The position numbers and the translations under genes were made by a program. From Chloroflexota bacterium (GTDB taxonomy: Bacteria; Chloroflexota; Anaerolineae; UBA1429): 64,000 nt of DNA. The stretch lies in assembly GCA_012719135.1 (NCBI GenBank), contig JAAYAW010000077.1, positions 1 through 64,000 of the forward strand, given 5' to 3'. Below, one piece after another: positions 1-64,000 of this stretch (the stretch's first letter is position 1; each line of letters begins with the position of its first letter). The notes under the pieces are model-generated. The model ran no database searches, was not told the origin of the DNA, and worked only from the letters and a program-made list of their open reading frames with translations.

Positions 1-1701
1 CCGGCCCTCGTCTCCGCGGCCGAGGCCATCCTTTCGGGCGAGCTGACCTGGTTCTCCCATCACGCTTTCACCGTCGGTTCGCCGCCGTCCTGGTTCACCG
101 ATCCCTTCACCGGCCACGCCATCGATCACACGCAGCACTGGTCCCTCATCCCGGATTTCGATCCGGCCGCCGCCGACATAAAGTGCATCTGGGAGCCTTC
201 CCGCTTCCACTGGGCCCTCACCCTGGCCCGCGCCGCCCGCGCCACCGGGGATCGCCGCTATCTGGAATGCCTCAACATGTGGACCCTGGATTGGCAGCGC
301 CTGAACCCACCCAATACCGGCCCGAACTGGAAGTGCGGTCAGGAGGCCTCCATCCGGGTGATCACCGTCCTGTTGGCCTCCGCCATCGTCGGCCAGTCGG
401 AGGCGCCCCCTGCCGGCCTGGTGCGCTTTGTGCGCACCCACATCGACCGCATCCGCCCCACCATGTCCTACGCCATCGCCCAGGATAACAACCACGGCAC
501 CAGTGAGGCCGCGGCCATGTTCATCGCCGGAGCCTGGCTGGCCACGGTGAGCCCGCCCAATGCCGCCCGGGCCCGCCGCTGGGAGCGCCTGGGCCGCGCT
601 CGCCTGGAGGAGCGCGCCCTGCGTCTCGTCTCCCCCGATGGCAGCTTCTCGCAGCATTCCACCAACTACCACCGCCTCTTGCTGGATACGCTCAGCATGG
701 CCGAGTGGTGGCGCCGCCGCCTCGCCCGACCCGCCTTCAGCGCCATCTTCCAGGAGCGCACCCGGGCTGCCGCCCGCTGGCTCTTTGAGATGGTGGATCC
801 GCTCTCCGGCGATGCGCCCGTCATCGGTGCCAACGATGGCGCCCACGAGTACGTCCTGCATTCGCGCCCATACCGGGATCACCGGCCGAGCGTTCAGCTC
901 GCCTTCGCCCTTTTCGATGGCACTCTCCCATTCGAGGGTGCAGACTGCGATGAGCCCCTCCACTGGTTGGGCCTGCCGCATCTGCCAGCCTCTCTGGTCG
1001 AGCGCACGTCGACCCTATTCCGCGCTGGCGGCTATATCACCCTGCATCCGCCTTCCAGGCGTCTTCGCTCCTGGGCAGCCATCCGTCTCCCAGCCTTCAC
1101 CTTCCGGCCCGCCCATGCGGATGCCCTCCACCTTGACCTCTGGCTGGGTGGTGAGAACCTTCTCCGTGACGGCGGCTCGCTGAGCTATGCCTCCGGGGAT
1201 GGTTGCCTCCTGGGCACGGTTGCCTGTCACAACACCGTCCAATTCGATGGCCACGACCAGATGCCGCTACTCAGTCGCTTCCTCTACGGCGATTGGCTCC
1301 GCCCTGCCGTCGTCGGTGACATCGAGACCGGCCCCGAAGGCTGCTCCTGGTCGGGCGCCTACGTGGATGCCTTCGGCTGCCGCCACCGGCGCACGGTATC
1401 GACGGATGGCGCCACATGGCGCATTGCCGACGAGTTTTCCGGCGCGAGTCGCGCTGTGCTGCGCTGGCGCCTTGCCCCCGGTTCCTGGCACCTCGATCGT
1501 GCTTCGCTCAGTTGCTCCAGCGATCTCGCCAGTTTGTCGGTTCAGACCAGCGCGGCTGTTCATCGCCTGGAGCTTGTCGAGGGAATCGAGTCTCGCCACT
1601 ATATGGAGCGTACCCCGCTTCCTGTGCTCGAGTGCGAGGTCACCCTCGACACGCAGATGACACAGATCCTTACCGTGGCATCCGTCAAGGATAGAGTCTA
1701 G
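1..1701 (+). CDS. heparinase II/III-family polysaccharide lyase-like protein, 5' truncated
   Basis: The frame is open from the first base of the window, so the N-terminus lies outside and 566 residues are visible. The N-terminal part is helical and carries NNHGTSEAAAMF (about residues 162-173), as in alginate-lyase/heparinase alpha-toroid domains. A later segment around residues 360-400 (HADALHLDLW, then GGSLSYA) matches the C-terminal beta-sandwich of the heparinase II/III family. Such proteins cleave uronate-containing glycans by beta-elimination. The stop is separated by one base from the next gene, a glycosyltransferase, so it belongs to the exopolysaccharide operon and may trim or release the polymer made here. 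The substrate cannot be read from the sequence. Confidence 0.8.
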   Translation, partial: PALVSAAEAILSGELTWFSHHAFTVGSPPSWFTDPFTGHAIDHTQHWSLIPDFDPAAADIKCIWEPSRFHWALTLARAARATGDRRYLECLNMWTLDWQRLNPPNTGPNWKCGQEASIRVITVLLASAIVGQSEAPPAGLVRFVRTHIDRIRPTMSYAIAQDNNHGTSEAAAMFIAGAWLATVSPPNAARARRWERLGRARLEERALRLVSPDGSFSQHSTNYHRLLLDTLSMAEWWRRRLARPAFSAIFQERTRAAARWLFEMVDPLSGDAPVIGANDGAHEYVLHSRPYRDHRPSVQLAFALFDGTLPFEGADCDEPLHWLGLPHLPASLVERTSTLFRAGGYITLHPPSRRLRSWAAIRLPAFTFRPAHADALHLDLWLGGENLLRDGGSLSYASGDGCLLGTVACHNTVQFDGHDQMPLLSRFLYGDWLRPAVVGDIETGPEGCSWSGAYVDAFGCRHRRTVSTDGATWRIADEFSGASRAVLRWRLAPGSWHLDRASLSCSSDLASLSVQTSAAVHRLELVEGIESRHYMERTPLPVLECEVTLDTQMTQILTVASVKDRV

Positions 1702-1702
1702 A

Positions 1703-2926
1703 ATGCACATCCTATACTTCCACCAGCACTTTACGACGCCGAGAGGCAGCGGCGGAATTCGCTCCTACGAGATGGCTCGCCGTCTGATCTCCCGCGGCCA
1801 TAGAGTCACCATGGTCTGTGGTTCATCTGCCCGTGGGCAGACCGGTCTTGCAGGACCCTTCCGCCGCGGCCGCCGCAGTGGTACCTGCGAGGGCATTGAG
1901 GTCATCGAGCTTCAGCTACCCTATTCCAACTATGATAGTTTTAGTCGTCGCACTATCTGCTTTATCCGTTTTGCCATTCAGAGTATTTTTTTAGCCCTTT
2001 CTTTCGATTATGATCTGCTTTTTGCTACATCAACACCTCTTACAGCAGGCATTCCCGGTATATTCGCCCGCTGGCTCAGGCGCAAGCCCTTTGTCTTCGA
2101 GGTTCGCGATCTCTGGCCCGAGCTCCCCCGCGCCATGGGCGTCATCACCAACCCCGTCCTCCTCAGACTAATGGATTGGCTCGAGTGGCTATCCTATCAC
2201 TCGGCCACCGCCTGCATCGGCCTCTCCCCGGGCATCGTACAGGGGATCGCCCGCCGCGGGATCGATCCCACCGCCATTACCATGATCCCCAACGGGTGCG
2301 ATCTGGACATATTCGCTCCGTCCGCCGAGAGAGCCGCCATCGATGGCATCGCCGAGACCGATCTGGTGGCCGTGTTCACCGGGGCCCACGGCCGCGCCAA
2401 CGGCCTGGACGCCGTCCTGGATGCGGCCGCCGAGCTCCGCGCCCGCCACCGGGAAGACATACGGCTCCTCTTCATCGGCGATGGCGCCCTCAAGCCGGCC
2501 CTCGTCGCCCGCGCCCGCGAGGAGCACCTGTCGAACTGCCTCTTCCTGGATCCTCTGCCCAAGGTGGAGTTATCGCGCCTCATGTCCCGCGCTGATGTCG
2601 GCCTCATGATCCTGGCCAACGTCCCCGCCTTTTATTATGGCACCTCTCCCAACAAGTTCTTTGATTACATCGCCTCCGGCCTGCCCGTGCTCAACAACTA
2701 TCCCGGTTGGCTCGCCGATCTCATCGCGGTCCACCGCTGCGGCCTCGCCGTCGCGCCGGAGAATCCCGCTGCCTTTGCCGATGCGCTCATGAACCTGGCC
2801 GATCATCCCGATGCCCGCTCCGCCATGGGCGCCAATGCCCGCGCTCTCGCCCGCCAGGAGTTCGATCGCGCCCTCCTCGCCGATCGCTTTGTCGATTGGC
2901 TCGCCGCCGCCAGAGCCCGCCGATGA
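1703..2926 (+). CDS. GT4-family glycosyltransferase (WbuB-like)
   Basis: The protein has 407 residues. The N-terminus (MHILYFHQHF, then GGIRSYEMARRL) and the C-terminal Rossmann half (VFTGAHGRANGLDAV; a Pro-Asn-Lys segment near residue 320) fit retaining GT-B transferases of family GT4, close to the WbuB amino-sugar transferases of O-antigen clusters. It probably transfers a sugar from a nucleotide donor to a lipid-linked oligosaccharide at the inner face of the membrane. The start lies one base after the preceding stop, so translation is probably coupled. A strongly AT-rich patch covers about 1921-2040 inside this otherwise GC-rich gene (see findings). Confidence 0.85.
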   Translation: MHILYFHQHFTTPRGSGGIRSYEMARRLISRGHRVTMVCGSSARGQTGLAGPFRRGRRSGTCEGIEVIELQLPYSNYDSFSRRTICFIRFAIQSIFLALSFDYDLLFATSTPLTAGIPGIFARWLRRKPFVFEVRDLWPELPRAMGVITNPVLLRLMDWLEWLSYHSATACIGLSPGIVQGIARRGIDPTAITMIPNGCDLDIFAPSAERAAIDGIAETDLVAVFTGAHGRANGLDAVLDAAAELRARHREDIRLLFIGDGALKPALVARAREEHLSNCLFLDPLPKVELSRLMSRADVGLMILANVPAFYYGTSPNKFFDYIASGLPVLNNYPGWLADLIAVHRCGLAVAPENPAAFADALMNLADHPDARSAMGANARALARQEFDRALLADRFVDWLAAARARR

Positions 2927-2998
2927 ACCTCCCTCCGCTCCCTGGCGCTCATCGGCCCGTGCGGCCCGCTCCCTCGGCCTCCCTCCCTGTAAGGGTCC

Positions 2999-3027
2999 TT
3001 TACAGCCCGGGAGCGCCGCACTATACT
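2999..3027 (+). promoter_or_regulatory. sigma-70-type promoter of the 3061 gene
   Basis: The -35 box TTTACA (2999-3004) and the -10 box TATACT (3022-3027) are separated by exactly 17 bp. Transcription would begin near 3034. An imperfect inverted repeat (CTGTAAGG 2987-2994, CCTTTACAG 2997-3005) covers the -35 box. This is one of the clearest promoters in the window and lies inside what otherwise looks like a continuous polysaccharide operon. Confidence 0.7.
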
Positions 3028-3044
3028 AGAACAACCATTCTAGT
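3025..3044 (+). promoter_or_regulatory. palindrome over the transcription start (candidate operator)
   Basis: ACTAGAA (3025-3031) and TTCTAGT (3038-3044) form a perfect 7-bp inverted repeat with a 6-nt centre. It overlaps the end of the -10 box and the expected start point, and sits directly before the Shine-Dalgarno-like AGAGAGGA (3046-3053). It could be a repressor operator or a 5'-end mRNA hairpin that occludes the ribosome site. Confidence 0.5.
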
Positions 3045-3060
3045 CAGAGAGGACCTTCCC

Positions 3061-3888
3061 ATGGCCGGCCCCAAACGCATGTCCGATCGCCAGCTTGCAG
3101 CCAACCGCGCCAACGCTCGGCGCTCCACCGGCCCGAGAACCGCCGCCGGCAAGGACGTCTCGCGCTACAACGCCCTGACACACGGCATTCTCGCTCAGGC
3201 CGTCATCCCTGAGGCGCTCGCGCCCTACGAGTCCCGTGAGGAGTTCGATGCACTCCATGCCGCCCTTCGCCAGGACCTGACTCCTGCCACCAGCGCCGAG
3301 GACCTCCTCGTGGAGCAGATGGCCGTCACCTACTGGCGCCTCGGCCGCCTCTACCGCGCCGAGGCTGCCGCCATCGCCGCCCGTCAGGATGCCGTCCCCG
3401 CGGCCGACGCCCCGCCTTCGCCGGACGAACAACTGCGCCTCCTGCTTTCCCCTCCCGCCCCGGATCCGGACCAGGAGCGGCTGTCTCAGCTGCAGCAGGC
3501 CCTCAGAAGCACGCGGAACCTCCGCCGGGTCCTGACCGAAATCGACCCCTCCTTTGCGGACGTGTCCGATGCCGAGCTCAAGCCCCGTGCCCAGGCCATG
3601 CTCGATCGTTTGTCCGAGGGTATCGCCGCCCGCAAGGCGAGCCAGGAGTCCCACCGCGTCGCGGTCGATCGCGCCGCCGCCAGCCTGCCGCCGTCGGAGA
3701 TGATCCCCCTCTTCGCCCGCTACGAGTCCGCCCTGCAGCTCAACCTTCGCCGCGCCCAGGAGGCCCTGGAGCGCCTCCAGCGCCGTCGCGCGGGCGAGTA
3801 TGTGCCCCCTCCCGCCCGCCTCGATGTCTCGCTCGATCTGTCCGGTGCCACCGACGACCCACCCGGCCCTCCCGAGGACGCAGCGTGA
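3061..3888 (+). CDS. conserved hypothetical protein with STGPRT...NALTHG N-terminus
   Basis: The protein has 275 residues; the start is chosen from AGAGAGGA seven bases upstream and from the dedicated promoter. The first 50 residues carry SDRQLAANRANARRSTGPRT and NALTHGIL, a signature I recognise from a widespread bacterial protein group with no established function. The rest is helical, rich in Ala, Arg and Glu, with likely coiled-coil stretches (about 150-260). There is no signal peptide or membrane segment. It has no obvious role in glycan assembly although it lies between a glycosyltransferase and the initiating transferase. The basic N-terminus could bind nucleic acid, but that is a guess. 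Confidence 0.75.
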   Translation: MAGPKRMSDRQLAANRANARRSTGPRTAAGKDVSRYNALTHGILAQAVIPEALAPYESREEFDALHAALRQDLTPATSAEDLLVEQMAVTYWRLGRLYRAEAAAIAARQDAVPAADAPPSPDEQLRLLLSPPAPDPDQERLSQLQQALRSTRNLRRVLTEIDPSFADVSDAELKPRAQAMLDRLSEGIAARKASQESHRVAVDRAAASLPPSEMIPLFARYESALQLNLRRAQEALERLQRRRAGEYVPPPARLDVSLDLSGATDDPPGPPEDAA

Positions 3889-3970
3889 GCGTACCGAATT
3901 TACGAAACGAACCCATCTTTTGGCGCTGGCCCGCGGCCCTGCCTTCTGCCTGCCCACCTGAGGTACGGTC

Positions 3971-4609
3971 ATGAGGGCCTTCTACCGCCGCCGCGGCAAA
4001 CGCCTCCTGGATCTCGCCCTCACCATCCCGGCGCTCATCTGCCTCGCGCCCCTCATGGGCCTGGTCGCCCTGCTCGTGCGCGCCAGGCTCGGCGCCCCCG
4101 TCCTCTTCCGCCAGGTGCGCCCCGGCCTGCACGGCCAGCCCTTCACTATGTTCAAGTTCCGCACCATGACGGGCGCCCGCGATGCCGAGGGGAACCTGTT
4201 GCCCGATTCCGAGCGCCTCACGCCCCTGGGCCGCGCCCTGCGCAGCGCCAGCCTGGACGAGCTCCCCGAGCTCTGGAACGTCCTCCGCGGCGAGATGAGC
4301 CTCGTCGGCCCGCGGCCCTTGCGGGTGGAGTACCTTCCTCTGTATACTGCGGAGCAGGCTCGTCGCCACGAGCTGTGTCCCGGCCTCACAGGCTGGGCCC
4401 AGATTCGAGGGCGAAACTCGCTGTCCTGGGAGGACAGGTTCGCCCTCGATGTTTGGTACGTCGACCACTGCTGTTTGTGCCTGGACCTTCGCATCTGTGG
4501 AACGACCATCTTCCGCGTTGTCCGCCGGCAGGACATATCCGCCGAGGGCTACGCCACGATGCCTCGTTTCGCCGGTAGCCAACGAAATCCCGATGGGGAT
4601 CCGATATGA
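3971..4609 (+). CDS. initiating phosphoglycosyltransferase, PglC-like small form
   Basis: The protein has 212 residues and the minimal monotopic PGT architecture: an N-terminal basic/hydrophobic re-entrant helix (about 12-35), MFKFRTM (about 58-64), the catalytic Asp96-Glu97 dyad in LDELPELWNVLRGEMS, VGPRPL, and the PGLTGWAQIRGRN segment. The family moves a sugar phosphate from a UDP-sugar to undecaprenyl phosphate, starting a lipid-linked oligosaccharide. It overlaps the next gene by ATGA (4606-4609). The PglD-, PglE- and PglF-like neighbours suggest the donor is UDP-diacetylbacillosamine or a close relative. Confidence 0.9.
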   Translation: MRAFYRRRGKRLLDLALTIPALICLAPLMGLVALLVRARLGAPVLFRQVRPGLHGQPFTMFKFRTMTGARDAEGNLLPDSERLTPLGRALRSASLDELPELWNVLRGEMSLVGPRPLRVEYLPLYTAEQARRHELCPGLTGWAQIRGRNSLSWEDRFALDVWYVDHCCLCLDLRICGTTIFRVVRRQDISAEGYATMPRFAGSQRNPDGDPI

Positions 4610-5271
4610 CCACCAATCTCGTGATACTCGGTTCGGGTGGGGTTGGCAGACAGACCTTGCAGATTGCCAGAGACATGAACACGAGGGAGCCAACCTGGAA
4701 CATCCTCGGTTTCCTGGACGATTCCAGTGCCGCCATGGGTACGACGGTAGCCGACTTCCCGGTGTTGGGATCTTCCGAGTGGCTGCGTGAGCATGATGAA
4801 GTGCATGTATCAGTCGCGATTGGCAGCCCAGCGGACAGAAAGCGAGCGTGTGACAGGTTGAGCAGCTTTCATCGCTCGTTCGCCACCCTGATACACCCTA
4901 GTGCGATACTAGGCGACCGATGCTGGATCGGTGAAGGAGCCACGCTATATCCGGGCGTGGTGCTTGATCCAGACGTACAGATCGGTCGCTTTGCACTGAT
5001 AAACAAGCTCTGTTCAGTTGGCCACGACACAACCGTCGGGAGTTTCGTGACGCTTGCTCCGGGGATTAACGTCGGTGGGGCTGTTACTATCGGCGACGGG
5101 TGCGAGTTGGGCATAGGAAGCGCGACAATCCAGGGAGTTTCAATCGGAGAGTGGTCAGTGATCGGAGCGGGCGGAGTCGTCGTACGCGACGTTCCTCCAA
5201 ACGTAACCGCCATAGGTGTGCCCGCCAGCCCGGTCAAATCACGCCAGCAGGGCTGGCACGAAGAGGCGTAG
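4606..5271 (+). CDS. NeuD/PglD-family sugar O/N-acyltransferase
   Basis: The protein has 221 residues. The N-terminal Rossmann-like domain (LVILGSGGVGRQ, residues 4-15) binds the UDP-sugar in PglD relatives. The C-terminal half is a left-handed beta-helix of hexapeptide repeats, with the presumed general-base His140 in SVGHDTTVG. By family it acetylates the 4-amino group made by the aminotransferase encoded next. Codon use is visibly less C-rich and more A/T-ending than in both neighbours (for example ATA, TTG and TTT codons), which hints at a separate origin by gene replacement. Confidence 0.85.
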   Translation: MTTNLVILGSGGVGRQTLQIARDMNTREPTWNILGFLDDSSAAMGTTVADFPVLGSSEWLREHDEVHVSVAIGSPADRKRACDRLSSFHRSFATLIHPSAILGDRCWIGEGATLYPGVVLDPDVQIGRFALINKLCSVGHDTTVGSFVTLAPGINVGGAVTIGDGCELGIGSATIQGVSIGEWSVIGAGGVVVRDVPPNVTAIGVPASPVKSRQQGWHEEA

Positions 5272-5277
5272 ATATCC

Positions 5278-6471
5278 ATGTCCATTCCCATGTCCTCACC
5301 CGATCTCACCGCAGCCGAAATCGACGCCGTCCACCAGGTCATCAGCACCCCGGTGCTCAGCATCGGCCCGCGCCTCGATGCCTTTGAGCGCGCCATCGCC
5401 GCCTTCTCCGGCTGCGCCCACGGCGTCGGCGTCAACTCCGGCACCAGCGGCCTGCACCTCGCCGTCATCGCCGCCGGCGTCCACCAGGACGATTACGTCC
5501 TCACCACGCCCTTCTCCTTCATCGCCTCCGCCAACTGCATCCTCTACGAGCGCGCCGTCCCCATCTTTGTCGATGTGGATCGCGCCACGGGCAACATCGA
5601 TCCCGCCCTCGTCGCCGCCGCCGCCGATGATCTCGCCCGCGGGGGCGCCTCCGTCAGCGGAGCCGCGGCCCGCCGCTGGCTGCCCCCCGCCCTGCGCGCT
5701 GCCCCCCCCTCGGGCCGCCTGCGCGCCATCCTGCCCGTGGATGCCTTTGGCCAGCCCGCCGATTTCGACCCGATCCTGGCCACCGCCCGCCAGCACGCCC
5801 TGTGCGTGATCGAGGATTCCTGCGAGGCCCTCGGCGCCCGCTACAAGGACCGTCCTGCCGGGTCGCTCGGCGATGTCGGCGTCTTTGCCTTTTATCCCAA
5901 CAAGCAGATCACCACCGGCGAGGGTGGCGTGATCGTCACCGATCGGGAGGATTGGCGCGATCTCTTCCGCAGCCTGCGCAATCAGGGGCGCGATGTCTTT
6001 GATGCCTGGCTCAACCACACCCGCCTCGGCTACAACTACCGCCTGCATGAGATGTCCGCCGCCATGGGCCTGGCGCAGATGTCGCGCATCGAGGAACTGC
6101 TCGCCCGCCGGGCGCAGGTGGCCGCCTGGTACAACGAGCGCCTGGCCGCGATCCCCTGGATCGAGTGCCCGCAGGTCCTGCCGGAGACCACCCGAATGTC
6201 CTGGTTCGTCTATGTGATCCGTCTCCTCCCGCCTGCCAGCCGTGATGCCGTCATGGCTCGCCTGGCCGAGCGCGGCATTCCCAGCCGCCCCTATTTCACG
6301 CCCATCCACCTGCAGCCCTTTTACCGCTCCACCTTCGGCTACGCCGAGGGCGCGTTCCCCGTCACCGAGGAGCTCGGGCGCATTAGCCTCGCCCTGCCCT
6401 TTTCCAGCGTAATGGCCGAAACACAGGTGGACGAGGTCTGCGCCGCGTTGCGTGGGATGGAGCACGTCTAG
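5278..6471 (+). CDS. DegT/DnrJ/EryC1/StrS (PglE-like) sugar aminotransferase
   Basis: The protein has 397 residues and is a PLP-dependent fold-type I enzyme that aminates a 4-keto nucleotide sugar, using glutamate. Lys209 in FYPNKQITTGEGG is the Schiff-base lysine. GVNSGTSGLHLA and the SCEALGARY segment form the cofactor pocket. About 25 extra Ala/Gly/Pro-rich residues (about 120-145) loop out before the VDAFGQPAD motif. The start lies six bases after the pglD-like stop; a second ATG at 5290 is a possible alternative. It should act between the PglF-like and PglD-like enzymes. Confidence 0.88.
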   Translation: MSIPMSSPDLTAAEIDAVHQVISTPVLSIGPRLDAFERAIAAFSGCAHGVGVNSGTSGLHLAVIAAGVHQDDYVLTTPFSFIASANCILYERAVPIFVDVDRATGNIDPALVAAAADDLARGGASVSGAAARRWLPPALRAAPPSGRLRAILPVDAFGQPADFDPILATARQHALCVIEDSCEALGARYKDRPAGSLGDVGVFAFYPNKQITTGEGGVIVTDREDWRDLFRSLRNQGRDVFDAWLNHTRLGYNYRLHEMSAAMGLAQMSRIEELLARRAQVAAWYNERLAAIPWIECPQVLPETTRMSWFVYVIRLLPPASRDAVMARLAERGIPSRPYFTPIHLQPFYRSTFGYAEGAFPVTEELGRISLALPFSSVMAETQVDEVCAALRGMEHV

Positions 6472-6472
6472 C

Positions 6473-8449
6473 ATGTCACGCGCCGACATCTCTCCCAGAA
6501 CTCCGCGCCCGCTGCAGACCTCACTCTGGTTCTGCGCCAAGCGGGCCATCGCGCCCCTGGCGCGGCGGATCCGCAACCGCCACCTGTTCGCCTGGGATGT
6601 TGCCACCCAGCCCCTGGTCATCGTTGCCGCCTTTTCCCTGCGGCTGGAGCGGTTCCTCCCGCCCAACTACACTGAGCAGATCTACGTCTACGGCCTGCTC
6701 ACCGCTCTCGTCCTCCCCCTCGTCTATTACGCCGCCGGGATGTACCGGCGCTTTTGGCGCTATGCCAGCTCTGACGAGGCCGAGCTCATCGCCATCGCCT
6801 CCGCCATCGGGACCCTGGTCACCGCCGTGATCATCTACGGCGCTCTGGTTCCCCTGGGCGCCCTGCCCTCAGTGCCGCGCTCGATTCCCTTTATCGCCGC
6901 GATGCTGTCGACCATGGCGGCCGCCCTTCCGCGGTACGCCATCCGCATCGCCAACCGCTACCGCTCCCTGGCCTCCAAGACCGCGCCAGGTGGAGAATCG
7001 GCTCGCGTGCTCATCGCCGGCGCCGGTGATGCCGGCCATGCGGTCCTGCGAGAGCTGCAGGCCAACCCGCAACTGGGCTACGCCCCGGTCGGTCTGGTGG
7101 ATGACGATCCCACCAAGCATGGCCTGATCCTCCTTGGTTGCGAGGTGCTGGGGAGCACCGAGGCGATCCCCGCCCTCTCCCGCAAGCATCGCATCGATAG
7201 GCTGATCGTCGCCATGCCCAGCGCCCCGGGTAGCGTCATCCGGCGGATCACGGCCCTGGCCGCCGAGGCGCGCCTGCCCGTGCTCACCCTCCCCGGCGTC
7301 TATGAACTGATCTCCGGCGATGTCTCCATTTCCCGCCTGCGCTCCGTGCGCGTCGAGGATCTCTTGCGGCGCGAGCCCGTGGAGATCGACCGCAGCCAGG
7401 TGCAGGCCCTCCTCCGCGATCGTACGGTGCTCGTCACGGGCGGAGGCGGCTCCATCGGCAGCGAGATCTGCCGGCAGGTGGCTGCTTGCCAGCCTGCACG
7501 CCTCGTCATCCTGGGCCATGGGGAAAACTCGGTCTACCAGATCGGGCAAGAGATCGCGCGCCAGCACCGTCGCCCGCCCCTGGTGCTCGCCATCGCCGAT
7601 ATCCGCGATCGATCCCGCCTGGATGAGATCTTTCGCCTCTATCCACCCGACGTGGTCCTGCACGCCGCCGCGCACAAGCATGTGCCCCTCATGGAGGAGA
7701 ACATGCCGGACGCGGTGAGCAACAACATCCGCGGCACCCTGAACGTCGTCCAGGTCGCCATGGCCCACAACGTGCCCCGCCTGGTGATGATCTCCTCAGA
7801 CAAGGCCGTGAACCCCACCAGCATCATGGGCGTCACCAAGCGCGTCGCGGAGCTCATCATCCAGGATGCCGCACGGCGCAGTGGCCAGGCTTATGTAGCC
7901 GTGCGCTTTGGCAACGTCCTCGGCTCGCGGGGCAGCGTCGTGCCCCTCTTTGAGTCTCAGATTGCCTCCGGTGGCCCCGTCACCATCACGCACCCGGAGG
8001 TCCGCCGTTACTTTATGACCATCCCGGAGGCGGTGCAGCTCGTCCTGCAGGCCGCCACCTTTGGCCATGGCGGCGAGCTCTTTGTGCTCGATATGGGCGA
8101 GCCGATCCGCATTCGCGATCTGGCCCACGACATGATCGCCCTTTCCGGCCTCAAGCCCGGTGAGGATATCGAGATCGCCTATGTGGGCCTCCGCCCCGGC
8201 GAAAAGCTATTTGAGGAGCTGAACGTGCGTGATGAGCAGCACGTGCCCAGCCCCCATGAAAAGATCTTTGTCCTCCGTCCATCCCAGACGGGGGAGGTTG
8301 ACGGGTTCGTTGATCTGCAGCAGAGTGTGGCCGCGCTGATCGCCGCCGCCTCCGCCGGAGATACAGGCGAGATCTCGCGCCTGCTCCATGCTCTCGTCCC
8401 CGAGTACCGCGAGATGTCTGCTCATGCCGTCGTGGCGGAGCCTGTCTAG
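6473..8449 (+). CDS. membrane UDP-sugar 4,6-dehydratase, PglF/FlaA1/WbpM type
   Basis: The protein has 658 residues. The N-terminal half has four predicted membrane helices (about 40-160) and a CoA-binding-like Rossmann domain. The C-terminal half is an SDR domain with NAD motif TGGGGSIGSE (near residue 321). SSDKA and Met452-Gly-Val-Thr-Lys456 replace the usual YxxxK, which is typical of inverting and membrane 4,6-dehydratases. It would convert UDP-GlcNAc to the 4-keto-6-deoxy sugar, the first step of bacillosamine synthesis. ATG 6473 overlaps the end of the previous gene region (TAGCATG), so earlier in-frame starts inside that gene are unlikely. Confidence 0.9.
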   Translation: MSRADISPRTPRPLQTSLWFCAKRAIAPLARRIRNRHLFAWDVATQPLVIVAAFSLRLERFLPPNYTEQIYVYGLLTALVLPLVYYAAGMYRRFWRYASSDEAELIAIASAIGTLVTAVIIYGALVPLGALPSVPRSIPFIAAMLSTMAAALPRYAIRIANRYRSLASKTAPGGESARVLIAGAGDAGHAVLRELQANPQLGYAPVGLVDDDPTKHGLILLGCEVLGSTEAIPALSRKHRIDRLIVAMPSAPGSVIRRITALAAEARLPVLTLPGVYELISGDVSISRLRSVRVEDLLRREPVEIDRSQVQALLRDRTVLVTGGGGSIGSEICRQVAACQPARLVILGHGENSVYQIGQEIARQHRRPPLVLAIADIRDRSRLDEIFRLYPPDVVLHAAAHKHVPLMEENMPDAVSNNIRGTLNVVQVAMAHNVPRLVMISSDKAVNPTSIMGVTKRVAELIIQDAARRSGQAYVAVRFGNVLGSRGSVVPLFESQIASGGPVTITHPEVRRYFMTIPEAVQLVLQAATFGHGGELFVLDMGEPIRIRDLAHDMIALSGLKPGEDIEIAYVGLRPGEKLFEELNVRDEQHVPSPHEKIFVLRPSQTGEVDGFVDLQQSVAALIAAASAGDTGEISRLLHALVPEYREMSAHAVVAEPV

Positions 8450-8487
8450 TGCCTTGCCAAGCGGCGGCCGCCTGTGAAAGGTAACCC

Positions 8488-9831
8488 ATGACGGGGCTCG
8501 GAACACCGCGTGAGCCGATAACGAACCATGGCGCCGCCAGATTGCGCCGGGCGGGAGATACCCGGCGCCAGATGGTGCTTTTGGCCGTCGATCTTGTACT
8601 GATCAGCCTGAGCCTCTGGTTCGTGCTGGTCCTCCACCCCTACGTACCCATGGACCAGTTGGATCAGTATCCCCTCTGGTCATGGCTCCGCTGGTGGGTG
8701 CTCTTGTGGGCCATCTGGCTCCCCCTGGCAACATCGCTGGGCCTGTACAATCTCCGCCTCGCAGGCGATCCCGATCATGCGGTCATCTTCGCGCTGGTCG
8801 CGTGGACCGTCACCAGCCTGGTGTATGCCGTCACACCGGTGATCTCGGCTCCCCTCTTTGTCCGGCGCTGGATCTGGTTTGCGTTCTTTGGCATCACCGG
8901 GGGCGCTCTCAGCCTCTGGCGCGGCGCCCACGCTCTCCTGTGGACCTCTCGTCAGCCCTGGAGGCTGGTCTTCCTGGGCAGCTCCGCTGCCGTGGAGGAG
9001 ACCGCTGCCGCCGTCGGCGCCGTCCAGGGGGCCCAGGTGCTCGGCACGCTGTCCGTGGCGCCGGAGGGCTCGCCCTCTCCCGCCTCCTGGCGCCTGGAGG
9101 ACCTCTGGCCGCACTGCCAGAGCCTGCTCTCCAGCCAGACGGTTGATGGCCTTGCCGTGGAGGATTCGCTCAGCGCAGAGCCCGAGATCCAGGCCCTCAT
9201 CGCCCGCTGTGCGGAACAGGGCATCGAGGTCCTCTCCCTCAGTGCCTGCTCGGAGGCCTGGCTCGGCAAGGTGCAGTTGGATCGCGCCCTGGTCCGCGCC
9301 TGGAGCACCCAGATGTCCGAACGCCGGATCGCCCTGCGCTCTCACGCCGTTGTGCGCCGCGCGCTGGATCTGCTCCTGGCCGTCCTCGGCCTCGCCCTGG
9401 CGGCCCTCGCGGCCCCCGCCCTGTTACTCTGGTCGCTTCTCTCCCGCACGCGCCTGCGCCTCACCCATCGCCCGTCCGTCGGCCGCCAGGGCCGGCCTTT
9501 CTCCGCGCTGGCCTTTGAGCATGAGCCCGGCCCCGTCATCCGGTGGCTGCCGCTCCTCTGGAATCTGCTCCTCGGGGATATCTCCATCATCGGCCCGCGC
9601 ATCCTGCCGGTGGGGCAGGCCGAACCGGCTGCCGGCATGGAACCCTTTCTTTCATTGCGGCAGATGGTGCCTCCCGGCCTCACCGGCTGGGCTCAGCTGC
9701 GCGCTCCGGCAGAGCCGGATCTCGATACAAGGGCCACCGAGCTGCCTTACGATCTCTACTATGTCCTCCATCGTGGCCCTTCGCTGGATCTGGCCATCCT
9801 CTTCCATCGCGTCGCCCAGGTGCTCGCATGA
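8488..9831 (+). CDS. polytopic phosphoglycosyltransferase homologue lacking the catalytic dyad
   Basis: The protein has 447 residues, with SD AAAGG eight bases upstream. It has the WcaJ/WbaP layout: about four N-terminal membrane helices (30-140), a Rossmann-like middle, another helix (about 295-315), then a C-terminal PGT-like domain with LLWNLLLGDISIIGPR and PPGLTGWAQLRAP. The KFRTM motif is absent (ALAFEHEP instead), and the essential DELP is replaced by RWLP before LLWN. It therefore probably does not transfer phosphosugar. It may be a scaffold, a regulator of the real PGT encoded at 3971, or a decayed paralogue. Confidence 0.8.
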   Translation: MTGLGTPREPITNHGAARLRRAGDTRRQMVLLAVDLVLISLSLWFVLVLHPYVPMDQLDQYPLWSWLRWWVLLWAIWLPLATSLGLYNLRLAGDPDHAVIFALVAWTVTSLVYAVTPVISAPLFVRRWIWFAFFGITGGALSLWRGAHALLWTSRQPWRLVFLGSSAAVEETAAAVGAVQGAQVLGTLSVAPEGSPSPASWRLEDLWPHCQSLLSSQTVDGLAVEDSLSAEPEIQALIARCAEQGIEVLSLSACSEAWLGKVQLDRALVRAWSTQMSERRIALRSHAVVRRALDLLLAVLGLALAALAAPALLLWSLLSRTRLRLTHRPSVGRQGRPFSALAFEHEPGPVIRWLPLLWNLLLGDISIIGPRILPVGQAEPAAGMEPFLSLRQMVPPGLTGWAQLRAPAEPDLDTRATELPYDLYYVLHRGPSLDLAILFHRVAQVLA

Positions 9832-9931
9832 AGCCACCCCTGTTCCGCTGGCGGCGCACCTCCTGTGGCATGGCGTTGCGCCGCCCGGCCGTTGCCACGT
9901 TGGCCCGCTGCATCCCCGGCAGGTGCCTGTG

Positions 9932-11569
9932 ATGTCTCCCTGGCACGCTGCTTGGGCCTGTGCGCCGGCGCTCTTGGCCCTGGCGCTCGAGCTCTCGGCC
10001 CTCGGCCAGGCCCTCTACGGCACTCGCCGGCGCCGCTCCCTGCTGGCGGGCCTTCAGGCCCAGCCCCGGGTGCTCGTCTTGGCCTTTGGCCTGGCGTTGC
10101 TCTCCGCTGCGCTCTCTCTATCCAATACCGGCAGGCTGGTCCTCGCCCTGTCTGCGGCCGTCGGCGCCAGCCTGCCCCTGCTGTTGCCGCACAGTGCGGA
10201 TGCACCAGAGCTTCCCGTCGCCCACCCCATGGTCTGCTTCAGCCCGCCCTGGTGGTTGCGTCTGGAGGCCGCGCTCTTGCTGCTCGCGGCTCCTCCGCTG
10301 CTTCTGCCGACCCTGCGCCCCTGGCTTGCCCTCGCCGCCGCCGCTCTTCTGTTCGCATCCTGGCTCGCCAGCGCCGTTGTAGAGCGTGCTGCCTCTCCTT
10401 CGCCCCACCTTGCCCCCGGACTTTGGCCCGGCACGCTGTCGGACCCGGCCCTCGCCCTGTTCGCCGTCGCCGCCCTCATCGCCATCGGCCAGGCCGCCTC
10501 CCAGGGCCCGGAGGCCCGCCTCCTGATGCTCCCCAAGGCCTGCGCGCTCTTTCTCTCTCTGGCCGCCTTTCGCTATGCGCTGCGCCTCGGGCGCGCCGGC
10601 GGCCTTTCCGCATCGATCGGCGGGTACCTGCTCGTCGGACTCGGCTTTACGACCCTCGGTCTCCTCGGCGGCCTGCGCTATGAGCGCATCCCGATGATCG
10701 GCCAGTGGCTGCGGCGCCTTCCCTCACTCGTTCAGGTCATCCCGGAGACGCAGTCCGGCCGCGTCAGCCTGAACCAGCTGGGTGGCATGCTCACATTGCT
10801 CCTGCCCGTCGCCCTTTCGCTGGCCCTTGCCCCCGCCGGTTCCCGCCTGCCGCGCTGGCTGCGCCACACGGCATGGATCGCATCCTTCGCCTCTTTCGCC
10901 GCGCTGCTCCTCACCCAGTCGCGCGGCGCCTGGGGTGGCGCCGCTGTGTCCCTCCTGCTCCTACTCGCCCTTCGCAGCATCTGGGCCCGGCGCTTGATCG
11001 GTCTGGCCCTCCTGGTCGCGGCCCTCTATTGGGTGGGCTGGGGCCGGGCGGCCCACGGAACGGCCATCGCCCGCGCCATCGCCGATGCTGCCGGGTTCTC
11101 CACGCCTGTTGGCGTGATCAACCTGCAGAGTCGCGTGGCCATCTGGACCGATGCCCTGGAACGCATCGGCCGCTCCCCGTGGTTCGGTCACGGCTTGGGC
11201 ACGTTCCGGCTGGGAGATGCGCCAGTCCCGTCCGGCCGCTCCCCCTTTGACACAGGCATGCCCCACGCCCATAATGTGTGGCTGCAGGCAGCCTACGATC
11301 TGGGGCTGCCTGGGTTGGTTGCTCTCCTGGCGATCGTCATCTCCGCCTGCCGCCAGGCCTGGCGGCAGATATCCGGCCAGCCCATGGCATCGGCCCTCTC
11401 TCTCGGGGCTCTCTCGGGGTTGACAGGGTATCACGTTCACGGCATAATGGATGCGCTTTCCGTGGGCGCCAAGCCCGGGCTGCTGTTCTGGATCCTGCTT
11501 GGTCTCGTGTTTTCTCTGCCTGTTCGAGGCGGTCAGGGGCCAGCCGGTGCGCCGCTTGTCGATTCGTAG
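9932..11569 (+). CDS. O-antigen ligase / Wzy-like polymerase
   Basis: The protein has 545 residues and about 12 hydrophobic segments. The Wzy_C-type signature is clear near the C-terminus: NLQSRVAIWTDALERI, SPWFGHGLGTF, then HAHNVWLQAAYDLGLPG. The family polymerises lipid-linked repeat units or ligates glycans at the periplasmic face. I place the start at ATG 9932, overlapping a TGA (9930-9932); a GTG at 9929 is also in frame. The frame is open far upstream, but that part lies over the previous gene and is not coding. Confidence 0.85.
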   Translation: MSPWHAAWACAPALLALALELSALGQALYGTRRRRSLLAGLQAQPRVLVLAFGLALLSAALSLSNTGRLVLALSAAVGASLPLLLPHSADAPELPVAHPMVCFSPPWWLRLEAALLLLAAPPLLLPTLRPWLALAAAALLFASWLASAVVERAASPSPHLAPGLWPGTLSDPALALFAVAALIAIGQAASQGPEARLLMLPKACALFLSLAAFRYALRLGRAGGLSASIGGYLLVGLGFTTLGLLGGLRYERIPMIGQWLRRLPSLVQVIPETQSGRVSLNQLGGMLTLLLPVALSLALAPAGSRLPRWLRHTAWIASFASFAALLLTQSRGAWGGAAVSLLLLLALRSIWARRLIGLALLVAALYWVGWGRAAHGTAIARAIADAAGFSTPVGVINLQSRVAIWTDALERIGRSPWFGHGLGTFRLGDAPVPSGRSPFDTGMPHAHNVWLQAAYDLGLPGLVALLAIVISACRQAWRQISGQPMASALSLGALSGLTGYHVHGIMDALSVGAKPGLLFWILLGLVFSLPVRGGQGPAGAPLVDS

Positions 11570-11692
11570 GCCTTGGGGAACAGGTAGCCGGTCCCGGCCG
11601 CTGCCGCCGGCTCCCTTCTTGTAGTCGGTGCAGGATGTGCCTCTCCGGCGTCCTGTGGCCACTTTTCACCGCGCTAGAGCGAAGGAGGCGTT

Positions 11693-13354
11693 GTGGAGCT
11701 ACGCGAGTACTGGTTCATCATCCGCAAGTGGTGGTGGCTCCTGGTGGCCTGCACCCTGCTCGCCGCCGGCGCATCCTTTGTGGTCCTCCGGAGCATCGAT
11801 CCCACCTACGAAGCGTCCACCCTGCTCATGATCGGGGGCAGTATCGAGCTCACCGATCCCACCACCGGCGAGCTCCAGACCAGTGAGAAACTCGCCCAAA
11901 CCTACGCCCAGTTGCTCAAGACGAGGCCGATCATCCAGGCCACGATGCAGACCCTCGGTCTCGCTGAGGAACCCGAATTCGTCGTCTCCCTCGTCAGCAA
12001 CACCCAGCTCTTGCGGCTCACCGTATCCGATACCCTGCCGGCCCGTGGCGCCGCTACGGCCAACGAACTGGCCAACCAGCTCATTCTCCAGAGCCCCAGC
12101 GCCCCGGAACGCGAGGAGCGGCAGTACCGCGAGTTCGTCCAGCAGCAGCTCACCGAGCTGCAGGCCGATATCGCCGCTCTCAGCAACACCATCGTGGAGC
12201 GACAGGAGAATCTCTCCCCGGAGGAACAGGAGCGCCTTCAAGGCGTCCTGGAGGCTCGGCGGACCAACTACTCCGCCCTCTTGAGCTATCTGCGCTCCAG
12301 TTCCACCAACTATATCCAGGTGATCGAGCCCGCCGTGATCCCCACGGAGCCTGCCAGGCCCAGGGTCCTCACCAGCACGCTCCTGGCGGCCATTGTCGGG
12401 CTGATGATCGCCGCCGGCGTCGCCTTCCTCATCGAATACCTGGATGATTCCGTCAAGACTCAGGCGGATATCGAGCAGTCCCTCGGCTTGCCCGCCCTCG
12501 GCACGGTCTACAACATCCGCAGCCGGGACGGCATCGTCCCCGAGTCCATCGCCCGTGTCCGTCCCGATGCCAGTGAGACGGAGGCCTACCGCATCGTCGA
12601 CCTCAACCTCCGCTACTCGCTTCCCGCCGATGCGGCCGATCGCGTCTTTCTCGTCACCAGCGTCGGCCCCGGGGAGGGCAAGAGCACCACCGCTGCGAAC
12701 CTGGCCGCCGTCATGGCCGAATCGGGCCAAAAGGTCATCCTCGTGGATGCGGACATGCGTCGCCCCACCCTGCACACCGCCCATGGCCTCTATAACGAGC
12801 GGGGGCTCTCTTCCATCCTCGTCGGCGAGGTGGCTGATGCCACCTCGGTCATCCGGGAGACCGATCTGCCCACCCTGAGCCTGCTCACAGCCGGGCCCAT
12901 CCCGCCCAATGCCGCGGTCCTGCTGGCTTCCGATCGAATGAAGTCGCTGCTGGCGGAGCTCGCCGCGGCCCATGACGTGCTCATACTGGATAGCCCGCCG
13001 ATCTTTGCGGCGGCCGATGCCAGCATCCTCTCGGGCATCGTGACGGGTTCCATCCTTGTGGCGGAATCGGGTCGCACCAAGGCGCTGGCCTGCGCTCAGG
13101 CTGCGGAGGATCTGCAGCGGCTCGGTGGCCGCTTCCTGGGCGTCGTGCTCAACCGGTATGATACGCCGGGCGGTGCGTACGGATCCTACGGCGGCTACTA
13201 TGGCTATGGTTCTTATGGTTACCGGCACTATGGCGCCGCCGAGGAACCCCCGGCATCTCGCCTGCGCACCGCCTGGAAATGGCTCCAACATCGCGCTCGC
13301 CGCGTGCCCTGGCTGTCCAGGGACCGTTCCAGCATAAAGCCCGAGGAGAACTAG
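11693..13354 (+). CDS. Wzz-tyrosine autokinase fusion (BY-kinase, polysaccharide co-polymerase)
   Basis: The GTG start follows GAAGGAGG (11681-11688); the protein has 553 residues. There are membrane helices at about 17-35 and 225-245, with a periplasmic Wzz domain and coiled-coil between them. The cytoplasmic kinase has Walker A GPGEGKSTTAANLA (near residue 330), Walker A' VDADMRRP and Walker B LILDSPP. The C-terminal tail has a tyrosine cluster (about 495-520, YGSYGGYYGYGSYGYRHYG) as autophosphorylation sites. It controls chain length and export of the polymer. It closes the biosynthetic set with the Wzy-like protein upstream and touches the next gene (TAG then ATG). Confidence 0.92.
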   Translation: MELREYWFIIRKWWWLLVACTLLAAGASFVVLRSIDPTYEASTLLMIGGSIELTDPTTGELQTSEKLAQTYAQLLKTRPIIQATMQTLGLAEEPEFVVSLVSNTQLLRLTVSDTLPARGAATANELANQLILQSPSAPEREERQYREFVQQQLTELQADIAALSNTIVERQENLSPEEQERLQGVLEARRTNYSALLSYLRSSSTNYIQVIEPAVIPTEPARPRVLTSTLLAAIVGLMIAAGVAFLIEYLDDSVKTQADIEQSLGLPALGTVYNIRSRDGIVPESIARVRPDASETEAYRIVDLNLRYSLPADAADRVFLVTSVGPGEGKSTTAANLAAVMAESGQKVILVDADMRRPTLHTAHGLYNERGLSSILVGEVADATSVIRETDLPTLSLLTAGPIPPNAAVLLASDRMKSLLAELAAAHDVLILDSPPIFAAADASILSGIVTGSILVAESGRTKALACAQAAEDLQRLGGRFLGVVLNRYDTPGGAYGSYGGYYGYGSYGYRHYGAAEEPPASRLRTAWKWLQHRARRVPWLSRDRSSIKPEEN

Positions 13355-14545
13355 ATGCACCTCTGCCATGCTACGCGAGCGAACAGGTTACTGGGCGCGC
13401 TGTTCCCCCTCGCTTTACTGATCCTAAGCGCTTTCTCGCCTCTTCCCGTGGTCGCCCAGACCGTCGCTCCGCCGGTCACGGTGGAGGTCCTCTCGCCGGC
13501 GCCCGCTAGCGTCATCGGCGGGCTCGTGGCCATTTACGGCACCGTCCAGGCCGCGCTCCCCGGGGAGTACTCTCTCGCCTTTGCGCCCTCCCAGGACGCC
13601 TCACACTGGATCAGCATCCTGGAGCCTTCAGGCGGCGCCGCGCAGGCCGAGCGCCTGGCACTCTGGGATACCACCCGCATACCCGATGGTGAGTACGCCC
13701 TTCGCCTTCGCCTCACCACCGTCGATGCGCAGGGCGCCAAGACCTATCACGATGCCTTTGTCTCAGGCCTCATCGTCAGCAATGCCCCGCGCACGCCCAC
13801 GCCCTACCCAACGGCGGCGCCCACTCACACGCCCACCGTCACACCCACTCCCTCCGCCACGCCGACGGTGCCCCCGACCCCGGCGCTCGCCGGGGGCGAG
13901 TCTCCCTACCTCTATCTGACCCTCTCCACCAGCCATGATCCGCTATGCCCCGGCTGGCAGCAGCGTTTCAGTATCTGGGTCACCAACGTCGGGGCGATCA
14001 CGGTTACCAACATCACGGTCGCGGCCAGCCTCCCGGGCGATACGCGCGCCATCCTCTCCCAATCCACCGAAGGCGCGGCCGCCCAGGGAGTCGGCTACAT
14101 CTCGTGGGAGGTGTCCGATCTGCGCCCCGGTGAGGGTGCCAAGCTCGAGTTGCAGATGGAGGTGGATGATTGGGCGCGCGAAGGTGTCCCCTTGCCCCTG
14201 CAGGTGAGCGTATCCTCGGACCAGGTGTCCGATCTGGCCAGAAGCATCTCCTTTGTCCAGGACGAGTGCCCCTGGTTGGAGGCCACGTTGTCCGCGCTGC
14301 CTCTCCCGACGGACGCGCCCACCCGCACGCCGACCCTTACGCCCACACCCGGCGCCGGCGATCGAGCCTCCTCTCCGCAGCAGACCCTGGTGTGGCCCAC
14401 CGGGACTCCGCTGCAGGTCTCAATCCCGGAGGAGGCCGTGGATCGCTCTCTGGATGTGCTCACCGGGATCATCATCGCCATTCTGGCGGCTCTGGCCATC
14501 GGAATGGGGATCATGCTCTACCGGCGCCTCGGTCGCCGCTGGTAG
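13355..14545 (+). CDS. secreted surface protein with Thr/Pro stalk and C-terminal membrane anchor
   Basis: The protein has 396 residues and starts at the base after the kinase stop. It has a Sec signal peptide (about 1-35, cleavage after VVAQ/T), an Ig-like domain (about 40-145), a TPTPT-rich linker (about 147-180), a DUF11-like beta domain (about 185-310, with VTNVGAITVTNITV), a second TPTLTPTP linker, and a single C-terminal membrane helix ending in RRLGRRW. It is therefore exported and tethered with a cytoplasmic basic tail. The position after Wzz suggests an accessory role for the glycan at the surface. No enzymatic motif is visible. Confidence 0.75.
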   Translation: MHLCHATRANRLLGALFPLALLILSAFSPLPVVAQTVAPPVTVEVLSPAPASVIGGLVAIYGTVQAALPGEYSLAFAPSQDASHWISILEPSGGAAQAERLALWDTTRIPDGEYALRLRLTTVDAQGAKTYHDAFVSGLIVSNAPRTPTPYPTAAPTHTPTVTPTPSATPTVPPTPALAGGESPYLYLTLSTSHDPLCPGWQQRFSIWVTNVGAITVTNITVAASLPGDTRAILSQSTEGAAAQGVGYISWEVSDLRPGEGAKLELQMEVDDWAREGVPLPLQVSVSSDQVSDLARSISFVQDECPWLEATLSALPLPTDAPTRTPTLTPTPGAGDRASSPQQTLVWPTGTPLQVSIPEEAVDRSLDVLTGIIIAILAALAIGMGIMLYRRLGRRW

Positions 14546-14622
14546 GGCGCATTCAAGGAACTCGGCCGGCAGCCGCGGCGGCCTGTGCATCGCCCGGTTC
14601 GGTGCCGCGCTGCCGGTAGCCG

Positions 14623-16140
14623 CTATGGGCTGCCGGGATGAATCTGAGGCAGATACACTCTGTAGCCGTCTGACAGCAGTAGCCTCGCGTCGACCATGGC
14701 CGTCGCCTGGTTGTTCCAGCGCCGCCCATCGGTGGTGTGCGCCTCCGGATCGACCGTACAGGTTACCTCGTGCAAGCCGGCCGCCGTGAGCAGGTACGGC
14801 GGTAGCGGCAACACCACGGTGGATCCCGGTTCGTACCGGCCGGCCAGATCCACGGTCGTCTCGTATCCCAGCTCCGGGCACGAGATCGCGGCGTCCTCCA
14901 CAGCTACCCGGCCCAGATTGGCCATCTGCCCCGCTGCAGGGAGGTCCACGGCCACCGTCTCCCCGGGCTCCAGGGGATCCATCGAATCCAGCGCGCTGGT
15001 GTCGACGGTGAGCCTTATCGAGAGGTCGGGCAGCGCCGGGTCCGGCAGCGCCGCGGCATAGTCGGCATAAGCCTGGCCCATCGGCGATATGGCCTTGCTC
15101 TCGCTGGAGAATAGGTGCCCGTTGTACTGCTGGTCGTCGGCCAGGCTGTACCAGGCAAAGGCCTGCACGAGCCTGTTATCGTCTGCGCTGTAGCCGGTCG
15201 CCGGATCGGTCTCGGTGAGAAAGAGGTCAAAGGAACCCGTCATGTACGCGATCACCCGCGCTGGCGAAAAGTCCCGCCCGTCTTCGTCGCGAAAGATATA
15301 GTCTGGGCGGTACGGCCAGAGGATCCCGTACTCGCTGATGATCAACGGCTTTTCCCGCTCGCCATGATCCGCCAGCCACTGGCGCAGCCGGCGAATGTTC
15401 GTGTTCAGTATGCCGAGGTTGTCCGCATCCCGCGTCGCATAGTCGATGCCGCACGATTTCGGTACGCCCGGAGGTGTGCTGGCGCCGTATTCTCCGTACA
15501 CCTCCCGTAGGATGAACCCGTGCATGTTCCACACGTCCACCGGCATCCGCTCCCCGTACGTCGCCAGGTACGTGTTCCAGACGATTCCGAGATACGCCAG
15601 CCGGCAGGGTGTAGGCTGCACCAGCGCACCATTGGCCAGCAGGGCATCCGGGTCCGCCTGCCGGATGATTCCTGCCACCCGCTGATACGTGTGCGCATAC
15701 ACCGCCGGGAGCAACGGCGCCCCGTGATAGTACGAGTCCGGCTCGTTGCCGATCATCCAGAGTGATCCGGGATGCCGCTGAGCGATCTGAGCGATCTCTT
15801 CGGCCGACGGCAGGGTGGTCACCTGGTCCGGATCGGATGGGTCCGCCCCCGCCTGAAGGCGCACCAGTTGCACATAGGTCAGCGAGGCGGGTTGCGCCGG
15901 CAACTCCTGCGTCCGCCAATCGCCGTACCAGCCGGCCCCGAGTGTGGCCACGTCGACGGTGTCCACCCCCGTGTAGGCCACGTCAAAGCCCATGCGATCC
16001 GCCGGCCGCAGATAGGGCGGGAGGAACATCTGGCCGCTGTTGACCGTCGCGATCGACGGAGCGCTCGCCCCCGCGCACAGCGTCGCGACCAGCATGCACC
16101 ACATCGCGGTCGTACCAAGAGCGCGGGCGCATCGTCCCAA
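14623..16140 (-). CDS. secreted clan-A glycoside hydrolase-like protein with YLPQI tail
   Basis: The protein has 505 residues; the TTG start is supported by GGAGGAAGG nine bases upstream. A signal peptide (about 1-28) precedes a TIM-barrel-like domain with NEPD (Glu133, likely acid/base) and ISEYG (Glu270, likely nucleophile), as in clan GH-A hydrolases. The C-terminal 160 residues form a CARDB-like beta domain, and the protein ends RVYLPQIHPGSP, a short tail type shared with the subtilase at 33268. It is transcribed towards the polysaccharide operon and divergent from the sortase. The substrate is unknown. Confidence 0.72.
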   Translation of the reverse strand: MGRCARALGTTAMWCMLVATLCAGASAPSIATVNSGQMFLPPYLRPADRMGFDVAYTGVDTVDVATLGAGWYGDWRTQELPAQPASLTYVQLVRLQAGADPSDPDQVTTLPSAEEIAQIAQRHPGSLWMIGNEPDSYYHGAPLLPAVYAHTYQRVAGIIRQADPDALLANGALVQPTPCRLAYLGIVWNTYLATYGERMPVDVWNMHGFILREVYGEYGASTPPGVPKSCGIDYATRDADNLGILNTNIRRLRQWLADHGEREKPLIISEYGILWPYRPDYIFRDEDGRDFSPARVIAYMTGSFDLFLTETDPATGYSADDNRLVQAFAWYSLADDQQYNGHLFSSESKAISPMGQAYADYAAALPDPALPDLSIRLTVDTSALDSMDPLEPGETVAVDLPAAGQMANLGRVAVEDAAISCPELGYETTVDLAGRYEPGSTVVLPLPPYLLTAAGLHEVTCTVDPEAHTTDGRRWNNQATAMVDARLLLSDGYRVYLPQIHPGSP

Positions 16141-16209
16141 GATCGGTGTCCTTCCTCCGGAATCCGGTACACAAGACCCCTCGCACTGTGGGATCGGCCG
16201 ATCCTGCGG

Positions 16210-16237
16210 ATCGTACCATGCCGGCCCCTGCCGTCAA
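16210..16237 (-). promoter_or_regulatory. predicted promoter of the secreted glycosidase
   Basis: On the minus strand, TTGACG (16232-16237) and TACGAT (16210-16215) are separated by 16 bp. They lie about 70 bases before the TTG start at 16140, in the 219-base divergent region shared with the sortase. Confidence 0.5.
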
Positions 16238-16275
16238 ACCGGGAGCCGGCCACATGAGTAGCGGTCGCATCTCGG

Positions 16276-16304
16276 TTGCGCAGAGCCAGTCCCTCGGGTA
16301 CAAT
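16276..16304 (+). promoter_or_regulatory. predicted promoter of the sortase operon
   Basis: TTGCGC (16276-16281) and TACAAT (16299-16304) are separated by 17 bp, 55 bases before the GTG start at 16360. It would drive the sortase and the LPDTGV protein downstream. Confidence 0.55.
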
Positions 16305-16359
16305 AACTGACAAGCTCTGGCGGCCGGCCCCGCCGGTGTAGCTGAAAGGGTAAGGTTCC

Positions 16360-17118
16360 GTGCAGTATAGGCTGCTTGTCGGTATCGGTGTATGTCTCTT
16401 GCTCATCGGGGGCACGCTGTGCTGGCGCGCCCAGGCGCGTTCCGCCTCCCGTGATTGGGTCGTGTCGGCTGAGGAAGCATCGCCCGCGCCAGCACCTTCT
16501 ACCATGGTCTCCCCCTCGGCCGCGCCGCACCAGGAGACCCCGGCTCTCGTACCAGAGCACGGCCTGCCGGCCACGCCAGAGTCCGCCGCCGAGGCCACGC
16601 CACCGCCCTCCCCCTCGCCCACGCCTGAGCCTGTGTGGATCACCCTGGGCGACCAAGGTGAATACCGCTACATGGGCCATGTCGAGATCCCGGCCATCGG
16701 CATCGATCAGGATCTCGTCATGATCAGTTGGGACCTGGTCGAACAGGACGGCCAGTTCGCCGCCGTGTGGCAAACGGTAAACGGTGCCGTGGGCTACCAT
16801 CGGGGCTCCGCCCCCATCGGCGGGCCCGGCAACACGGTCCTTTCCGGGCACACGCGCGGCACGGCACAGGGCGAGTTGGAGGGCATCGGGAGCCTTGCCC
16901 AGGGCGATGAGATCCGCCTGTGGGATGCTGACGGGCGTCCCTTCCGTTATATCGTCGAAACGTCGCTCACCATTCAAGAAGCCGGCCTCACTCTGGAGCA
17001 GAGACAGCGCAACGCCCAGTACCTGCGCGATACCGGGGATACCAGGCTGACCCTCGTTACCTGTTGGCCGGAGTGGTCGTACACGCATCGCGTCATTGTG
17101 ATCGCGCGGCCCGGCTGA
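16360..17118 (+). CDS. sortase with Pro/Thr-rich stalk
   Basis: The protein has 252 residues from a GTG start. An N-terminal membrane helix (about 5-22) is followed by a long Pro/Ala/Thr stalk (about 40-95) and a sortase beta-barrel. The catalytic His164 (LSGHTRG), Cys235 (LVTCWPEW) and Arg244 (YTHRVIV) are all present. Sortases are membrane-anchored cysteine transpeptidases that cut LPxTG-like signals and attach proteins to an amine. The next gene encodes a secreted protein ending in LPDTGV, an obvious candidate substrate. I cannot assign the sortase class with confidence. Confidence 0.9.
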   Translation: MQYRLLVGIGVCLLLIGGTLCWRAQARSASRDWVVSAEEASPAPAPSTMVSPSAAPHQETPALVPEHGLPATPESAAEATPPPSPSPTPEPVWITLGDQGEYRYMGHVEIPAIGIDQDLVMISWDLVEQDGQFAAVWQTVNGAVGYHRGSAPIGGPGNTVLSGHTRGTAQGELEGIGSLAQGDEIRLWDADGRPFRYIVETSLTIQEAGLTLEQRQRNAQYLRDTGDTRLTLVTCWPEWSYTHRVIVIARPG

Positions 17119-17171
17119 TTCGCCGGCGCCGCCGTTTCTGGCCGTTCGAAGCAGCAGACAGGAGTGGAATC

Positions 17172-17708
17172 ATGAAGAACGGGAATCTCTGGCCCAGGTA
17201 CATCATGGCAATCGCCCTCATCGGCATCCTTGCGCTGGCGTCTGTGCCTTCGGCATGGGCAGCGCCCTTGGCGCAGCCAGTCAGGCAGACGGTGCCTTCC
17301 CCTACGGTCCCGGCCACGGCCGCGCCTGCTACAGCCGTGCCCACTACGGCGGCGCCAGCGGCCACGCCGGAGCCCGGCGTCATTGCCCCTTCTTTGGAGA
17401 TCCGGCTGCCAATCCAGAACGAAGGAACCGCGACCATGTCCGGGTACCTGGTCGCTCTGGAACAGGTCGCGGGCGTCGAGTATTTGATCGAGGACGTGGT
17501 CCAGGAGCCGCCCTTTGAGTATCCGCTGGCCGATCTGGCCCCGGGCCAGGAATTCATCTTCGAGTTCGTGGCGCGCATCTCGGCCGATGCCATGCCCTGC
17601 ACGAGCTATCCGTTCAAGGTCACACTGGTCAAGGGTGCCGAGAGCACCCTCCTGCAGGAGTACACCGTCACGGCCCCCTGTGACCTGCTTCCCGATACCG
17701 GCGTCTAG
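17172..17708 (+). CDS. small secreted protein ending in LPDTGV (truncated sorting signal)
   Basis: The protein has 178 residues, starting after GGAG nine bases upstream. A Sec signal peptide (about 1-30, SAWA/A) is followed by a Pro/Ala/Thr linker (about 35-65) and one CARDB-like beta domain (about 68-170). Two cysteines (MPCTS and APCDLL) may form a disulfide. The chain stops immediately after LPDTGV, so the hydrophobic helix and basic tail of a normal sortase signal are missing. Neither the readthrough nor the shifted frames encode a membrane helix. It follows the sortase by 53 bases and is probably co-transcribed. Confidence 0.75.
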   Translation: MKNGNLWPRYIMAIALIGILALASVPSAWAAPLAQPVRQTVPSPTVPATAAPATAVPTTAAPAATPEPGVIAPSLEIRLPIQNEGTATMSGYLVALEQVAGVEYLIEDVVQEPPFEYPLADLAPGQEFIFEFVARISADAMPCTSYPFKVTLVKGAESTLLQEYTVTAPCDLLPDTGV

Positions 17709-17809
17709 TTCCCGCTCCGGGATATCGCACCAGCGAGTTGGTCGGGCAGGCTCGGGAGCGTCTGGGCCTGCTTCGTCCTGTCAGCCAACACAGCGGGGTA
17801 CTGCCAGCG

Positions 17810-18787
17810 GTGAATTCCGACTATAGCGTCTGTACCATCGGCGGGGGCTCCGGCATGCCGGTGGTGAACAAGGGCCTCGTCCGCGCCGGCTGCCATGACA
17901 TCCACTCGATCGTGACCACCTTTGATAGCGGCGGCCACACCGGCCGCATGCGCACCGACGAGCGCGGCCAGATCATGGCCTTTTCGGACTACTGGCGCTC
18001 GCTCATGTCGCTCTGGGTCGATGGCGAGCTCAAGTACGCCTGGGAGGAGATGCTGCGCTTCCGCGACGGGCGCGGGCGCAATTTCGGCAACACTTTCTTC
18101 CAGTTCATGGAGGAAAAGACCAGCAGCCTGCCGTCAGTTCAGGCGCTCTTTGAGGATCTGATCGGCGTTCGCCTCCGCGGCGAGGTCATCCCGGTCTCTC
18201 TGGAGCCAGCCGATCTTGCATTCCGCACCCGCAGCGGCCGCCGCTATCTCGGCGAACACTACCTCGACGAGCTCCGTATGTCGCTGGATCGGGTCGTGGA
18301 TATCTGGCTCGAGCCCCAGGTGAGCAGCAACGAACGAGCCCTTTCAGCCCTTCGCGAGGCCGATCTCATCGTCATCTGCCCCGGCAGTCTTTACGGCTCG
18401 ATCCTCGCCAACTTCCTGCCTACCGGGATGGCGCAGGCCTATCGCGAGAGTCACGCCACCAAGCTTCTGCTCACCAATATCATGACGGTAGCCAACGAGG
18501 CGGCGCAGAGCACGCAGCAGGATTACGCCGAGCTGATCGAACAGCATCTCCAGGATCAAGATGCCTTTGACCTCGTGATCATGCCCGATCTCACCGTCCT
18601 GGAGCCCACCGAGCTTTCGCGCGCCCTGGAGAGCTATGCGCTCGAACACTCCACGGTGCTGCAGCGGGATCCCAACAGCGATATACCCACTCTGGTCGAG
18701 GATGTCGCCATCGTGGAGCCACGCTACGGGCGCCTCCGGCACTGTGAGCAAAAGCTCGGCGAGTTGTTTGGCCGGCTGGATCTCTAG
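17810..18787 (+). CDS. YvcK/CofD-family protein
   Basis: The protein has 325 residues from GTG 17810; a TTG at 17738 would add 24 residues that look unlike the family. IGGGSGMP and TTFDSGGHTGRMR at the N-terminus correspond to the nucleotide-sugar/phosphate-binding loops of the YvcK/CofD superfamily, and CPGSLYGSILANFLPTGM is the conserved central segment. YvcK proteins bind UDP-sugars and influence cell-envelope synthesis; CofD makes F420. The motif after the DSGG loop differs from typical YvcK (no PPGDIR), so this is a divergent branch. No RapZ/WhiA partner is adjacent. Confidence 0.75.
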   Translation: MNSDYSVCTIGGGSGMPVVNKGLVRAGCHDIHSIVTTFDSGGHTGRMRTDERGQIMAFSDYWRSLMSLWVDGELKYAWEEMLRFRDGRGRNFGNTFFQFMEEKTSSLPSVQALFEDLIGVRLRGEVIPVSLEPADLAFRTRSGRRYLGEHYLDELRMSLDRVVDIWLEPQVSSNERALSALREADLIVICPGSLYGSILANFLPTGMAQAYRESHATKLLLTNIMTVANEAAQSTQQDYAELIEQHLQDQDAFDLVIMPDLTVLEPTELSRALESYALEHSTVLQRDPNSDIPTLVEDVAIVEPRYGRLRHCEQKLGELFGRLDL

Positions 18788-18865
18788 CCGCTCGCCTTCG
18801 CCGTCGCCTCCAGCCCGCACACGAGCAGAGCCGTTCGCATCGATCACCAGGGGTATTCGCAACAG

Positions 18866-20836
18866 ATGACTGCACAGGCATCCCCCGAGGGCAACCGCCC
18901 CGCGTCAGATCGCGGTGATACGCCCGCACGGTACCCGCTGGGGTTCTGCCTCATCGGCGTGCTGCTGATCCTCCTGTTGCTCTGGACCCTGCTCCTGAGC
19001 CTGAACCTCAGGTCCGCGCTCAGGCACGCCCGGCAGGCTCAATCCTTCGGCGCGGCTCTCTTCGAGAGTGCCCAGGGCAACGGTACGGCCGATCCAGCGG
19101 CGCTTTCCGCCCTTTCCTCTTCACTCCGCGGCCTCTATCGCAGCCTCCGTATCCTCAATACGTTCGCGTCCGGCCCGGGCTGTGCGGTCGCTGCCCAGTC
19201 GCTCTGGCCGGCTGCCCACCAGGCCGGCGCCCTCGCCTGTGACGGCCTCCCCCTGGCCACGGAGCTGGCCCACACAGCCTACACAGCGGCACTCGCCCTG
19301 AGCGCTGCGCCTGCTGGCGGAGAGTTGTCGTTCCAGGCGTCGGCCACGCGGCAGGCTCTGGAAACACTCGGCAGCCAGCGTGAGCGTCTGCTGGCGTTGT
19401 ACCCCCACGCCGAACGACTGGCTGCTCTGGAGGGCCCGTTGCCGGTTCCAGAACGTCTCAGCGGCGCTCTGGCTCTGGCCCCCGAACTGCTCGATGCCCT
19501 TCTCCTTGCGCCGCAGGTCCTGGGTGGCACAACCGAGAGAACCATTCTCCTGCTCTTTCAGAACAGCGATGAGCTGCGCCCGACCGGGGGGTTCATCAGC
19601 AGCGTCCTGGTGTTGCACCTCCGTGGCGGCCGGCTGGATACGTACGAGTACATGAACAGCTACAACGTCGAGACCGATCAATACCGCATGCCGGATCCCC
19701 CCGAGCCACTCGGGCGGTATATGCGCCTCGGCGGCCTGGTATTCCGCGACGGCAACTGGTCACCCGACTTTCCCACCTCGGCCCAGGTCCTGGCTGCGCT
19801 GTATCAGGCCAGCCGCGGCGTCACCGTGGATGGGATCGTCGCGGTGGACACGCCCATGCTCCAGATGCTGCTGGAGGCCACCGGCCCCATTGACGTGCCG
19901 CAGTACGGTGTGTCCATCTCCGCCGCCAGCCTGCTGGAGACCGCCGAAGGCTATTGGGAGAATCCTGTCGATGGAACGCCAATCCGCCACCGCGAGACCA
20001 ACATCTGGGGATGGCTGGATCACCGCAAGGATTTCGGCGGCGTGTTCGCGGATGCCGTCGTATCCAGGCTCAAGCAACTGGATTCCGGCGCCATGCTCCG
20101 CCTGGCGGAGGCCCTCGTGCGTGGGCGCGATGGCAAACACATCCAGGCTTGGTGGCTATCCGGAACGCTCGCCCAAGCCGACCTGTCTCGCTCCGGCTTT
20201 TCCGGAAGCCTGAGCGACGCGGCCGGCGATTACCTCATGGTCGTGGATGCCAACCTGGGCTACAACAAGGTGGATCGCAACATCCAGCGGGAGGTGTTGT
20301 ACCGGGTCTCGTTTACCTCTGGCTCGCCCTGGGCGGAGCTCGTGCTGACCTACCATCACCGCTCTCCGGCGACAGGGATCGCCTGCGTCCAGGATGCCAG
20401 GATCCTGGATTCGTACGAGGCGCTCACCGAGTTGTGTTACTGGGACTATGTACGGGTTTTGCTGCCGGCCGGCGCGGAGTTCGTCGAGAGCGTTGGATCC
20501 GACTATCCCATCGATCGGACCACAGAGGGGACGCGGCAGAGCCTCGGCACGCTGCTCGTGGTGCCTCCCGGCGAGTCGCGTTCGCTCACCCTGCGTTATC
20601 GATTGCCAGGCTCAGCCCTGGCCTGTGAAGGCGCCCTCTGTCGCTACACTCTCACCATTCAGAAGCAGAGCGGCATCCAGGCGACTGACTATTCCTTTGC
20701 ATCCGACGTCTCGCCACTGGCCCTTTCGGCCGCGGGCTGGGAGATGGATGGCAGTCCGTGGCCCGTCTCCTTCGCCCTCACGGGCGATGGCAGCCTCAGC
20801 CTGGCGTTCCCGCTGGACGCCATGGGGGCCAGATAG
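18866..20836 (+). CDS. DUF4012-domain membrane-anchored protein
   Basis: The protein has 656 residues. One N-terminal membrane helix (about 28-48) follows a short cytoplasmic tail; the remainder is extracytoplasmic. LLLFQNSDELRPTGGFI (about 228-244) is the hallmark of DUF4012, a domain found mainly in actinobacterial and Chloroflexota envelope proteins. Later stretches (LGYNKVDRNIQREV, LRYRLPGSAL) fit the same family. The function is not established, but in other genomes DUF4012 genes often sit in exopolysaccharide clusters, which agrees with this location. It starts 78 bases after the YvcK-like gene. Confidence 0.8.
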   Translation: MTAQASPEGNRPASDRGDTPARYPLGFCLIGVLLILLLLWTLLLSLNLRSALRHARQAQSFGAALFESAQGNGTADPAALSALSSSLRGLYRSLRILNTFASGPGCAVAAQSLWPAAHQAGALACDGLPLATELAHTAYTAALALSAAPAGGELSFQASATRQALETLGSQRERLLALYPHAERLAALEGPLPVPERLSGALALAPELLDALLLAPQVLGGTTERTILLLFQNSDELRPTGGFISSVLVLHLRGGRLDTYEYMNSYNVETDQYRMPDPPEPLGRYMRLGGLVFRDGNWSPDFPTSAQVLAALYQASRGVTVDGIVAVDTPMLQMLLEATGPIDVPQYGVSISAASLLETAEGYWENPVDGTPIRHRETNIWGWLDHRKDFGGVFADAVVSRLKQLDSGAMLRLAEALVRGRDGKHIQAWWLSGTLAQADLSRSGFSGSLSDAAGDYLMVVDANLGYNKVDRNIQREVLYRVSFTSGSPWAELVLTYHHRSPATGIACVQDARILDSYEALTELCYWDYVRVLLPAGAEFVESVGSDYPIDRTTEGTRQSLGTLLVVPPGESRSLTLRYRLPGSALACEGALCRYTLTIQKQSGIQATDYSFASDVSPLALSAAGWEMDGSPWPVSFALTGDGSLSLAFPLDAMGAR

Positions 20837-20865
20837 CCCCGCTCACCACCAACTGCTCCAGGCGC

Positions 20866-20893
20866 TTGGCACAGCGCGAGCCTGGACTATCAT
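20866..20893 (+). promoter_or_regulatory. predicted cysK promoter
   Basis: TTGGCA (20866-20871) and TATCAT (20888-20893) are separated by 16 bp, about 90 bases before the cysK ATG. The leader shows no structure I recognise as a riboswitch. Confidence 0.5.
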
Positions 20894-20983
20894 CTCAGTA
20901 GTGTCGTCTCCGCCCAGGGACCGTCAGCTCGGGCTCCTGAAAGCTTTTCGTTTGTTGCCAGCTAGTAGACAGAAAGGAACGCC

Positions 20984-21907
20984 ATGCACGGCATTTTCAG
21001 TGATATCACCGCCGCGATCGGTCATACGCCGCTCGTCCGGCTGAACAGAATCACCTCGGACGTGCGTGCCGAGATCCTGGCCAAGGTCGAATCCCGTAAC
21101 CCCGGGGGTAGCGTCAAGGACCGCATCGCCCTCGCGATGATCGAGGCCGCCGAGCGTGACGGGCACGTGACGCCGGAAACAGTGATCATCGAGCCGACCA
21201 GTGGCAACACGGGGGTGGGGCTCGCCCTCGTGGCCGCAGCCCGCGGCTATCGGCTGATCCTCACCATGCCCGATACAATGACCATCGAGCGACGCAAGCT
21301 GCTCGCCGCCTATGGGGCAGAGATCGTGCTCACCGCCGGCTCGGAGGGCATGAACGGCGCCATCCGTCGCGCCCAGGAGCTGGCTGCGCAGATCCCAGGG
21401 AGCTTCATACCGCTGCAGTTCGAGAACCCGGCAAACCCGGCCAGGCACCGGGAAACCACCGCCATCGAGATCTGGGAGGACACCGGAGGGCAGGTGGACA
21501 TCATCGTGGCCGGGGTCGGTACTGGCGGCACCATCACCGGCCTGGCCGAGGCACTCAAACCCAGGAACCCGGCCCTCAAGGCCATCGCCGTGGAGCCCTT
21601 CGGATCCCCCGTGATCTCGGGAGGTCAACCGGGGCGGCACGGAATCCAGGGCATCGGCGCCGGCTTTGTGCCGGGCGTGCTCCGCACCGATCTCCTTGAC
21701 GAGATCGTGACCGTCACCGATGAGGATGCTCGAACGATGGCGCGCCGCCTCGCTCGTGAGGAGGGGATCCTGTGCGGCGTCTCTTCCGGTGCCGCGGTCT
21801 CGGCCGCGCTCGCCGTAGGGGCCCGTCCGGATTCGGCGGGCAAGCGCGTCGTCGTGATCCTGCCCGATACCGGCGAGCGATATCTCAGCACGCCGCTGTT
21901 CGACTGA
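20984..21907 (+). CDS. cysK: cysteine synthase (O-acetylserine sulfhydrylase)
   Basis: The protein has 307 residues, the usual CysK length. It is a PLP enzyme making L-cysteine from O-acetylserine and sulfide. Lys45 in NPGGSVKDR carries the cofactor. TSGNTG (about 71-76) binds the amino-acid carboxylate and GTGGTITG (about 181-188) binds the PLP phosphate. The protein ends shortly after [12 protein letters not shown], as normal for the family. An IscU-like gene follows 67 bases later, so cysteine supply and Fe-S assembly are probably co-expressed. Confidence 0.95.
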
Positions 21908-21974
21908 TCCCCCGGCCGGCATTGCCTCCGGCGGACTTCGCAAGCCGGGATCCGGGCCACACCTGAGGAGCAGC

Positions 21975-22358
21975 ATGTACACCGAAAAGGCGATTGATCA
22001 CTTTATCACGCCCCGCAACATTGGCCGCATGGACCACCCCGATGGGTTCGCCAGGGTCAAGAGCGACATACATGAGGACCAGATAGAGCTCTACATTCGC
22101 GTGGAAGAAGGCCGGGTGGCCGAGATCAAGTACCTGACCTTTGGCTGTGTGGCCGCGATCGCATCCAGTTCCATCACCTCAGAGCTGGCCACCGGGCTGC
22201 CGCTGGACGAAGCCGTCAGGCTGACGGCTCAGCAGGTTTCGGAAGCGTTGGGCGGGCTCCCCGAGGGCAAGCTGGAGTGCTCGGTTCTGGCCCCAGAGGC
22301 CTTGCGCCAGGCCATCGCCGACTACCGAGAGCGATCGGAGGCCCAGGCAGGAACCTGA
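21975..22358 (+). CDS. IscU/NifU-N-like Fe-S scaffold lacking the first cluster cysteine
   Basis: The protein has 127 residues, with SD GAGGAG close upstream. The fold matches IscU: HFITPRNIGRMD at the start, FGCVAAIASSS (Cys58) and KLECSVLAPEALRQAI (Cys102). The first conserved motif, normally G-x-x-x-C-G-D, reads VKSDIHED here, so the cysteine and its partner aspartate are missing. With only two of the three ligands it may assemble a cluster differently, use a non-Cys ligand, or act as an adaptor. No cysteine desulfurase gene is adjacent; cysK lies upstream. Confidence 0.8.
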   Translation: MYTEKAIDHFITPRNIGRMDHPDGFARVKSDIHEDQIELYIRVEEGRVAEIKYLTFGCVAAIASSSITSELATGLPLDEAVRLTAQQVSEALGGLPEGKLECSVLAPEALRQAIADYRERSEAQAGT

Positions 22359-22373
22359 TCGCCGCTCACGGGC

Positions 22374-22402
22374 TTGCGAGCGCTCTAAGCCGTTACTACA
22401 AT
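22374..22402 (+). promoter_or_regulatory. predicted promoter of the carboxylesterase
   Basis: TTGCGA (22374-22379) and TACAAT (22397-22402) have a 17-bp spacer, 69 bases before the TTG start at 22472. The spacing and boxes resemble the sortase promoter at 16276. Confidence 0.55.
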
Positions 22403-22471
22403 ACCCGCACATTCGCCTGCCGCGCCGCAACTGTGCGCAACGTGGCGCCAACCGCAGACAGGAGGCTTCCC

Positions 22472-24043
22472 TTGGCCATCTCCACGCGCGTCAGCACATT
22501 GCAGGGTCAACTCGAGGGTATCGCCGGAGAAGGCGGGCTCCGCATGTTCCGGGGCGTGCCCTTTGCCGAGGCACCGGTGGGCTCTCTCCGCTGGCGGCCG
22601 CCTCAACCGGCCAAGGCCTGGCAGGGAGTGCGCAGGGCTGACCGTTTTGGGCCTCGCCCCATGCAACGGCGCCCCTTTGGCGATATGAACTTCCGCTCAG
22701 AGAGCGTGAGCGAGGATTGCCTGTATCTGAACATCTGGACGACGGCCGCGTCGCCCGATGACCGGTTGCCGGTGCTCGTGTACTTTTACGGCGGCGGGAA
22801 CATAGCCGGGGATAGCTCAGAGCCGCGCTACGATGGCGAGGCGCTGGCCAGGCGCGGCCTGGTCACCGTCACAGTCAACTATCGCCTCCACGTATTCGGC
22901 TTTTTCGCCCATCCAGAGCTCACTGCCGAATCGCCGGACCGGGCCTCTGGCAACTATGGCTATCTGGATCAGGTCGCTGCGCTCCGCTGGGTGCGGGAGA
23001 ACATCGCAGCCTTTGGTGGCGATCCGGAACGCATCACCATCGGCGGTGAGTCGGCGGGTTCGATCTCGGTGAGCGTGCTCATGTGTTCCCCCCTCTCCCG
23101 CCATCTCATCGCGGGAGCCATCGGGGAGAGCGGGGCTGCCATTCCGCCCACGCTCGAGCCCGAGCCCCTCAGCCAGGCAGAAGCGCAAGGCCTGGAGCTG
23201 GCAAAGACGCTTGGGGCAAGCTCGCTCGCCGAACTCCGCGCGATGCCCGCTGAGACGCTGCTGGAGAAGGCCGATGCGGCCCGCCCGGGAGCCTGCGCCG
23301 GCACGCTGGATGGGTACTTGCTGCCGAAACCCCTGGTGGAGATTCTTTCTGCCGGAGAGCAGGCCCACGTCCCTCTCCTCGTCGGCTGGAACTCGGAGGA
23401 GGCCAACGGCCGAGCGCTGCTCGGTGAGCGCTCGGTCACAGCGCAGTCCTACGCCGAGGCGGTGCGCGAGCGCTTTGGGGATTTTGCGCCGGAGGTGCTC
23501 CGCCTGTACCCCGCCGGCAGCACACCCGATGAAGCGCTGCGTGCCGCCACCGCATTGGCTGGCGATTGCTTCATCGCTTTCAGCACCTGGAAGTGGGCCG
23601 ATGCGCATGCCGCCACCGGCAACAGCCCGGTTTACCGTTACCTCTACAGCCGCCCACGGCCGCCCATGACGCCCGAGTTCGCCGGTGCCATCCCGGGGCT
23701 TGCCGGCGGCATCATGGAATCAGGCGATGGGCAGGCCGAACAAGCTCCCCCGGCCAGCGGCGCCGTACACTCCGCCGAGATCGAATACGCGCTCGGTAAC
23801 CTGGCCACCAACAAAGTGTACGCCTGGACGCCCGAGGACTATGCCCTTTCCGACTTGATGCAGACGTACTTTGCCAGCTTTGTCCGCTGCGGCGATCCCA
23901 GCGGCGCAGGCGCACCCGCCTGGCCGGCGATCAACCGGGTCGAGCCGCCTCAGTACATGGTCCTCGATGTCGAGAGCCGCGCGGTCACCGATTGCCTCCG
24001 TGAGCGATACCTGCTCCTGGAGCGCATCTTCCTTTCGCCCTGA
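22472..24043 (+). CDS. type-B carboxylesterase
   Basis: The protein has 523 residues. The TTG start is chosen because GGAGG (22461-22465) sits six bases upstream and the mature family N-terminus follows at once. FRGVPFAEAPVG and SEDCLYLNIWT are type-B esterase signatures. The nucleophile is Ser194 in IGGESAGS, the acid is probably the Glu in NSEEANG, and the base is the His in VHSAEIEYALG. No signal peptide is seen, so it is likely cytoplasmic. The family hydrolyses a broad range of esters, and this substrate cannot be predicted. It has its own promoter. Confidence 0.88.
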   Translation: MAISTRVSTLQGQLEGIAGEGGLRMFRGVPFAEAPVGSLRWRPPQPAKAWQGVRRADRFGPRPMQRRPFGDMNFRSESVSEDCLYLNIWTTAASPDDRLPVLVYFYGGGNIAGDSSEPRYDGEALARRGLVTVTVNYRLHVFGFFAHPELTAESPDRASGNYGYLDQVAALRWVRENIAAFGGDPERITIGGESAGSISVSVLMCSPLSRHLIAGAIGESGAAIPPTLEPEPLSQAEAQGLELAKTLGASSLAELRAMPAETLLEKADAARPGACAGTLDGYLLPKPLVEILSAGEQAHVPLLVGWNSEEANGRALLGERSVTAQSYAEAVRERFGDFAPEVLRLYPAGSTPDEALRAATALAGDCFIAFSTWKWADAHAATGNSPVYRYLYSRPRPPMTPEFAGAIPGLAGGIMESGDGQAEQAPPASGAVHSAEIEYALGNLATNKVYAWTPEDYALSDLMQTYFASFVRCGDPSGAGAPAWPAINRVEPPQYMVLDVESRAVTDCLRERYLLLERIFLSP

Positions 24044-24122
24044 CCCTTCGTGCCCGGCGAGAGTGCCGGGGTCGGTGCAACCGTCTTTCGCCTCTTGTCG
24101 GTAGAATATCAGGAGGGATCGC

Positions 24123-24980
24123 ATGCGGCTTCAAGTGGGCAACTTCCCCAGCAGGCTGGATCTTGAGGGGCGCCTGGCCATCGGCGGCGCGCTCGGGTTT
24201 GGCTCTATCGGCCTGGGCGCTGACCTGATCGATTCGTACATGGCGCGCAACGCCATGGATGAGCTCAAAGGCCTGCTGGCGCGGCACAACATGGCCGTGG
24301 CCAGCGTGGCTCTTGGCCCCTCCATCTCCATGGAGGGCGATCAGTGGAAACAGGCCCTGGCTCTGGCCGACAGGCGCGCCGCTGCTGTCGCCGGTTTTGG
24401 CGCAAAAACCGGCATGATGCCGCCCAACCGCTGGCCCAAACTCGTCGGCGAAGGTGAGTGGCACTGGATGGTCGGCAAGTTTCGGGAATACTGTGACGTG
24501 CTGGCGCGCTACAAGATGGATCTTGTCTTCGAGTTCCTCGGGCCCCAGGTGGGGAGGCCGTTCCCCTTCCAGACCATGTACCCCTGGATCATCAACCTCG
24601 ATGCCGCCCTGGAACTCATCAATCGCGTGGATCGTCCGAACCTGGGCCTCATGCTGGACGTCATCCACTGGTGGGCCGGTGGAGATGGCGACTATGAGTC
24701 GCTGCACCGCGTCAAGGGGCTTCCACTGACGCTCCACGTGTTCGATCTCCCCCATGGCATCGATCGCGAGACCATGCAGGATAGCGATCGCCTGCTCCCC
24801 GGCGAGGGGTTCATCGACCTCGTCCGCTGGCTGGGAATCCTCCGAGGCGACGGCTTCGACGGGGACGTGCTGCCGGAGGTGCTGGGCCCCCAGGGCAAGG
24901 AGCTTGCCGAAGCGGATTCCTGGGAGGGCCCCAGACGCGTCCGCGATATCTACATGGAGTTATTCAGGAAGGTCGGCTGA
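24123..24980 (+). CDS. sugar phosphate isomerase/epimerase-like TIM barrel
   Basis: The protein has 285 residues; AGGAGGG lies seven bases before the ATG. The xylose-isomerase-like barrel is indicated by VFEFLGPQVG (metal-ligand Glu), LMLDVIHWW (Asp and His) and LTLHVFDLPHG (His), ending with a Glu near VLPEVLGP. These are the usual divalent-metal ligands of the AP_endonuc_2/IolE/hydroxypyruvate isomerase superfamily. The specific reaction is not clear. It lies between an esterase and a QueG-like gene, neither of which identifies a pathway. Confidence 0.75.
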   Translation: MRLQVGNFPSRLDLEGRLAIGGALGFGSIGLGADLIDSYMARNAMDELKGLLARHNMAVASVALGPSISMEGDQWKQALALADRRAAAVAGFGAKTGMMPPNRWPKLVGEGEWHWMVGKFREYCDVLARYKMDLVFEFLGPQVGRPFPFQTMYPWIINLDAALELINRVDRPNLGLMLDVIHWWAGGDGDYESLHRVKGLPLTLHVFDLPHGIDRETMQDSDRLLPGEGFIDLVRWLGILRGDGFDGDVLPEVLGPQGKELAEADSWEGPRRVRDIYMELFRKVG

Positions 24981-25070
24981 GCGATCTTGGCCGGATAGCC
25001 ATTGAGATCACGCACCCGGCGGTACCGGTGCCGCCGGGTGCACCGTGTCAACGAGGAGGTTCTGTCGCAG

Positions 25071-25925
25071 ATGGTCAACCGCGACGATACGGGCTGGATC
25101 ACCGACCTGGTGGTGGGGCTCTCGCAGAGTCCTGAGAATGCCATGCATGGCCCCTTTGATGAGCCAGCCTGGGGCACTCCTCTGGTGGGCATCGCCAGAG
25201 GGGACGACGCCCTCTTTGCAGCGTACAAGGAGCATGTCGGGCCAGAGCACTGGACTCCGGCCGAGGCGATGGCCCTGGCCTATCCACACGATCCGCCCGC
25301 TGCGGAGGAGATCGCGGTCATCTCGTGGATACTCCCGCAGACGGCGAGAACGAGGCAAGATAACCGTGCAGAGCGCGTCTATCCCGCCGAAAGATGGGCA
25401 CGCTCTCGCATGTTCGGCGAGGCCTTCAACAGCCTGCTCAAGCAGCGCGCGGTCCAGGCCCTGCGGGAAGCGGGATACGACGCCATGTCGCCCACGCTGT
25501 GGCCCGGTTTCGGCATGGTGGATTCAGCCCGTTGTGTCTTCGCTTCGCCATGGTCGGAGCGCCACATCGCGCATGCCTGTGGGTTGGGCACCTTTGGCCT
25601 CTGCGACGGCCTGATCACGCCGGCTGGTAAGGCGGTGCGTCTCGGTTCAGTGCTCGCGCGCTTGCCTGTGCCGCCGGCCGAGCGTCCCTATGCCGATCAT
25701 CACGCCTACTGTCTGCACTATGCGCTGGGCCATTGCGGAAGCTGCATCCAGCGTTGCCCGGTCGGCGCCATCAGTCCGGCCGGCCATGACAAGCGCCTGT
25801 GCCGTGCCCATCTGGATGCCACGCGCCCCATCGTTCTCGAACGCTACGGGTTCCAGGGCTATGCCTGCGGCCTATGCCAGACCGGCACTCCCTGCGAAGC
25901 GGGCATTCCGGAGGCTCTGCGCTAG
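25071..25925 (+). CDS. QueG-like cobalamin/4Fe-4S reductase family protein
   Basis: The protein has 284 residues from ATG 25071 (GAGGAGG at 25053-25059). The region ERHIAHACGLGTFGLCDGLI corresponds to the conserved substrate/cofactor segment of epoxyqueuosine reductase and reductive-dehalogenase relatives. Cys222-x2-Cys225-x3-Cys229-Pro is one ferredoxin-type cluster motif, and a second cysteine set (CGLCQTGTPCE) lies near the C-terminus. It is shorter than QueG and has no HEAT repeats, so I do not call it queuosine synthesis. The stop overlaps the convergent hydrolase stop at 25922-25925. Confidence 0.7.
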   Translation: MVNRDDTGWITDLVVGLSQSPENAMHGPFDEPAWGTPLVGIARGDDALFAAYKEHVGPEHWTPAEAMALAYPHDPPAAEEIAVISWILPQTARTRQDNRAERVYPAERWARSRMFGEAFNSLLKQRAVQALREAGYDAMSPTLWPGFGMVDSARCVFASPWSERHIAHACGLGTFGLCDGLITPAGKAVRLGSVLARLPVPPAERPYADHHAYCLHYALGHCGSCIQRCPVGAISPAGHDKRLCRAHLDATRPIVLERYGFQGYACGLCQTGTPCEAGIPEALR

Positions 25926-26749
25926 AGCGTATGCAGAAAGCCGAGGACGGCGGCCCTGTAGGCGTCAAAAGCCTCGCGGCGGATGTTATGCCCCGCTCCG
26001 GCAACCTGCACCACCTGGATATGCGAGGAGAGTTGGCAGGCCAGTTCGGCAACCGCCGGCGTGACAATCGCACCCAGGCCGGCCATAGCCTGCACGTTGG
26101 GATCGCCAGTGAGCAGCAACGTCGGGCACTCGATGCCCGCGGCCACGGCCCGCCAGTCCGGCCCGCCCGGCACCATATTCTCCAGCGCCTCTGCGCTGCA
26201 GCGGTGCTTGGCCTGGGCCCAGGGACAAAGTTCCTCTTCCGCCCAGCCTGTTCGATGCGCCCGCCCGTAGGCCACCAGCGCCTCCACGGTGAGCGCCCGG
26301 TACTCCCGGAGCCTCCGGCGATACTCGCCGGGGCCCCCGCCTGGCGCGGCAGGGACGTCTCTCCAGGGTGGATCCTCCAGCACCGCACCCGCCAGCAGCC
26401 CCGTGTGGCGAGCCGCCACCAGCGAGACCGTCTGCGCCCCCATGGAATGCCCGATGGCCACCGGCCGGCGGAGCCCAAGCTCCTCGACGAGAGCGAACAG
26501 GTCCTCAGCCTGATCCAGGCTGGTGTAGGGCCCCGGTGGCGTCTCGGAGTGGCCATGGCCCCGTGCGTCGTAGGCGACGAGGTCATAGGCCGGCGCCAGT
26601 GCGGACGCGAGACGCGGCCAACACTGGCCCGAATCCGTGATCCCATGAGCGAGCACTACCGGTCGACCGTTCCCGCCCGACCGGTAGTAGTGCAGCCTGA
26701 GTCCGTTAGCGAGCACGTCGCCACTGGCCCACCCGTCGATGAAGTTCAT
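25922..26749 (-). CDS. alpha/beta hydrolase
   Basis: The protein has 275 residues; the start ATG 26749 is preceded by GGAGGGGAG. LAHGITDSG is the oxyanion loop, IGHSMGAQT contains the nucleophile Ser, LLLTGDPN carries the acid, and GAGHNIR the catalytic His. It is the last gene of a four-gene minus-strand operon, 67 bases after the ThDP enzyme. It may cleave an ester, a lactone or a C-C bond of a pathway intermediate. The exact substrate is not inferable from sequence alone. Confidence 0.82.
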   Translation of the reverse strand: MNFIDGWASGDVLANGLRLHYYRSGGNGRPVVLAHGITDSGQCWPRLASALAPAYDLVAYDARGHGHSETPPGPYTSLDQAEDLFALVEELGLRRPVAIGHSMGAQTVSLVAARHTGLLAGAVLEDPPWRDVPAAPGGGPGEYRRRLREYRALTVEALVAYGRAHRTGWAEEELCPWAQAKHRCSAEALENMVPGGPDWRAVAAGIECPTLLLTGDPNVQAMAGLGAIVTPAVAELACQLSSHIQVVQVAGAGHNIRREAFDAYRAAVLGFLHTL

Positions 26750-26816
26750 CGCCGCACTCCCCTCCTGCCGAACCCGCCGCACTGGCTCGCGCGGCGCCCT
26801 CCGCCACAGGCTGTTA

Positions 26817-28466
26817 TCAGCTCGTGACCCATGCTCCAAATACAGGGTACTGGCTGCAGGCGATCTCCAGATACGCAGGCCGGCCCTCTTCATTCTGGGC
26901 CAGGGCACGCTTCAGCGCAGGAACGATCATGGCCGGATCGGTCACGTCCTCGGCATAGTACCCCAATGCCTCTACAGCCCGCGAAACATCGGCCGTCTCG
27001 TGGTCGCATACATCGCAGGTGTAGGGATCGTGGCCAGGCCCCCAGAAACCAGGCCCGTAGCCGGCAAAGCCGCCGTTGTTGATGTGTACGGTTGTCACGC
27101 CGATGCCGTTTCGGACGAGGGCCTCCATGTTCCCGAGCATATAGCCAACGCCGGCATCACCCGTCACATTCATCACCTGGCGTTCCGGGAAAGCCAGCTT
27201 GGCGGCCATGGCTGCCGCCAGGCCAAAGCCCAGTGTCGAAACGTTGCCCCATCCCAGGAATCCTCGGGGTATCTGCGGCTCTATGATGGTGCTTAGCTGA
27301 TCGCGAGTGGTGCCGGAATCGTGCGTGACAAAGCTGTTGGCCGGATCAAGAACGCTGAGCATATCGGCATACACGCGATAGGGGTTGATAGGGATCTCGC
27401 CGGATGCCATGGCCGGCCGGTACTTGGCGAGCATGGCTTCCTTCTGCGCCCGAATGGCCTGCAACAAGCCAGGCCGCTCGCATTTACCCGCCTGCCAATT
27501 GGCCAGCTCAACATCCAGTGCCTGCAGGGTGAGCTGAGCGTCGCCCAGCACCGCATAGTCGGTCGGGTACACTCGGTTGACGTCCTCCGCATCGGCCGTG
27601 CAGTGGATGATGATCTTGTGCGCAGCGTCGGGAATGGCCTGGCGAAAGTGGCCAGCCGCAAGGCTCGTGCCCACCGCGAGAACCAGATCGCAGCTGCGCA
27701 GGAACGAGGCAGCCAACTCGCCCCGCACGCCTACCGAGAGGGGATGGTTTCCCGGAAAGGCGCTCTGAGCCTTTAGCGTAGTCATTACAGGCAACTGGGC
27801 CCTCTCAGCGAACGCGACGAGCGCGTCCGTCGCCTCGGCATACAGCACGCCCTCACCCGCGAGAAGCAAGGGATGTTGCGCGTTGAGCAGCGCGCCGATC
27901 GCCAGACTTACGTCAGCCGGGTCAGGCGCCGCCCGCCATCCCTTTACCGGCTGATAGGGGTACTGCTCGGGATCATAGGCACCCAACGCTCTCGGCATCG
28001 TCACCAGCACCGGGCCCCGCCTCCCCGTGCGCAGAAGCGTGAATGCACGCCGCAGGATCTCGGGCACTCGCTCCGGCCGATCGATCTCGCCAACGTACTT
28101 GCAGACGGAACGCATCCCCGCGATCATATCATAGTGGGCGCGTCCGCCTGATCCCACCGGAATCCCGTCCGATATGCACAACAGAGGCGACGAGTCCTCA
28201 TACGCCTGTGCCAGGGCTCCGTAAGCCATCTGCAAGCCAGCCGGGTTCAGCCCACCCATCACCGTGCACACGCCGATCTTTTTTCCCTCAGTCACGCGGG
28301 AGTACGCATCCGCGACGGCCACCGCGTACCGCTCGTCCCGCATCATGACCATCGGCACACCTTCCTCGCCAAGCGCGTTGTTCACGCAGCAGACCGGGAA
28401 GGTGCTTACCCACTCGACGCCTTCCTGCTTCAGTATCCTGGCCAGCCCATTTGCCGCTTCAATCAT
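26817..28466 (-). CDS. thiamine diphosphate-dependent enzyme, acetolactate synthase/decarboxylase superfamily
   Basis: The protein has 549 residues and three domains: PYR (about 1-165, with the cofactor-activating Glu in MMRDERYAVAVADAY), a central Rossmann domain (about 190-330), and PP (about 370-545) with the ThDP-Mg motif GDAGVGYMLG followed by NN. The family performs decarboxylation or carboligation of 2-keto acids. The adjacent glycerate kinase and enolase-like genes would fit a glyoxylate-carboligase-like role (glyoxylate to tartronate semialdehyde). However, no tartronate semialdehyde reductase is nearby and other ThDP activities remain possible. Confidence 0.82.
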   Translation of the reverse strand: MIEAANGLARILKQEGVEWVSTFPVCCVNNALGEEGVPMVMMRDERYAVAVADAYSRVTEGKKIGVCTVMGGLNPAGLQMAYGALAQAYEDSSPLLCISDGIPVGSGGRAHYDMIAGMRSVCKYVGEIDRPERVPEILRRAFTLLRTGRRGPVLVTMPRALGAYDPEQYPYQPVKGWRAAPDPADVSLAIGALLNAQHPLLLAGEGVLYAEATDALVAFAERAQLPVMTTLKAQSAFPGNHPLSVGVRGELAASFLRSCDLVLAVGTSLAAGHFRQAIPDAAHKIIIHCTADAEDVNRVYPTDYAVLGDAQLTLQALDVELANWQAGKCERPGLLQAIRAQKEAMLAKYRPAMASGEIPINPYRVYADMLSVLDPANSFVTHDSGTTRDQLSTIIEPQIPRGFLGWGNVSTLGFGLAAAMAAKLAFPERQVMNVTGDAGVGYMLGNMEALVRNGIGVTTVHINNGGFAGYGPGFWGPGHDPYTCDVCDHETADVSRAVEALGYYAEDVTDPAMIVPALKRALAQNEEGRPAYLEIACSQYPVFGAWVTS

Positions 28467-28502
28467 CTAGACGCTTCCTTTCGTGGTCCACCCCAGCGGG
28501 AA

Positions 28503-29768
28503 TCATCGGTTGCGCCAGCCGGTGTAGGCCTCTTTCCCCAACCAGATGGCCGTAGAGCCCAGTTCCTCCTCAATCGCCACCAATCGGTTTCGATTGCCGC
28601 CTCGCACCTGGCCCGCGTTCAGTCCTACAGCAAAGTCGCCTATCGTTGCGTTGTCTCCGCGACTGCCGCAGGGATGGATATTATACCCGTTTAGGCGCGC
28701 CAAGCTGCACGCCTCCAGTGCCTCCGTCACTGTGCCGATCTGAGTGATCTTTAGGACCATGGAACTCGCCGCCCCGGCCTCGATAGCTCTCTGCAGCCGC
28801 TCGGGGTTCGTCGTGAAAAAGTCGTCGCCGACCACTTCGACGCCCAGTTCCTTCACGGCAAGCGCGTGCCCTTCTATGTCCAGTTCGTGAAGCGGATCCT
28901 CGAGAGAGACAATCGGATACTGCTCCACCCACTCTTTGAGGAGAGAGAGGACATCATCGCGGGTCTTTTCCCCTGCCGAAAAGTACCCAACGTAACGATC
29001 GATATCGCGCTCATAATAGCAGTCCGCGGCGCAGTCGAAATAGATCCCGACCTCGCCTTCATGCCCCGCCCGTACGATCGCCTCAGTCATCGCTTCCAGC
29101 AACTCGCGGTCATGGTCGATCACTCCCGCAAGTGAGAGGCTGTGGTACGCCGGTTGGAACCGCCCAGGATACCGCTGCCTCAGCAGTCCGACCGTCTCGC
29201 GAGTGCATTGCCAGCTCCAGTACAACGCCTCGGCATAGCTCCCCGCGCCGAAAGCGGCGAACTCGTAACTGGGCTTGAACCAGCGAGACTCACCGGGATC
29301 GCGATATCGCCCACCTGTGCCGATGCCGACGATGGGGATGGGCACTGTGCGCGCGGCAGGCCCTCCGATATACCGGTACAATGGGAGCTTGCAGCTCTTA
29401 GCCGCGGCGATGATGACGGCAAGCGATACGCCTACAATCGCGTTTGCACCCAGGCGCGACTTGTTGGGTGTGCCATCCATGCTGATCATGGCCATATCGA
29501 TGCCGGCCTGATCGGTGACGTCCATGCCCACCAGTGCGGGCCCGATCTCTTCGTTCGTCTTCTTGGCCGCGTTCCGCACGCCAAGTCCATTGTACCGGTC
29601 GCCGCCGTCCAACAGAAACGCTGCCTCGTAGGTCCCTGTGGAAACCCCCGATTCGGGCGTCGCGATGCCGACCGCCCCACTCTCGGTCTCCACTTTGACC
29701 TGCAACGACACCGTTCCCCGGGCTGCATAGATCTCACGTGCCTGGATGCTGGTTATGCGGTCAGACAT
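28503..29768 (-). CDS. divergent enolase-superfamily protein (enolase paralogue)
   Basis: The protein has 421 residues, enolase length. The N-terminal capping domain is clearly enolase-like (DGTPNKSRLGANAIVGVSLA, GVSTGTYEAA). In the barrel the metal ligands appear conserved (YFDCAAD, VSLEDPL, VVGDDFF), as does the general base Lys340 in LKITQIGT. The region with the general acid Glu and the Gly-Gly-x-His-Ala loop is replaced, SHRSGET becomes CGSRGDN, and the phosphate-binding Lys near GQxKTG is Arg. It may still bind a 2-phosphoglycerate-like compound but probably does not run the normal reaction. It sits between a glycerate kinase and a ThDP enzyme. Confidence 0.8.
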   Translation of the reverse strand: MSDRITSIQAREIYAARGTVSLQVKVETESGAVGIATPESGVSTGTYEAAFLLDGGDRYNGLGVRNAAKKTNEEIGPALVGMDVTDQAGIDMAMISMDGTPNKSRLGANAIVGVSLAVIIAAAKSCKLPLYRYIGGPAARTVPIPIVGIGTGGRYRDPGESRWFKPSYEFAAFGAGSYAEALYWSWQCTRETVGLLRQRYPGRFQPAYHSLSLAGVIDHDRELLEAMTEAIVRAGHEGEVGIYFDCAADCYYERDIDRYVGYFSAGEKTRDDVLSLLKEWVEQYPIVSLEDPLHELDIEGHALAVKELGVEVVGDDFFTTNPERLQRAIEAGAASSMVLKITQIGTVTEALEACSLARLNGYNIHPCGSRGDNATIGDFAVGLNAGQVRGGNRNRLVAIEEELGSTAIWLGKEAYTGWRNR

Positions 29769-29803
29769 GGTGCACTCTCCTTATCGCAAAGATGGGCAGA
29801 AAG

Positions 29804-31249
29804 CTAAATCACCACAGCAACGCGAAGGTCTCCCAGGCAGGTGCCGGTATTCCCGGTGTAGATCGCGTTCTTTAGCCTCATCAGTGGAACCGTCGCGTTG
29901 TGGTTAGCCAGCTCTGCAGCAAGATCGATGCCGGCCGCGTCGGCCTCCTCTCCGAGGTAACCGTCCGTCACGCCGCCCGCCATGCAGATCGGCTCACCAC
30001 CAGAGAGCTGGGTGCCGGGGCCGTCGGTCCCATCCGAATCGACCGCCGCGACGACCACGCGACGGCTCGCCAGGCGCCCGCTGCTTAGCAGGCATCCCCA
30101 GGAGAGGGCGAACTCCTGGTTCCGCCCACCCACTCCCGTGGCATCGCCCACCGGCACATCCAGGTGCCCTCCAGTGATGAGGGCCACGGGCGGCTCAAAG
30201 GGCCTCCCGTACGCCTCGCACTCGTGGGCGATCTGGGCAAGCACGTTCGCCGCCTCGCCAGAGAGGGCCGTCAGGTGGGATGAGAGAACCACCCCTTTCA
30301 GCCCGAGCGCCTCGGCCCGCTGCCGAGCCCCCTCCACCATCTGGTAGAGATCGATCGGCTGCCAGAACGACATCTGCATGCTGGAGAACGCCTCCAGACC
30401 CGGCACGTCATACTCGGGATCGGCGCCATCCAATACCTTCTGCATCAGAGGCGGCAACTCGCCAAACCAGGGCTGCGCCATGAACCAGGCTCGATCCTGC
30501 GCCAGGCGCTGCCTGCCGGACGGCCACGTGGGCACAAAGGAGCTGCTGTTCGGGATTCTGCCGCCCCAGCGCTCAAACAGGCCAACCTGCATGATCAAGT
30601 TGATGCTGCGTGCTGGCTGCAAGATTTGCATGAGCCGGCCCCGGCTGAGCTGCGAAAAGTAACCCATTGAGCGAATGATGACCTGCTGGCTGCCATACTT
30701 GATCGCCAGCCGGTACAAAGCGTGCAGGTCGTCCAGCGTGATCCCGGAGGCCGGCAAAGGAGAGAGCGACGAGGCCCCATCGGAGAACACAGTGATGACC
30801 AGATCCCGCGCGGTGGCGCGCCGAGCGAGCTCGGCGATCCGTTCAGCGCCCCGGACACTGCCCTCGTCGGGCACGGGGTGTGCCCCCTCGGTCACCGTGA
30901 TCCGGTCCAACAGGTGCGGCTCGCCATGCTTGATCGTGATTGCGCCCGCGGTGAGACGATCTCCCAACAGATCCTCCAGCGCCTTGGCCTGGCACTGGAC
31001 CGCCTTACCGGCGCCGATCACATAAATGTGCTCTACTGTCTCGAGGTCGATGGCTTCGTCTCCGAATCCGGACACGTCCATGTCCGACTGCCCACCCACC
31101 AGCAGACGGTTACCCTCGATGCGAAGCAACTTCTGTGTGTTGGCGTACGGATCAGAGGCTTGCAGCCCGCCCTCCAAGACGCTCAGGGCCAGCTCCCTGC
31201 CCTTGCGATCGCCATGTGAAACGAGCTCATCCAGGTTCTTGATGATCAT
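29804..31249 (-). CDS. glycerate 2-kinase, MOFRL/DUF4147 type
   Basis: The protein has 480 residues from ATG 31249, with GGAGG eight bases upstream. The N-terminal DUF4147 domain has VIGAGKA and KHGEPH; the C-terminal MOFRL domain has GGRNQEFAL and AVDSDGTDGP. The family phosphorylates D-glycerate at C2 with ATP, producing 2-phosphoglycerate. It is the first gene of the operon with an enolase-like protein 35 bases downstream, so its product would be the natural substrate of an enolase. A long leader with palindromes precedes it. Confidence 0.85.
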   Translation of the reverse strand: MIIKNLDELVSHGDRKGRELALSVLEGGLQASDPYANTQKLLRIEGNRLLVGGQSDMDVSGFGDEAIDLETVEHIYVIGAGKAVQCQAKALEDLLGDRLTAGAITIKHGEPHLLDRITVTEGAHPVPDEGSVRGAERIAELARRATARDLVITVFSDGASSLSPLPASGITLDDLHALYRLAIKYGSQQVIIRSMGYFSQLSRGRLMQILQPARSINLIMQVGLFERWGGRIPNSSSFVPTWPSGRQRLAQDRAWFMAQPWFGELPPLMQKVLDGADPEYDVPGLEAFSSMQMSFWQPIDLYQMVEGARQRAEALGLKGVVLSSHLTALSGEAANVLAQIAHECEAYGRPFEPPVALITGGHLDVPVGDATGVGGRNQEFALSWGCLLSSGRLASRRVVVAAVDSDGTDGPGTQLSGGEPICMAGGVTDGYLGEEADAAGIDLAAELANHNATVPLMRLKNAIYTGNTGTCLGDLRVAVVI

Positions 31250-31530
31250 CGACGCCTCCACGGAAAGAAAGTCCGCCGCCACGGTGTCCCACACGCGCAG
31301 CCCCATCACTCGGCGCAGAGCCTCTGCGCGCCGGGATGCTCTCTGATGGCCTGCTCTGCAGGGCCGCCCGTGCGGAGAGGCTGGCCAGGCCGACAGGTGC
31401 TATGTGCCTCGTATGGGGCCTGATCTGTGCGCTACCGGGCGTGCGTACGCCAAAGCCTCGCGCCCCTGAACTCCGGCGCAAAGCCGGTACTCGCCAAAGC
31501 GCATCGGCCCTGCAGCCAGCACGCTCGCGG

Positions 31531-31559
31531 ATCCTAGATCCACGGCACCACGATGTCAA
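31531..31559 (-). promoter_or_regulatory. promoter of the glycerate kinase-enolase-ThDP operon, in a 324-base gene-free stretch
   Basis: On the minus strand a perfect TTGACA (31554-31559) and TAGGAT (31531-31536) are 17 bp apart. GGATC-CTA-GATCC (31529-31541) is a palindrome over the -10 box and may be an operator. Transcription would start about 275 bases before the ATG at 31249. That leader contains a second inverted repeat (GCGCAGAG 31313-31320, CTCTGCGC 31322-31329). I found no gene between 31250 and 31573 and no riboswitch that I recognise. Confidence 0.55.
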
Positions 31560-31573
31560 CAGCCGGCGCAGGC

Positions 31574-32554
31574 CTATAGGTGCAGCTCGACGATGTCCCC
31601 ATCGTGAAGGACGTGCTCCCTCCCGACGAGCTGGCCATCATACACGCCAGTTCCCCAGATCCGCGCCGTCTTGAGTCGCTCGTAAAAGTCCCGGTGAACC
31701 AGGGCCGCCATATCCGCTACCGTGCCGCCCTCGCGTAACACAAAAGGCGCCGACCGATCGATCTCGCGACCGGGAGCCTTGGTATAGACGCGGACAATCC
31801 GAAGGCTCTCGAGGATCGCCCTCAAGAGATCACCCAGGCGATAGCCTGTCATCGCCGAGACGCCCACCACAGGCAGAGCGTCGTCGATGAGAACCACAAC
31901 CAGGGGGCACAACTCGTCCAGGGAGGGGTCATCGCACTTGTTCGCCACAACCAGGGCGGGAAACCCTTGGGCTTTGTCTGGGGCCCCGTCGCCGGGCGGG
32001 ATGAGTGCGATATCGTGATCGCCCAGGATCTGCAGCAGGGATTCGATCTCCCGCTCTGGATCCAAAGGCAAGTCGACTACTATTAGCGCCAGATCGCAGC
32101 GCCGAAGCAAGTGCAGCAACTCAGGATCTACGTACTCGCTCACGATGGAAGGCGTGTCGATGAGCTGTTCCTGGATATCTTCGATGGCGACCATGCCGGC
32201 GATCGGCTCGTAGGTGGTGAAGGGGGCAGCGGAGGTCTCGGAATGGGCAGAGGTCAGGCGGTTCAACAGGGTTGATCTGCCCCCGTTCGGGGGGCCCAGC
32301 ATCATAACCTGGCCCGCTCCATCGGGGGAAATGCTGTACGGTGAGGTTCGGCGCCTGCTTCCTCTGCGGGGCCGCGCCGAGCGCCTGAGTTCGGCCAGTT
32401 TCCCGCGCAGATCGGCGCGTAGCCTGTCGGTACCCTTGTGCTTGGGAATCGTAGAGAGCAGGTCCTCGAGGGCAGCGATCCGATCCGGATGAGACTGGGC
32501 TTCGCGATAGCGTCGCTCGGCCTCATAGTACTCCGGGGGGAGATTGGTGGGCAT
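31574..32554 (-). CDS. Obg/DRG-like TGS-domain GTPase with altered P-loop
   Basis: The protein has 326 residues; ATG 32554 follows AGAGG. An N-terminal helical region (about 1-65) precedes a G domain: G1 GPPNGGRST with Arg93 where Lys is expected, switch II DTPSI instead of DTPG, G4 NKCD and G5 VSAMTG. The last 70 residues form a TGS domain (VYTKAPGREI, then HRDF, ending DGDIVELHL). Relatives associate with ribosomes or RNA. The Lys-to-Arg change at G1 would weaken or alter GTP hydrolysis. It is divergent from the cold-shock/DUF1294 gene. Confidence 0.82.
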   Translation of the reverse strand: MPTNLPPEYYEAERRYREAQSHPDRIAALEDLLSTIPKHKGTDRLRADLRGKLAELRRSARPRRGSRRRTSPYSISPDGAGQVMMLGPPNGGRSTLLNRLTSAHSETSAAPFTTYEPIAGMVAIEDIQEQLIDTPSIVSEYVDPELLHLLRRCDLALIVVDLPLDPEREIESLLQILGDHDIALIPPGDGAPDKAQGFPALVVANKCDDPSLDELCPLVVVLIDDALPVVGVSAMTGYRLGDLLRAILESLRIVRVYTKAPGREIDRSAPFVLREGGTVADMAALVHRDFYERLKTARIWGTGVYDGQLVGREHVLHDGDIVELHL

Positions 32555-32624
32555 CCGTCGTACCTCTGCTACAGAGCCAGCGACGAGGATGCTTCCTTTG
32601 CCGCCGGCTGGCGAGCATCTCACC

Positions 32625-32635
32625 TGTGGTATACT
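32625..32635 (+). promoter_or_regulatory. extended -10 promoter element TGTGGTATACT
   Basis: TG-n-TATACT (TATACT at 32630-32635) forms an extended -10 without a good -35. The identical 11-mer occurs at 45288-45298 before another plus-strand gene. It lies 70 bases before the GTG at 32705. Confidence 0.45.
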
Positions 32636-32704
32636 TGCGAATACGTCAGAAGACAAGCGCACGTGGGCGACGGCCCCACGGTAAGCCATCGTAAGGGAGG
32701 ATGG

Positions 32705-33277
32705 GTGACTCGAAGCGACAGAGGTACCATAGTGACATGGAACGATGAGCGTGGCTTTGGGTTCATTCACCCCGAGTCCGGCGGAAAGGACCTGTTCTTC
32801 CATGTGAGTGCTGTGGAGCGAGCGGGCATGCGACCGCGAGAGCACATGCGTGTCAGCTATCGTCCCGCCACGGATGCTCAGGGTCGGCGGTGCGCCGTAC
32901 AGGTACACCCACGCGGACTGCTTCTGTCCGCCGATGCCTGGCCACTCGCGATCGCGCTCCCGTTTCTCTTGGCACTGGCGTACCTGGCCGCTCGGGGCGT
33001 CGTGCCGGCTGCAGTTCCGATGGTGTACACCGCAATGAGCCTCGTGACCCTGTTGGTCTACCGCTGGGACAAGCAGCAGGCCGTTGGAGGTGGCCAGCGC
33101 ACGCCCGAACGACTGCTGCACATGCTGGAGTTGCTGGGAGGGTGGCCCGGTGCACTGGTCGCGCAACAGCGTTACCGTCACAAGAGCATCAAGCTCGCCT
33201 ACCAGATTGCCTTCTGGGTAATGGTGACGGCGAACCTGGCCATGCTGTCCATCTTGGTGTGGGCCGAGTGGGCATAA
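32705..33277 (+). CDS. cold-shock domain-DUF1294 membrane protein
   Basis: The protein has 190 residues; the GTG start follows AAGGGAGG (32693-32700). The N-terminal cold-shock domain (about 1-70) has GTIVTWNDERGFGFI and DLFFHVSAV, the RNP motifs that bind single-stranded nucleic acid. The C-terminal half is DUF1294, with hydrophobic segments (about 85-100, 105-125, 165-185) and the signature YRWDKQQA and GGWPGALVAQQ. CSD-DUF1294 fusions are known in many bacteria; the role is not established. The gene overlaps the downstream subtilase start by 10 bases. Confidence 0.85.
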   Translation: MTRSDRGTIVTWNDERGFGFIHPESGGKDLFFHVSAVERAGMRPREHMRVSYRPATDAQGRRCAVQVHPRGLLLSADAWPLAIALPFLLALAYLAARGVVPAAVPMVYTAMSLVTLLVYRWDKQQAVGGGQRTPERLLHMLELLGGWPGALVAQQRYRHKSIKLAYQIAFWVMVTANLAMLSILVWAEWA

Positions 33278-34611
33278 AGCGTCGGTTACGCGATTCGATC
33301 CGGCGCACCGCAGGCATCCTGGCGCTCCTGGCGCTGCTCTGTTCGGCCTCCCTGGCTGAGAGCGGCCCATCGGGGCCTCCGCTCGATCGCGGAGAGATAC
33401 TCCTCCGCCTGGATTCGAGCCTCTCCATCGAGCAGGGCAGGCTGCTGCTGGTCAGCCATGGCCTGGCCTCCCTGCAATATGTCGATTCCTTGGATGTCTG
33501 GCGAGCGAGGCCAGAGGGTGCTGTGGCCGCTGCGTCCACAGACGCGATCGCCTCCCAACTGGGCGATCTCGCTCTGTGGGTAGAGCCAAACCACATCGCC
33601 TACGCTCAGGGGACAGTTCCGGACGATCCGGAGTACGCCACACGACAGTGGGGGCTGGGACGCATCGGGATGGAGTCAGCCTGGACGCAAAGCCGCGGGC
33701 AGTCACAGGTCATTGCGGTAGTCGATTCCGGAGCGAACCTGTTACATCCGGACCTGGCCGACAAGCTGTGGAGAAATGGCTGCGAGGTAGCCGGAAACGG
33801 CTTTGACGATGACGGCAATGGATACGTGGATGACGTCCTGGGGTGGGATTTCGTCGAGCACGACGCCACGCCGGCCGATACCTACGGGCACGGCACCCAC
33901 GTAAGCGGCATCGCTGCTGCCGATACCGGAAACAACATCGGCATCGCCGGTGTCGGGTGGCATGCTCGCATCATGCCCCTTCGCGCTCTGGGCAGCGACG
34001 GCCGAGGCACCTATGCCGGCATTGCGGAGGCGATCCGCTACGCCGCCGACAACGGCGCCAGGATCATCAACCTCAGCCTTGGCGGCACATCGTCAAGCCT
34101 CTTGCTCGCGGAGGCGGTATCCTATGCCCAGAGCAAGGGCTGCCTCCTCGTTGCGGCCGCCGGCAACTATGGCACGCCCGCACTGCTGTATCCGGCAGCC
34201 CTCGACGGGGTGCTTGCCGTAGGCGCATCGAACCAGATGGATCTGCCGTGGGAATCCAACTGCTGGGGAGCGGAGATGGATATCGCGGCTCCTGGCGTAG
34301 CCATCTACTCCACCCTGCCATCCGGCCTCTATGGGCTGATGACGGGCACCTCCATGGCCACACCTCACGTAAGCGGCGTGGCCGCCCTGATCATGGCCTA
34401 TGAGCCGGATATCTCCTGGGAGCAGGCCTCGTCCCTGATCACGGCTGAGGCGGCAGATATCGGCGCCGTTGGTTGGGATCCCTATTCGGGCTGGGGACGC
34501 CTGGACGCCGCGGCGGCGCTCCGCTCGATCGAGCGCCCGCCACGCGCACACCGCGTTCTACTGCCAATGATCAGCGATGCCAACGCGGAGGGCTGTGGCA
34601 CCGGTCAGTAA
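33268..34611 (+). CDS. secreted subtilisin-family serine protease
   Basis: The protein has 447 residues. GTG 33268 overlaps the previous stop and yields a good signal peptide (KRRLRDSIRR then a hydrophobic core, cleaved near residue 30). A propeptide (about 35-115) is followed by the S8 catalytic domain: Asp153 (VVDSGAN), His208 (GHGTHVSGIA), Asn300 (AAGN) and Ser362 (GTSMATPHVSG). After the domain, a short linker leads to RVLLPMIS and a Cys-containing tail. This tail resembles the C-terminus of the glycosidase at 14623. It is likely extracellular or surface-associated. Confidence 0.92.
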   Translation: MGIKRRLRDSIRRTAGILALLALLCSASLAESGPSGPPLDRGEILLRLDSSLSIEQGRLLLVSHGLASLQYVDSLDVWRARPEGAVAAASTDAIASQLGDLALWVEPNHIAYAQGTVPDDPEYATRQWGLGRIGMESAWTQSRGQSQVIAVVDSGANLLHPDLADKLWRNGCEVAGNGFDDDGNGYVDDVLGWDFVEHDATPADTYGHGTHVSGIAAADTGNNIGIAGVGWHARIMPLRALGSDGRGTYAGIAEAIRYAADNGARIINLSLGGTSSSLLLAEAVSYAQSKGCLLVAAAGNYGTPALLYPAALDGVLAVGASNQMDLPWESNCWGAEMDIAAPGVAIYSTLPSGLYGLMTGTSMATPHVSGVAALIMAYEPDISWEQASSLITAEAADIGAVGWDPYSGWGRLDAAAALRSIERPPRAHRVLLPMISDANAEGCGTGQ

Positions 34612-34625
34612 ACCGCTTCTTTCGC

Positions 34626-36230
34626 CTACGGCAATACCACCGTATCCACGGTGTGTATCACGGCTGCGCCGGCGGCGATATCCTTCGTCAGCACGCGCGT
34701 GCCCCCGATAATGAGCATCGATCCGCGTCCACGGACCGCAAGAGCATCGCCGGATCGCGCAGTGACCACTGTCCTCGCCTGCAGTTCTGCGGCCAGAAGC
34801 CTGGCATCGATGATGTGCCGCTCGACAAAGGCCCTGAGCACATCCAGATCCTCGGTAAGGGAGGCCATTTCCTGCGCGGAAAGCTCGTCAAAGGCCTCAT
34901 CCGTCGGGGCCAACAGCGTAAGGCTCGCAGGCAGTGCCAGTTCCTGGTCCAACCCGGCAAGCGCGATCAGCGCGGCCATCTGGGTCAATCCTTGGGTGTT
35001 GATCACGCTCCCCATCAGGCCCGGAGCATAGTCTTGCGGGAACAGAATTCTGTCGACCACGCAAAGCGTGCCATCTCCCGCAGACACCTGGTGCAGGCAG
35101 GCGACGCCATCAAAGCGCACACCCTCGCTATCGTGCGTAATGGTGATGGTGTCGCCGGCCCGCGTCTGCACGCTCGAACCGGACGGTACTACCTCCGGCC
35201 TACCTACACCATCGATCACCAGATGTGAAACGATCTGCCGCACGTTCTCTGAAGAAGCACGCAGAGCCGTCTGAAGCGGGCCATCGGCCGGCCCAAGAGC
35301 TCCGTCCGAAGGCACCAAGAGGATTCGCTCGCCCCCCGATACCAGCAGGTCCTCTGCCCCCGCGTGCTCTACCAGAGCCCCGAACGCGCGGGCATCACGC
35401 TCGCCCGCCAGAGCGGTAGCCAGCGTGAGCGAGCTTGTAGCCGTCGCAGCCGGCATGGGCGTGGTCGCGGTCGGCGTGGGCGCTGTCGCAGTCTCGGTGA
35501 CACGGTCGGGTGCCGTCGCCGTCGTGATCGCAGTTCGCGTCGCTGCGGGCCAGATGGTTGGCGTCAACGTCGCGGCAGGAGTCCTTGAGGGTAAGGCAGT
35601 CGGCGAAGGCGAGGCAGTACGCGCGTCGGTTGCCGCAGGGGTGGCCGTCTCCGTCTCAGCGGCGGCCGCCGCCTCCGGATCCGGCAACACACGATCGATG
35701 ACGTGCACAAGCCCAAAGGGCACCGCGATATCGCCCTGAAGCACGACGGCCCCGGCCAGTTGCACGCTGCCGCCCTGAATAGCGACGGGGAGCACCTCCC
35801 CTGAAAGCGTCTCTACAGGGCTCTCGGTGAGATCTGAGAGCGTCCGCACGGTCGGGATCACGTGCCGTCGCACAAAGTCTTCCAGCTGCGCATCGTCGGA
35901 GAGGAGGGAGTCGATATAGGCAGCGTCCATCTCAGCAAAGGCCCGATCGCTCGGGGCGAGCAGGGTGAACGGCTCGCTCCCTGCGATGCCTTCGAGCATA
36001 TCGCGCCGCAGGATTGCTGCGGCCAGTACCTCTAGGTTCGCATTGGGGAGGTCGAGCGCAGCAACTTCGGCTTCCACACTCCGTGAACCTGTCTGTGCGG
36101 GATGCGTTCGCGTAACCACGCTCGTCGCTGCCGGCGTCAGTGCCCGCTCGGCGAGGGGGAGCATAACCGTGCACGCCGAGAGCCACATGGCACACCCGGC
36201 GAGTATCGCGAGCGTGGCCAACCGCCTCAT
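34626..36230 (-). CDS. lipoprotein with three FAS1 (fasciclin) domains
   Basis: The protein has 534 residues from ATG 36230 (GGGAGG upstream). The signal peptide ends in a lipobox-like LSAC, so it is probably lipid-anchored outside the membrane. FAS1 domain 1 (about 45-175, FTLLAPSDRAFAEM), a long Thr/Pro/Ala linker (about 185-270), a degenerate FAS1 domain 2 (about 285-400), and FAS1 domain 3 (about 410-534, LTLLAPTDEAFDEL) follow in order. Such proteins mediate adhesion or matrix contact. It is convergent with the subtilase (14-base gap) and has a near-consensus promoter. Confidence 0.87.
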   Translation of the reverse strand: MRRLATLAILAGCAMWLSACTVMLPLAERALTPAATSVVTRTHPAQTGSRSVEAEVAALDLPNANLEVLAAAILRRDMLEGIAGSEPFTLLAPSDRAFAEMDAAYIDSLLSDDAQLEDFVRRHVIPTVRTLSDLTESPVETLSGEVLPVAIQGGSVQLAGAVVLQGDIAVPFGLVHVIDRVLPDPEAAAAAETETATPAATDARTASPSPTALPSRTPAATLTPTIWPAATRTAITTATAPDRVTETATAPTPTATTPMPAATATSSLTLATALAGERDARAFGALVEHAGAEDLLVSGGERILLVPSDGALGPADGPLQTALRASSENVRQIVSHLVIDGVGRPEVVPSGSSVQTRAGDTITITHDSEGVRFDGVACLHQVSAGDGTLCVVDRILFPQDYAPGLMGSVINTQGLTQMAALIALAGLDQELALPASLTLLAPTDEAFDELSAQEMASLTEDLDVLRAFVERHIIDARLLAAELQARTVVTARSGDALAVRGRGSMLIIGGTRVLTKDIAAGAAVIHTVDTVVLP

Positions 36231-36322
36231 GCCGTTCACCTCCCGGAGCATGCCAGAAGTAGCCCACAGCCACCCCACTGTGCACCTTCCATCACGATGG
36301 CCGGCCGGGGTTCGTGCTGGCC

Positions 36323-36351
36323 ATTATAGACGGGGCACCCATCGCCGTCAA
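36323..36351 (-). promoter_or_regulatory. near-consensus promoter of the FAS1 lipoprotein
   Basis: On the minus strand TTGACG (36346-36351) and TATAAT (36323-36328) have a 17-bp spacer. The -35 box overlaps the stop codon of rmuC, so the promoter is partly inside the upstream gene. Confidence 0.7.
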
Positions 36352-37478
36352 CGATCCCGCCGCGGGGCAGAGCCCTCGCCGCCCTCCGCCACGCGGTCCA
36401 GTCCGTCTTCCGGCGTTCGCATTCCGATCCCACTGACCTCCTCGGTGCCGGTGCGGCGCGCATGCTCCAGCATGACCATCGTGGAGAGGTCGTCAGCGCT
36501 CACATCGGAGACCGCCATGACCTCGGCGTGGCGGCGCAGACTGTTCAGTGCACCCTGCACGCGCGCCAACCCCCCGGCAATCTCCCGCCGCGAATTCTCC
36601 AGCATGGTCGTGGCCCGGCTGAACCGTCCCTCCAGTTCCTCCTGCATACCGGCGATGTCCTGCTGGCAGCCGTTCACGTACAGCTCCAACCGCTGGACAT
36701 CGATCGACTGCGAAGCCTTGAGCACCGTCTGGAACACGAGCAACAGGTACGGTAGAAACAGGCTTTGCCCGATGATCACCACATTCGAGGCAAAGGCCTC
36801 AGCCAGGACGCCACCACAAAGCTCGAACACGGGATCGGGAACCACAGCCAAACCGTAGCCGATGGTTAGGTTCGGATCGATGTACTTGCGCACCTCTTTC
36901 GCTCGCGCGAGAACCGTAGCTTCAAGCAGGGCCTTGATCTGAATCCGACGCGAGGGATCGTCGGCCCGGCTGAGTTGTTCGAGCAGCGGCGTCGCCGCCC
37001 ATTTGCTGTCGATGGGCAAGAGCAGTCCATTGGGCAGCCGCAGCCCAAACTCGACGACTTTGTTACCCACGCGGAGATTTCGTACCTGCCACTCCGGTGG
37101 CAGTTGCCTGAAGACGTTCTCCAACAGATTCTCCCCGGCGGCGCCACGCGATTGGGTGCCGGAGATAACATGCTCCAGCCGCCGGATCGCCTCCCCCGTG
37201 CGGCGCTCGACATCCTCCCGGGCGCGGATGCGGCTCTGCATCTCGGTTATCCCATCGCGGATATGCCCGACCGATTGCGCCAGTGGCCTCAGCCCCTCAA
37301 GACGTTCCTCCAGCGTGGCCAGCTGGGCCTGATCATGCTGGATCGCACCCATCATCTGCCTCCAGACGTGATTGGGAATGCCGCCATGCTCCGCCCGGCG
37401 CAGCAGGACGACTGTCAGTGCGACCAGGCCCACGGACTGTACGAACAGGAGCAGCAGCAGGACAATCTCTGTGGACAT
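36348..37478 (-). CDS. rmuC: RmuC-family DNA recombination protein
   Basis: The protein has 376 residues. An N-terminal membrane helix (about 5-25) precedes a coiled-coil (about 45-105) and the RmuC nuclease-like core: GENLLENVF, LPNGLLLPIDSKW, then VVPDPVFELC and IIGQSLFLPYLL. RmuC limits inversions at short repeats in E. coli, and the core is a PD-(D/E)xK-like domain. A second coiled-coil occupies about 270-330. The protein is somewhat shorter than E. coli RmuC. It stands alone, with its own promoter. Confidence 0.88.
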   Translation of the reverse strand: MSTEIVLLLLLFVQSVGLVALTVVLLRRAEHGGIPNHVWRQMMGAIQHDQAQLATLEERLEGLRPLAQSVGHIRDGITEMQSRIRAREDVERRTGEAIRRLEHVISGTQSRGAAGENLLENVFRQLPPEWQVRNLRVGNKVVEFGLRLPNGLLLPIDSKWAATPLLEQLSRADDPSRRIQIKALLEATVLARAKEVRKYIDPNLTIGYGLAVVPDPVFELCGGVLAEAFASNVVIIGQSLFLPYLLLVFQTVLKASQSIDVQRLELYVNGCQQDIAGMQEELEGRFSRATTMLENSRREIAGGLARVQGALNSLRRHAEVMAVSDVSADDLSTMVMLEHARRTGTEEVSGIGMRTPEDGLDRVAEGGEGSAPRRDR

Positions 37479-37545
37479 CGCTATCTCCAGGCCGTGCGGA
37501 CGGCCTACTAGGACTGTGCATCAGTGTGAGCGACCTACAATCTGT

Positions 37546-37573
37546 AGTATACGTACACCGCCTGGGTCGGCAA
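37546..37573 (-). promoter_or_regulatory. predicted rmuC promoter
   Basis: On the minus strand TTGCCG (37568-37573) and TATACT (37546-37551) are separated by 16 bp, 68 bases before the rmuC ATG. On the plus strand a TATACT (37605-37610) could serve the hydrolase at 37641, but it has no good -35. Confidence 0.5.
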
Positions 37574-37640
37574 GGCCTCTCTGGACGACGGTCGGCGCTC
37601 ACGATATACTCCCTCTGCCAATACGCCTGGGGAGGTGCTC

Positions 37641-38555
37641 ATGCAAGACGATACCCGAACACAGCGCAGCCGGCTGTACGCCCTGCTCGGAGATCTGCCG
37701 GACCGGGACCGCGCCATCGCTTCGGAACGAGTGAGCGAGGAGGTGCGGGATGGTTATGTGCTTGAGACACTCGTCCTGGACCTCAACGGAGTGGATCCCG
37801 TGCCCGCCTACTTTGCGAGGCCGCTCGGCGAGGTGCGCGGAGCACCGGTCATCCTGTACAATCACGCCCACGGCGGCAACTATGAGCTTGGCAAGGACGA
37901 GTTCGTCATTGGCCGCCCGGCGCTTCAGTCGCCTCCCTATGCTCAGGTTCTCACGAGCATGGGCTACTGCAGCTTGTGTATTGATACCTGGAACTTTGGC
38001 GAACGCCGCGGGCGCAGTGAATCCGAGCTTTTCAAGGAGATGCTCTGGCGGGGACAGGTGCTCTGGGGCATGATGGTGTACGATAGCCTACGTGCGCTGG
38101 ATTACCTGGCCACACGCCCGGAAGTAGACATGGATCGGGTGGGCACCTTGGGGCTCTCCATGGGCAGCACTATGGCCTGGTGGCTCGCTGCGCTCGACGA
38201 GCGCGTTCGCGTATGCATCGATCTGTGCTGCCTGACCGACTATGAGGAGCTGATCGCGTCACGAGGGCTTGATGGCCACGGCATCTACTACTACGTCCCG
38301 GGCCTGCTCAAGAGCTTTGACACCACATCGATCAATGCGCTCATCGCCCCGCGGCCGCATCTGGCCCTTGCCGGCAACTATGATGAGCTCACGCCGCCCC
38401 GGGGTCTGGACAAGATCGATACGGCCCTGAAAGCCGTCTACGCCAGCCAGGGGGTTCCGGACAACTGGCAGCTGATTCGGTACAACACCGGCCATTTTGA
38501 GACGGCTCACGGCCGCGCCGCCATAGCGCGTTTCCTGAGAACGCATCTGGGGTAG
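37641..38555 (+). CDS. dienelactone-hydrolase-like alpha/beta hydrolase
   Basis: The protein has 304 residues; ATG 37641 lies five bases after GGGGAGG. The fold is alpha/beta hydrolase: YNHAHGGNY near the oxyanion hole, [11 protein letters not shown] with the nucleophile Ser, an Asp in [10 protein letters not shown] and the His in [10 protein letters not shown]. The closest group appears to be the dienelactone hydrolase/acetyl-xylan-esterase set. No signal peptide. The next gene, a HAD phosphatase, begins 31 bases later, so the two are probably one transcript and may act on the same sugar ester or phosphate. Confidence 0.8.
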
Positions 38556-38586
38556 CCCACAACACGACAATCCTCGGAGCCTGTCT

Positions 38587-39249
38587 GTGACTACTGGTCT
38601 CATCTGGGATATGGATGGCGTGCTGGTCAATTCCGGCCAGGCGCACTATCTCGCCTGGCGGCGGCTCTTTGACGAGTTGGGGCTGCCGCTCACAGCGGAA
38701 CAGGTTCGCCTGTCGCTGGGCATGTCGAACCTGCCACTGCTGCGCGCCTGGTTGGGGGAGACGATGCCCAATGAACGCCTCCTTGAGCTCGGTGAGCGGA
38801 AGGAGGTCTACTTCCGCTCACTGATCAGTGAACACGTATGCGTCCTGCCGGGAGTGCGGGCGTGGCTGGCACGAGCGAGAGAGTTCGGCTATGCGCAGGC
38901 GATCGCCTCCTCTGCCCCCATGGCCAACATCGTCGCGATTGTCAGCCAGTTGGGCTTGGCCGACGCGTTCAGCCTCTTGGTCTCAGGGACGCATCTTCCC
39001 GCAAGCAAGCCCGATCCCGCGATCTTTTTGTTGGCCTCCCGCGGCTTGGGCTGCGATCCGGCCGCGTGCGTGGTGCTGGAGGACAGCACACATGGCGTCC
39101 AGGCTGCCAGGCGAGCCGGCATGCCCTGCGTGGCCATCACAAATACCCGGTCGGCCGCCGATCTTGCCGGCGCTAGCTTGGTGGTATCCAGCCTGGATGA
39201 TCTCGCGCCGGACACCTTTGAGAAGATGGTCTACCAGCGACCGCGATAG
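38587..39249 (+). CDS. HAD-superfamily phosphatase, beta-phosphoglucomutase-like
   Basis: The protein has 220 residues from a GTG with GGAG eight bases before. Motif I is WDMDGVL (nucleophile Asp and acid/base Asp), motif II is AIASSAP, and motifs III/IV are the Lys of SKPDP and LEDSTHGVQAA. The helical cap after motif I resembles beta-phosphoglucomutase and sugar phosphatases. It could dephosphorylate or isomerise a sugar phosphate; the substrate is not determinable here. It ends 28 bases from the convergent KDPG aldolase gene. Confidence 0.87.
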   Translation: MTTGLIWDMDGVLVNSGQAHYLAWRRLFDELGLPLTAEQVRLSLGMSNLPLLRAWLGETMPNERLLELGERKEVYFRSLISEHVCVLPGVRAWLARAREFGYAQAIASSAPMANIVAIVSQLGLADAFSLLVSGTHLPASKPDPAIFLLASRGLGCDPAACVVLEDSTHGVQAARRAGMPCVAITNTRSAADLAGASLVVSSLDDLAPDTFEKMVYQRPR

Positions 39250-39277
39250 CGGAGCGACGCTTCCCACGTGCTCCAAG

Positions 39278-39949
39278 TCAGCCGCGTATCTCCTGGATCC
39301 AGGCCAGGCACTGAGCCGTCAGGTCGGTGACCCCTTGCCAATCGTGGGCTTTGATCAGGTCATTACGCACGAGCGCAGAGCCCATCCCGACGCAGACGAC
39401 TCCCGCGTCAAACCAGCCCTTCAGGCTCTCCCGCGTCGCACTGACGCCGCCCGTCGGCATCAAGCGGGACCAGGGAGTTGGGCCCAGTATGGCCTTTACA
39501 AAGCCAGGACCGCCGAGTTCGCTTCCCGGGAAGATCTTGCAGATCTCGACGCCGAGCTCCTCGGCATAGGACACCTCAGAGGCGGTCGCGCATCCCGGGA
39601 AATAGGCTACCTTGCGCCGGTTGCACAGGCGGGCCACCTCCGCATTCATCACCGAGCCCACCACAAAGCTGGCTCCGAGGTTGATGTACAGGCCGGCTGT
39701 GACCGGATCGAGGATGGAGCCGGCACCAATGATCAGGTCCGGATTGCTCTCCTCGAAATGCACCACCACCTCTCGGAAGACCTCAAAGGCTCTGTCTCCG
39801 CGGTTTGTGAACTCCACGACCTTTGCCCCGCCCGCAGCGAGTGCCTCGATAATCCTCATCGCTATTCCCGCATCACCATGGTAAAAGAGGGGCACCAACC
39901 CCAGGGACTCCATGGTGCTCCACACGTGCACGCGAGAGAACCGAGCCAT
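39278..39949 (-). CDS. KDPG/KHG aldolase
   Basis: The protein has 223 residues, with AAGGAGG before the ATG. It is a class-I aldolase that splits 2-keto-3-deoxy-6-phosphogluconate to pyruvate and glyceraldehyde 3-phosphate. Lys138 in ICKIFPGSELG is the Schiff-base lysine, VVEFTNRGD holds the catalytic Glu, and MPTGGVSATRESL binds phosphate. The KDG kinase gene lies 24 bases upstream in the same operon. Together they form the lower part of uronate or Entner-Doudoroff catabolism. Confidence 0.93.
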   Translation of the reverse strand: MARFSRVHVWSTMESLGLVPLFYHGDAGIAMRIIEALAAGGAKVVEFTNRGDRAFEVFREVVVHFEESNPDLIIGAGSILDPVTAGLYINLGASFVVGSVMNAEVARLCNRRKVAYFPGCATASEVSYAEELGVEICKIFPGSELGGPGFVKAILGPTPWSRLMPTGGVSATRESLKGWFDAGVVCVGMGSALVRNDLIKAHDWQGVTDLTAQCLAWIQEIRG

Positions 39950-39973
39950 ACCATCCTCCTTCCGTCCCTCGGA

Positions 39974-41005
39974 CTAGCGCGAAACGCGCCCTGAGGCGTC
40001 GCCTCCCATCAGTTTCTGCACCTCATCTGCCGTCACCAGGTTAAAGTCGCCAAACACGGTGTGCTTGAGCGCCGAAGCTGCGACCGCAAAGTTGAGCGCC
40101 TGCTGTCTGTCCGCATAGGCGCGAAGACCGTAGATCAGGCCGCCCATGAACGCATCACCACCCCCCACACGATCCACGATGTGGGTAACCTCGTATATCG
40201 GCGCCGTATACACCTCGCCCCGATCCCACAGAATCCCCGACCAGGAGTTGTGGCTGGCGGAACGAGAGCCCCTCAGCGTGATAGCGATCGTATTGAGGCT
40301 CGGAAAGCGCGCGTTCAGGCTCTCACACACGGAGCGGTACTTGTCTGCATCGACCAGGCCAGCGGTCACATCGACGTCCGGCGCGCTGATGCCGAACACC
40401 TGCGCAGCGTCTTCTTCGTTGCCGATGGCCACGTCGCACAGCGCGACCATCTCGGCCATCACCTCGCCCGGCTTTCGCCCCCACTTCCAGAGCTTGCTGC
40501 GATAGTTGAGGTCGCACGAGACCGTCAGTCCCCTGGCCTTTGCCTCACGCACCCCTTCGAGACAGGCTTCCGCCGCTCCCCGGGAAATCGCCGGTGTAAT
40601 CCCGGTCCAGTGGAACCAATCTGCATCGGCGAACACGCTATCCCAGGGCACCATACCAGGCTCGATGGTGGCCAGAGCCGATCGATCTCGGTCGTAGATC
40701 ACCTGGCTCGCTCGCATCACCGCGCCCATCTCCAGGAAGTAGATGCCCAGACGATCCCCTCCCCAAAGAATCTTGTCCACGCCGACGCCAGCCTCGCGGA
40801 TGTAGCGCAGACAGGCTTGGCCGATCTCGTTGTCCGGCAAGCGGGTGACAAAGTCCACCGGCACGCCCAGGTTGGCAAGTGACACGGCGACATTGGCCTC
40901 GCCACCGCCATACACCACATCAAAGCTGCGGGCCTGGACAAAGCGTTGCATACCCGGCGGGGACAGCCTCAGCATGATCTCACCAAACGTCACTACACGT
41001 GCCAT
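39974..41005 (-). CDS. kdgK: 2-keto-3-deoxygluconate kinase, PfkB family
   Basis: The protein has 343 residues. GEIMLRLSPPG at the N-terminus and GGGEANVAVSLANLG are the substrate-side motifs of KDG kinases. DRVGGGDAFMGG near the C-terminus contains the catalytic base Asp284 and the anion hole. It phosphorylates 2-keto-3-deoxygluconate to KDPG, the substrate of the aldolase encoded 24 bases downstream. GAGGTGA precedes the ATG. Upstream uronate-degrading enzymes are not in this part of the window, though a heparinase-like lyase lies at the far left end. Confidence 0.9.
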   Translation of the reverse strand: MARVVTFGEIMLRLSPPGMQRFVQARSFDVVYGGGEANVAVSLANLGVPVDFVTRLPDNEIGQACLRYIREAGVGVDKILWGGDRLGIYFLEMGAVMRASQVIYDRDRSALATIEPGMVPWDSVFADADWFHWTGITPAISRGAAEACLEGVREAKARGLTVSCDLNYRSKLWKWGRKPGEVMAEMVALCDVAIGNEEDAAQVFGISAPDVDVTAGLVDADKYRSVCESLNARFPSLNTIAITLRGSRSASHNSWSGILWDRGEVYTAPIYEVTHIVDRVGGGDAFMGGLIYGLRAYADRQQALNFAVAASALKHTVFGDFNLVTADEVQKLMGGDASGRVSR

Positions 41006-41047
41006 CTCTCACCTCGCATGTGTGCCTGTGTTGGCCGTCTGCGCGAG

Positions 41048-41074
41048 GTTATACGAACGAAGCGACGCCGTCAA
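41048..41074 (-). promoter_or_regulatory. predicted promoter of the kdgK-aldolase operon
   Basis: On the minus strand TTGACG (41069-41074) and TATAAC (41048-41053) are separated by 15 bp, about 42 bases before the kdgK ATG. The short spacer suggests that an activator may be needed. The rest of 41075-41290 shows no gene. Confidence 0.45.
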
Positions 41075-41290
41075 CCGGTCTTTCAGCCGGCCCTTGATGC
41101 CTGGGATTGCGCTGCCTTGGCTGGCATAGGGGGGAAGCGAGTACACACGCCGAACCATCTTGGGCGATCGTAAGCATTGCCCGCCTGGCGATCCGCTGGC
41201 ACAAGTAGTTGGCGGGTTCAGCGCCGGACGCCCCCGAGAGCGATGGACAACTCCCGCGATGGGAGCCGGCGCGACGGGCCGTCTGTCAGG

Positions 41291-42160
41291 CTATATGAGA
41301 ATCCCCGCCAGCCGGATCGCCACCATGACAACAACGCCCAAAACCACATAGGCAAAGTATTGCCGCAGTCTCGCCCCTGAAAGTCTGTTGCAGAGCACCA
41401 ATCCGACCTGCGCGCCGATGGTGCCTCCCAACAACAGAACGAGGAGCAGCATCAGATCCACGTTCCCGGCTGAGGCGTGGCTGACGCCGGCCACTAAAGA
41501 GGTCAGCCAGACCATCACCGAACTGGTGACGATGGCCGCATGGGTCCGCATACCCACCAAGTACACGAGCGCGGGCAGCAGCAGTACGCCGCCACCGACG
41601 CCCAAAAGCCCGGTGAGAAACCCGAGCAATAGCCCAAAGTAGGACAGCAGGGGAATCGATAGCGCTGGGCCCTCCAGGCTCTCAAACCGAGCATAGGGAG
41701 GCAGGCGCAGACGCGCGAACAGCCCAATCCGAGGAGTCGCTGGTGTCGGGCGACGGGTCTCGAAAGCCATCCACATAAAGATGAGCGAGAGGACCAAAAG
41801 GTAAACGATCAGCGTATACAGATCGGCCGCAGCCACACGGCTGCCCCGGATAGTTAAGTCTCCCGCCAGCCGCCACCGCTCCAAGACATTCGCTCCAAGG
41901 TAGGCGCCCATCGCGTTGCCACCGAAAAGCACTGCGGCCAGCTTGTAATCAGCCAGATTGCTCTTGCGCCGCCAGTAGAGATTGGAGGTCGTCGTACCGA
42001 GGATGTTGAGCACGCCTGTACCCACTGCCAGAGGCATGGGCAGGCCCAGGACGATGCTGAGCATAGGGGTGATCAAGAAGCCGCCCCCCACGCCGAACAG
42101 CCCTGTGAGTACGCCGGCGACCAGCGCGATCACCAGGCCTCCCGCCAGCCTTCCGATCAC
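41291..42160 (-). CDS. TSUP/TauE-SafE family membrane transporter
   Basis: The protein has 289 residues from GTG 42160 (AGAGGAG upstream). It has about eight membrane helices arranged as two repeats, each with the family motif: [15 protein letters not shown] near the N-terminus and [15 protein letters not shown] in the second half. TSUP proteins export sulfite, sulfoacetate or related organic anions. The GTG overlaps the stop of a 43-residue membrane protein gene (GTGA), so translation is probably coupled. An MFS gene lies further upstream in the same direction. Confidence 0.87.
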
Positions 42161-42288
42161 TTTTGCTCCTCTACCCTGTCGTGATGTCGAAGCCGCCTCT
42201 CCTGAAGCCACTCCACGAGCCGGGCTGTGGCAAGCCCCCACACAACTGGGAAGAGCATCACCGCCAATACGCGCAACGCCGTGTTCAC
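42157..42288 (-). CDS. 43-residue single-helix membrane protein
   Basis: This small ORF starts at GTG 42288 with GGAGG eight bases before it and stops at TGA 42157-42159, overlapping the TSUP start by GTGA. The product has one hydrophobic helix (about 6-24, beginning [14 protein letters not shown]) followed by a charged, Arg- and Glu-rich cytoplasmic tail. The good ribosome site and the coupled junction argue that it is real. It may be an accessory subunit of the transporter. I recognise no family. Confidence 0.6.
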
Positions 42289-42341
42289 TATGAAACCTCC
42301 AGTCTAGCGCGCCAGGCTGCGTATGATCGTTGTCAACATGA

Positions 42342-43544
42342 TCAAGATGCGGCTACCGGCTCTGCCTGATGCGCGTGAAGGGGCTCAACCCGCATCGCCA
42401 GGGCAAAGGGCACGGAAACCAGGATGATCACAGCCGCCCCCAGGGCCAGCGACTCATACCCCACCACGCCGAGTAGCGAGCCCGCCACAAAGCTCATCCC
42501 TACAGAGGTGACATGGTTAAAGCTCACACCGGCTGCCAGGGTTGGCGTGAGTTCTTCTTTCGGCGCAATGCGGTTCACATAAGTGGAAAGCCCCATGCTA
42601 AAGAGCGCCAACAGGTTGATCAAGATGACCATCGCACTCATTGCCCACACGTTGTGCCACAGCGCATACCCCACATAGCACAGCGCTAGGAGTGTGTAGG
42701 CGATCGTCAGCGTCCACCGTTCGCCGTATCTATCCAGTGCCTTGCCCACCCAGGGTGAGGCCACTAGGTTCACGAGCCCGCTAGCAAGAAGCACCAGGCT
42801 CACCTGCCAGACCTCCAGGCGATAGTACTGCACGAGAATGAGCGTGCCGAACGCAGCAAACACCTGTGTACGCACCCCCTCGAAGAGGACCATGACATAG
42901 TAGAGCCAGTAGCGTCGCTTGATCAGCAGTCGCTGCTCGACGACGTGGCTCGCTCCGGTGTCCTTTGGGAGGCGCGCCAGCAGCAAGGCCGCCACTACGA
43001 TCCCCGCGCCACCGATAGCATAGTAGACACGAAGCGAGATGCCTCCGGCGAACCGGCTTGCCAGGGCCAGCCCCCCCATGCTCACGATGATAGCGGCGGA
43101 GCGAGAAGACGAGAGCAGGCCCATCACACGCCCCGAGTGCTCCTTGGCAGCGAGCCCCATGCCCAGGCTGCTCTGCAGCGGCGCCCACATATGGAAACCG
43201 AGGCTGGCGGCGACGGCAACCGCCACCAGCGCCGCATACGACTGAACCACCGCATATAGCCCGTAGCCGAGCCCCATCAGGAGCACAGACAGGGCGGCAC
43301 GGCGCGCAGGCGCGATTCGTGTGGTGAGTGCCGCGATCAGGACCAGAACCAGCCCGGGTATCTCACGTATGCCCTGCAGCCACAGGACCTGCCCACCCGT
43401 CAGCCTGAGTGTATCGACAAAGTAGTTGGTGTTGGCGCCCTGGAACAGCCCCTCGCCAAAGTTGCTAAAGAACACCGCCAGCACGAGCAGCAACAGATTC
43501 GAGCTAACCATCGACCCGGGCAACACGCGGCGCCTGGTACTCAT
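42342..43544 (-). CDS. major facilitator superfamily transporter
   Basis: The protein has 400 residues from ATG 43544; GAGGA lies six bases upstream, and a GTG two codons earlier is possible. Twelve hydrophobic helices are visible. The loop after helix 8 has GKALDRYGERW, the MFS motif-A-like repeat, with a weaker copy (TRIAPARRA) after helix 2. Substrate and direction are unknown. It precedes the 43-residue membrane protein by 53 bases and the TSUP gene, so the three probably form a transport operon. Confidence 0.83.
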   Translation of the reverse strand: MSTRRRVLPGSMVSSNLLLLVLAVFFSNFGEGLFQGANTNYFVDTLRLTGGQVLWLQGIREIPGLVLVLIAALTTRIAPARRAALSVLLMGLGYGLYAVVQSYAALVAVAVAASLGFHMWAPLQSSLGMGLAAKEHSGRVMGLLSSSRSAAIIVSMGGLALASRFAGGISLRVYYAIGGAGIVVAALLLARLPKDTGASHVVEQRLLIKRRYWLYYVMVLFEGVRTQVFAAFGTLILVQYYRLEVWQVSLVLLASGLVNLVASPWVGKALDRYGERWTLTIAYTLLALCYVGYALWHNVWAMSAMVILINLLALFSMGLSTYVNRIAPKEELTPTLAAGVSFNHVTSVGMSFVAGSLLGVVGYESLALGAAVIILVSVPFALAMRVEPLHAHQAEPVAAS

Positions 43545-43873
43545 GCACACTCCTCAAACGGTAGTGGACAACGTTGTCAGCGAACAAAGTCATTCTAGCA
43601 CGTGCAACCATGGCCACCAAGAGAGGCCCCCGCACGCGTGACAGGGGAGCCAGGTTCCATCGAGTCAGAGTCGCACCGGACAGCACAACCCCACTAGCGC
43701 CACGGTGTGTGGCGCTAGTGGGGGCGACCCTCCCTTTGCGGGCGCGACCCGGGCAACGCGGCTCCGGCGAAGCACGTGTTCCAGAGGCGCCACAGTATGC
43801 CTCTGCACGAGGCGAGAGGGTACGCAAGCCACGCCGTTCCGGTTCTATCCGACGGGGCCTGCGTTCAGCGAGT
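43545..43873. other. 329-base intergenic stretch with a 15-bp hairpin
   Basis: There is no convincing gene between the metallophosphoesterase stop and the MFS start. The stretch holds the perfect hairpin listed separately and, near 43560-43600, AT-richer sequence that may contain the MFS promoter. Long open frames crossing it on both strands have no family resemblance and start or end inside neighbouring genes. Confidence 0.6.
43689..43723. terminator. perfect 15-bp hairpin, candidate bidirectional terminator
   Basis: CCCCACTAGCGCCAC (43689-43703) pairs perfectly with GTGGCGCTAGTGGGG (43709-43723) around a five-base loop. It lies about 150 bases after the metallophosphoesterase stop. Neither side has a clear U-tract, so it may be a factor-dependent terminator, an mRNA end stabiliser or a repeat-family member. 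Confidence 0.5.
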
Positions 43874-45250
43874 TCAGCTCTCGCTCGGGGAGATCCACGT
43901 TCGGAAACGCTGCCACAGCGTCTGCCGGAGGGCGGCATCAATGTGGAAGGTGAGCAGGCTGCCATGAGGCTCGCCCCTGCTGTCATAGTCGATTCTGACA
44001 TAGGTGAGGCGCCTGAGGCTCATGTACCGGTCCGGGTTCCGGAACAAGTCCTGCCAATCGCCATGGGAGGCCTCCGCCATGTCACGACTCCAGGTCCAGG
44101 AGCCCGCGTTCAGGTACTGAGCGCCTCCGCCAAGGTCGAGCGAACAGGGCTCGTGCACATGGCCGAACACGATCACCCTGGCACCCTCGTGGATGCGCTT
44201 CATCTCCGCAACCTGGCAGAGCCGGTCCCGTTGCGCCAGTTGCTCGTCCTGTCCCCGCGGGATCACCGCATGGCCGTAAGCGCCCAACCGCCCGAGAGAC
44301 CCGCCTGAGCGTGGCACCGCGTACAGATCCAGCGCCATATCCACCTGATTGTAGAACAGGCTGCGCTCTTTCAGGCTCGTGGCGACGGCAGCCATGTGCC
44401 GCCCATCGTCGAGGGCGTGCTGGAGTTCTTCGTGTGCCTGCAGAGACTCATGGATCGCCCACCCCACCGGCAAGCTACCCCAGATCAGCGACGGAACGAG
44501 GCGCACCAGGCTGATGAGAGCCCGCATGGCGCACGCATAGTCCAGCGCAAAGAGGTACCAGATCAGCGCGGTGAGCGGCTTGATTCCATCAAGCCAGCTG
44601 TGCTGGTGCTCCATCTGGTTATAGAACTGACAGACAAAGCGCGAACCCACAGGCAAGTACAACGCGGTCGCATCCCGAGGATCGTGCGGTTGCTCGAAAT
44701 CAGGCCAACGGTTCAGCCACTCGAGATACTGGTTGCCGTGCTCTATGTAGAGGCCTTCGCGAGAAAGGCAGCGCTCCTCAAAGACAACACGTTCTTCATC
44801 TCCGCCGGCACCCAATGCGGCGCGTATCAGAGTCTGTACCTGCCGCCAATGCAGATTGACATCATGGTTGCCCTTGATGAAACAGATGCAACAGAGCGGG
44901 TTGTCCAGCAGTTGGCGGAGAGCGCGGAAGAACTGAGGGTGGCCTTGAATGATCAGGTCCATCTTCCTTCGCGAACTGGCCTCATCTGTCGGCTCATACC
45001 GTGCTGCCGGATATGCCCTTGCCGGCTCAAAGGCTTCTCGGGCATCCAGCGCAGGCACCTGCAGAAACTCAAAGGTGTCGCCGGCAAACACGAGCTCCAT
45101 CGAGCTGCCAGACTGCTCGCTCTCGCTTGAGAGATGGCTCAGGAGAGTCGCAAAGGCATCGTCTTGATCAAAGTCCTCCAGACGATTTCCGTCATGAGCA
45201 TAGCCAGCTCCGAGATGCAAGTCGCTGACCACGATTTTGAACTTGGACAC
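43874..45250 (-). CDS. calcineurin-like metallophosphoesterase
   Basis: The protein has 458 residues; GTG 45250 follows GGGAGG. The five metal-binding motifs are present: SDLHLG, FAGDTFEF, KGNHDVNLH, and near the C-terminus YGH and VFGHVHEP. Between them is an insertion with hydrophobic stretches (about 235-290), which may associate with the membrane or form a lid. The family hydrolyses phosphoesters, including lipid-linked and nucleotide substrates. The gene is divergent from DUF6391/holA and has no operon partner. Confidence 0.83.
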   Translation of the reverse strand: MSKFKIVVSDLHLGAGYAHDGNRLEDFDQDDAFATLLSHLSSESEQSGSSMELVFAGDTFEFLQVPALDAREAFEPARAYPAARYEPTDEASSRRKMDLIIQGHPQFFRALRQLLDNPLCCICFIKGNHDVNLHWRQVQTLIRAALGAGGDEERVVFEERCLSREGLYIEHGNQYLEWLNRWPDFEQPHDPRDATALYLPVGSRFVCQFYNQMEHQHSWLDGIKPLTALIWYLFALDYACAMRALISLVRLVPSLIWGSLPVGWAIHESLQAHEELQHALDDGRHMAAVATSLKERSLFYNQVDMALDLYAVPRSGGSLGRLGAYGHAVIPRGQDEQLAQRDRLCQVAEMKRIHEGARVIVFGHVHEPCSLDLGGGAQYLNAGSWTWSRDMAEASHGDWQDLFRNPDRYMSLRRLTYVRIDYDSRGEPHGSLLTFHIDAALRQTLWQRFRTWISPSES

Positions 45251-45287
45251 TCTACCTCCCGCACAAGGGGGATAGCGGACTTCTCGT

Positions 45288-45298
45288 TGTGGTATACT
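45288..45298 (+). promoter_or_regulatory. extended -10 promoter element TGTGGTATACT
   Basis: TG-n-TATACT at 45291-45298 without a clear -35, about 80 bases before the ATG at 45377. The same 11-mer occurs at 32625-32635. Confidence 0.4.
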
Positions 45299-45376
45299 GG
45301 CCACACCGGACGAACCCGAGGATGCACCCACCGTCCCATTCTATCCACCGGCTGCACCTGTGTCGAGGAGCCCCAC

Positions 45377-45868
45377 ATGGCCACCGTGTTGCAGCGAATT
45401 CGCAGAAACCATGCTATCGAACACGCCGCCCTGCATATGCTGGCAGCCACCATGGCGCGGCCACGGCTTGCCGCACGTTCCGATTGGGCCGGAGTGACGT
45501 TCTATGGCAGAGCCGATCCTGCCCTCCTAAGCCAGGGGCTCGAACGGGCGTTGGACGCTCTCCGGAATGGTCAGCGGCACTTGGCCGTTCACCCCCGCTG
45601 CGGCTCGGGCCTATCGGTCGCGTCACTGCTGGCTTTCCTGCCCATGTGGGCTACGCTCCGCAGCATCGGACCACGACACCGCATCCTGGGCACGGTCATT
45701 GCGTTCGTCTCCATGATCAGCGGCCTAATACTGGCCGACCCCGTGGGGAAGGCGACCCAGGCGCACCTGTTGACAGAACCCCTGGTATCCGATGCGCACA
45801 TCGTCTCCATCCGATCGACCCATCAAGGCCCACTTGCCGTAAGCCGCGTCACGATCGCACATCGCTGA
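45377..45868 (+). CDS. DUF6391-like membrane protein
   Basis: The protein has 163 residues; GAGGAG lies six bases before ATG 45377. The N-terminal RRNHAIEHAALHML resembles the start of DUF6391 proteins of cyanobacteria and Chloroflexota. Two hydrophobic segments (about 78-95 and 103-120) suggest membrane insertion. The function is unknown. The holA start codon follows its stop by two bases, so it is co-transcribed with a replication gene, though a functional link is not implied. Confidence 0.65.
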   Translation: MATVLQRIRRNHAIEHAALHMLAATMARPRLAARSDWAGVTFYGRADPALLSQGLERALDALRNGQRHLAVHPRCGSGLSVASLLAFLPMWATLRSIGPRHRILGTVIAFVSMISGLILADPVGKATQAHLLTEPLVSDAHIVSIRSTHQGPLAVSRVTIAHR

Positions 45869-45870
45869 GC

Positions 45871-46929
45871 ATGTTCTACATTTTCCACGGAGAAGACGAT
45901 TTCACACGAGGAGAAGAGCTGGCCCGCCTCAGAGCCCGCGTGATGGAGGACGGCGCCGGCGAACTGAACATCTCGGCCTTCGACGGTCGCACGCTCTCCG
46001 TCATGGAGCTGATCAACGCCTCAAGCACGCTGCCCTTCTTCTCCGAGCGCAGACTGATTGTCGTCACGGACATGCTGCAGCAGTTCGAGAAGCGCTCATC
46101 TGGGCACGCGGCAGAGGAGGCCGAGCGCTTGATCCAGTACCTCCCCACTGTACCAGAGACAACCCGGCTCGTCTTTGATGAGTCCGTCACGCTCGCGACG
46201 AATCGTGGCATACTCCGTAAAGCGCAGGCACTCCCGAATGGCTACATTCGCGCGTTTCCCAGGCTGAACACCAATCGGCGCGAGGATGCCGAACGGCTTC
46301 GGAAATGGATCGCGGCAAGAGGGCGCGCCAAGGGCAAAGGCATTGACCCCTCTGCGGTGGAAAAGCTCATCGAGTACGTTGGGACTGACCTGCGCCAACT
46401 AGATGCTGAGCTGGACAAGCTGGCTGCTCATGCGGGGTATGCGCGAGAGATTCGCAGCGATGATGTCGTGGGCCTGGTGACTGTCAATCCCGAGGCTCGC
46501 ATCTTTGAGATGCTGGACGCCGTAGGCATGCATGCGCGTCAGGCGGCCCTCTCCAGTCTACACTGGTTGCTGGCCTCTGACCCTCGATTCTCGGACGGCC
46601 TCTACCCTCTCACGATGCTGGTGATCCGCTTCGGCGAACTTCTTACCGTGAAGGATCTGCGGGAATCTCAGGGCCTGGCGGATCGCGAGGCCCAAGCCAC
46701 CATGAAGATGCCCGAATGGCGCTACAGGAGATTGCGAGATCAGGCTCGCTTGTTCACTGCCGATGAGCTTGTTCGGCTCATCCAGCAGGCCCGCGACATC
46801 GATTGGGGGATCAAGAGAGGCGCTGTGGAGCCGGTACTCAGCCTCGAGATGCTCATCCTGGACGCTACACGCCCTGCTGCGCGACCTTCCGTTCGTCAGC
46901 GTGAGAGAAACCGCTCCCGGATCCGCTGA
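45871..46929 (+). CDS. holA: DNA polymerase III delta subunit
   Basis: The protein has 352 residues, standard HolA length. YIFHGEDDF at the start, LPFFSERRLIVV, RRLIVVTDM and the C-terminal helical domain (RLRDQARLFTADEL, then LEMLIL) match the clamp-loader delta subunit, which opens the beta clamp. The Walker site is naturally absent in delta. The ATG lies two bases after the upstream stop. The 3' end overlaps the convergent regulator gene by 34 bases. Confidence 0.9.
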   Translation: MFYIFHGEDDFTRGEELARLRARVMEDGAGELNISAFDGRTLSVMELINASSTLPFFSERRLIVVTDMLQQFEKRSSGHAAEEAERLIQYLPTVPETTRLVFDESVTLATNRGILRKAQALPNGYIRAFPRLNTNRREDAERLRKWIAARGRAKGKGIDPSAVEKLIEYVGTDLRQLDAELDKLAAHAGYAREIRSDDVVGLVTVNPEARIFEMLDAVGMHARQAALSSLHWLLASDPRFSDGLYPLTMLVIRFGELLTVKDLRESQGLADREAQATMKMPEWRYRRLRDQARLFTADELVRLIQQARDIDWGIKRGAVEPVLSLEMLILDATRPAARPSVRQRERNRSRIR

Positions 46930-48032
46930 GCGAGCCTCACCTCATCCTCATCCCCGGAGGCCAGGTCCAGATAGAGTTGAAGCGGGTGTGCGACGATACT
47001 GCCGTCGCGGTATCGCCGTGCCTCCCAGAATACGCCCTCATCGTAAGGGCTAAAGACAAAGACCATCGTGCGCCCGCGCGCCGGCGTCAGTCGAAGCCGC
47101 TCCGCCAGCTCGCGTTGTTCACCGGACCAGTACAGGGCCAGATGGGCCACAGAGCCATCAAACGGGAGCAGTCTCTGAGCACCCGACCAGAGGGTGAGTG
47201 CATGCAGGCGTTCAGCGCCCCGCGTCAGGCTACCGAGCTCCTCCTGCAACAAGCCGGGATCTTTGTCCGAGCGCCAGACCTGAAAGAGGCTGCGCCGCAG
47301 ATCGTACTGCTCGGACCAGGCATCCAGAAGAGCCTCACCGTCCATTACGGTGAGCCCTGTTCTCCCCTTTAGCAGCAGCCCCATATCCGCCAGCGTGGAG
47401 GTCACCATGCTCGCAAGGCCGAGGCTAACGTCACAAGCCTGAGCGAGATCGCGCATATGCCACACGGTTCCCGGAGCAAGCAGGAGGCGCCTCACTACCC
47501 GCTCAGATTTGCCCTCGAACGGCGTCAGGATGGGCCGCTTCGGAGCTTCTTCCTGTTGCTCTACACTGATCTCGATGTAGACCCGTTCATCCTGTAGGCC
47601 GATGTTCCCGGCCAAATCGACATAGCCTACTCCCGCCTCACGGCACAGATGCTGAGCCTCCCTGTTGAGCCGCGGAGCGATCAACACGGGCAGCCCGACT
47701 CCCTGGTACTGATCCGCACCAAGAGCAACCTGTGCAAGCATGTGAGACACCTCAGGTATATCACCGGAGGTCAGGACGATGCACAGCATATCCAGCTCCA
47801 CCTCAGGCGTCCCAAAGGCGACCCGCAGGGCAAGCTGAAAGGGATCATGTGAGTGCGCGACAAAGTGCCGGATTCCGCGGAAGCGAAACTGCGGATACAG
47901 GCGCCCAAAACTCTTGAGAAACTCAGACTGGACTTCAGCCTGGCGCAAGCATGCCCTCCCCTTGTTCGGAGAAACCGGTTCGAGAGCGGCGCGCTCTGTC
48001 ACAAAGAGGAGTTGGCGACGCTCCCACCGCAT
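46896..48032 (-). CDS. AbiEi-like winged-helix regulator (orphan)
   Basis: The protein has up to 378 residues. A central segment, LIAPRLNREAQHLCREAGVGYVDLAGN given here as GVGYVDLAGN (about 135-145), and a winged helix (about 185-245, MRDLAQACDVSLGLASM) resemble AbiEi-type antitoxin or transcription-regulator proteins. No AbiEii nucleotidyltransferase toxin is adjacent, so it is not a toxin-antitoxin pair here. The start is uncertain: ATG 48032 falls inside the rsfS promoter, and a start further in is possible. The 3' end overlaps holA by 34 bases. Confidence 0.6.
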   Translation of the reverse strand: MRWERRQLLFVTERAALEPVSPNKGRACLRQAEVQSEFLKSFGRLYPQFRFRGIRHFVAHSHDPFQLALRVAFGTPEVELDMLCIVLTSGDIPEVSHMLAQVALGADQYQGVGLPVLIAPRLNREAQHLCREAGVGYVDLAGNIGLQDERVYIEISVEQQEEAPKRPILTPFEGKSERVVRRLLLAPGTVWHMRDLAQACDVSLGLASMVTSTLADMGLLLKGRTGLTVMDGEALLDAWSEQYDLRRSLFQVWRSDKDPGLLQEELGSLTRGAERLHALTLWSGAQRLLPFDGSVAHLALYWSGEQRELAERLRLTPARGRTMVFVFSPYDEGVFWEARRYRDGSIVAHPLQLYLDLASGDEDEVRLAQRIRERFLSR

Positions 48033-48040
48033 GATATACT
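48012..48040 (+). promoter_or_regulatory. predicted rsfS promoter
   Basis: TTGGCG (48012-48017) and TATACT (48035-48040) with a 17-bp spacer. It overlaps the first codons of the divergent AbiEi-like ORF, which either starts further downstream or competes with this promoter. Confidence 0.6.
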
Positions 48041-48106
48041 ATACTCAAGTGATCGCTCAACCGTCCGTGCCGCTTACGGCTCTGCTGAATATACCGCACC
48101 AGGAGG

Positions 48107-48460
48107 ATGGCTCTGGAAGCTCTGGAGTTGGCCAGAACGATCGTCGATCTCACCACACAGGTGATGGCGTCCGATGTATTGCTGCTCGATATCTCCGAGT
48201 TGACGATCATAGCCGACTACTTTGTTATCGTTACCGGCGATAGCGATCGGCAGCTCCAGGCCATAGCTGATCACACAGTGGAGCACGTCCGCCAGCAATA
48301 CGATGCCCGTCCTCTCGCCGTAGAGGGCGTTCCCTCCTCAGGGTGGCTTCTGGTTGACTATGGCTCTGTGGTGTTACACGCGTTCTCTCCTGAGCAACGC
48401 GCACACTATCGCCTTGAAGAGCTCTGGTCTGGTGGCAGAACCGTGGTTCGTCTGGTCTGA
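48107..48460 (+). CDS. rsfS: ribosomal silencing factor RsfS
   Basis: The protein has 117 residues. DVLLLDISELTIIADYFVI and RPLAVEG...WLLVDYGSVVLHAF are RsfS/Iojap hallmarks. The protein binds ribosomal protein L14 and blocks subunit joining in starvation. AGGAGG (48101-48106) touches the ATG with no spacer, which is unusually close, so real initiation may use CTG 48113 or TTG 48128. A terminator hairpin follows 17 bases after the stop. Confidence 0.93.
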   Translation: MALEALELARTIVDLTTQVMASDVLLLDISELTIIADYFVIVTGDSDRQLQAIADHTVEHVRQQYDARPLAVEGVPSSGWLLVDYGSVVLHAFSPEQRAHYRLEELWSGGRTVVRLV

Positions 48461-48476
48461 CCTGCTAGACGATGGA

Positions 48477-48501
48477 CGAGCCACCTCCTGTAGGTGGCTC
48501 G
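48477..48501 (+). terminator. rho-independent terminator after rsfS
   Basis: CGAGCCACCT (48477-48486) pairs with AGGTGGCTCG (48492-48501) around CCTGT, a perfect 10-bp stem followed by CTTTG. It sits between the convergent rsfS and ndk genes and may serve both. Confidence 0.7.
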
Positions 48502-48516
48502 CTTTGATCCTGCTCT

Positions 48517-48966
48517 CTAGCGGGTGATCCATCGATCGGTGGATCGCTCCCAATCAACCAGCTCCTCGGGTGCAAAGAAGAGGCTGATCTCCTTCTGCGC
48601 CGTCTCCACCCCGTCTGACCCATGGATCAGGTTACGCTCAATATCAACGCCCAGGTCAGCGCGAATCGTGCCAGGAGCTGCCTCCTGTGGATTCGTGGTG
48701 CCCATTGTGCGTCGCACCAGGGCGATAGCCTCCGGACCCTCCCACACCATCACCACCACAGGAGCCGACGTGATGTAGCGAATCAGGCTGTCAAAGAAAG
48801 GCTTCCCCTCGTGGACGCCGTAATGCCTGTGTGCCAGTTCATCGCTGATCGCCATCAGCTTCATACCGACGAGCTTTAGCCCCCGTCGCTCCAGCCGCGA
48901 CAGAATGTCCCCGATCAACCCGCGCTGCACGCCATCGGGCTTGATGATCACCAGTGTGCGCTCCAT
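48517..48966 (-). CDS. ndk: nucleoside diphosphate kinase
   Basis: The protein has 149 residues, the normal Ndk length. It transfers gamma-phosphate among NTPs through phospho-His115 in [24 protein letters not shown] at the N-terminus and [12 protein letters not shown] are family signatures. GGAGGAGG precedes the ATG. It is the last gene of the long minus-strand run from mreB and lies 67 bases after the TPR gene. Confidence 0.97.
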
Positions 48967-49033
48967 TGATTACTGTCCTCCTCTCCACCATGGTCTGCGT
49001 GACAGAGTCGAATTGCGTCCGGCGGCACGCATC

Positions 49034-49900
49034 CTAGAGGATGCTATCGAGGCGTGGCGGCATGCCTTCCTCGTCACCCTCATCATCATATCCACCGTCG
49101 AGCATATCCGGAAACGTCAGCGCGAGCGTATCGTCCGGACCGCCGAACGGCAAGCGCGCCGCGCGAGGCGGCAACGGAGAGCCCTCGCCGAACAGGCTCT
49201 GCGCGACCTGATTCTGCGGGTCGAGCGTTTGAGCGCGGCGTAGTGCCTGCCGAGCCCACGCATCCACTTCAGTGCCCAGGCCCAACTGTCCGGCAATGAG
49301 CAACGCCTTCAGGCAGTCCGGAAGGCGCTCCAGCAGCACGGAACAGATCGCCTGCGCCGTCGGGATATCTCCGCTTCGATAGCTGGCCACGGCAAGCCCC
49401 ACATTGAGATCGTCCCGTTCGGGCGCCTCGGTCAGCGCAGCCTTCAGCTCAGAGCACGCCTGCGAGAACATCCCAGCGCGCAACATCGTGTTCGCCAACC
49501 CGGCCCTTGAGAGCGACAGAGCTGGCACATACCCGATCATCTCTGCCCGAGACCAAAGCGCGACATGCGTGTCCCGGTCGCCCTCGGCCGCACACTCCCA
49601 TGCACGCTCGAGCCATCCCAGCGCACGCTGACGCTGTCCACGCCCCTCCTGAACGAGAGCCATCCCTAACGCCGCACCGGTGCTCTGCGGGTCCACGCTC
49701 AACACTCTTGCCCAGAGTTCCTCAGCACGCGCAGGCTGCCCTCCGAGCAGCGTCGCCTCCGCAAGGATCCCATAGGCACCGGCACAACGGGGGAAGGCCG
49801 CAAGGATGTGTCGGCACACCTCGGTGGCTTTCGCATGGTCGTCCCTGTCGACAAGCGCCTGCGCGTACTCCAGCTGGGAGCCCAGCATGCGGTCCGGCAT
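49034..49900 (-). CDS. tetratricopeptide-repeat protein
   Basis: The protein has 288 residues from ATG 49900 (AGGGTG upstream). About six TPR-like helical pairs fill residues 8-225, with Ala/Leu spacing such as AYGILAEATLLGGQPARAEELW. The C-terminal 60 residues are Pro-rich, then acidic (DDEGDEE). No signal peptide. It follows gltX by 37 bases inside the shape/division operon, which suggests a scaffold role for envelope or division proteins, but this is context only. Confidence 0.75.
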   Translation of the reverse strand: MPDRMLGSQLEYAQALVDRDDHAKATEVCRHILAAFPRCAGAYGILAEATLLGGQPARAEELWARVLSVDPQSTGAALGMALVQEGRGQRQRALGWLERAWECAAEGDRDTHVALWSRAEMIGYVPALSLSRAGLANTMLRAGMFSQACSELKAALTEAPERDDLNVGLAVASYRSGDIPTAQAICSVLLERLPDCLKALLIAGQLGLGTEVDAWARQALRRAQTLDPQNQVAQSLFGEGSPLPPRAARLPFGGPDDTLALTFPDMLDGGYDDEGDEEGMPPRLDSIL

Positions 49901-49937
49901 CAGTGTCACCCTATGCGACTCCTGCTCAGGGGCACGG

Positions 49938-51419
49938 TCAGCCCTTGGCCAAGCGCTCGATGGCCCCGGCAATCCGTGCCTGCACCCGTTCGCGGCCCAG
50001 GATCTCCATTGATTCAAAGAGCGGCGGCGAAACCGTCCGCCCAGTTATGGCCACTCGAACCGCGCCCAGCATATCCCTGGGCTTCAGGCCGAGGGAATCC
50101 GACAGAGCCCTCATCGTGTCCTCGATGGCACCATGAGAAAACGGCTCCACTTGCCCGACCGCCTCCGAAGTGCGCATCAGGATCGCGAGGGCGCCCTGCT
50201 CATCGCTCTTCTTGGGGATGAGCAGCGAGGCCTCATAATCCAGGCTGTCGGAGAAGGCAAAGCCGAGCATATCGATGCAGTCGCTGAGTGTGCGCATCCG
50301 CTCCTTCACCAGAGGAGCGAACTGCAACACCGTCAGAAAGTCCGCGTCAAGGCCGGCGCCTAACAGGACCTGCTGGATTCGAGTGGCCAGGTCGTTATCG
50401 CCAAGGCCCCGGATGTACACGGCGTTCATGTGATCGAGCTTTTCGTATGAGAACGCGCTGGGAGACCGGCTCACACGATCGAGGTCAAAGAGCTGAACGA
50501 GCTCGTCGCGCGTAAAGTACTCCCGTTCTGCGTCGTACGCCCATCCCACCAGCGCGAGAAAGTTCACCATGGCCTCGGGCAGGTAACCTGCGGCCCGGAA
50601 CTCGTGGATGAACGTGAGGCGTTCTACCTCGCCCGGCCCCCGCACCTTCCGCTTGCTCAGCTTCCCCTTCCCCGAAGGGTCCAGAATCACGGGAAGGTGG
50701 ACCAGCTCGGGCATGGGCCAGCCAAAGGCCTGGTAGAGAAGCACATGAGCCGGCGCGGACGATAGCCACTCATCGCCCCTGAGCACATGAGATATCTCCA
50801 TGAGGTGATCATCCACCACGACAGCCAGGTGGTAGGTCGGGAACCCATCGGACTTGAGCAACACCAGGTCGTCCAGCTCCGTGTTATCGACGGCGATTCT
50901 GCCCCTCAGCCGATCCTCGAAGATGGTCTGCCCCTCTTTGGGCACTGCGAGACGCACCACCGGACGGATGCCGCTCGCTTCGTACTCGGCGACCTGAGCC
51001 TGCGATAGCTCTCGGCAGTGCCCATCATAGCCAGGCTTCCTGCCGGTTGCGCGCTGCTCCTCCCTCATTGCCGCGAGGCGCTCTGGACTGCAGTAGCACC
51101 GGTAGGCTTTGCCCTCCTCAATCAGCCGCTCTGCGTGCTCCTGGTACAGCGGCGCACGATCGCTCTGGAAGTAGGGTCCGTAGCTTCCTCCCACATCGGG
51201 GCCCTCATCCCACTGCAAGCCCAACCATCGCAGACTACCCAGCAGGTCGGGCAGCGCGTCCGGGTGATAACGTCCACGATCGGTATCCTCAATACGCAGG
51301 ATGAACTTGCCACCGTGGTGGCGGGCAAAGAGCCAGTCAAAGAGCGCCGTGCGGGCGCCCCCAAGGTGAAAGAAACCGGTGGGGCTCGGCGCAAACCGAA
51401 CCCGAACGCTCTGTGTCAT
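49938..51419 (-). CDS. gltX: glutamyl-tRNA synthetase
   Basis: The protein has 493 residues from ATG 51419 (GAGG eight bases upstream). Class-I synthetase motifs are PSPTGFFHLGGART (HIGH) and KLSKRK (KMSKS). The Cys-containing insert YRCYCSPERL and the C-terminal anticodon-binding domain are present. It charges tRNA-Glu and, if Gln synthetase is absent, possibly tRNA-Gln as well. It sits in the middle of the shape/division operon, 17 bases after rodA. Confidence 0.96.
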   Translation of the reverse strand: MTQSVRVRFAPSPTGFFHLGGARTALFDWLFARHHGGKFILRIEDTDRGRYHPDALPDLLGSLRWLGLQWDEGPDVGGSYGPYFQSDRAPLYQEHAERLIEEGKAYRCYCSPERLAAMREEQRATGRKPGYDGHCRELSQAQVAEYEASGIRPVVRLAVPKEGQTIFEDRLRGRIAVDNTELDDLVLLKSDGFPTYHLAVVVDDHLMEISHVLRGDEWLSSAPAHVLLYQAFGWPMPELVHLPVILDPSGKGKLSKRKVRGPGEVERLTFIHEFRAAGYLPEAMVNFLALVGWAYDAEREYFTRDELVQLFDLDRVSRSPSAFSYEKLDHMNAVYIRGLGDNDLATRIQQVLLGAGLDADFLTVLQFAPLVKERMRTLSDCIDMLGFAFSDSLDYEASLLIPKKSDEQGALAILMRTSEAVGQVEPFSHGAIEDTMRALSDSLGLKPRDMLGAVRVAITGRTVSPPLFESMEILGRERVQARIAGAIERLAKG

Positions 51420-51436
51420 TACAAGCACCTCACGAG

Positions 51437-52552
51437 CTAAAGTAACGCGTTATCATCCTGGGATATGCGCATCGCAACGCTCTGAACCAGACCCAGGGCG
51501 ATCATGCTGGTGACTAACGAACTGCCTCCATAGCTTACCATAGGCAGAGCCAGTCCGGTAACGGGAAGGAGGTTCACATTGACTCCGATGTTGATCAGTG
51601 TCTGAGAGACAAGGAGAATCGTCACGCCGTAGACGATCAGACGGCCGGGCCCATCCGGCGCACGCTCTGCAATGCGAATCATTCTCAGGAAGAGGAGCGC
51701 GAACAGCAGAATAAGCACCAGAGCACCGACAAAGCCGAACTCCTCACACAGGACAGAAAAGATAAAGTCGGTGTGCCGCACACGCAGGAAGCGGAGCTGG
51801 CTCTGGCTGCCCTGCATGTACCCCTTGCCCCACCAGCCTCCCGATCCGATGCTGATCAGAGCCTGGTTGATGTTGTAGCTGGACCCGAGAGGGTCCTGAT
51901 TCGGGTTTACGAACTCCATCACCCGGCCACGCATATAGTCCTCAAGGCGGAACCATACCACGGGCACCGCGGACGCGGCCAGCGCACCCAGTCCCACCAG
52001 GTGTCGCCAGCGCACACCGGCGACAAACACCATACCGACCCACGCGATCGCCAGGAGCATGACCATACCAAGGTCACTCTGCTGGTACACGAGAACGCCG
52101 GGAACGGCCAGCGCCGCGATCGCCTGAACAAGTGGCAGCGGCGTCTCCAGCCTCCGCTGGGATTCCCCCAGTATCCGGGCGAGCACGACGATAACGAGGA
52201 CCTTGCTCAGTTCGGAAGGCTGGATGCCAAAAACGCCAACCTCCAGCCAGGCGCTTGTGCCAAAGATCGGGCTCGCAATGATCAACGTGATCACGAGCAT
52301 CGCTAGGGCTGCAGCAAACACCCACCTGGCGTGGACGATCAACACCCGATAGTCCACTGCCGCGAGGACCAGATAGCTGACCAGCCCGATCCCAAAGAAC
52401 AACACCTGCCGAAGAACGAGGTTCTCGGTCCAATCAAGCGCACCATCGCCTGCAGGCGCCTGGTAGGCACTGTTTATCATCAGCAGCCCGATGGCCACCA
52501 AGGCGAACATCAATAGAAAGAGGATCCAGTCAAACCGGCGCCACACATACAT
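51437..52552 (-). CDS. rodA: RodA/FtsW/SpoVE peptidoglycan glycosyltransferase
   Basis: The protein has 371 residues with about ten membrane helices. SEDS signatures include FGIQPSELSKVL, VYQQSDLGMVM, WWGKGYMQGSQSQLRFL, HTDFIFSVLCEEFGF and GLALPMVSYGGSS. SEDS proteins polymerise lipid II glycan and pair with a class-B PBP, here mrdA in the same operon. It supports elongation and rod shape. It starts 14 bases after minD. Confidence 0.95.
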   Translation of the reverse strand: MYVWRRFDWILFLLMFALVAIGLLMINSAYQAPAGDGALDWTENLVLRQVLFFGIGLVSYLVLAAVDYRVLIVHARWVFAAALAMLVITLIIASPIFGTSAWLEVGVFGIQPSELSKVLVIVVLARILGESQRRLETPLPLVQAIAALAVPGVLVYQQSDLGMVMLLAIAWVGMVFVAGVRWRHLVGLGALAASAVPVVWFRLEDYMRGRVMEFVNPNQDPLGSSYNINQALISIGSGGWWGKGYMQGSQSQLRFLRVRHTDFIFSVLCEEFGFVGALVLILLFALLFLRMIRIAERAPDGPGRLIVYGVTILLVSQTLINIGVNVNLLPVTGLALPMVSYGGSSLVTSMIALGLVQSVAMRISQDDNALL

Positions 52553-52566
52553 GAGGGGTGAATCCG

Positions 52567-53373
52567 TTATCCGGCGAGTTTCTTGAGGAAACCGAACAGG
52601 CCGCGCCGCTGCGCCACGGGCTCCAGCAGAGGCAGAAAAGGAACCTCTTCGCCCAGCATGCGCCTTGCGATGTTGTGGTACGCCTGCGCAGCCAGAGATT
52701 CATCCCCGTGAGCAACTGGAACGCCCAGAGCATTCGCCTCCAGCACTTCCTCAGCTTCTGGCACAATCCCGATGAGATCGATATCAAGCGTCTCCAGCAT
52801 CTCATCCGGGCTGAAAGAACGCTTGCGCCTGACCATGTCGGCGCGCAAGCGATTGATGATCAACGAGCACTTCAGGGGTCTCTTCCCTTCCAGTATTCCC
52901 AGGACTCGGTCTACTCCCCGAACCGAATTGGCCTCTGGCGTTGCTACGAGGAGACACTCGTCAGCCGCCGCCACAGCGTTCCGAAACCCTTCATCGATGC
53001 CCGCCGGCGAATCCACCAGTACGTAATCGCACTCGCCGCGAAGCTGCGTACACACGCGAACCATGTCAGCCGGGCTGACGGCGGATTTCCCGCGGGTTTG
53101 GGCCGCCGGGAGCAGATAGAGCTCGTCCAGCAGGCGATCTCTGATGAGAGCCTGCTGCATACGGCACCTTCCCTCCACGAGATCGACGAGATCGTAGATG
53201 ATGCGGTTCTGGAGCCCCAGCATCATGTCGAGATTCCTCAGGCCGATGTCCGTGTCGATCACAACAACCCGCTTCCCGAGCCGGGCGAGCGCCACCCCGA
53301 TATTGGCCGTCGTCGTGGTCTTCCCAACGCCACCCTTACCAGAGGTCACTGTGATGATGCGCGTATCGGTCAC
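52567..53373 (-). CDS. minD: septum-site determining ATPase MinD
   Basis: The protein has 268 residues from GTG 53373, with GGAGGG just upstream. The deviant Walker A SGKGGVGKTTT (about 11-21), VIDTDIGLRN and VLVDSPAGI are present. The C-terminal amphipathic helix RGLFGFLKKLAG is the membrane-targeting sequence. MinD recruits MinC to the membrane to block Z-ring formation away from midcell. The start lies one base after the minC stop. No minE is found in this operon. Confidence 0.96.
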   Translation of the reverse strand: MTDTRIITVTSGKGGVGKTTTTANIGVALARLGKRVVVIDTDIGLRNLDMMLGLQNRIIYDLVDLVEGRCRMQQALIRDRLLDELYLLPAAQTRGKSAVSPADMVRVCTQLRGECDYVLVDSPAGIDEGFRNAVAAADECLLVATPEANSVRGVDRVLGILEGKRPLKCSLIINRLRADMVRRKRSFSPDEMLETLDIDLIGIVPEAEEVLEANALGVPVAHGDESLAAQAYHNIARRMLGEEVPFLPLLEPVAQRRGLFGFLKKLAG

Positions 53374-53374
53374 C

Positions 53375-54145
53375 CTAGTCCCTCCAGCGGATGGCTGTCC
53401 ACCGCTCGACATAGATGGAGTGATCTCGAACATAGGCTACCTCCGGGTAGCTGTCATCGCGTGCCCCTCCCTCCTCGGGACGGGTGATCAGGTCCGCTAT
53501 GCGCACCTGTAGAGGTGAGAGATCCAGAGCACATACCACAGCAGAAGCATTCCCCAGGCAGCCGGCATGCACCATCCCCCTGAGGCGCCCCCACACAACG
53601 ACATCGCCCCCGGCGATGACCTCTGCACCGGCGTTGACATCTCCGATAACGACCACGGTACCCGAGTGACGAATGGTCTGCCCGGCCCGCACTCTGCGGC
53701 GGACGACGAGCGCTCTCGCTCCAGCTCTGGCGATCCCGTCAGCATCGGCGTGCACACCCTGAGGCTCTTCGGAAGCTTCGAGCCGGCGCTCGCCAAGATC
53801 CGCTGCGGCAGCCGGGGAGATGCCTCCGTCAGAGGAGCCGGCAGGGCGTTCCGCCCCAGCCGTATGCAGCCCCAACTCGGTTGCCGCCGCAACCGTGACG
53901 TCGTCGGACGAACTCACCGTTCGCAACGCCATCTCGTGCTCCGCCAGCAGCGACTGCATGCGCTCGATGTCCTCACGTAACATTGTGCGCCCTCCCACGC
54001 TCAGGGTGACTACCCCTCCCCGGAAGAACGCCCCTTGTCTTTCGAGATACCGCTCGAGCTCAGCAGAGAGACGATCGAGTTCCCCCTCCCCCAAGGCTAT
54101 AGCCACGCCGTCTCGCGTGCCCTTTATCGAGATGGAGTTGTCCAT
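53375..54145 (-). CDS. minC: septum-site determining protein MinC
   Basis: The protein has 256 residues. The N-terminal domain (about 1-80) precedes an Ala/Glu-rich linker and the C-terminal beta-helix (about 145-225) with RSGQTIRHSGTVVVIGDVNAGAEV-type repeats (GDVNAGAEVIAGGDVVVWG). MinC inhibits FtsZ assembly when held by MinD. It is encoded directly before minD and 21 bases after mrdA, so elongation and division control share one transcript. Confidence 0.92.
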   Translation of the reverse strand: MDNSISIKGTRDGVAIALGEGELDRLSAELERYLERQGAFFRGGVVTLSVGGRTMLREDIERMQSLLAEHEMALRTVSSSDDVTVAAATELGLHTAGAERPAGSSDGGISPAAAADLGERRLEASEEPQGVHADADGIARAGARALVVRRRVRAGQTIRHSGTVVVIGDVNAGAEVIAGGDVVVWGRLRGMVHAGCLGNASAVVCALDLSPLQVRIADLITRPEEGGARDDSYPEVAYVRDHSIYVERWTAIRWRD

Positions 54146-54166
54146 GCGTCCCCCCCCGTCTGCTCG

Positions 54167-56077
54167 CTACTGTGAGGCCCCGGCTTCCGGGGCTACCTCC
54201 AGATCAAAGTAGGCGCGCAGAATCTCCTCCGCCACTGGCACGGCGGTCTGAGAGCCCTCGCCCCCTCCATGCAGAAATACGATGAGCGCGATCTCGGGGT
54301 CATCATAGGGAGCAAAGGCCGTAAAGTACGCATGGGTGGGGAGGTATCCCCATTCATCCATGATCACGTTGCCTTCCTCGTCAAGCTCCGTGTACTCCGC
54401 CGTCCCCGTCTTGCCGGCGACTTCGATTTCCGGGATGTGAAGCCGGTACGCCGTTCCGTTCGCCACCGTGCCGCGCATGCCCTGGCGAACGAGCTGTATG
54501 TACTCCGGCGCGATATCCAGCTGCCGGATGACATCGGGTGAGAAGGCTTCTATCACCTTCCCATCGACGTCGACCTCCTGGTAGACCAACTGAGGCCTGT
54601 ACAGCGTGCCCCCGTTGGCGATCGACGCTGTAGCGTTCAACATCTGCAAGGGCGTTACAAGCACATATCCCTGTCCGATGGCTGCGTTGTAAGTGTCGCC
54701 GGTGAACCAGCTCTCGCTGTATGTGAGCCGCTTCCATCGTTCGCTGGGCAGGAGGCCACTGGCCTCGCCGGAGAGCTCGATACCAGTACGCTCGCCGATA
54801 CCGAACATAGCCGCATACTCACCCAAACGGTCTATCCCCAGCCCCACAAAGTCCTCAAAGCCGCCAGTAGCCTTGTAGAAGAAGATGTCGCACGATTGCG
54901 AGAGAGCCGTAACGACGTTGATGCTCCCATGGCCGTACCGACTCCAGCAATAGAAGGGCTGCGCCTGGCTCAGATCCGTTGGAAAGAACTTGTTCGGCAA
55001 TAGCATCGTCCCACGGCACTCGAAGGTGGTATTGGGCGTGATGACGCCTTCTTGTAGCGCACCGCTGGCAGGTATGATCTTGAACACTGAACCGGGAGGG
55101 TACTGGCCGCTCACCGCGTGGTTTATCAGTGGGTGATTCGGGTCATTGCTCAACCTGGCAAGATCCTCATACGAGATCCCGGACGCGAACAGGTTGTTGT
55201 CGAATCCGGGAAGTGAGACCATGGCCAGCACCTCCCCAGTACGAGGATCCATGGCGATTGCGACGCCCACCTCAGAGCCAGCGGCTTGCATGCCCTTCCT
55301 CAGGGCATCCTCAACCTGGCGCTGAAAGGTCGTATCGATCGTCAGATAGATGCTGTGCCCAGGGACGGGGTCCTCAGAGGCGATCACCTGCACCTCACGG
55401 CCGTCCACGTCCACTTCGATGTGTTTCTGCCCCTTGATACCGGCTAGTGCGTCCTCCTGTGTGCGCTCTATCCCTGCCACGCCAATTCGGTCGCCCGGCT
55501 CGTACCCCTTGTCGGCTCGTTCTTCGAGATCGCTTTGGCCAATGCGCCCCATATAGCCGACGATATGCGCCATCAATCCAGAATCCAGATACTCACGCCT
55601 GGCCTCCGCCGCCACCAGGACGCCCGGCAAGGAGAGCCGCTCTTCCTCTATGATAAACGCGGATTGTCGTTCTACATCCTCGGCCACCGTGATGGCCACG
55701 TAGGCGCCCGTCTGTCTGTTGTCGACGACATCAGCGATGCCCGTGCCCTCACCGTTTCGCACGGGCCGTTCGAGTAGCTCAGAGAGTCGAGCGTACACGG
55801 CTTCGCGACTCTCCTCGTCCTCAGGGAGATCTCCGGGGACTATCCGAACGGCGAAACCAGGCACGTTGTGAACCAGTTTCCGGCCCAACCGGTCATAGAT
55901 GAGCCCCCGGGGAGCATCAACGGTCGCCAGCCGGTACCGGTTCTGATCGGCGGCATGCGCATACTCATCCGCCGAAGCGACCTGAAGTTGCCACAGCCTA
56001 CCCACGATCGCCGCCAAGCCAACGATGACAGCGAGATGGAAAAGGCCTGCCCGTATGCGCAGATAGGACTGGCTCAT
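54167..56077 (-). CDS. mrdA: penicillin-binding protein 2, class B transpeptidase
   Basis: The protein has 636 residues from ATG 56077, four bases after the mreD stop. One N-terminal membrane helix (about 12-32) is followed by a dimerisation region and the transpeptidase domain: Ser330-Val-Phe-Lys333 (nucleophile), Ser395-Cys-Asp (the SxN position) and Lys556-Thr-Gly. It cross-links peptidoglycan in the elongasome together with RodA. The SCD form of the second motif is common in Chloroflexota and actinobacterial PBP2 but differs from the textbook SxN. Confidence 0.95.
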   Translation of the reverse strand: MSQSYLRIRAGLFHLAVIVGLAAIVGRLWQLQVASADEYAHAADQNRYRLATVDAPRGLIYDRLGRKLVHNVPGFAVRIVPGDLPEDEESREAVYARLSELLERPVRNGEGTGIADVVDNRQTGAYVAITVAEDVERQSAFIIEEERLSLPGVLVAAEARREYLDSGLMAHIVGYMGRIGQSDLEERADKGYEPGDRIGVAGIERTQEDALAGIKGQKHIEVDVDGREVQVIASEDPVPGHSIYLTIDTTFQRQVEDALRKGMQAAGSEVGVAIAMDPRTGEVLAMVSLPGFDNNLFASGISYEDLARLSNDPNHPLINHAVSGQYPPGSVFKIIPASGALQEGVITPNTTFECRGTMLLPNKFFPTDLSQAQPFYCWSRYGHGSINVVTALSQSCDIFFYKATGGFEDFVGLGIDRLGEYAAMFGIGERTGIELSGEASGLLPSERWKRLTYSESWFTGDTYNAAIGQGYVLVTPLQMLNATASIANGGTLYRPQLVYQEVDVDGKVIEAFSPDVIRQLDIAPEYIQLVRQGMRGTVANGTAYRLHIPEIEVAGKTGTAEYTELDEEGNVIMDEWGYLPTHAYFTAFAPYDDPEIALIVFLHGGGEGSQTAVPVAEEILRAYFDLEVAPEAGASQ

Positions 56078-56081
56078 GGCC

Positions 56082-56552
56082 CTAGATCTCCACCGTTGCC
56101 GGCTCCAGGCGCAAGCACAGAACTCGAACCAGCGCATAGACTATCGGAGTCAGAAGCATGTGAACGAACACCTCCGGCAAGACGATGCGCCCCAGTGCTG
56201 GCCACAAAGGCGCCTGGAAACCAGCTCCTCGCAGCACGGCGACGGACAACACATTGTAGAGGATGGTCGCGCCCGCAACAACCAGGAACTTGAGATACCA
56301 GGCCCCCCTGAAGACGTTGACTCTGCCCAGCGCAGCCAAAGATGACCCCGCGCCGAGCAAAGCGATGGTCATGCCAAAGGGCGCTGCAGAGCTCACGTCC
56401 AGGATGACGCCTCCCACCAGTGCCACAAGCAAACCCTCGCCATGGCCACGCTGCAGAACCCACAGCGCCGTGAACAAGAGCAGCACGTTGGGATGAACCC
56501 CCAGTATCGATGCATTGCTCATGACAGTCGATTGGGCAACAGAGACGAGCAA
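56082..56552 (-). CDS. mreD: rod-shape protein MreD (start uncertain)
   Basis: The product has about 156 residues and five hydrophobic helices, fitting MreD by size, topology and position between mreC and mrdA. With TTG 56552 the protein begins MLVSVAQSTV, but this codon has no ribosome site. The best Shine-Dalgarno, GGGAGG (56589-56594), lies six bases before ATC 56580-56582, which would add ten residues (IGLYVAVPLA) that look like the true MreD N-terminus. The frame is open from the mreC stop with no ATG or GTG. Confidence 0.8.
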   Translation of the reverse strand: MLVSVAQSTVMSNASILGVHPNVLLLFTALWVLQRGHGEGLLVALVGGVILDVSSAAPFGMTIALLGAGSSLAALGRVNVFRGAWYLKFLVVAGATILYNVLSVAVLRGAGFQAPLWPALGRIVLPEVFVHMLLTPIVYALVRVLCLRLEPATVEI

Positions 56553-56615
56553 AGCCAGCGGGACTGCGACATATAGACCGATCGGTGGCCTCCCTTGCAG
56601 CCATGTGGCCAGGGG

Positions 56616-57443
56616 CTAGTCAGCGGGAAACTCGTCCGGCTCATAGTTCAGCAGCACCAGCACGGTCTCAAGCCGGCTGGCATCTACCGCCGGCATCACC
56701 AGCGCTTCCTGGTGAACGTCCATATCGTTCTGCTGAATCTCCACCACCTGCCCAATCACCAGTCTCCTGGGGAAAGAGCCTCCCAGACCCGAGGTCAGAA
56801 CCACATCACCGACGATGACCGTTTCGTTCTGCACGATGTAGCGCATTCGCAGCTCGACGTCCAGCTCACCTTGAACCACTCCCGTCGCCCGCGAACGCTG
56901 TATGTAGGCCGACACGGACGACTTGGTGTCGCTGAGCAGCATAACCTGAGAGGCGCTCTGGCTCACTCGGCTGATGCGCCCCACCAGACCAGCATCGGTG
57001 AGTACCGGCATACCCACGCGAATACCGTCCTCTGCGCCACGATCGATAACAAGATATCGAAGGTAACTGCTGGGGTCACGGCCGATCACCTCAGCCGCGA
57101 TCAACTGATAGTTGGGTACGGCGCTCTTAAAGTCCAGCAGTCGGCGGAGGTCTTCGTTCTCAATGAGAGCCTCGTCCCTCAGGATACACTGGCTCCGCAG
57201 GGCCGATAGCTCCTCGCGCAGATCCTCGTTCTCCTGAGCGAGATGAGCGCTGGAACGCATCGCCCCAAGCACGTGCTCGACGGGTGCGCTGGCGCGGGTA
57301 AAGACCAGCTGAAGAGGGGAGACGAGACCGGTAAGCGTATCGCGGATCGGATTGACGACACCCAGGCCATCCAATACCAGCCAAGCCAGAACAAGGGTGA
57401 GAACGATCGCAATCGCGATCGCGGTACGGTGCCCTGGCTGCAT
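56616..57443 (-). CDS. mreC: rod-shape protein MreC
   Basis: The protein has 275 residues: a membrane helix (about 8-27), a coiled-coil (about 65-105) and the MreC beta-domain pair (EVIGRDPSSYLRYLVIDRG, GMPVLTDAGLVGRI). MreC links MreB to PBP2/RodA outside the membrane. It starts 23 bases after mreB, and its stop is the base before the open mreD frame. Confidence 0.95.
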   Translation of the reverse strand: MQPGHRTAIAIAIVLTLVLAWLVLDGLGVVNPIRDTLTGLVSPLQLVFTRASAPVEHVLGAMRSSAHLAQENEDLREELSALRSQCILRDEALIENEDLRRLLDFKSAVPNYQLIAAEVIGRDPSSYLRYLVIDRGAEDGIRVGMPVLTDAGLVGRISRVSQSASQVMLLSDTKSSVSAYIQRSRATGVVQGELDVELRMRYIVQNETVIVGDVVLTSGLGGSFPRRLVIGQVVEIQQNDMDVHQEALVMPAVDASRLETVLVLLNYEPDEFPAD

Positions 57444-57466
57444 CCGCGACCGCCCTTCTCTGATCT

Positions 57467-58546
57467 CTATGCCTGCGCGCGGCGAGCCTGAGAGATCGTA
57501 TCGCGCTGCGTGCTCGCCAGGACCTTGCTGTAGCGGGCCAGGTCCTCGACGATCGCCCCCGCCCCGCGGACAACACAGGTCACGGGATCATCGGCGCGGT
57601 ACACACGCATGTGGCACTCATCCGACAGCCTCTCCGCGAGCCCCTGCAACTGTGAGCTACCGCCCGCGAGCACAATTCCCTGCTCCATCAGATCAGCCAC
57701 CAGTTCAGGAGGTGTCTCGTCCAGAGTGGCACGCACCGCATCCACGACGATATCCACTGGCCCGGACAGGGCCTCACGGATCTCGATGCTGCTCACCTCC
57801 GTAGCTTCGGGCAAACCTGTGATCAGGTTCCTGCCCCGGATGGTGATCGTCTGCTCCTCCGGCAGCGGATACGCGGAGCCGATGGCGATCTTGGTCCGTT
57901 CAGCCATGCGCTCCCCGATCAACAAGTTGTACTTCTGCCGGGCATACTGGATGATCTCTTCATCCATCTCGTCGCCGGCTACGCGTATCGAACGGCTGAC
58001 GACGATCCCGCCCAATGACACGACGGCCACCTCCGTGGTGCCGCCGCCCATATCCACGACCATGCTGCCGACGGATTCGCTCACCGGCAGTCCGGCTCCG
58101 ATGGCAGCGGCCATCGGCTCTTCAACGAGATACGCCTCGCGAGCCCCGGCACTCAGCGTGGCATCCCTCACGGCCCGCTTCTCCACCTCGGTGCAACCGC
58201 TCGGTATACCCACCACGACGCGCGGGCTCGGGTTGAACCAACGAGCCCGATCATTAACCTTCTGTATAAAGTAGCGGAGCATCCTCTCGGTCACATCAAA
58301 GTCAGAGATCACTCCGTCACGCAACGGCCGGATAGCGACGATATTGCCGGGTGTACGCCCGACCATCTCCTTCGCCTCTGCGCCAAAAGCCAGAGGCCTT
58401 CTGGTGGTCTTGTCGATGGCGACGACGGACGGCTCATTGATGACAATCCCCTGGCCGTGAACCATCACCAACGTTGTGGCAGTTCCCAGGTCGATGCCGA
58501 TATCTCGGGCAAACAGACCCAGCAGCGCGCTGAGAGGCTTGAACAA
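57467..58546 (-). CDS. mreB: actin-like cytoskeletal protein MreB
   Basis: The protein has 359 residues from TTG 58546, seven bases after AAGGAAGG. Phosphate-1 IDLGTATT, the connect motif VVDMGGGTTEV and the adenosine motif VLAGGSSQLQGL are intact. It forms membrane-bound filaments that guide elongation. It is the first gene of the operon and has a promoter with a perfect TATAAT. Confidence 0.96.
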   Translation of the reverse strand: MFKPLSALLGLFARDIGIDLGTATTLVMVHGQGIVINEPSVVAIDKTTRRPLAFGAEAKEMVGRTPGNIVAIRPLRDGVISDFDVTERMLRYFIQKVNDRARWFNPSPRVVVGIPSGCTEVEKRAVRDATLSAGAREAYLVEEPMAAAIGAGLPVSESVGSMVVDMGGGTTEVAVVSLGGIVVSRSIRVAGDEMDEEIIQYARQKYNLLIGERMAERTKIAIGSAYPLPEEQTITIRGRNLITGLPEATEVSSIEIREALSGPVDIVVDAVRATLDETPPELVADLMEQGIVLAGGSSQLQGLAERLSDECHMRVYRADDPVTCVVRGAGAIVEDLARYSKVLASTQRDTISQARRAQA

Positions 58547-58585
58547 TTGCTTACCTTCCTTGTGAGCCGGCCTTTGGTTGGGCGG

Positions 58586-58613
58586 ATTATAGCACAGAAC
58601 AGGGGTCGGCAAA
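58586..58613 (-). promoter_or_regulatory. promoter of the mreB-minCD-rodA operon
   Basis: On the minus strand TATAAT (58586-58591) is perfect; TTTGCC (58608-58613) lies 16 bp upstream as a weak -35. It would drive mreB and, with no terminator seen in between, genes as far as ndk. Confidence 0.65.
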
Positions 58614-58744
58614 ACCCCATTCGCCGGAGCACATGCTACAATGAGACTACGGCGGGTCGAGGCATTCCGTACCGCAACCCTTTGCGGCCGGCCGGTGTCA
58701 CACACAGTATCATCTCGATCATCCGAAGAGAGGAGCCGACGCCG

Positions 58745-59173
58745 ATGTCCCTGGAAGCCGGTTTGATCGTAATCGCTTCGCTGGTACTGCTGGCGATCCT
58801 GCTAGGCTTTATCACCCTGAACCGGTATCTGACCTATAAGGAGCGCGTTGCGCTCGCTCGGCTCGGCTTTACCCCGGAAGACCTGGCCGCCAGCGGGGAG
58901 TCCGGTCGCCCGGGGAGCCGTGGCATACTCTGGGGTGGCGTGATCACGATGATGAGTGGCTTTGCCCTTCTGTTGGGTCTCTCGCCCCTCGGTAGTGGCG
59001 TCTGGCTCATCGCGGGCCTTCTGCCTATGTTCGTGGGACTCGGTATGCTACTGATCTACTTTACCACCTCCAACGCTCAGGCCCGCAGACCCGATGCACG
59101 ATCCGAAGAAGCCTCCGAGGCAGGGCAAAAACCATCGGTTGTACACGATGACCAACCTCCAGCAACTCTATAG
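58745..59173 (+). CDS. small two-helix membrane protein next to an ECF sigma gene (DUF6249-like)
   Basis: The protein has 142 residues. There is one N-terminal membrane helix (about 6-26), a cytoplasmic loop with YKERVALARLGFTPED, two more hydrophobic segments (about 65-85 and 88-107), and a polar tail. Genes of this kind often precede sigma/anti-sigma pairs, and the ECF gene starts six bases after its stop. The resemblance to DUF6249 is tentative. It may sense envelope stress, but nothing in the sequence proves it. Confidence 0.65.
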   Translation: MSLEAGLIVIASLVLLAILLGFITLNRYLTYKERVALARLGFTPEDLAASGESGRPGSRGILWGGVITMMSGFALLLGLSPLGSGVWLIAGLLPMFVGLGMLLIYFTTSNAQARRPDARSEEASEAGQKPSVVHDDQPPATL

Positions 59174-59178
59174 CCCCT

Positions 59179-59775
59179 GTGGTGCGCAGGCTGGCTCTCA
59201 GCAACTCCGACGTGAGTGACCCGATGGCCGCGCTGGTCCAGCAGGCGCAGGGCGGCAACAAGGCTGCGCTGTCGTCACTGATAGGGCAGACCGAACAGCG
59301 CGTGTTCAACCTGGCATACCGCATCCTTCAGAACCGACAGGAAGCCGAGGATCTCTGCCAGGAGATCTTCCTGCGCATGTGGCGAGCGCTCCCCGAGTTC
59401 CGGGGCGAGAGCAAGTTTACCACCTGGCTCCACACCATCGCCACCAACGCCTGTCTGAACCGGCGCCGTAAGCTCAGGCGTGAGCTAACCGCTCAAACCG
59501 AAACCGACGAGGAGCTTGAGCACCTGATTGCGGACAGCAGCACCGAGCCCAGCCGGGAAGGACTGGGCCGCGACGAACGCGAACAGCTCTGGGCCGAGGT
59601 CAATAAGCTTCCAGCCAAGTATGTCCTGGTGCTGACCCTGTTCTACCAACAGCAGCTGTCATATGAGGAGATCGCGAGGATCCTCGATCTCCCACTGGGG
59701 ACGGTCAAGGCCCAGCTCAGCCGGGCCAGGCGTGCTCTGGCCGCAAGCCTGAGCAAGGATGGAGAGACGCTATGA
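59179..59775 (+). CDS. ECF sigma factor
   Basis: The protein has 198 residues from GTG 59179; ATG 59224 is an alternative. Region 2 (about 40-105) has RVFNLAYRILQNRQEAEDLCQEIF and WLHTIATNACLNR; region 4 (about 145-195) has LSYEEIARILDLPLGTVKAQLSRAR. There are no regions 1 or 3, as normal for group-4 sigmas. It directs RNA polymerase to its own set of promoters when released from the anti-sigma factor. Its stop overlaps the next start by ATGA. Confidence 0.93.
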   Translation: MVRRLALSNSDVSDPMAALVQQAQGGNKAALSSLIGQTEQRVFNLAYRILQNRQEAEDLCQEIFLRMWRALPEFRGESKFTTWLHTIATNACLNRRRKLRRELTAQTETDEELEHLIADSSTEPSREGLGRDEREQLWAEVNKLPAKYVLVLTLFYQQQLSYEEIARILDLPLGTVKAQLSRARRALAASLSKDGETL

Positions 59776-60332
59776 GCCACGAGGAGATTCGAGAACTGCT
59801 GGCCGAATTCGCCGTCGAGGGCCATCTCGATCAGGTACACGAAGAGATCCTCAAGCGCCACCTTGCGTGCTGTGCCAAGTGCCGGCTGGAGCTTGCTCAC
59901 TTACGCCGGGTGGAGTATGCGCTTCGTACTTGGCCCCTCGAGCGCGTTGACGCGCCTCTTCACGCCAGGCTCATGGCGATGCTCGCCACAGCCTACAGGG
60001 AATCGCCGCCTGCCATGCCGTCTTGGCCTATATGGGTTCCCCTCGTCACGATCGCGCTGGCGATGGGCCTGGCCCTGCTGCTCGCGCCCGCGATGCCCGC
60101 CCTCTCGTTACCTGATCCCACCACGGAGTTCGCTCAGGCCACGGCCTCAGCTCATGGAAGAGACGCCCTTCTCGCGATCTGGATTGGGGCGGCCGTCGCG
60201 CTGGCTGGCGCTGGCCTTACCACGGCGCTCAGTCAGGCGGTTCAGCCGGGCCATCCAGACCTGCAATCCGTCAGGAGACGCGCTGCGGAGGCGGCAGAAC
60301 ACATCCGCCAGTTCGCCACCCACGGCCGCTGA
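59772..60332 (+). CDS. zinc-finger anti-sigma factor
   Basis: The protein has 186 residues and overlaps the sigma gene by ATGA (59772-59775). A ZAS-type cytoplasmic motif, KRHLACCAKC (His-x3-Cys-x2-Cys), is present at about 28-38. Two membrane helices follow (about 88-108 and 137-155), with a short outer loop between them. It probably holds the ECF sigma at the membrane until an envelope signal. No site-1 protease recognition site can be recognised by eye. Confidence 0.87.
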   Translation: MSHEEIRELLAEFAVEGHLDQVHEEILKRHLACCAKCRLELAHLRRVEYALRTWPLERVDAPLHARLMAMLATAYRESPPAMPSWPIWVPLVTIALAMGLALLLAPAMPALSLPDPTTEFAQATASAHGRDALLAIWIGAAVALAGAGLTTALSQAVQPGHPDLQSVRRRAAEAAEHIRQFATHGR

Positions 60333-60379
60333 CTGTAGCAGGGTTAGCCCCGGTATCCAGAGCCCATGATCTCGGCGAG

Positions 60380-60408
60380 TTGACGCCCGCTTTCTCGCCG
60401 TCTATACT
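60380..60408 (+). promoter_or_regulatory. strong promoter of the chelatase locus with flanking inverted repeat
   Basis: TTGACG (60380-60385) and TATACT (60403-60408) are 17 bp apart. CGGCGAG (60373-60379) and CTCGCCG (60394-60400) form a 7-bp inverted repeat on either side of the -35 box, a possible operator. The start codon at 60450 is 41 bases from the -10 end. No cobalamin riboswitch was recognised in the leader. Confidence 0.65.
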
Positions 60409-60449
60409 GTCTTCTTGGGGTAAACCCGATACGTCAGGGGGCGCCAGCT

Positions 60450-61556
60450 ATGCAGATCTTTCCGTTCTCCGCTATCGTAGGCCAGGAGCGCATGCGCCGG
60501 GCCCTTATCTTGAATGCCATCAGCCCGCAGATTGGCGGCGTTCTGATTCGCGGCGAACGCGGTACGGCCAAGTCGACGGCGGCGCGGGCCTTGGCGGCTT
60601 TGCTCCCTTCGATTCGCATCGTGGCTGATTGCCCGTTCAGCTGTGACCCCGATCGGCCCGAGCAGTTGTGTGACACATGCCGCGAACGTCTGGCCTCCAG
60701 CGACACTTTGCCCGTCGAGGTCAGGCAGACTCGTTTTGTCGATCTTCCTGTGAGTGCCACCGAGGATCGCGTGGTAGGCACTCTGGATCTCGAGCGAGCC
60801 ATCAAGCACGGAGAGCGCCACTTTGAGCCGGGCGTGCTCGCGACGGCAAACCGCGGGCTGCTCTACGTCGACGAAGTAAACCTCCTGGATGATCACGTCG
60901 TGGACTTGCTGCTTGATTCGGCGGCCATGGGCGTGAACGTCGTTGAGAGAGAGGGCATATCTTTCTCACATCCGGCCCGCTTCATCCTCGTCGGCACGAT
61001 GAACCCAGAGGAGGGCGACCTTCGTCCTCAGTTGCTCGATCGCTTCGCTCTCTGCGTCGATATCCACGGCATTCTGGATGCCGATGCTCGCGTGGAGATC
61101 CTGCGGCGCCGCATCGCCTTCGAGCAGGACTATGATGGGTTCGCGGATCTGTGGTATGCGCAGGAATCCGAGCTTTCGACACGCATTCTGCAAGCGCAAG
61201 AACTTCTCCCATCGGTCACACATCAGGATCGCGACCTGTATAGCATCGCGCGGCTGACAGCTGAGATGGATGTCGATGGGCACCGGGCCGATATCGTCAT
61301 CCTCAAGACGGCCCTCGCCCAGGCGGCCTTTGAGGGCCGTGACCGTATTCGCGAGGTAGATATCCTCCTGGCGGCTGAGCTTGCCCTGCCCCACAGGCTT
61401 CGGCGCACGCCATTTGAGGACACCGGGTCCAAGATGGAGAAGCTCGCGCAGCGTCTGGAGCAGGCTCGTCAAGAGGCGACCGAGCAGGATGCCAAGGCAG
61501 ACAAGGCCGAGGGGCAAAAAAAAAAGCCGCTGACTCCTCCAACAGCGAGCAAGTGA
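60450..61556 (+). CDS. ChlI/BchI-like AAA+ chelatase subunit (0-frame product)
   Basis: The protein has 368 residues. Walker A is [10 protein letters not shown] (about 34-43); [13 protein letters not shown] is Walker [18 protein letters not shown] holds the sensor and Arg-finger region. The helical lid ends near 315 and is followed by a basic, Lys-rich tail. Magnesium and cobalt chelatase I subunits form ATPase rings that drive metal insertion into porphyrins or corrinoids. The gene contains an A10 run with A AAA AAG at 61520-61526. The stop (61554-61556) overlaps the VWA gene start. This looks like the N-terminal half of ChlD as well as a free ChlI. Confidence 0.9.
61520..61526 (+). promoter_or_regulatory. 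candidate -1 programmed frameshift site (A AAA AAG) in an A10 run
   Basis: In the zero frame the codons are CAA AAA AAA AAG, so A AAA AAG is in the X XXY YYZ phase used by E. coli dnaX. GAGGGG (61509-61514) lies five bases upstream as an SD-like stimulator. CGCTG (61528-61532) and CAGCG (61543-61547) can form a 5-bp stem just downstream. After a -1 shift the next codon is GCC 61526 and the frame stays open into the VWA gene, giving 359 + 319 = 678 residues. Confidence 0.75.
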
Positions 61557-62485
61557 CCGCTGAGGAATCCGCCCAGGGAACGCCACCCCTGCAGCAGCCA
61601 CTGGATAGCGACCAGACGCGTAACGCCTCCGAGGACGAACCCACGCGTCCCACCGCTATCGGGGACCCCTTCGAGGTCCGCAAGCTGCCTACCACATCGG
61701 AACGCCTGTCACAACGCGCATCCGGCAGACGCACCTACACCATGAGCAAGCAGAAACGTGGTCGCTATATTCGATCGCGCGATGCGCAGGGGCGCTACGA
61801 TGATATCGCCATTGACGCCACCGTTCGCCAGGCTGCCCCTTTCCAGAAGGAGCGCCAGCCCTCGGATACGGCGATTGCCATTCATGATGGTGACCTGCAG
61901 CGCAAAGTGCGCGTCCACAAGACCGGCAACCTCGTCGTGTTCGCCGTAGACGCCAGCTGGTCCATGGCCGCAGCAGAGCGGATGGAAGCCACAAAAGGCG
62001 CCATCATGTCGCTGCTGGTGGACGCCTATCAGAAGCGCGATCGCGTGGCCATGATTTCCTTCCAGAAGGACCGCGCCTACCTCGCTCTGCCTCCGACTTC
62101 TAGCGTCGAGATGGCCAAGCGGGCTCTGCAGCGCATCCCCGTTGGTGGCAAAACGCCGCTGTCTGCGGGACTGCTGCTCTCACTTCAGGTGATCGAGCGC
62201 GAGAAAAGCCAGAACCCCGACATCGTTCCCCTGATGATCCTGCTAACGGATGGCGCCGGGAATGTGTCCGTTACAGGCACGCCGCCTCGTGAAGAGGCCC
62301 TCATGATCGCTGATCTCTTCCGCGAGCGGCATCTGCGCTCAGTGGTCATCAACACCGAGCACGAGTCGCTCGATCGGGGGCTTGCCCGCGAACTGGCGGA
62401 CAGGTTGGAGAGCAACTGCTACTCGCTCACCGCGATACGGGCAGACAACCTGTACGAGACAGTGCGCCGGGAGATGAACCGATGA
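61553..62485 (+). CDS. ChlD C-terminal half: acidic/proline linker and VWA domain
   Basis: As a separate gene the GTG at 61553 gives 310 residues, overlapping the ATPase stop by GTGA. The start is Pro/Gln/Asp/Glu-rich, like the linker of ChlD. The VWA domain (about 125-305) has the MIDAS: DASWS, the Thr of GGKTPLS and [10 protein letters not shown] domains of ChlD bind the I ring and the catalytic H/CobN subunit. There is no independent ribosome site of quality. The -1 frame from the ATPase gene runs into it without a stop, so it is probably made mainly as part of a frameshifted ChlD. Confidence 0.85.
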
Positions 62486-63939
62486 TCGACGCGCCTCTCC
62501 GCTTGGGCAGGCGACAGCAATGGGCCGCCGATGGACTGTTGCTTGTCGTCACCGCCATCTGGGGAAGCACCTTTGTCATGGTGAAGGACGCGATCAGTCT
62601 CTACCCCGTGTTCCCGTTTCTGAGCCTCCGTTTTGCGCTCGGTCTGGTGGCACTGTTGGCCATCGGGCGACGGAATCTTCTTTCGCTGAATCGGACCAGC
62701 GTCCTTTTTGCGGCATTGGCGGGCCTCTTTCTTCTGGGCGGCTATGCCCTGCAGACGCTGGGCCTCCAGTTCGCCAGCGCGTCCCGAGCGGGCTTTATCA
62801 CGGGTCTCAGCGTCGTGCTGGTGCCCGTTCTTTCCAGCCTGCTGCTCCGTGAGCGCCCACAGACGCCCGCTGTGGCGGGCATTACGCTGGCTTTCATCGG
62901 GCTGTTTCTCCTGACATCGGATTCAGCGGTGGGCCATGGCCGGGGCGATCTGCTGGTGCTGTTGGGGGCTCTGTCGTTCGCTTGCCACATCGTCACGGTT
63001 GGGATCATAGCCCGTCGAGCCGACCCGGTCGCCCTGACCATAGTCCAGTTGGCTGTGGTCGCGCTCCTGAGTGGGATCATCGCTCAGGCTATGGGTCAGT
63101 GGTCGGCTCCCCCGCCAGCCACCTGGGGAGCGGCAGCGTTCACCGGCATCCTGGCCACATCCGTCGCTTTTGGGCTACAGACCTCGATGCAGCGCTATAC
63201 CACCGCCACGCATACCGCCTTGATCTTTACGGCCGAGCCGGTCTTCGCCGCGCTGTTTGGCGCCCTGTTTCACGGTGATGTGCTCACGCCACAGATCGTT
63301 GCCGGCGGTGTTCTCATCCTCATCGGGGCCGTCACAAGTGAGGTCATCTGGTCCGACCGTACAGCTTTAGTGGTCTCACGATTCATGGCACCGCACTATA
63401 TCATCGGCATTTCTCTCACGCTCCTGGGCCTGAACACGCCGGAGTCATGGGTAGTTGGCCTCGGCTGGGTTGCGCTGGTCGGGCTTCCTTCCATCTTGCT
63501 CGTCCTGGCTGTGTTTCTGCGCGCCCTGAAGAAGGGCATCATCAGCGACTGGCATGTCTCCGAGCGCAAGGAGAGGTTATCGCCGTCGCTCATCATCGCC
63601 TCGGTGATCCTCAGCGGGTTGCCCGCCCTGGTGTTGCACCTCCTGCAAGGTCCGCGGTTCCTTCTTGCCGCTGCTTTGGGTACCTTCTTTCTGGTCGGGC
63701 TGAACTTGTTGATTACCGCCGTATGGAAGATCAGCCAGCACGTCTCAGGCATTGCCCTGGGAACCACGCTCCTCACAGCCAGCTTCGGGATCGTGGCCGC
63801 TCCTTCGTTACTTCTCATCCCCCTCGTCGCATGGGCGCGCGTCCGGGTTAGGGCACATACTGTGGCTCAGACAGTCGCTGGCGGCCTTACCGGCTGTGCC
63901 GTGGCCTGTGCAACCCTGATGTACCTGGGCCTCGTGTAG
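62482..63939 (+). CDS. EamA transporter fused to a PAP2-like membrane domain
   Basis: The protein has 485 residues and overlaps the VWA stop by ATGA. The first 290 residues are a ten-helix EamA/DMT exporter (WGSTFVMVKDAI at the start, LIFTAEPVFAALFGALF in the second repeat). The last 190 residues resemble PAP2-type lipid phosphatases: SERKERLSP, WKISQHVSG and RVRAHTVAQTVAGG, equivalent to the three PAP2 motifs, with about five more helices. A single polypeptide carries both. It might move and dephosphorylate a lipid or polyprenyl substrate, which is inference. Confidence 0.75.
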   Translation: MIDAPLRLGRRQQWAADGLLLVVTAIWGSTFVMVKDAISLYPVFPFLSLRFALGLVALLAIGRRNLLSLNRTSVLFAALAGLFLLGGYALQTLGLQFASASRAGFITGLSVVLVPVLSSLLLRERPQTPAVAGITLAFIGLFLLTSDSAVGHGRGDLLVLLGALSFACHIVTVGIIARRADPVALTIVQLAVVALLSGIIAQAMGQWSAPPPATWGAAAFTGILATSVAFGLQTSMQRYTTATHTALIFTAEPVFAALFGALFHGDVLTPQIVAGGVLILIGAVTSEVIWSDRTALVVSRFMAPHYIIGISLTLLGLNTPESWVVGLGWVALVGLPSILLVLAVFLRALKKGIISDWHVSERKERLSPSLIIASVILSGLPALVLHLLQGPRFLLAAALGTFFLVGLNLLITAVWKISQHVSGIALGTTLLTASFGIVAAPSLLLIPLVAWARVRVRAHTVAQTVAGGLTGCAVACATLMYLGLV

Positions 63940-64000
63940 AGCCCGCCGCTCGGCACTGGCCATCGGTATCCGGTATGGAACGGTCCGCGAGGCAATAGCG

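Follow-up and report, generated by a model that had tools for sequence, protein, structure and literature searches.

An enolase-like protein family with a rebuilt active site and its own partner kinase in Chloroflexota

Which reaction is catalysed by an enolase-fold protein that lies next to a glycerate kinase homologue and carries an active site different from that of enolase? The question is raised by two genes on the minus strand of a 64,000-nucleotide stretch of DNA from a Chloroflexota bacterium; this stretch as a whole is referred to as the window. A preliminary description, made from the sequence alone, had placed a kinase gene and an enolase-fold gene side by side, and both open reading frames were found there. 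KIN (29804..31249, minus strand, 481 aa) is a divergent homologue of the class II (DUF4147/MOFRL) glycerate kinases, with Pfam matches to DUF4147 (1e-32) and MOFRL (4.9e-16). ENL (28503..29768, minus strand, 421 aa) is composed of the domains Enolase_N and Enolase_C, and AAGGAGAG is located shortly 5' of its ATG. In the direction of the minus strand, KIN is followed by a gap of 35 bp, ENL, a gap of 36 bp, a ThDP-dependent enzyme (26817..28466, minus strand, 549 aa) and an alpha/beta-fold hydrolase (25922..26749, minus strand, likely start ATG 26749). The former shows the Pfam domains TPP_enzyme N, M and C and belongs to the acetolactate synthase / 2-hydroxyacyl-CoA lyase superfamily. The latter is lactonase/esterase-like (Abhydrolase_1, 4.6e-26) and stays far below the cut-offs of PcaD-like models.

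The window's genome (2.64 Mb, 99% complete) contains four genes with enolase domains, one of them canonical and three divergent. The canonical eno at C16:36240-37502 carries all catalytic motifs, namely NGGAHA, FQEF, GDEGGF, SHRSG and GQIK, and thereby rules out ENL as the sole enolase of the genome. The three divergent copies, for which we use the name ENL throughout, map to C65 (the window), C20:26.8k and C20:45.4k. Furthermore, the genome encodes seven MOFRL kinases, and every one of the three ENL genes directly adjoins one of these. The proteins of the window are distant from their canonical counterparts in the same genome, with 41% identity between ENL and eno and 33% identity between KIN and the canonical-type MOFRL kinase.

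The roles of the active site residues are well established for yeast enolase. Using the yeast numbering, we compared 30 ENL loci, gathered from 14 Chloroflexota genomes, with 19 canonical Anaerolineae enolases. The two-metal carboxylate site is intact: Ser39 of loop 1 and the metal ligands D246, E295 and D320 are kept in 30 of 30 ENL sequences, and the base K345, corresponding to Lys340 of the window protein, is kept in all 28 readable ones. The changed part of the site is the region around C3. H159 is replaced by R or Y and Q167 by P in 30/30 sequences, E168 is replaced by S/T in 29/29 readable sequences, and the loop of E211 is deleted or replaced in 30/30, in a manner that differs between the ENL subclades. 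The acid pair E168/E211, in turn, is retained in all 19 canonical enolases. In place of SHRS, 27 of 27 ENL sequences read x-S-R, i.e., the order of R374 and S375 is inverted within a loop of the form C-x-S-R-G-(D/E). H373 is lost throughout the family, and K396 is changed to R (27/27). Residues K165, P166, C367, S369, R370 and R389 (window numbering) are invariant specifically in ENL. Thus, the combination that the preliminary description had read from a single protein, with metal ligands and general-base Lys340 kept and with the general-acid Glu region, the Gly-Gly-x-His-Ala loop, SHRSGET and the phosphate-binding Lys changed, is a family-wide trait.

An AF2 model assigns ENL to the enolase fold (pTM 0.81), with the Chloroflexus enolase 4z17 as best match (TM 0.87). 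Since the catalytic loops of the model are weak (pLDDT <50 at 48-56 and 153-163), the new residues, K165 among them, are not placeable in space. Enolase is among the most conserved enzymes, and its annotation usually relies on homology alone. ENL reaches 306.7 bits on the NCBIfam eno equivalog model with its cut-off of 300, a marginal pass by about 7 bits; because this happens despite the missing catalytic acids, automatic annotation would misname ENL as eno.

In the phylogenetic tree, the ENL sequences form one monophyletic clade (support 1.0) with a long stem and divide into two subclades, a window-type and an L006-type. A phylum-wide scan with an ENL profile separates ENL, with at least 513 bits, from ordinary enolases, with at most 362 bits. 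The distribution is patchy: ENL is present in 12 of 298 Anaerolineae genomes and, among the additional Chloroflexota genomes sampled, in only two, and several copies per genome are common. Compared with their nearest relatives, ENL and KIN show a dN of 0.17-0.19 and a dS of 1.5-1.9. With a dN/dS of approximately 0.1, both are under purifying selection and consequently are not decaying copies, which rules out a reading as pseudogenes. A literature search for enolase-like proteins together with glycerate kinase, sulfolactate or phosphosulfolactate returned no account of a KIN-ENL module. ENL is a real, coherent enolase subfamily of some uncultured Chloroflexota with its own kinase, undescribed in the literature searched.

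How tightly are the two genes linked? At six of the 30 ENL loci the contig ends on the side that matters, which leaves 24 assessable loci. A MOFRL kinase is located within 350 bp of ENL at 19 of these, and relatives of ENL are therefore not scattered without the kinase, an outcome that had been considered beforehand. At L067 the kinase lies 4.5 kb from ENL in the same gene run, while no kinase was found nearby at four loci with readable flanks (L066, L071, L072 and L073). Among the 298 Anaerolineae genomes, 11 encode close relatives of the window kinase, and each of these belongs to the 12 ENL genomes (Fisher 3.5e-19, an optimistic value as the genomes are related, although five families are represented). 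A mirror-tree comparison of 19 kinase-ENL pairs gave r=0.61, the best of 5000 shuffles being 0.44. Shuffles and co-occurrence together rule out a chance pairing. The data support a dedicated pairing of KIN and ENL, in which the two genes are inherited together and the active site is rebuilt.

KIN itself keeps the motifs of the catalytic Lys (GAGK) and Arg (GGRNQE), and its substrate-side motifs SGGGSAL and SGPT are changed. The same holds for the partner kinases of ENL in general, which retain GAGK and GGRNQE and in most cases have rewritten segments at SGGGSAL, SGPT and GGETTV. The substrate side appears altered in the KIN-type kinases as well as in ENL. Formation of 2-phosphoglycerate by the kinase, as initially presumed, is doubtful in view of the rewritten motifs and of a score on the glycerate 2-kinase equivalog model (78.5 bits) that falls far short of its cut-off of 550.

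The surroundings of the pair are informative about its possible role. In two species (L067 and L091), a gene for an aldehyde:ferredoxin oxidoreductase (AFOR) directly precedes the KIN-type kinase. In L067, ENL shares this gene run with two aldolases, one HpcH-type and one RraA-like, with a D-2-hydroxyacid dehydrogenase and with a sugar ABC importer; a D-type 2-hydroxyacid dehydrogenase is also found beside ENL in L055. Other ENL loci contribute sugar-acid dehydratases (MR_MLE), DHDPS, DeoC aldolases, a PdxA homologue, transketolase halves, sulfatases and URO-D-like genes. As neighbours vary between the subclades, several substrates or sources are likely.

In the lower branch of the non-phosphorylative Entner-Doudoroff (npED) pathway, an aldehyde dehydrogenase or ferredoxin oxidoreductase forms glycerate, a class II kinase forms 2-phosphoglycerate and enolase forms phosphoenolpyruvate (PEP); the 2-phosphate is the product of every class II kinase that had been characterised at that time (PMC2063504). 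The ENL operons repeat this order with altered enzymes, from which we infer the succession aldehyde, acid, 2-phospho acid, elimination. Our favoured reading, to which we give reasonable though not strong credence, is that KIN and ENL catalyse successive steps in a catabolic module of their own, a remodelled copy of this branch. The gene pair would probably constitute a two-step route for a three-carbon-type acid. An aldehyde would be converted to a 2-hydroxy acid by AFOR or a dehydrogenase, and KIN would phosphorylate the 2-hydroxyl of a glycerate-like acid other than D-glycerate. ENL would then hold the 2-phospho acid by its carboxylate and by two Mg2+ ions, Lys340 would abstract the alpha-proton, and the beta-substituent would be expelled from the aci-carboxylate, so that PEP or an analogue of it is formed. 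Where a genome contains several paralogous pairs, these may serve different acids. For ENL, a dehydratase-like (eliminase) step is a reasonable assumption. With E168/E211 and H159 gone and K165 and R370 invariant, a beta-substituent different from that of enolase is suggested; probably, it either leaves unprotonated, as an anion such as sulfite would, or is served by a new acid.

At a low probability, slightly above that of the desulfonation discussed below, water may leave in a phosphorylative dehydration of L-glycerate or of C4 and longer or branched 2-phospho-aldonates, with K165 or C367 as new general acid. Differing beta-substituents would account for the variable E211 loop, a range of acids fits the several paralogous pairs found per genome, and the MR_MLE dehydratases, DHDPS, HpcH, RraA and DeoC aldolases and the PdxA homologue in the neighbourhood point in the same direction. 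However, the D-isomer-type dehydrogenases next to ENL argue against L-glycerate, and none of the linked genes encodes an enzyme for the further use of a longer PEP analogue.

The favoured reading takes its most specific form in a desulfonation, which we regard as rather unlikely in absolute terms. KIN would convert (S)-sulfolactate to 2-phospho-3-sulfolactate and ENL would eliminate sulfite to yield PEP, at the end of a sulfoquinovose route. Both acidic residues are lost and an invariant Lys and Arg are gained in ENL, which fits an anionic beta-group and a reaction without general acid; likewise, a D-configured acid is in line with the D-type dehydrogenases of L055 and L067. At L060, with a window-type ENL, and at L064, from the other subclade, genes for an isomerase, a PfkB kinase and a class II aldolase are located directly upstream of KIN-ENL, and at L064 an ABC sugar importer precedes this set. 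Isomerases of this type (at least 58% identity) are present in 10 of 12 ENL genomes but in 5 of 286 others (Fisher 1.5e-13). Their only substantial NCBIfam match is sulfoquinovose isomerase, with 138-148 bits in four proteins over nearly the full length (144-148 bits at L060 and L064), compared with about 100 bits for fucose-isomerase-type proteins of the same genome. However, these scores are far under the curated cut-off of 700 for sulfoquinovose isomerase SftI/SqvD, and another Anaerolineae protein reaches 293 bits on the model. A PDB sequence search with the isomerase returned no match. For the PfkB kinase, the sulfofructose kinase YihV of E. coli is the best solved relative in 3/3 tests (117-123 bits, next entry 90-101 bits), with a lead of 22 to 29 bits; yet a Phe in the L064 protein aligns with the Arg that we take to be sulfonate-binding in YihV. 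The aldolase belongs to PF01116 (class II), the family of SqiA. Hybrid sulfo-EMP clusters in which SqvD and SqiA (PF01116) replace YihS and YihT are known (PMC9594981).

By these similarities, the set of isomerase, PfkB kinase and aldolase would deliver sulfolactaldehyde, and KIN and ENL could convert sulfolactate to PEP and sulfite. Several points speak against the desulfonation. The window locus is devoid of the three-gene cassette, a single substrate does not easily explain the several paralogues of a genome, and the sulfolactaldehyde dehydrogenase family PF00171 gave one weak match only (in genome G000), a role in which AFOR may stand in. In the reviews searched, phosphorylation combined with an enolase-type elimination is absent as a desulfonation chemistry. 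The phosphosulfolactate synthase ComA, for which an enolase-like carboxylate/Mg chemistry has been proposed, acts on the same type of substrate in the direction opposite to an ENL desulfonation; this likeness is relevant only if sulfolactate is the substrate. At present, (S)-sulfolactate would be the single most likely named substrate, albeit at a low level of confidence. In a proposal that we hold to be rather improbable, KIN would act as a sulfolactate 2-kinase and ENL as a phosphosulfolactate sulfite-lyase, and with these two enzymes anaerobic Chloroflexota would free sulfite from sulfolactate while forming PEP.

It is improbable that ENL is an epimerase or isomerase acting on the alpha-carbon of a 2-phospho acid, with Lys340 and Lys165 placed on opposite faces, as is the case in the MLE subgroup of the enolase superfamily. 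K165 is invariant and sits two residues before the position of E168, so that strand alternation would point it into the barrel, and no known elimination acid is left in ENL. However, K165 is not placeable in the AF2 model, and an epimerase alone does not explain the pairing with a 2-kinase. Still less probable is an ordinary isozyme of 2-phosphoglycerate enolase combined with an ordinary glycerate 2-kinase: ENL passes the eno model and eno-kinase gene pairs exist on plasmids elsewhere, but a canonical eno is already present in the genome, the acid pair and H159/H373 are lost family-wide, and the plasmid enolases paired with a kinase are themselves altered.

The genes downstream of ENL had led the preliminary description to suggest a possible dedicated route, starting for example from glyoxylate or a branched glycerate derivative, and to ask whether the same four genes co-occur. 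What stands of it is the co-inherited KIN-ENL pair; a general four-gene unit is not supported, as the ThDP enzyme adjoins ENL only in the closest subclade (the window, L053, L054 and L055), and three members of this subclade (the window, L053 and L054) are the only ones with the hydrolase. The top NCBIfam model of the ThDP enzyme is PRK06154 (446 bits, missing the cut-off of 607) and its top PDB match a 2-hydroxyacyl-CoA lyase/oxalyl-CoA decarboxylase (162 bits). A glyoxylate-derived or four-gene route with this enzyme as carboligase is therefore very improbable: it is immediately downstream at four loci, but it is missing from most ENL loci and, with 206 and 168 bits on glyoxylate carboligase models whose cut-offs are 791 and 711, it lends the glyoxylate route no specific support.

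A further altered enolase combined with a DUF4147 kinase is encoded on plasmids of Haladaptatus, Paraburkholderia caribensis and Salmonella serovar India. This enolase keeps E168, E211, Arg374/Ser375 and K396; H159 is changed to Leu and H373 to Glu, and loop 1 contains GRS. An FAD oxidoreductase, RidA and a hydroxypyruvate-reductase-type gene are nearby at the Paraburkholderia plasmid locus. Among E. coli genomes, none contained DNA close to the eno-kinase segment of the Salmonella plasmid. A kinase combined with a modified enolase would thus seem to have evolved on at least two occasions. The carboxyphosphonoenolpyruvate synthase of bialaphos biosynthesis, an enolase homologue in the context of an antibiotic pathway, is a precedent for a paralogue of enolase that catalyses a different reaction.

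An undescribed step in acid degradation is suggested by the ENL family, whose active site is new and which co-varies with its own kinase; the family also offers a test case for a change of reaction within the enolase fold. If the acid were indeed sulfolactate, this would be a new way of breaking C-S bonds.

Compared with enolase (EC 4.2.1.11; TIGR01060), ENL shares the two-domain fold, the length, D246/E295/D320, Ser39 and the base Lys345. It differs by the loss of E168, E211, H159, Q167 and H373, by Arg at K396, by the inverted Arg374-Ser375, by the new invariant K165 and C367, and by its position as a monophyletic side branch. In the same way, KIN resembles the class II (MOFRL) glycerate 2-kinases (Thermoproteus tenax; PDB 2b8n) in its DUF4147 and MOFRL domains, GAGK and GGRNQE, whereas SGGGSAL, SGPTxPD and GGETTV are rewritten and the equivalog cut-offs are far off. 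With the lower branch of the npED pathway, the module has in common the order of aldehyde oxidoreductase, MOFRL kinase and enolase fold as well as the AFOR-KIN gene pairs. The difference is that kinase and enolase are both diverged paralogues, which exist beside a normal enolase.

Within the window, positions 25002-25925 encode a 307-aa protein whose C-terminus weakly resembles 4Fe-4S double-cluster/QueG-like proteins, and which is conserved in the sister genome (locus L053) together with a xylose-isomerase-like gene and a carboxylesterase gene.

ENL, the enolase-fold protein with the rebuilt active site, also occurs without a kinase, adjoining a URO-D-family protein (L072, 9133-11595; L073, 2760-6024), joined in L073 by a DeoC-type aldolase. 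A single contig (L056, 3-3184) carries two convergent ENL genes, each belonging to a different subclade.

In genome G000, divergent MOFRL kinases that have no enolase-like gene beside them occur as a tandem pair (L022, contig C60, 6951-10041) and as a single gene (L021, contig C57, 8602-10077), the latter type recurring in the same gene neighbourhood in L094 and L096. At L067 (13527-17033) and L091 (8307-11774), a divergent MOFRL kinase lies directly downstream of an aldehyde:ferredoxin oxidoreductase gene. Ahead of the oxidoreductase gene, both loci encode a small protein of 84-93 aa and a relative of LacI-type regulators.

Tandem-duplicated sulfoquinovose-isomerase-like and PfkB genes flank a class II aldolase at L076 (11867-15195) and L005 (256-2662), both on contig C20 of G000, and at L087 (7125-12948), where a LacI regulator adjoins the set. 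In G000, the duplicated set shares its contig with an ENL-kinase pair, several kb apart.

Plasmids of Haladaptatus (L089, 5992-8654), Salmonella serovar India (L090, 5995-10163) and Paraburkholderia (L098, 8998-11728) encode an altered enolase and a DUF4147 kinase, which are directly adjacent in Haladaptatus and Paraburkholderia and separated by a single MFS gene in Salmonella, where the run also includes a D-Ala-D-Ala ligase-like gene and pyk. With H159 replaced by Leu, H373 by Glu (yeast numbering) and a loop-1 GRS[RT] motif, these plasmid enolases represent a second altered type, differing from ENL.
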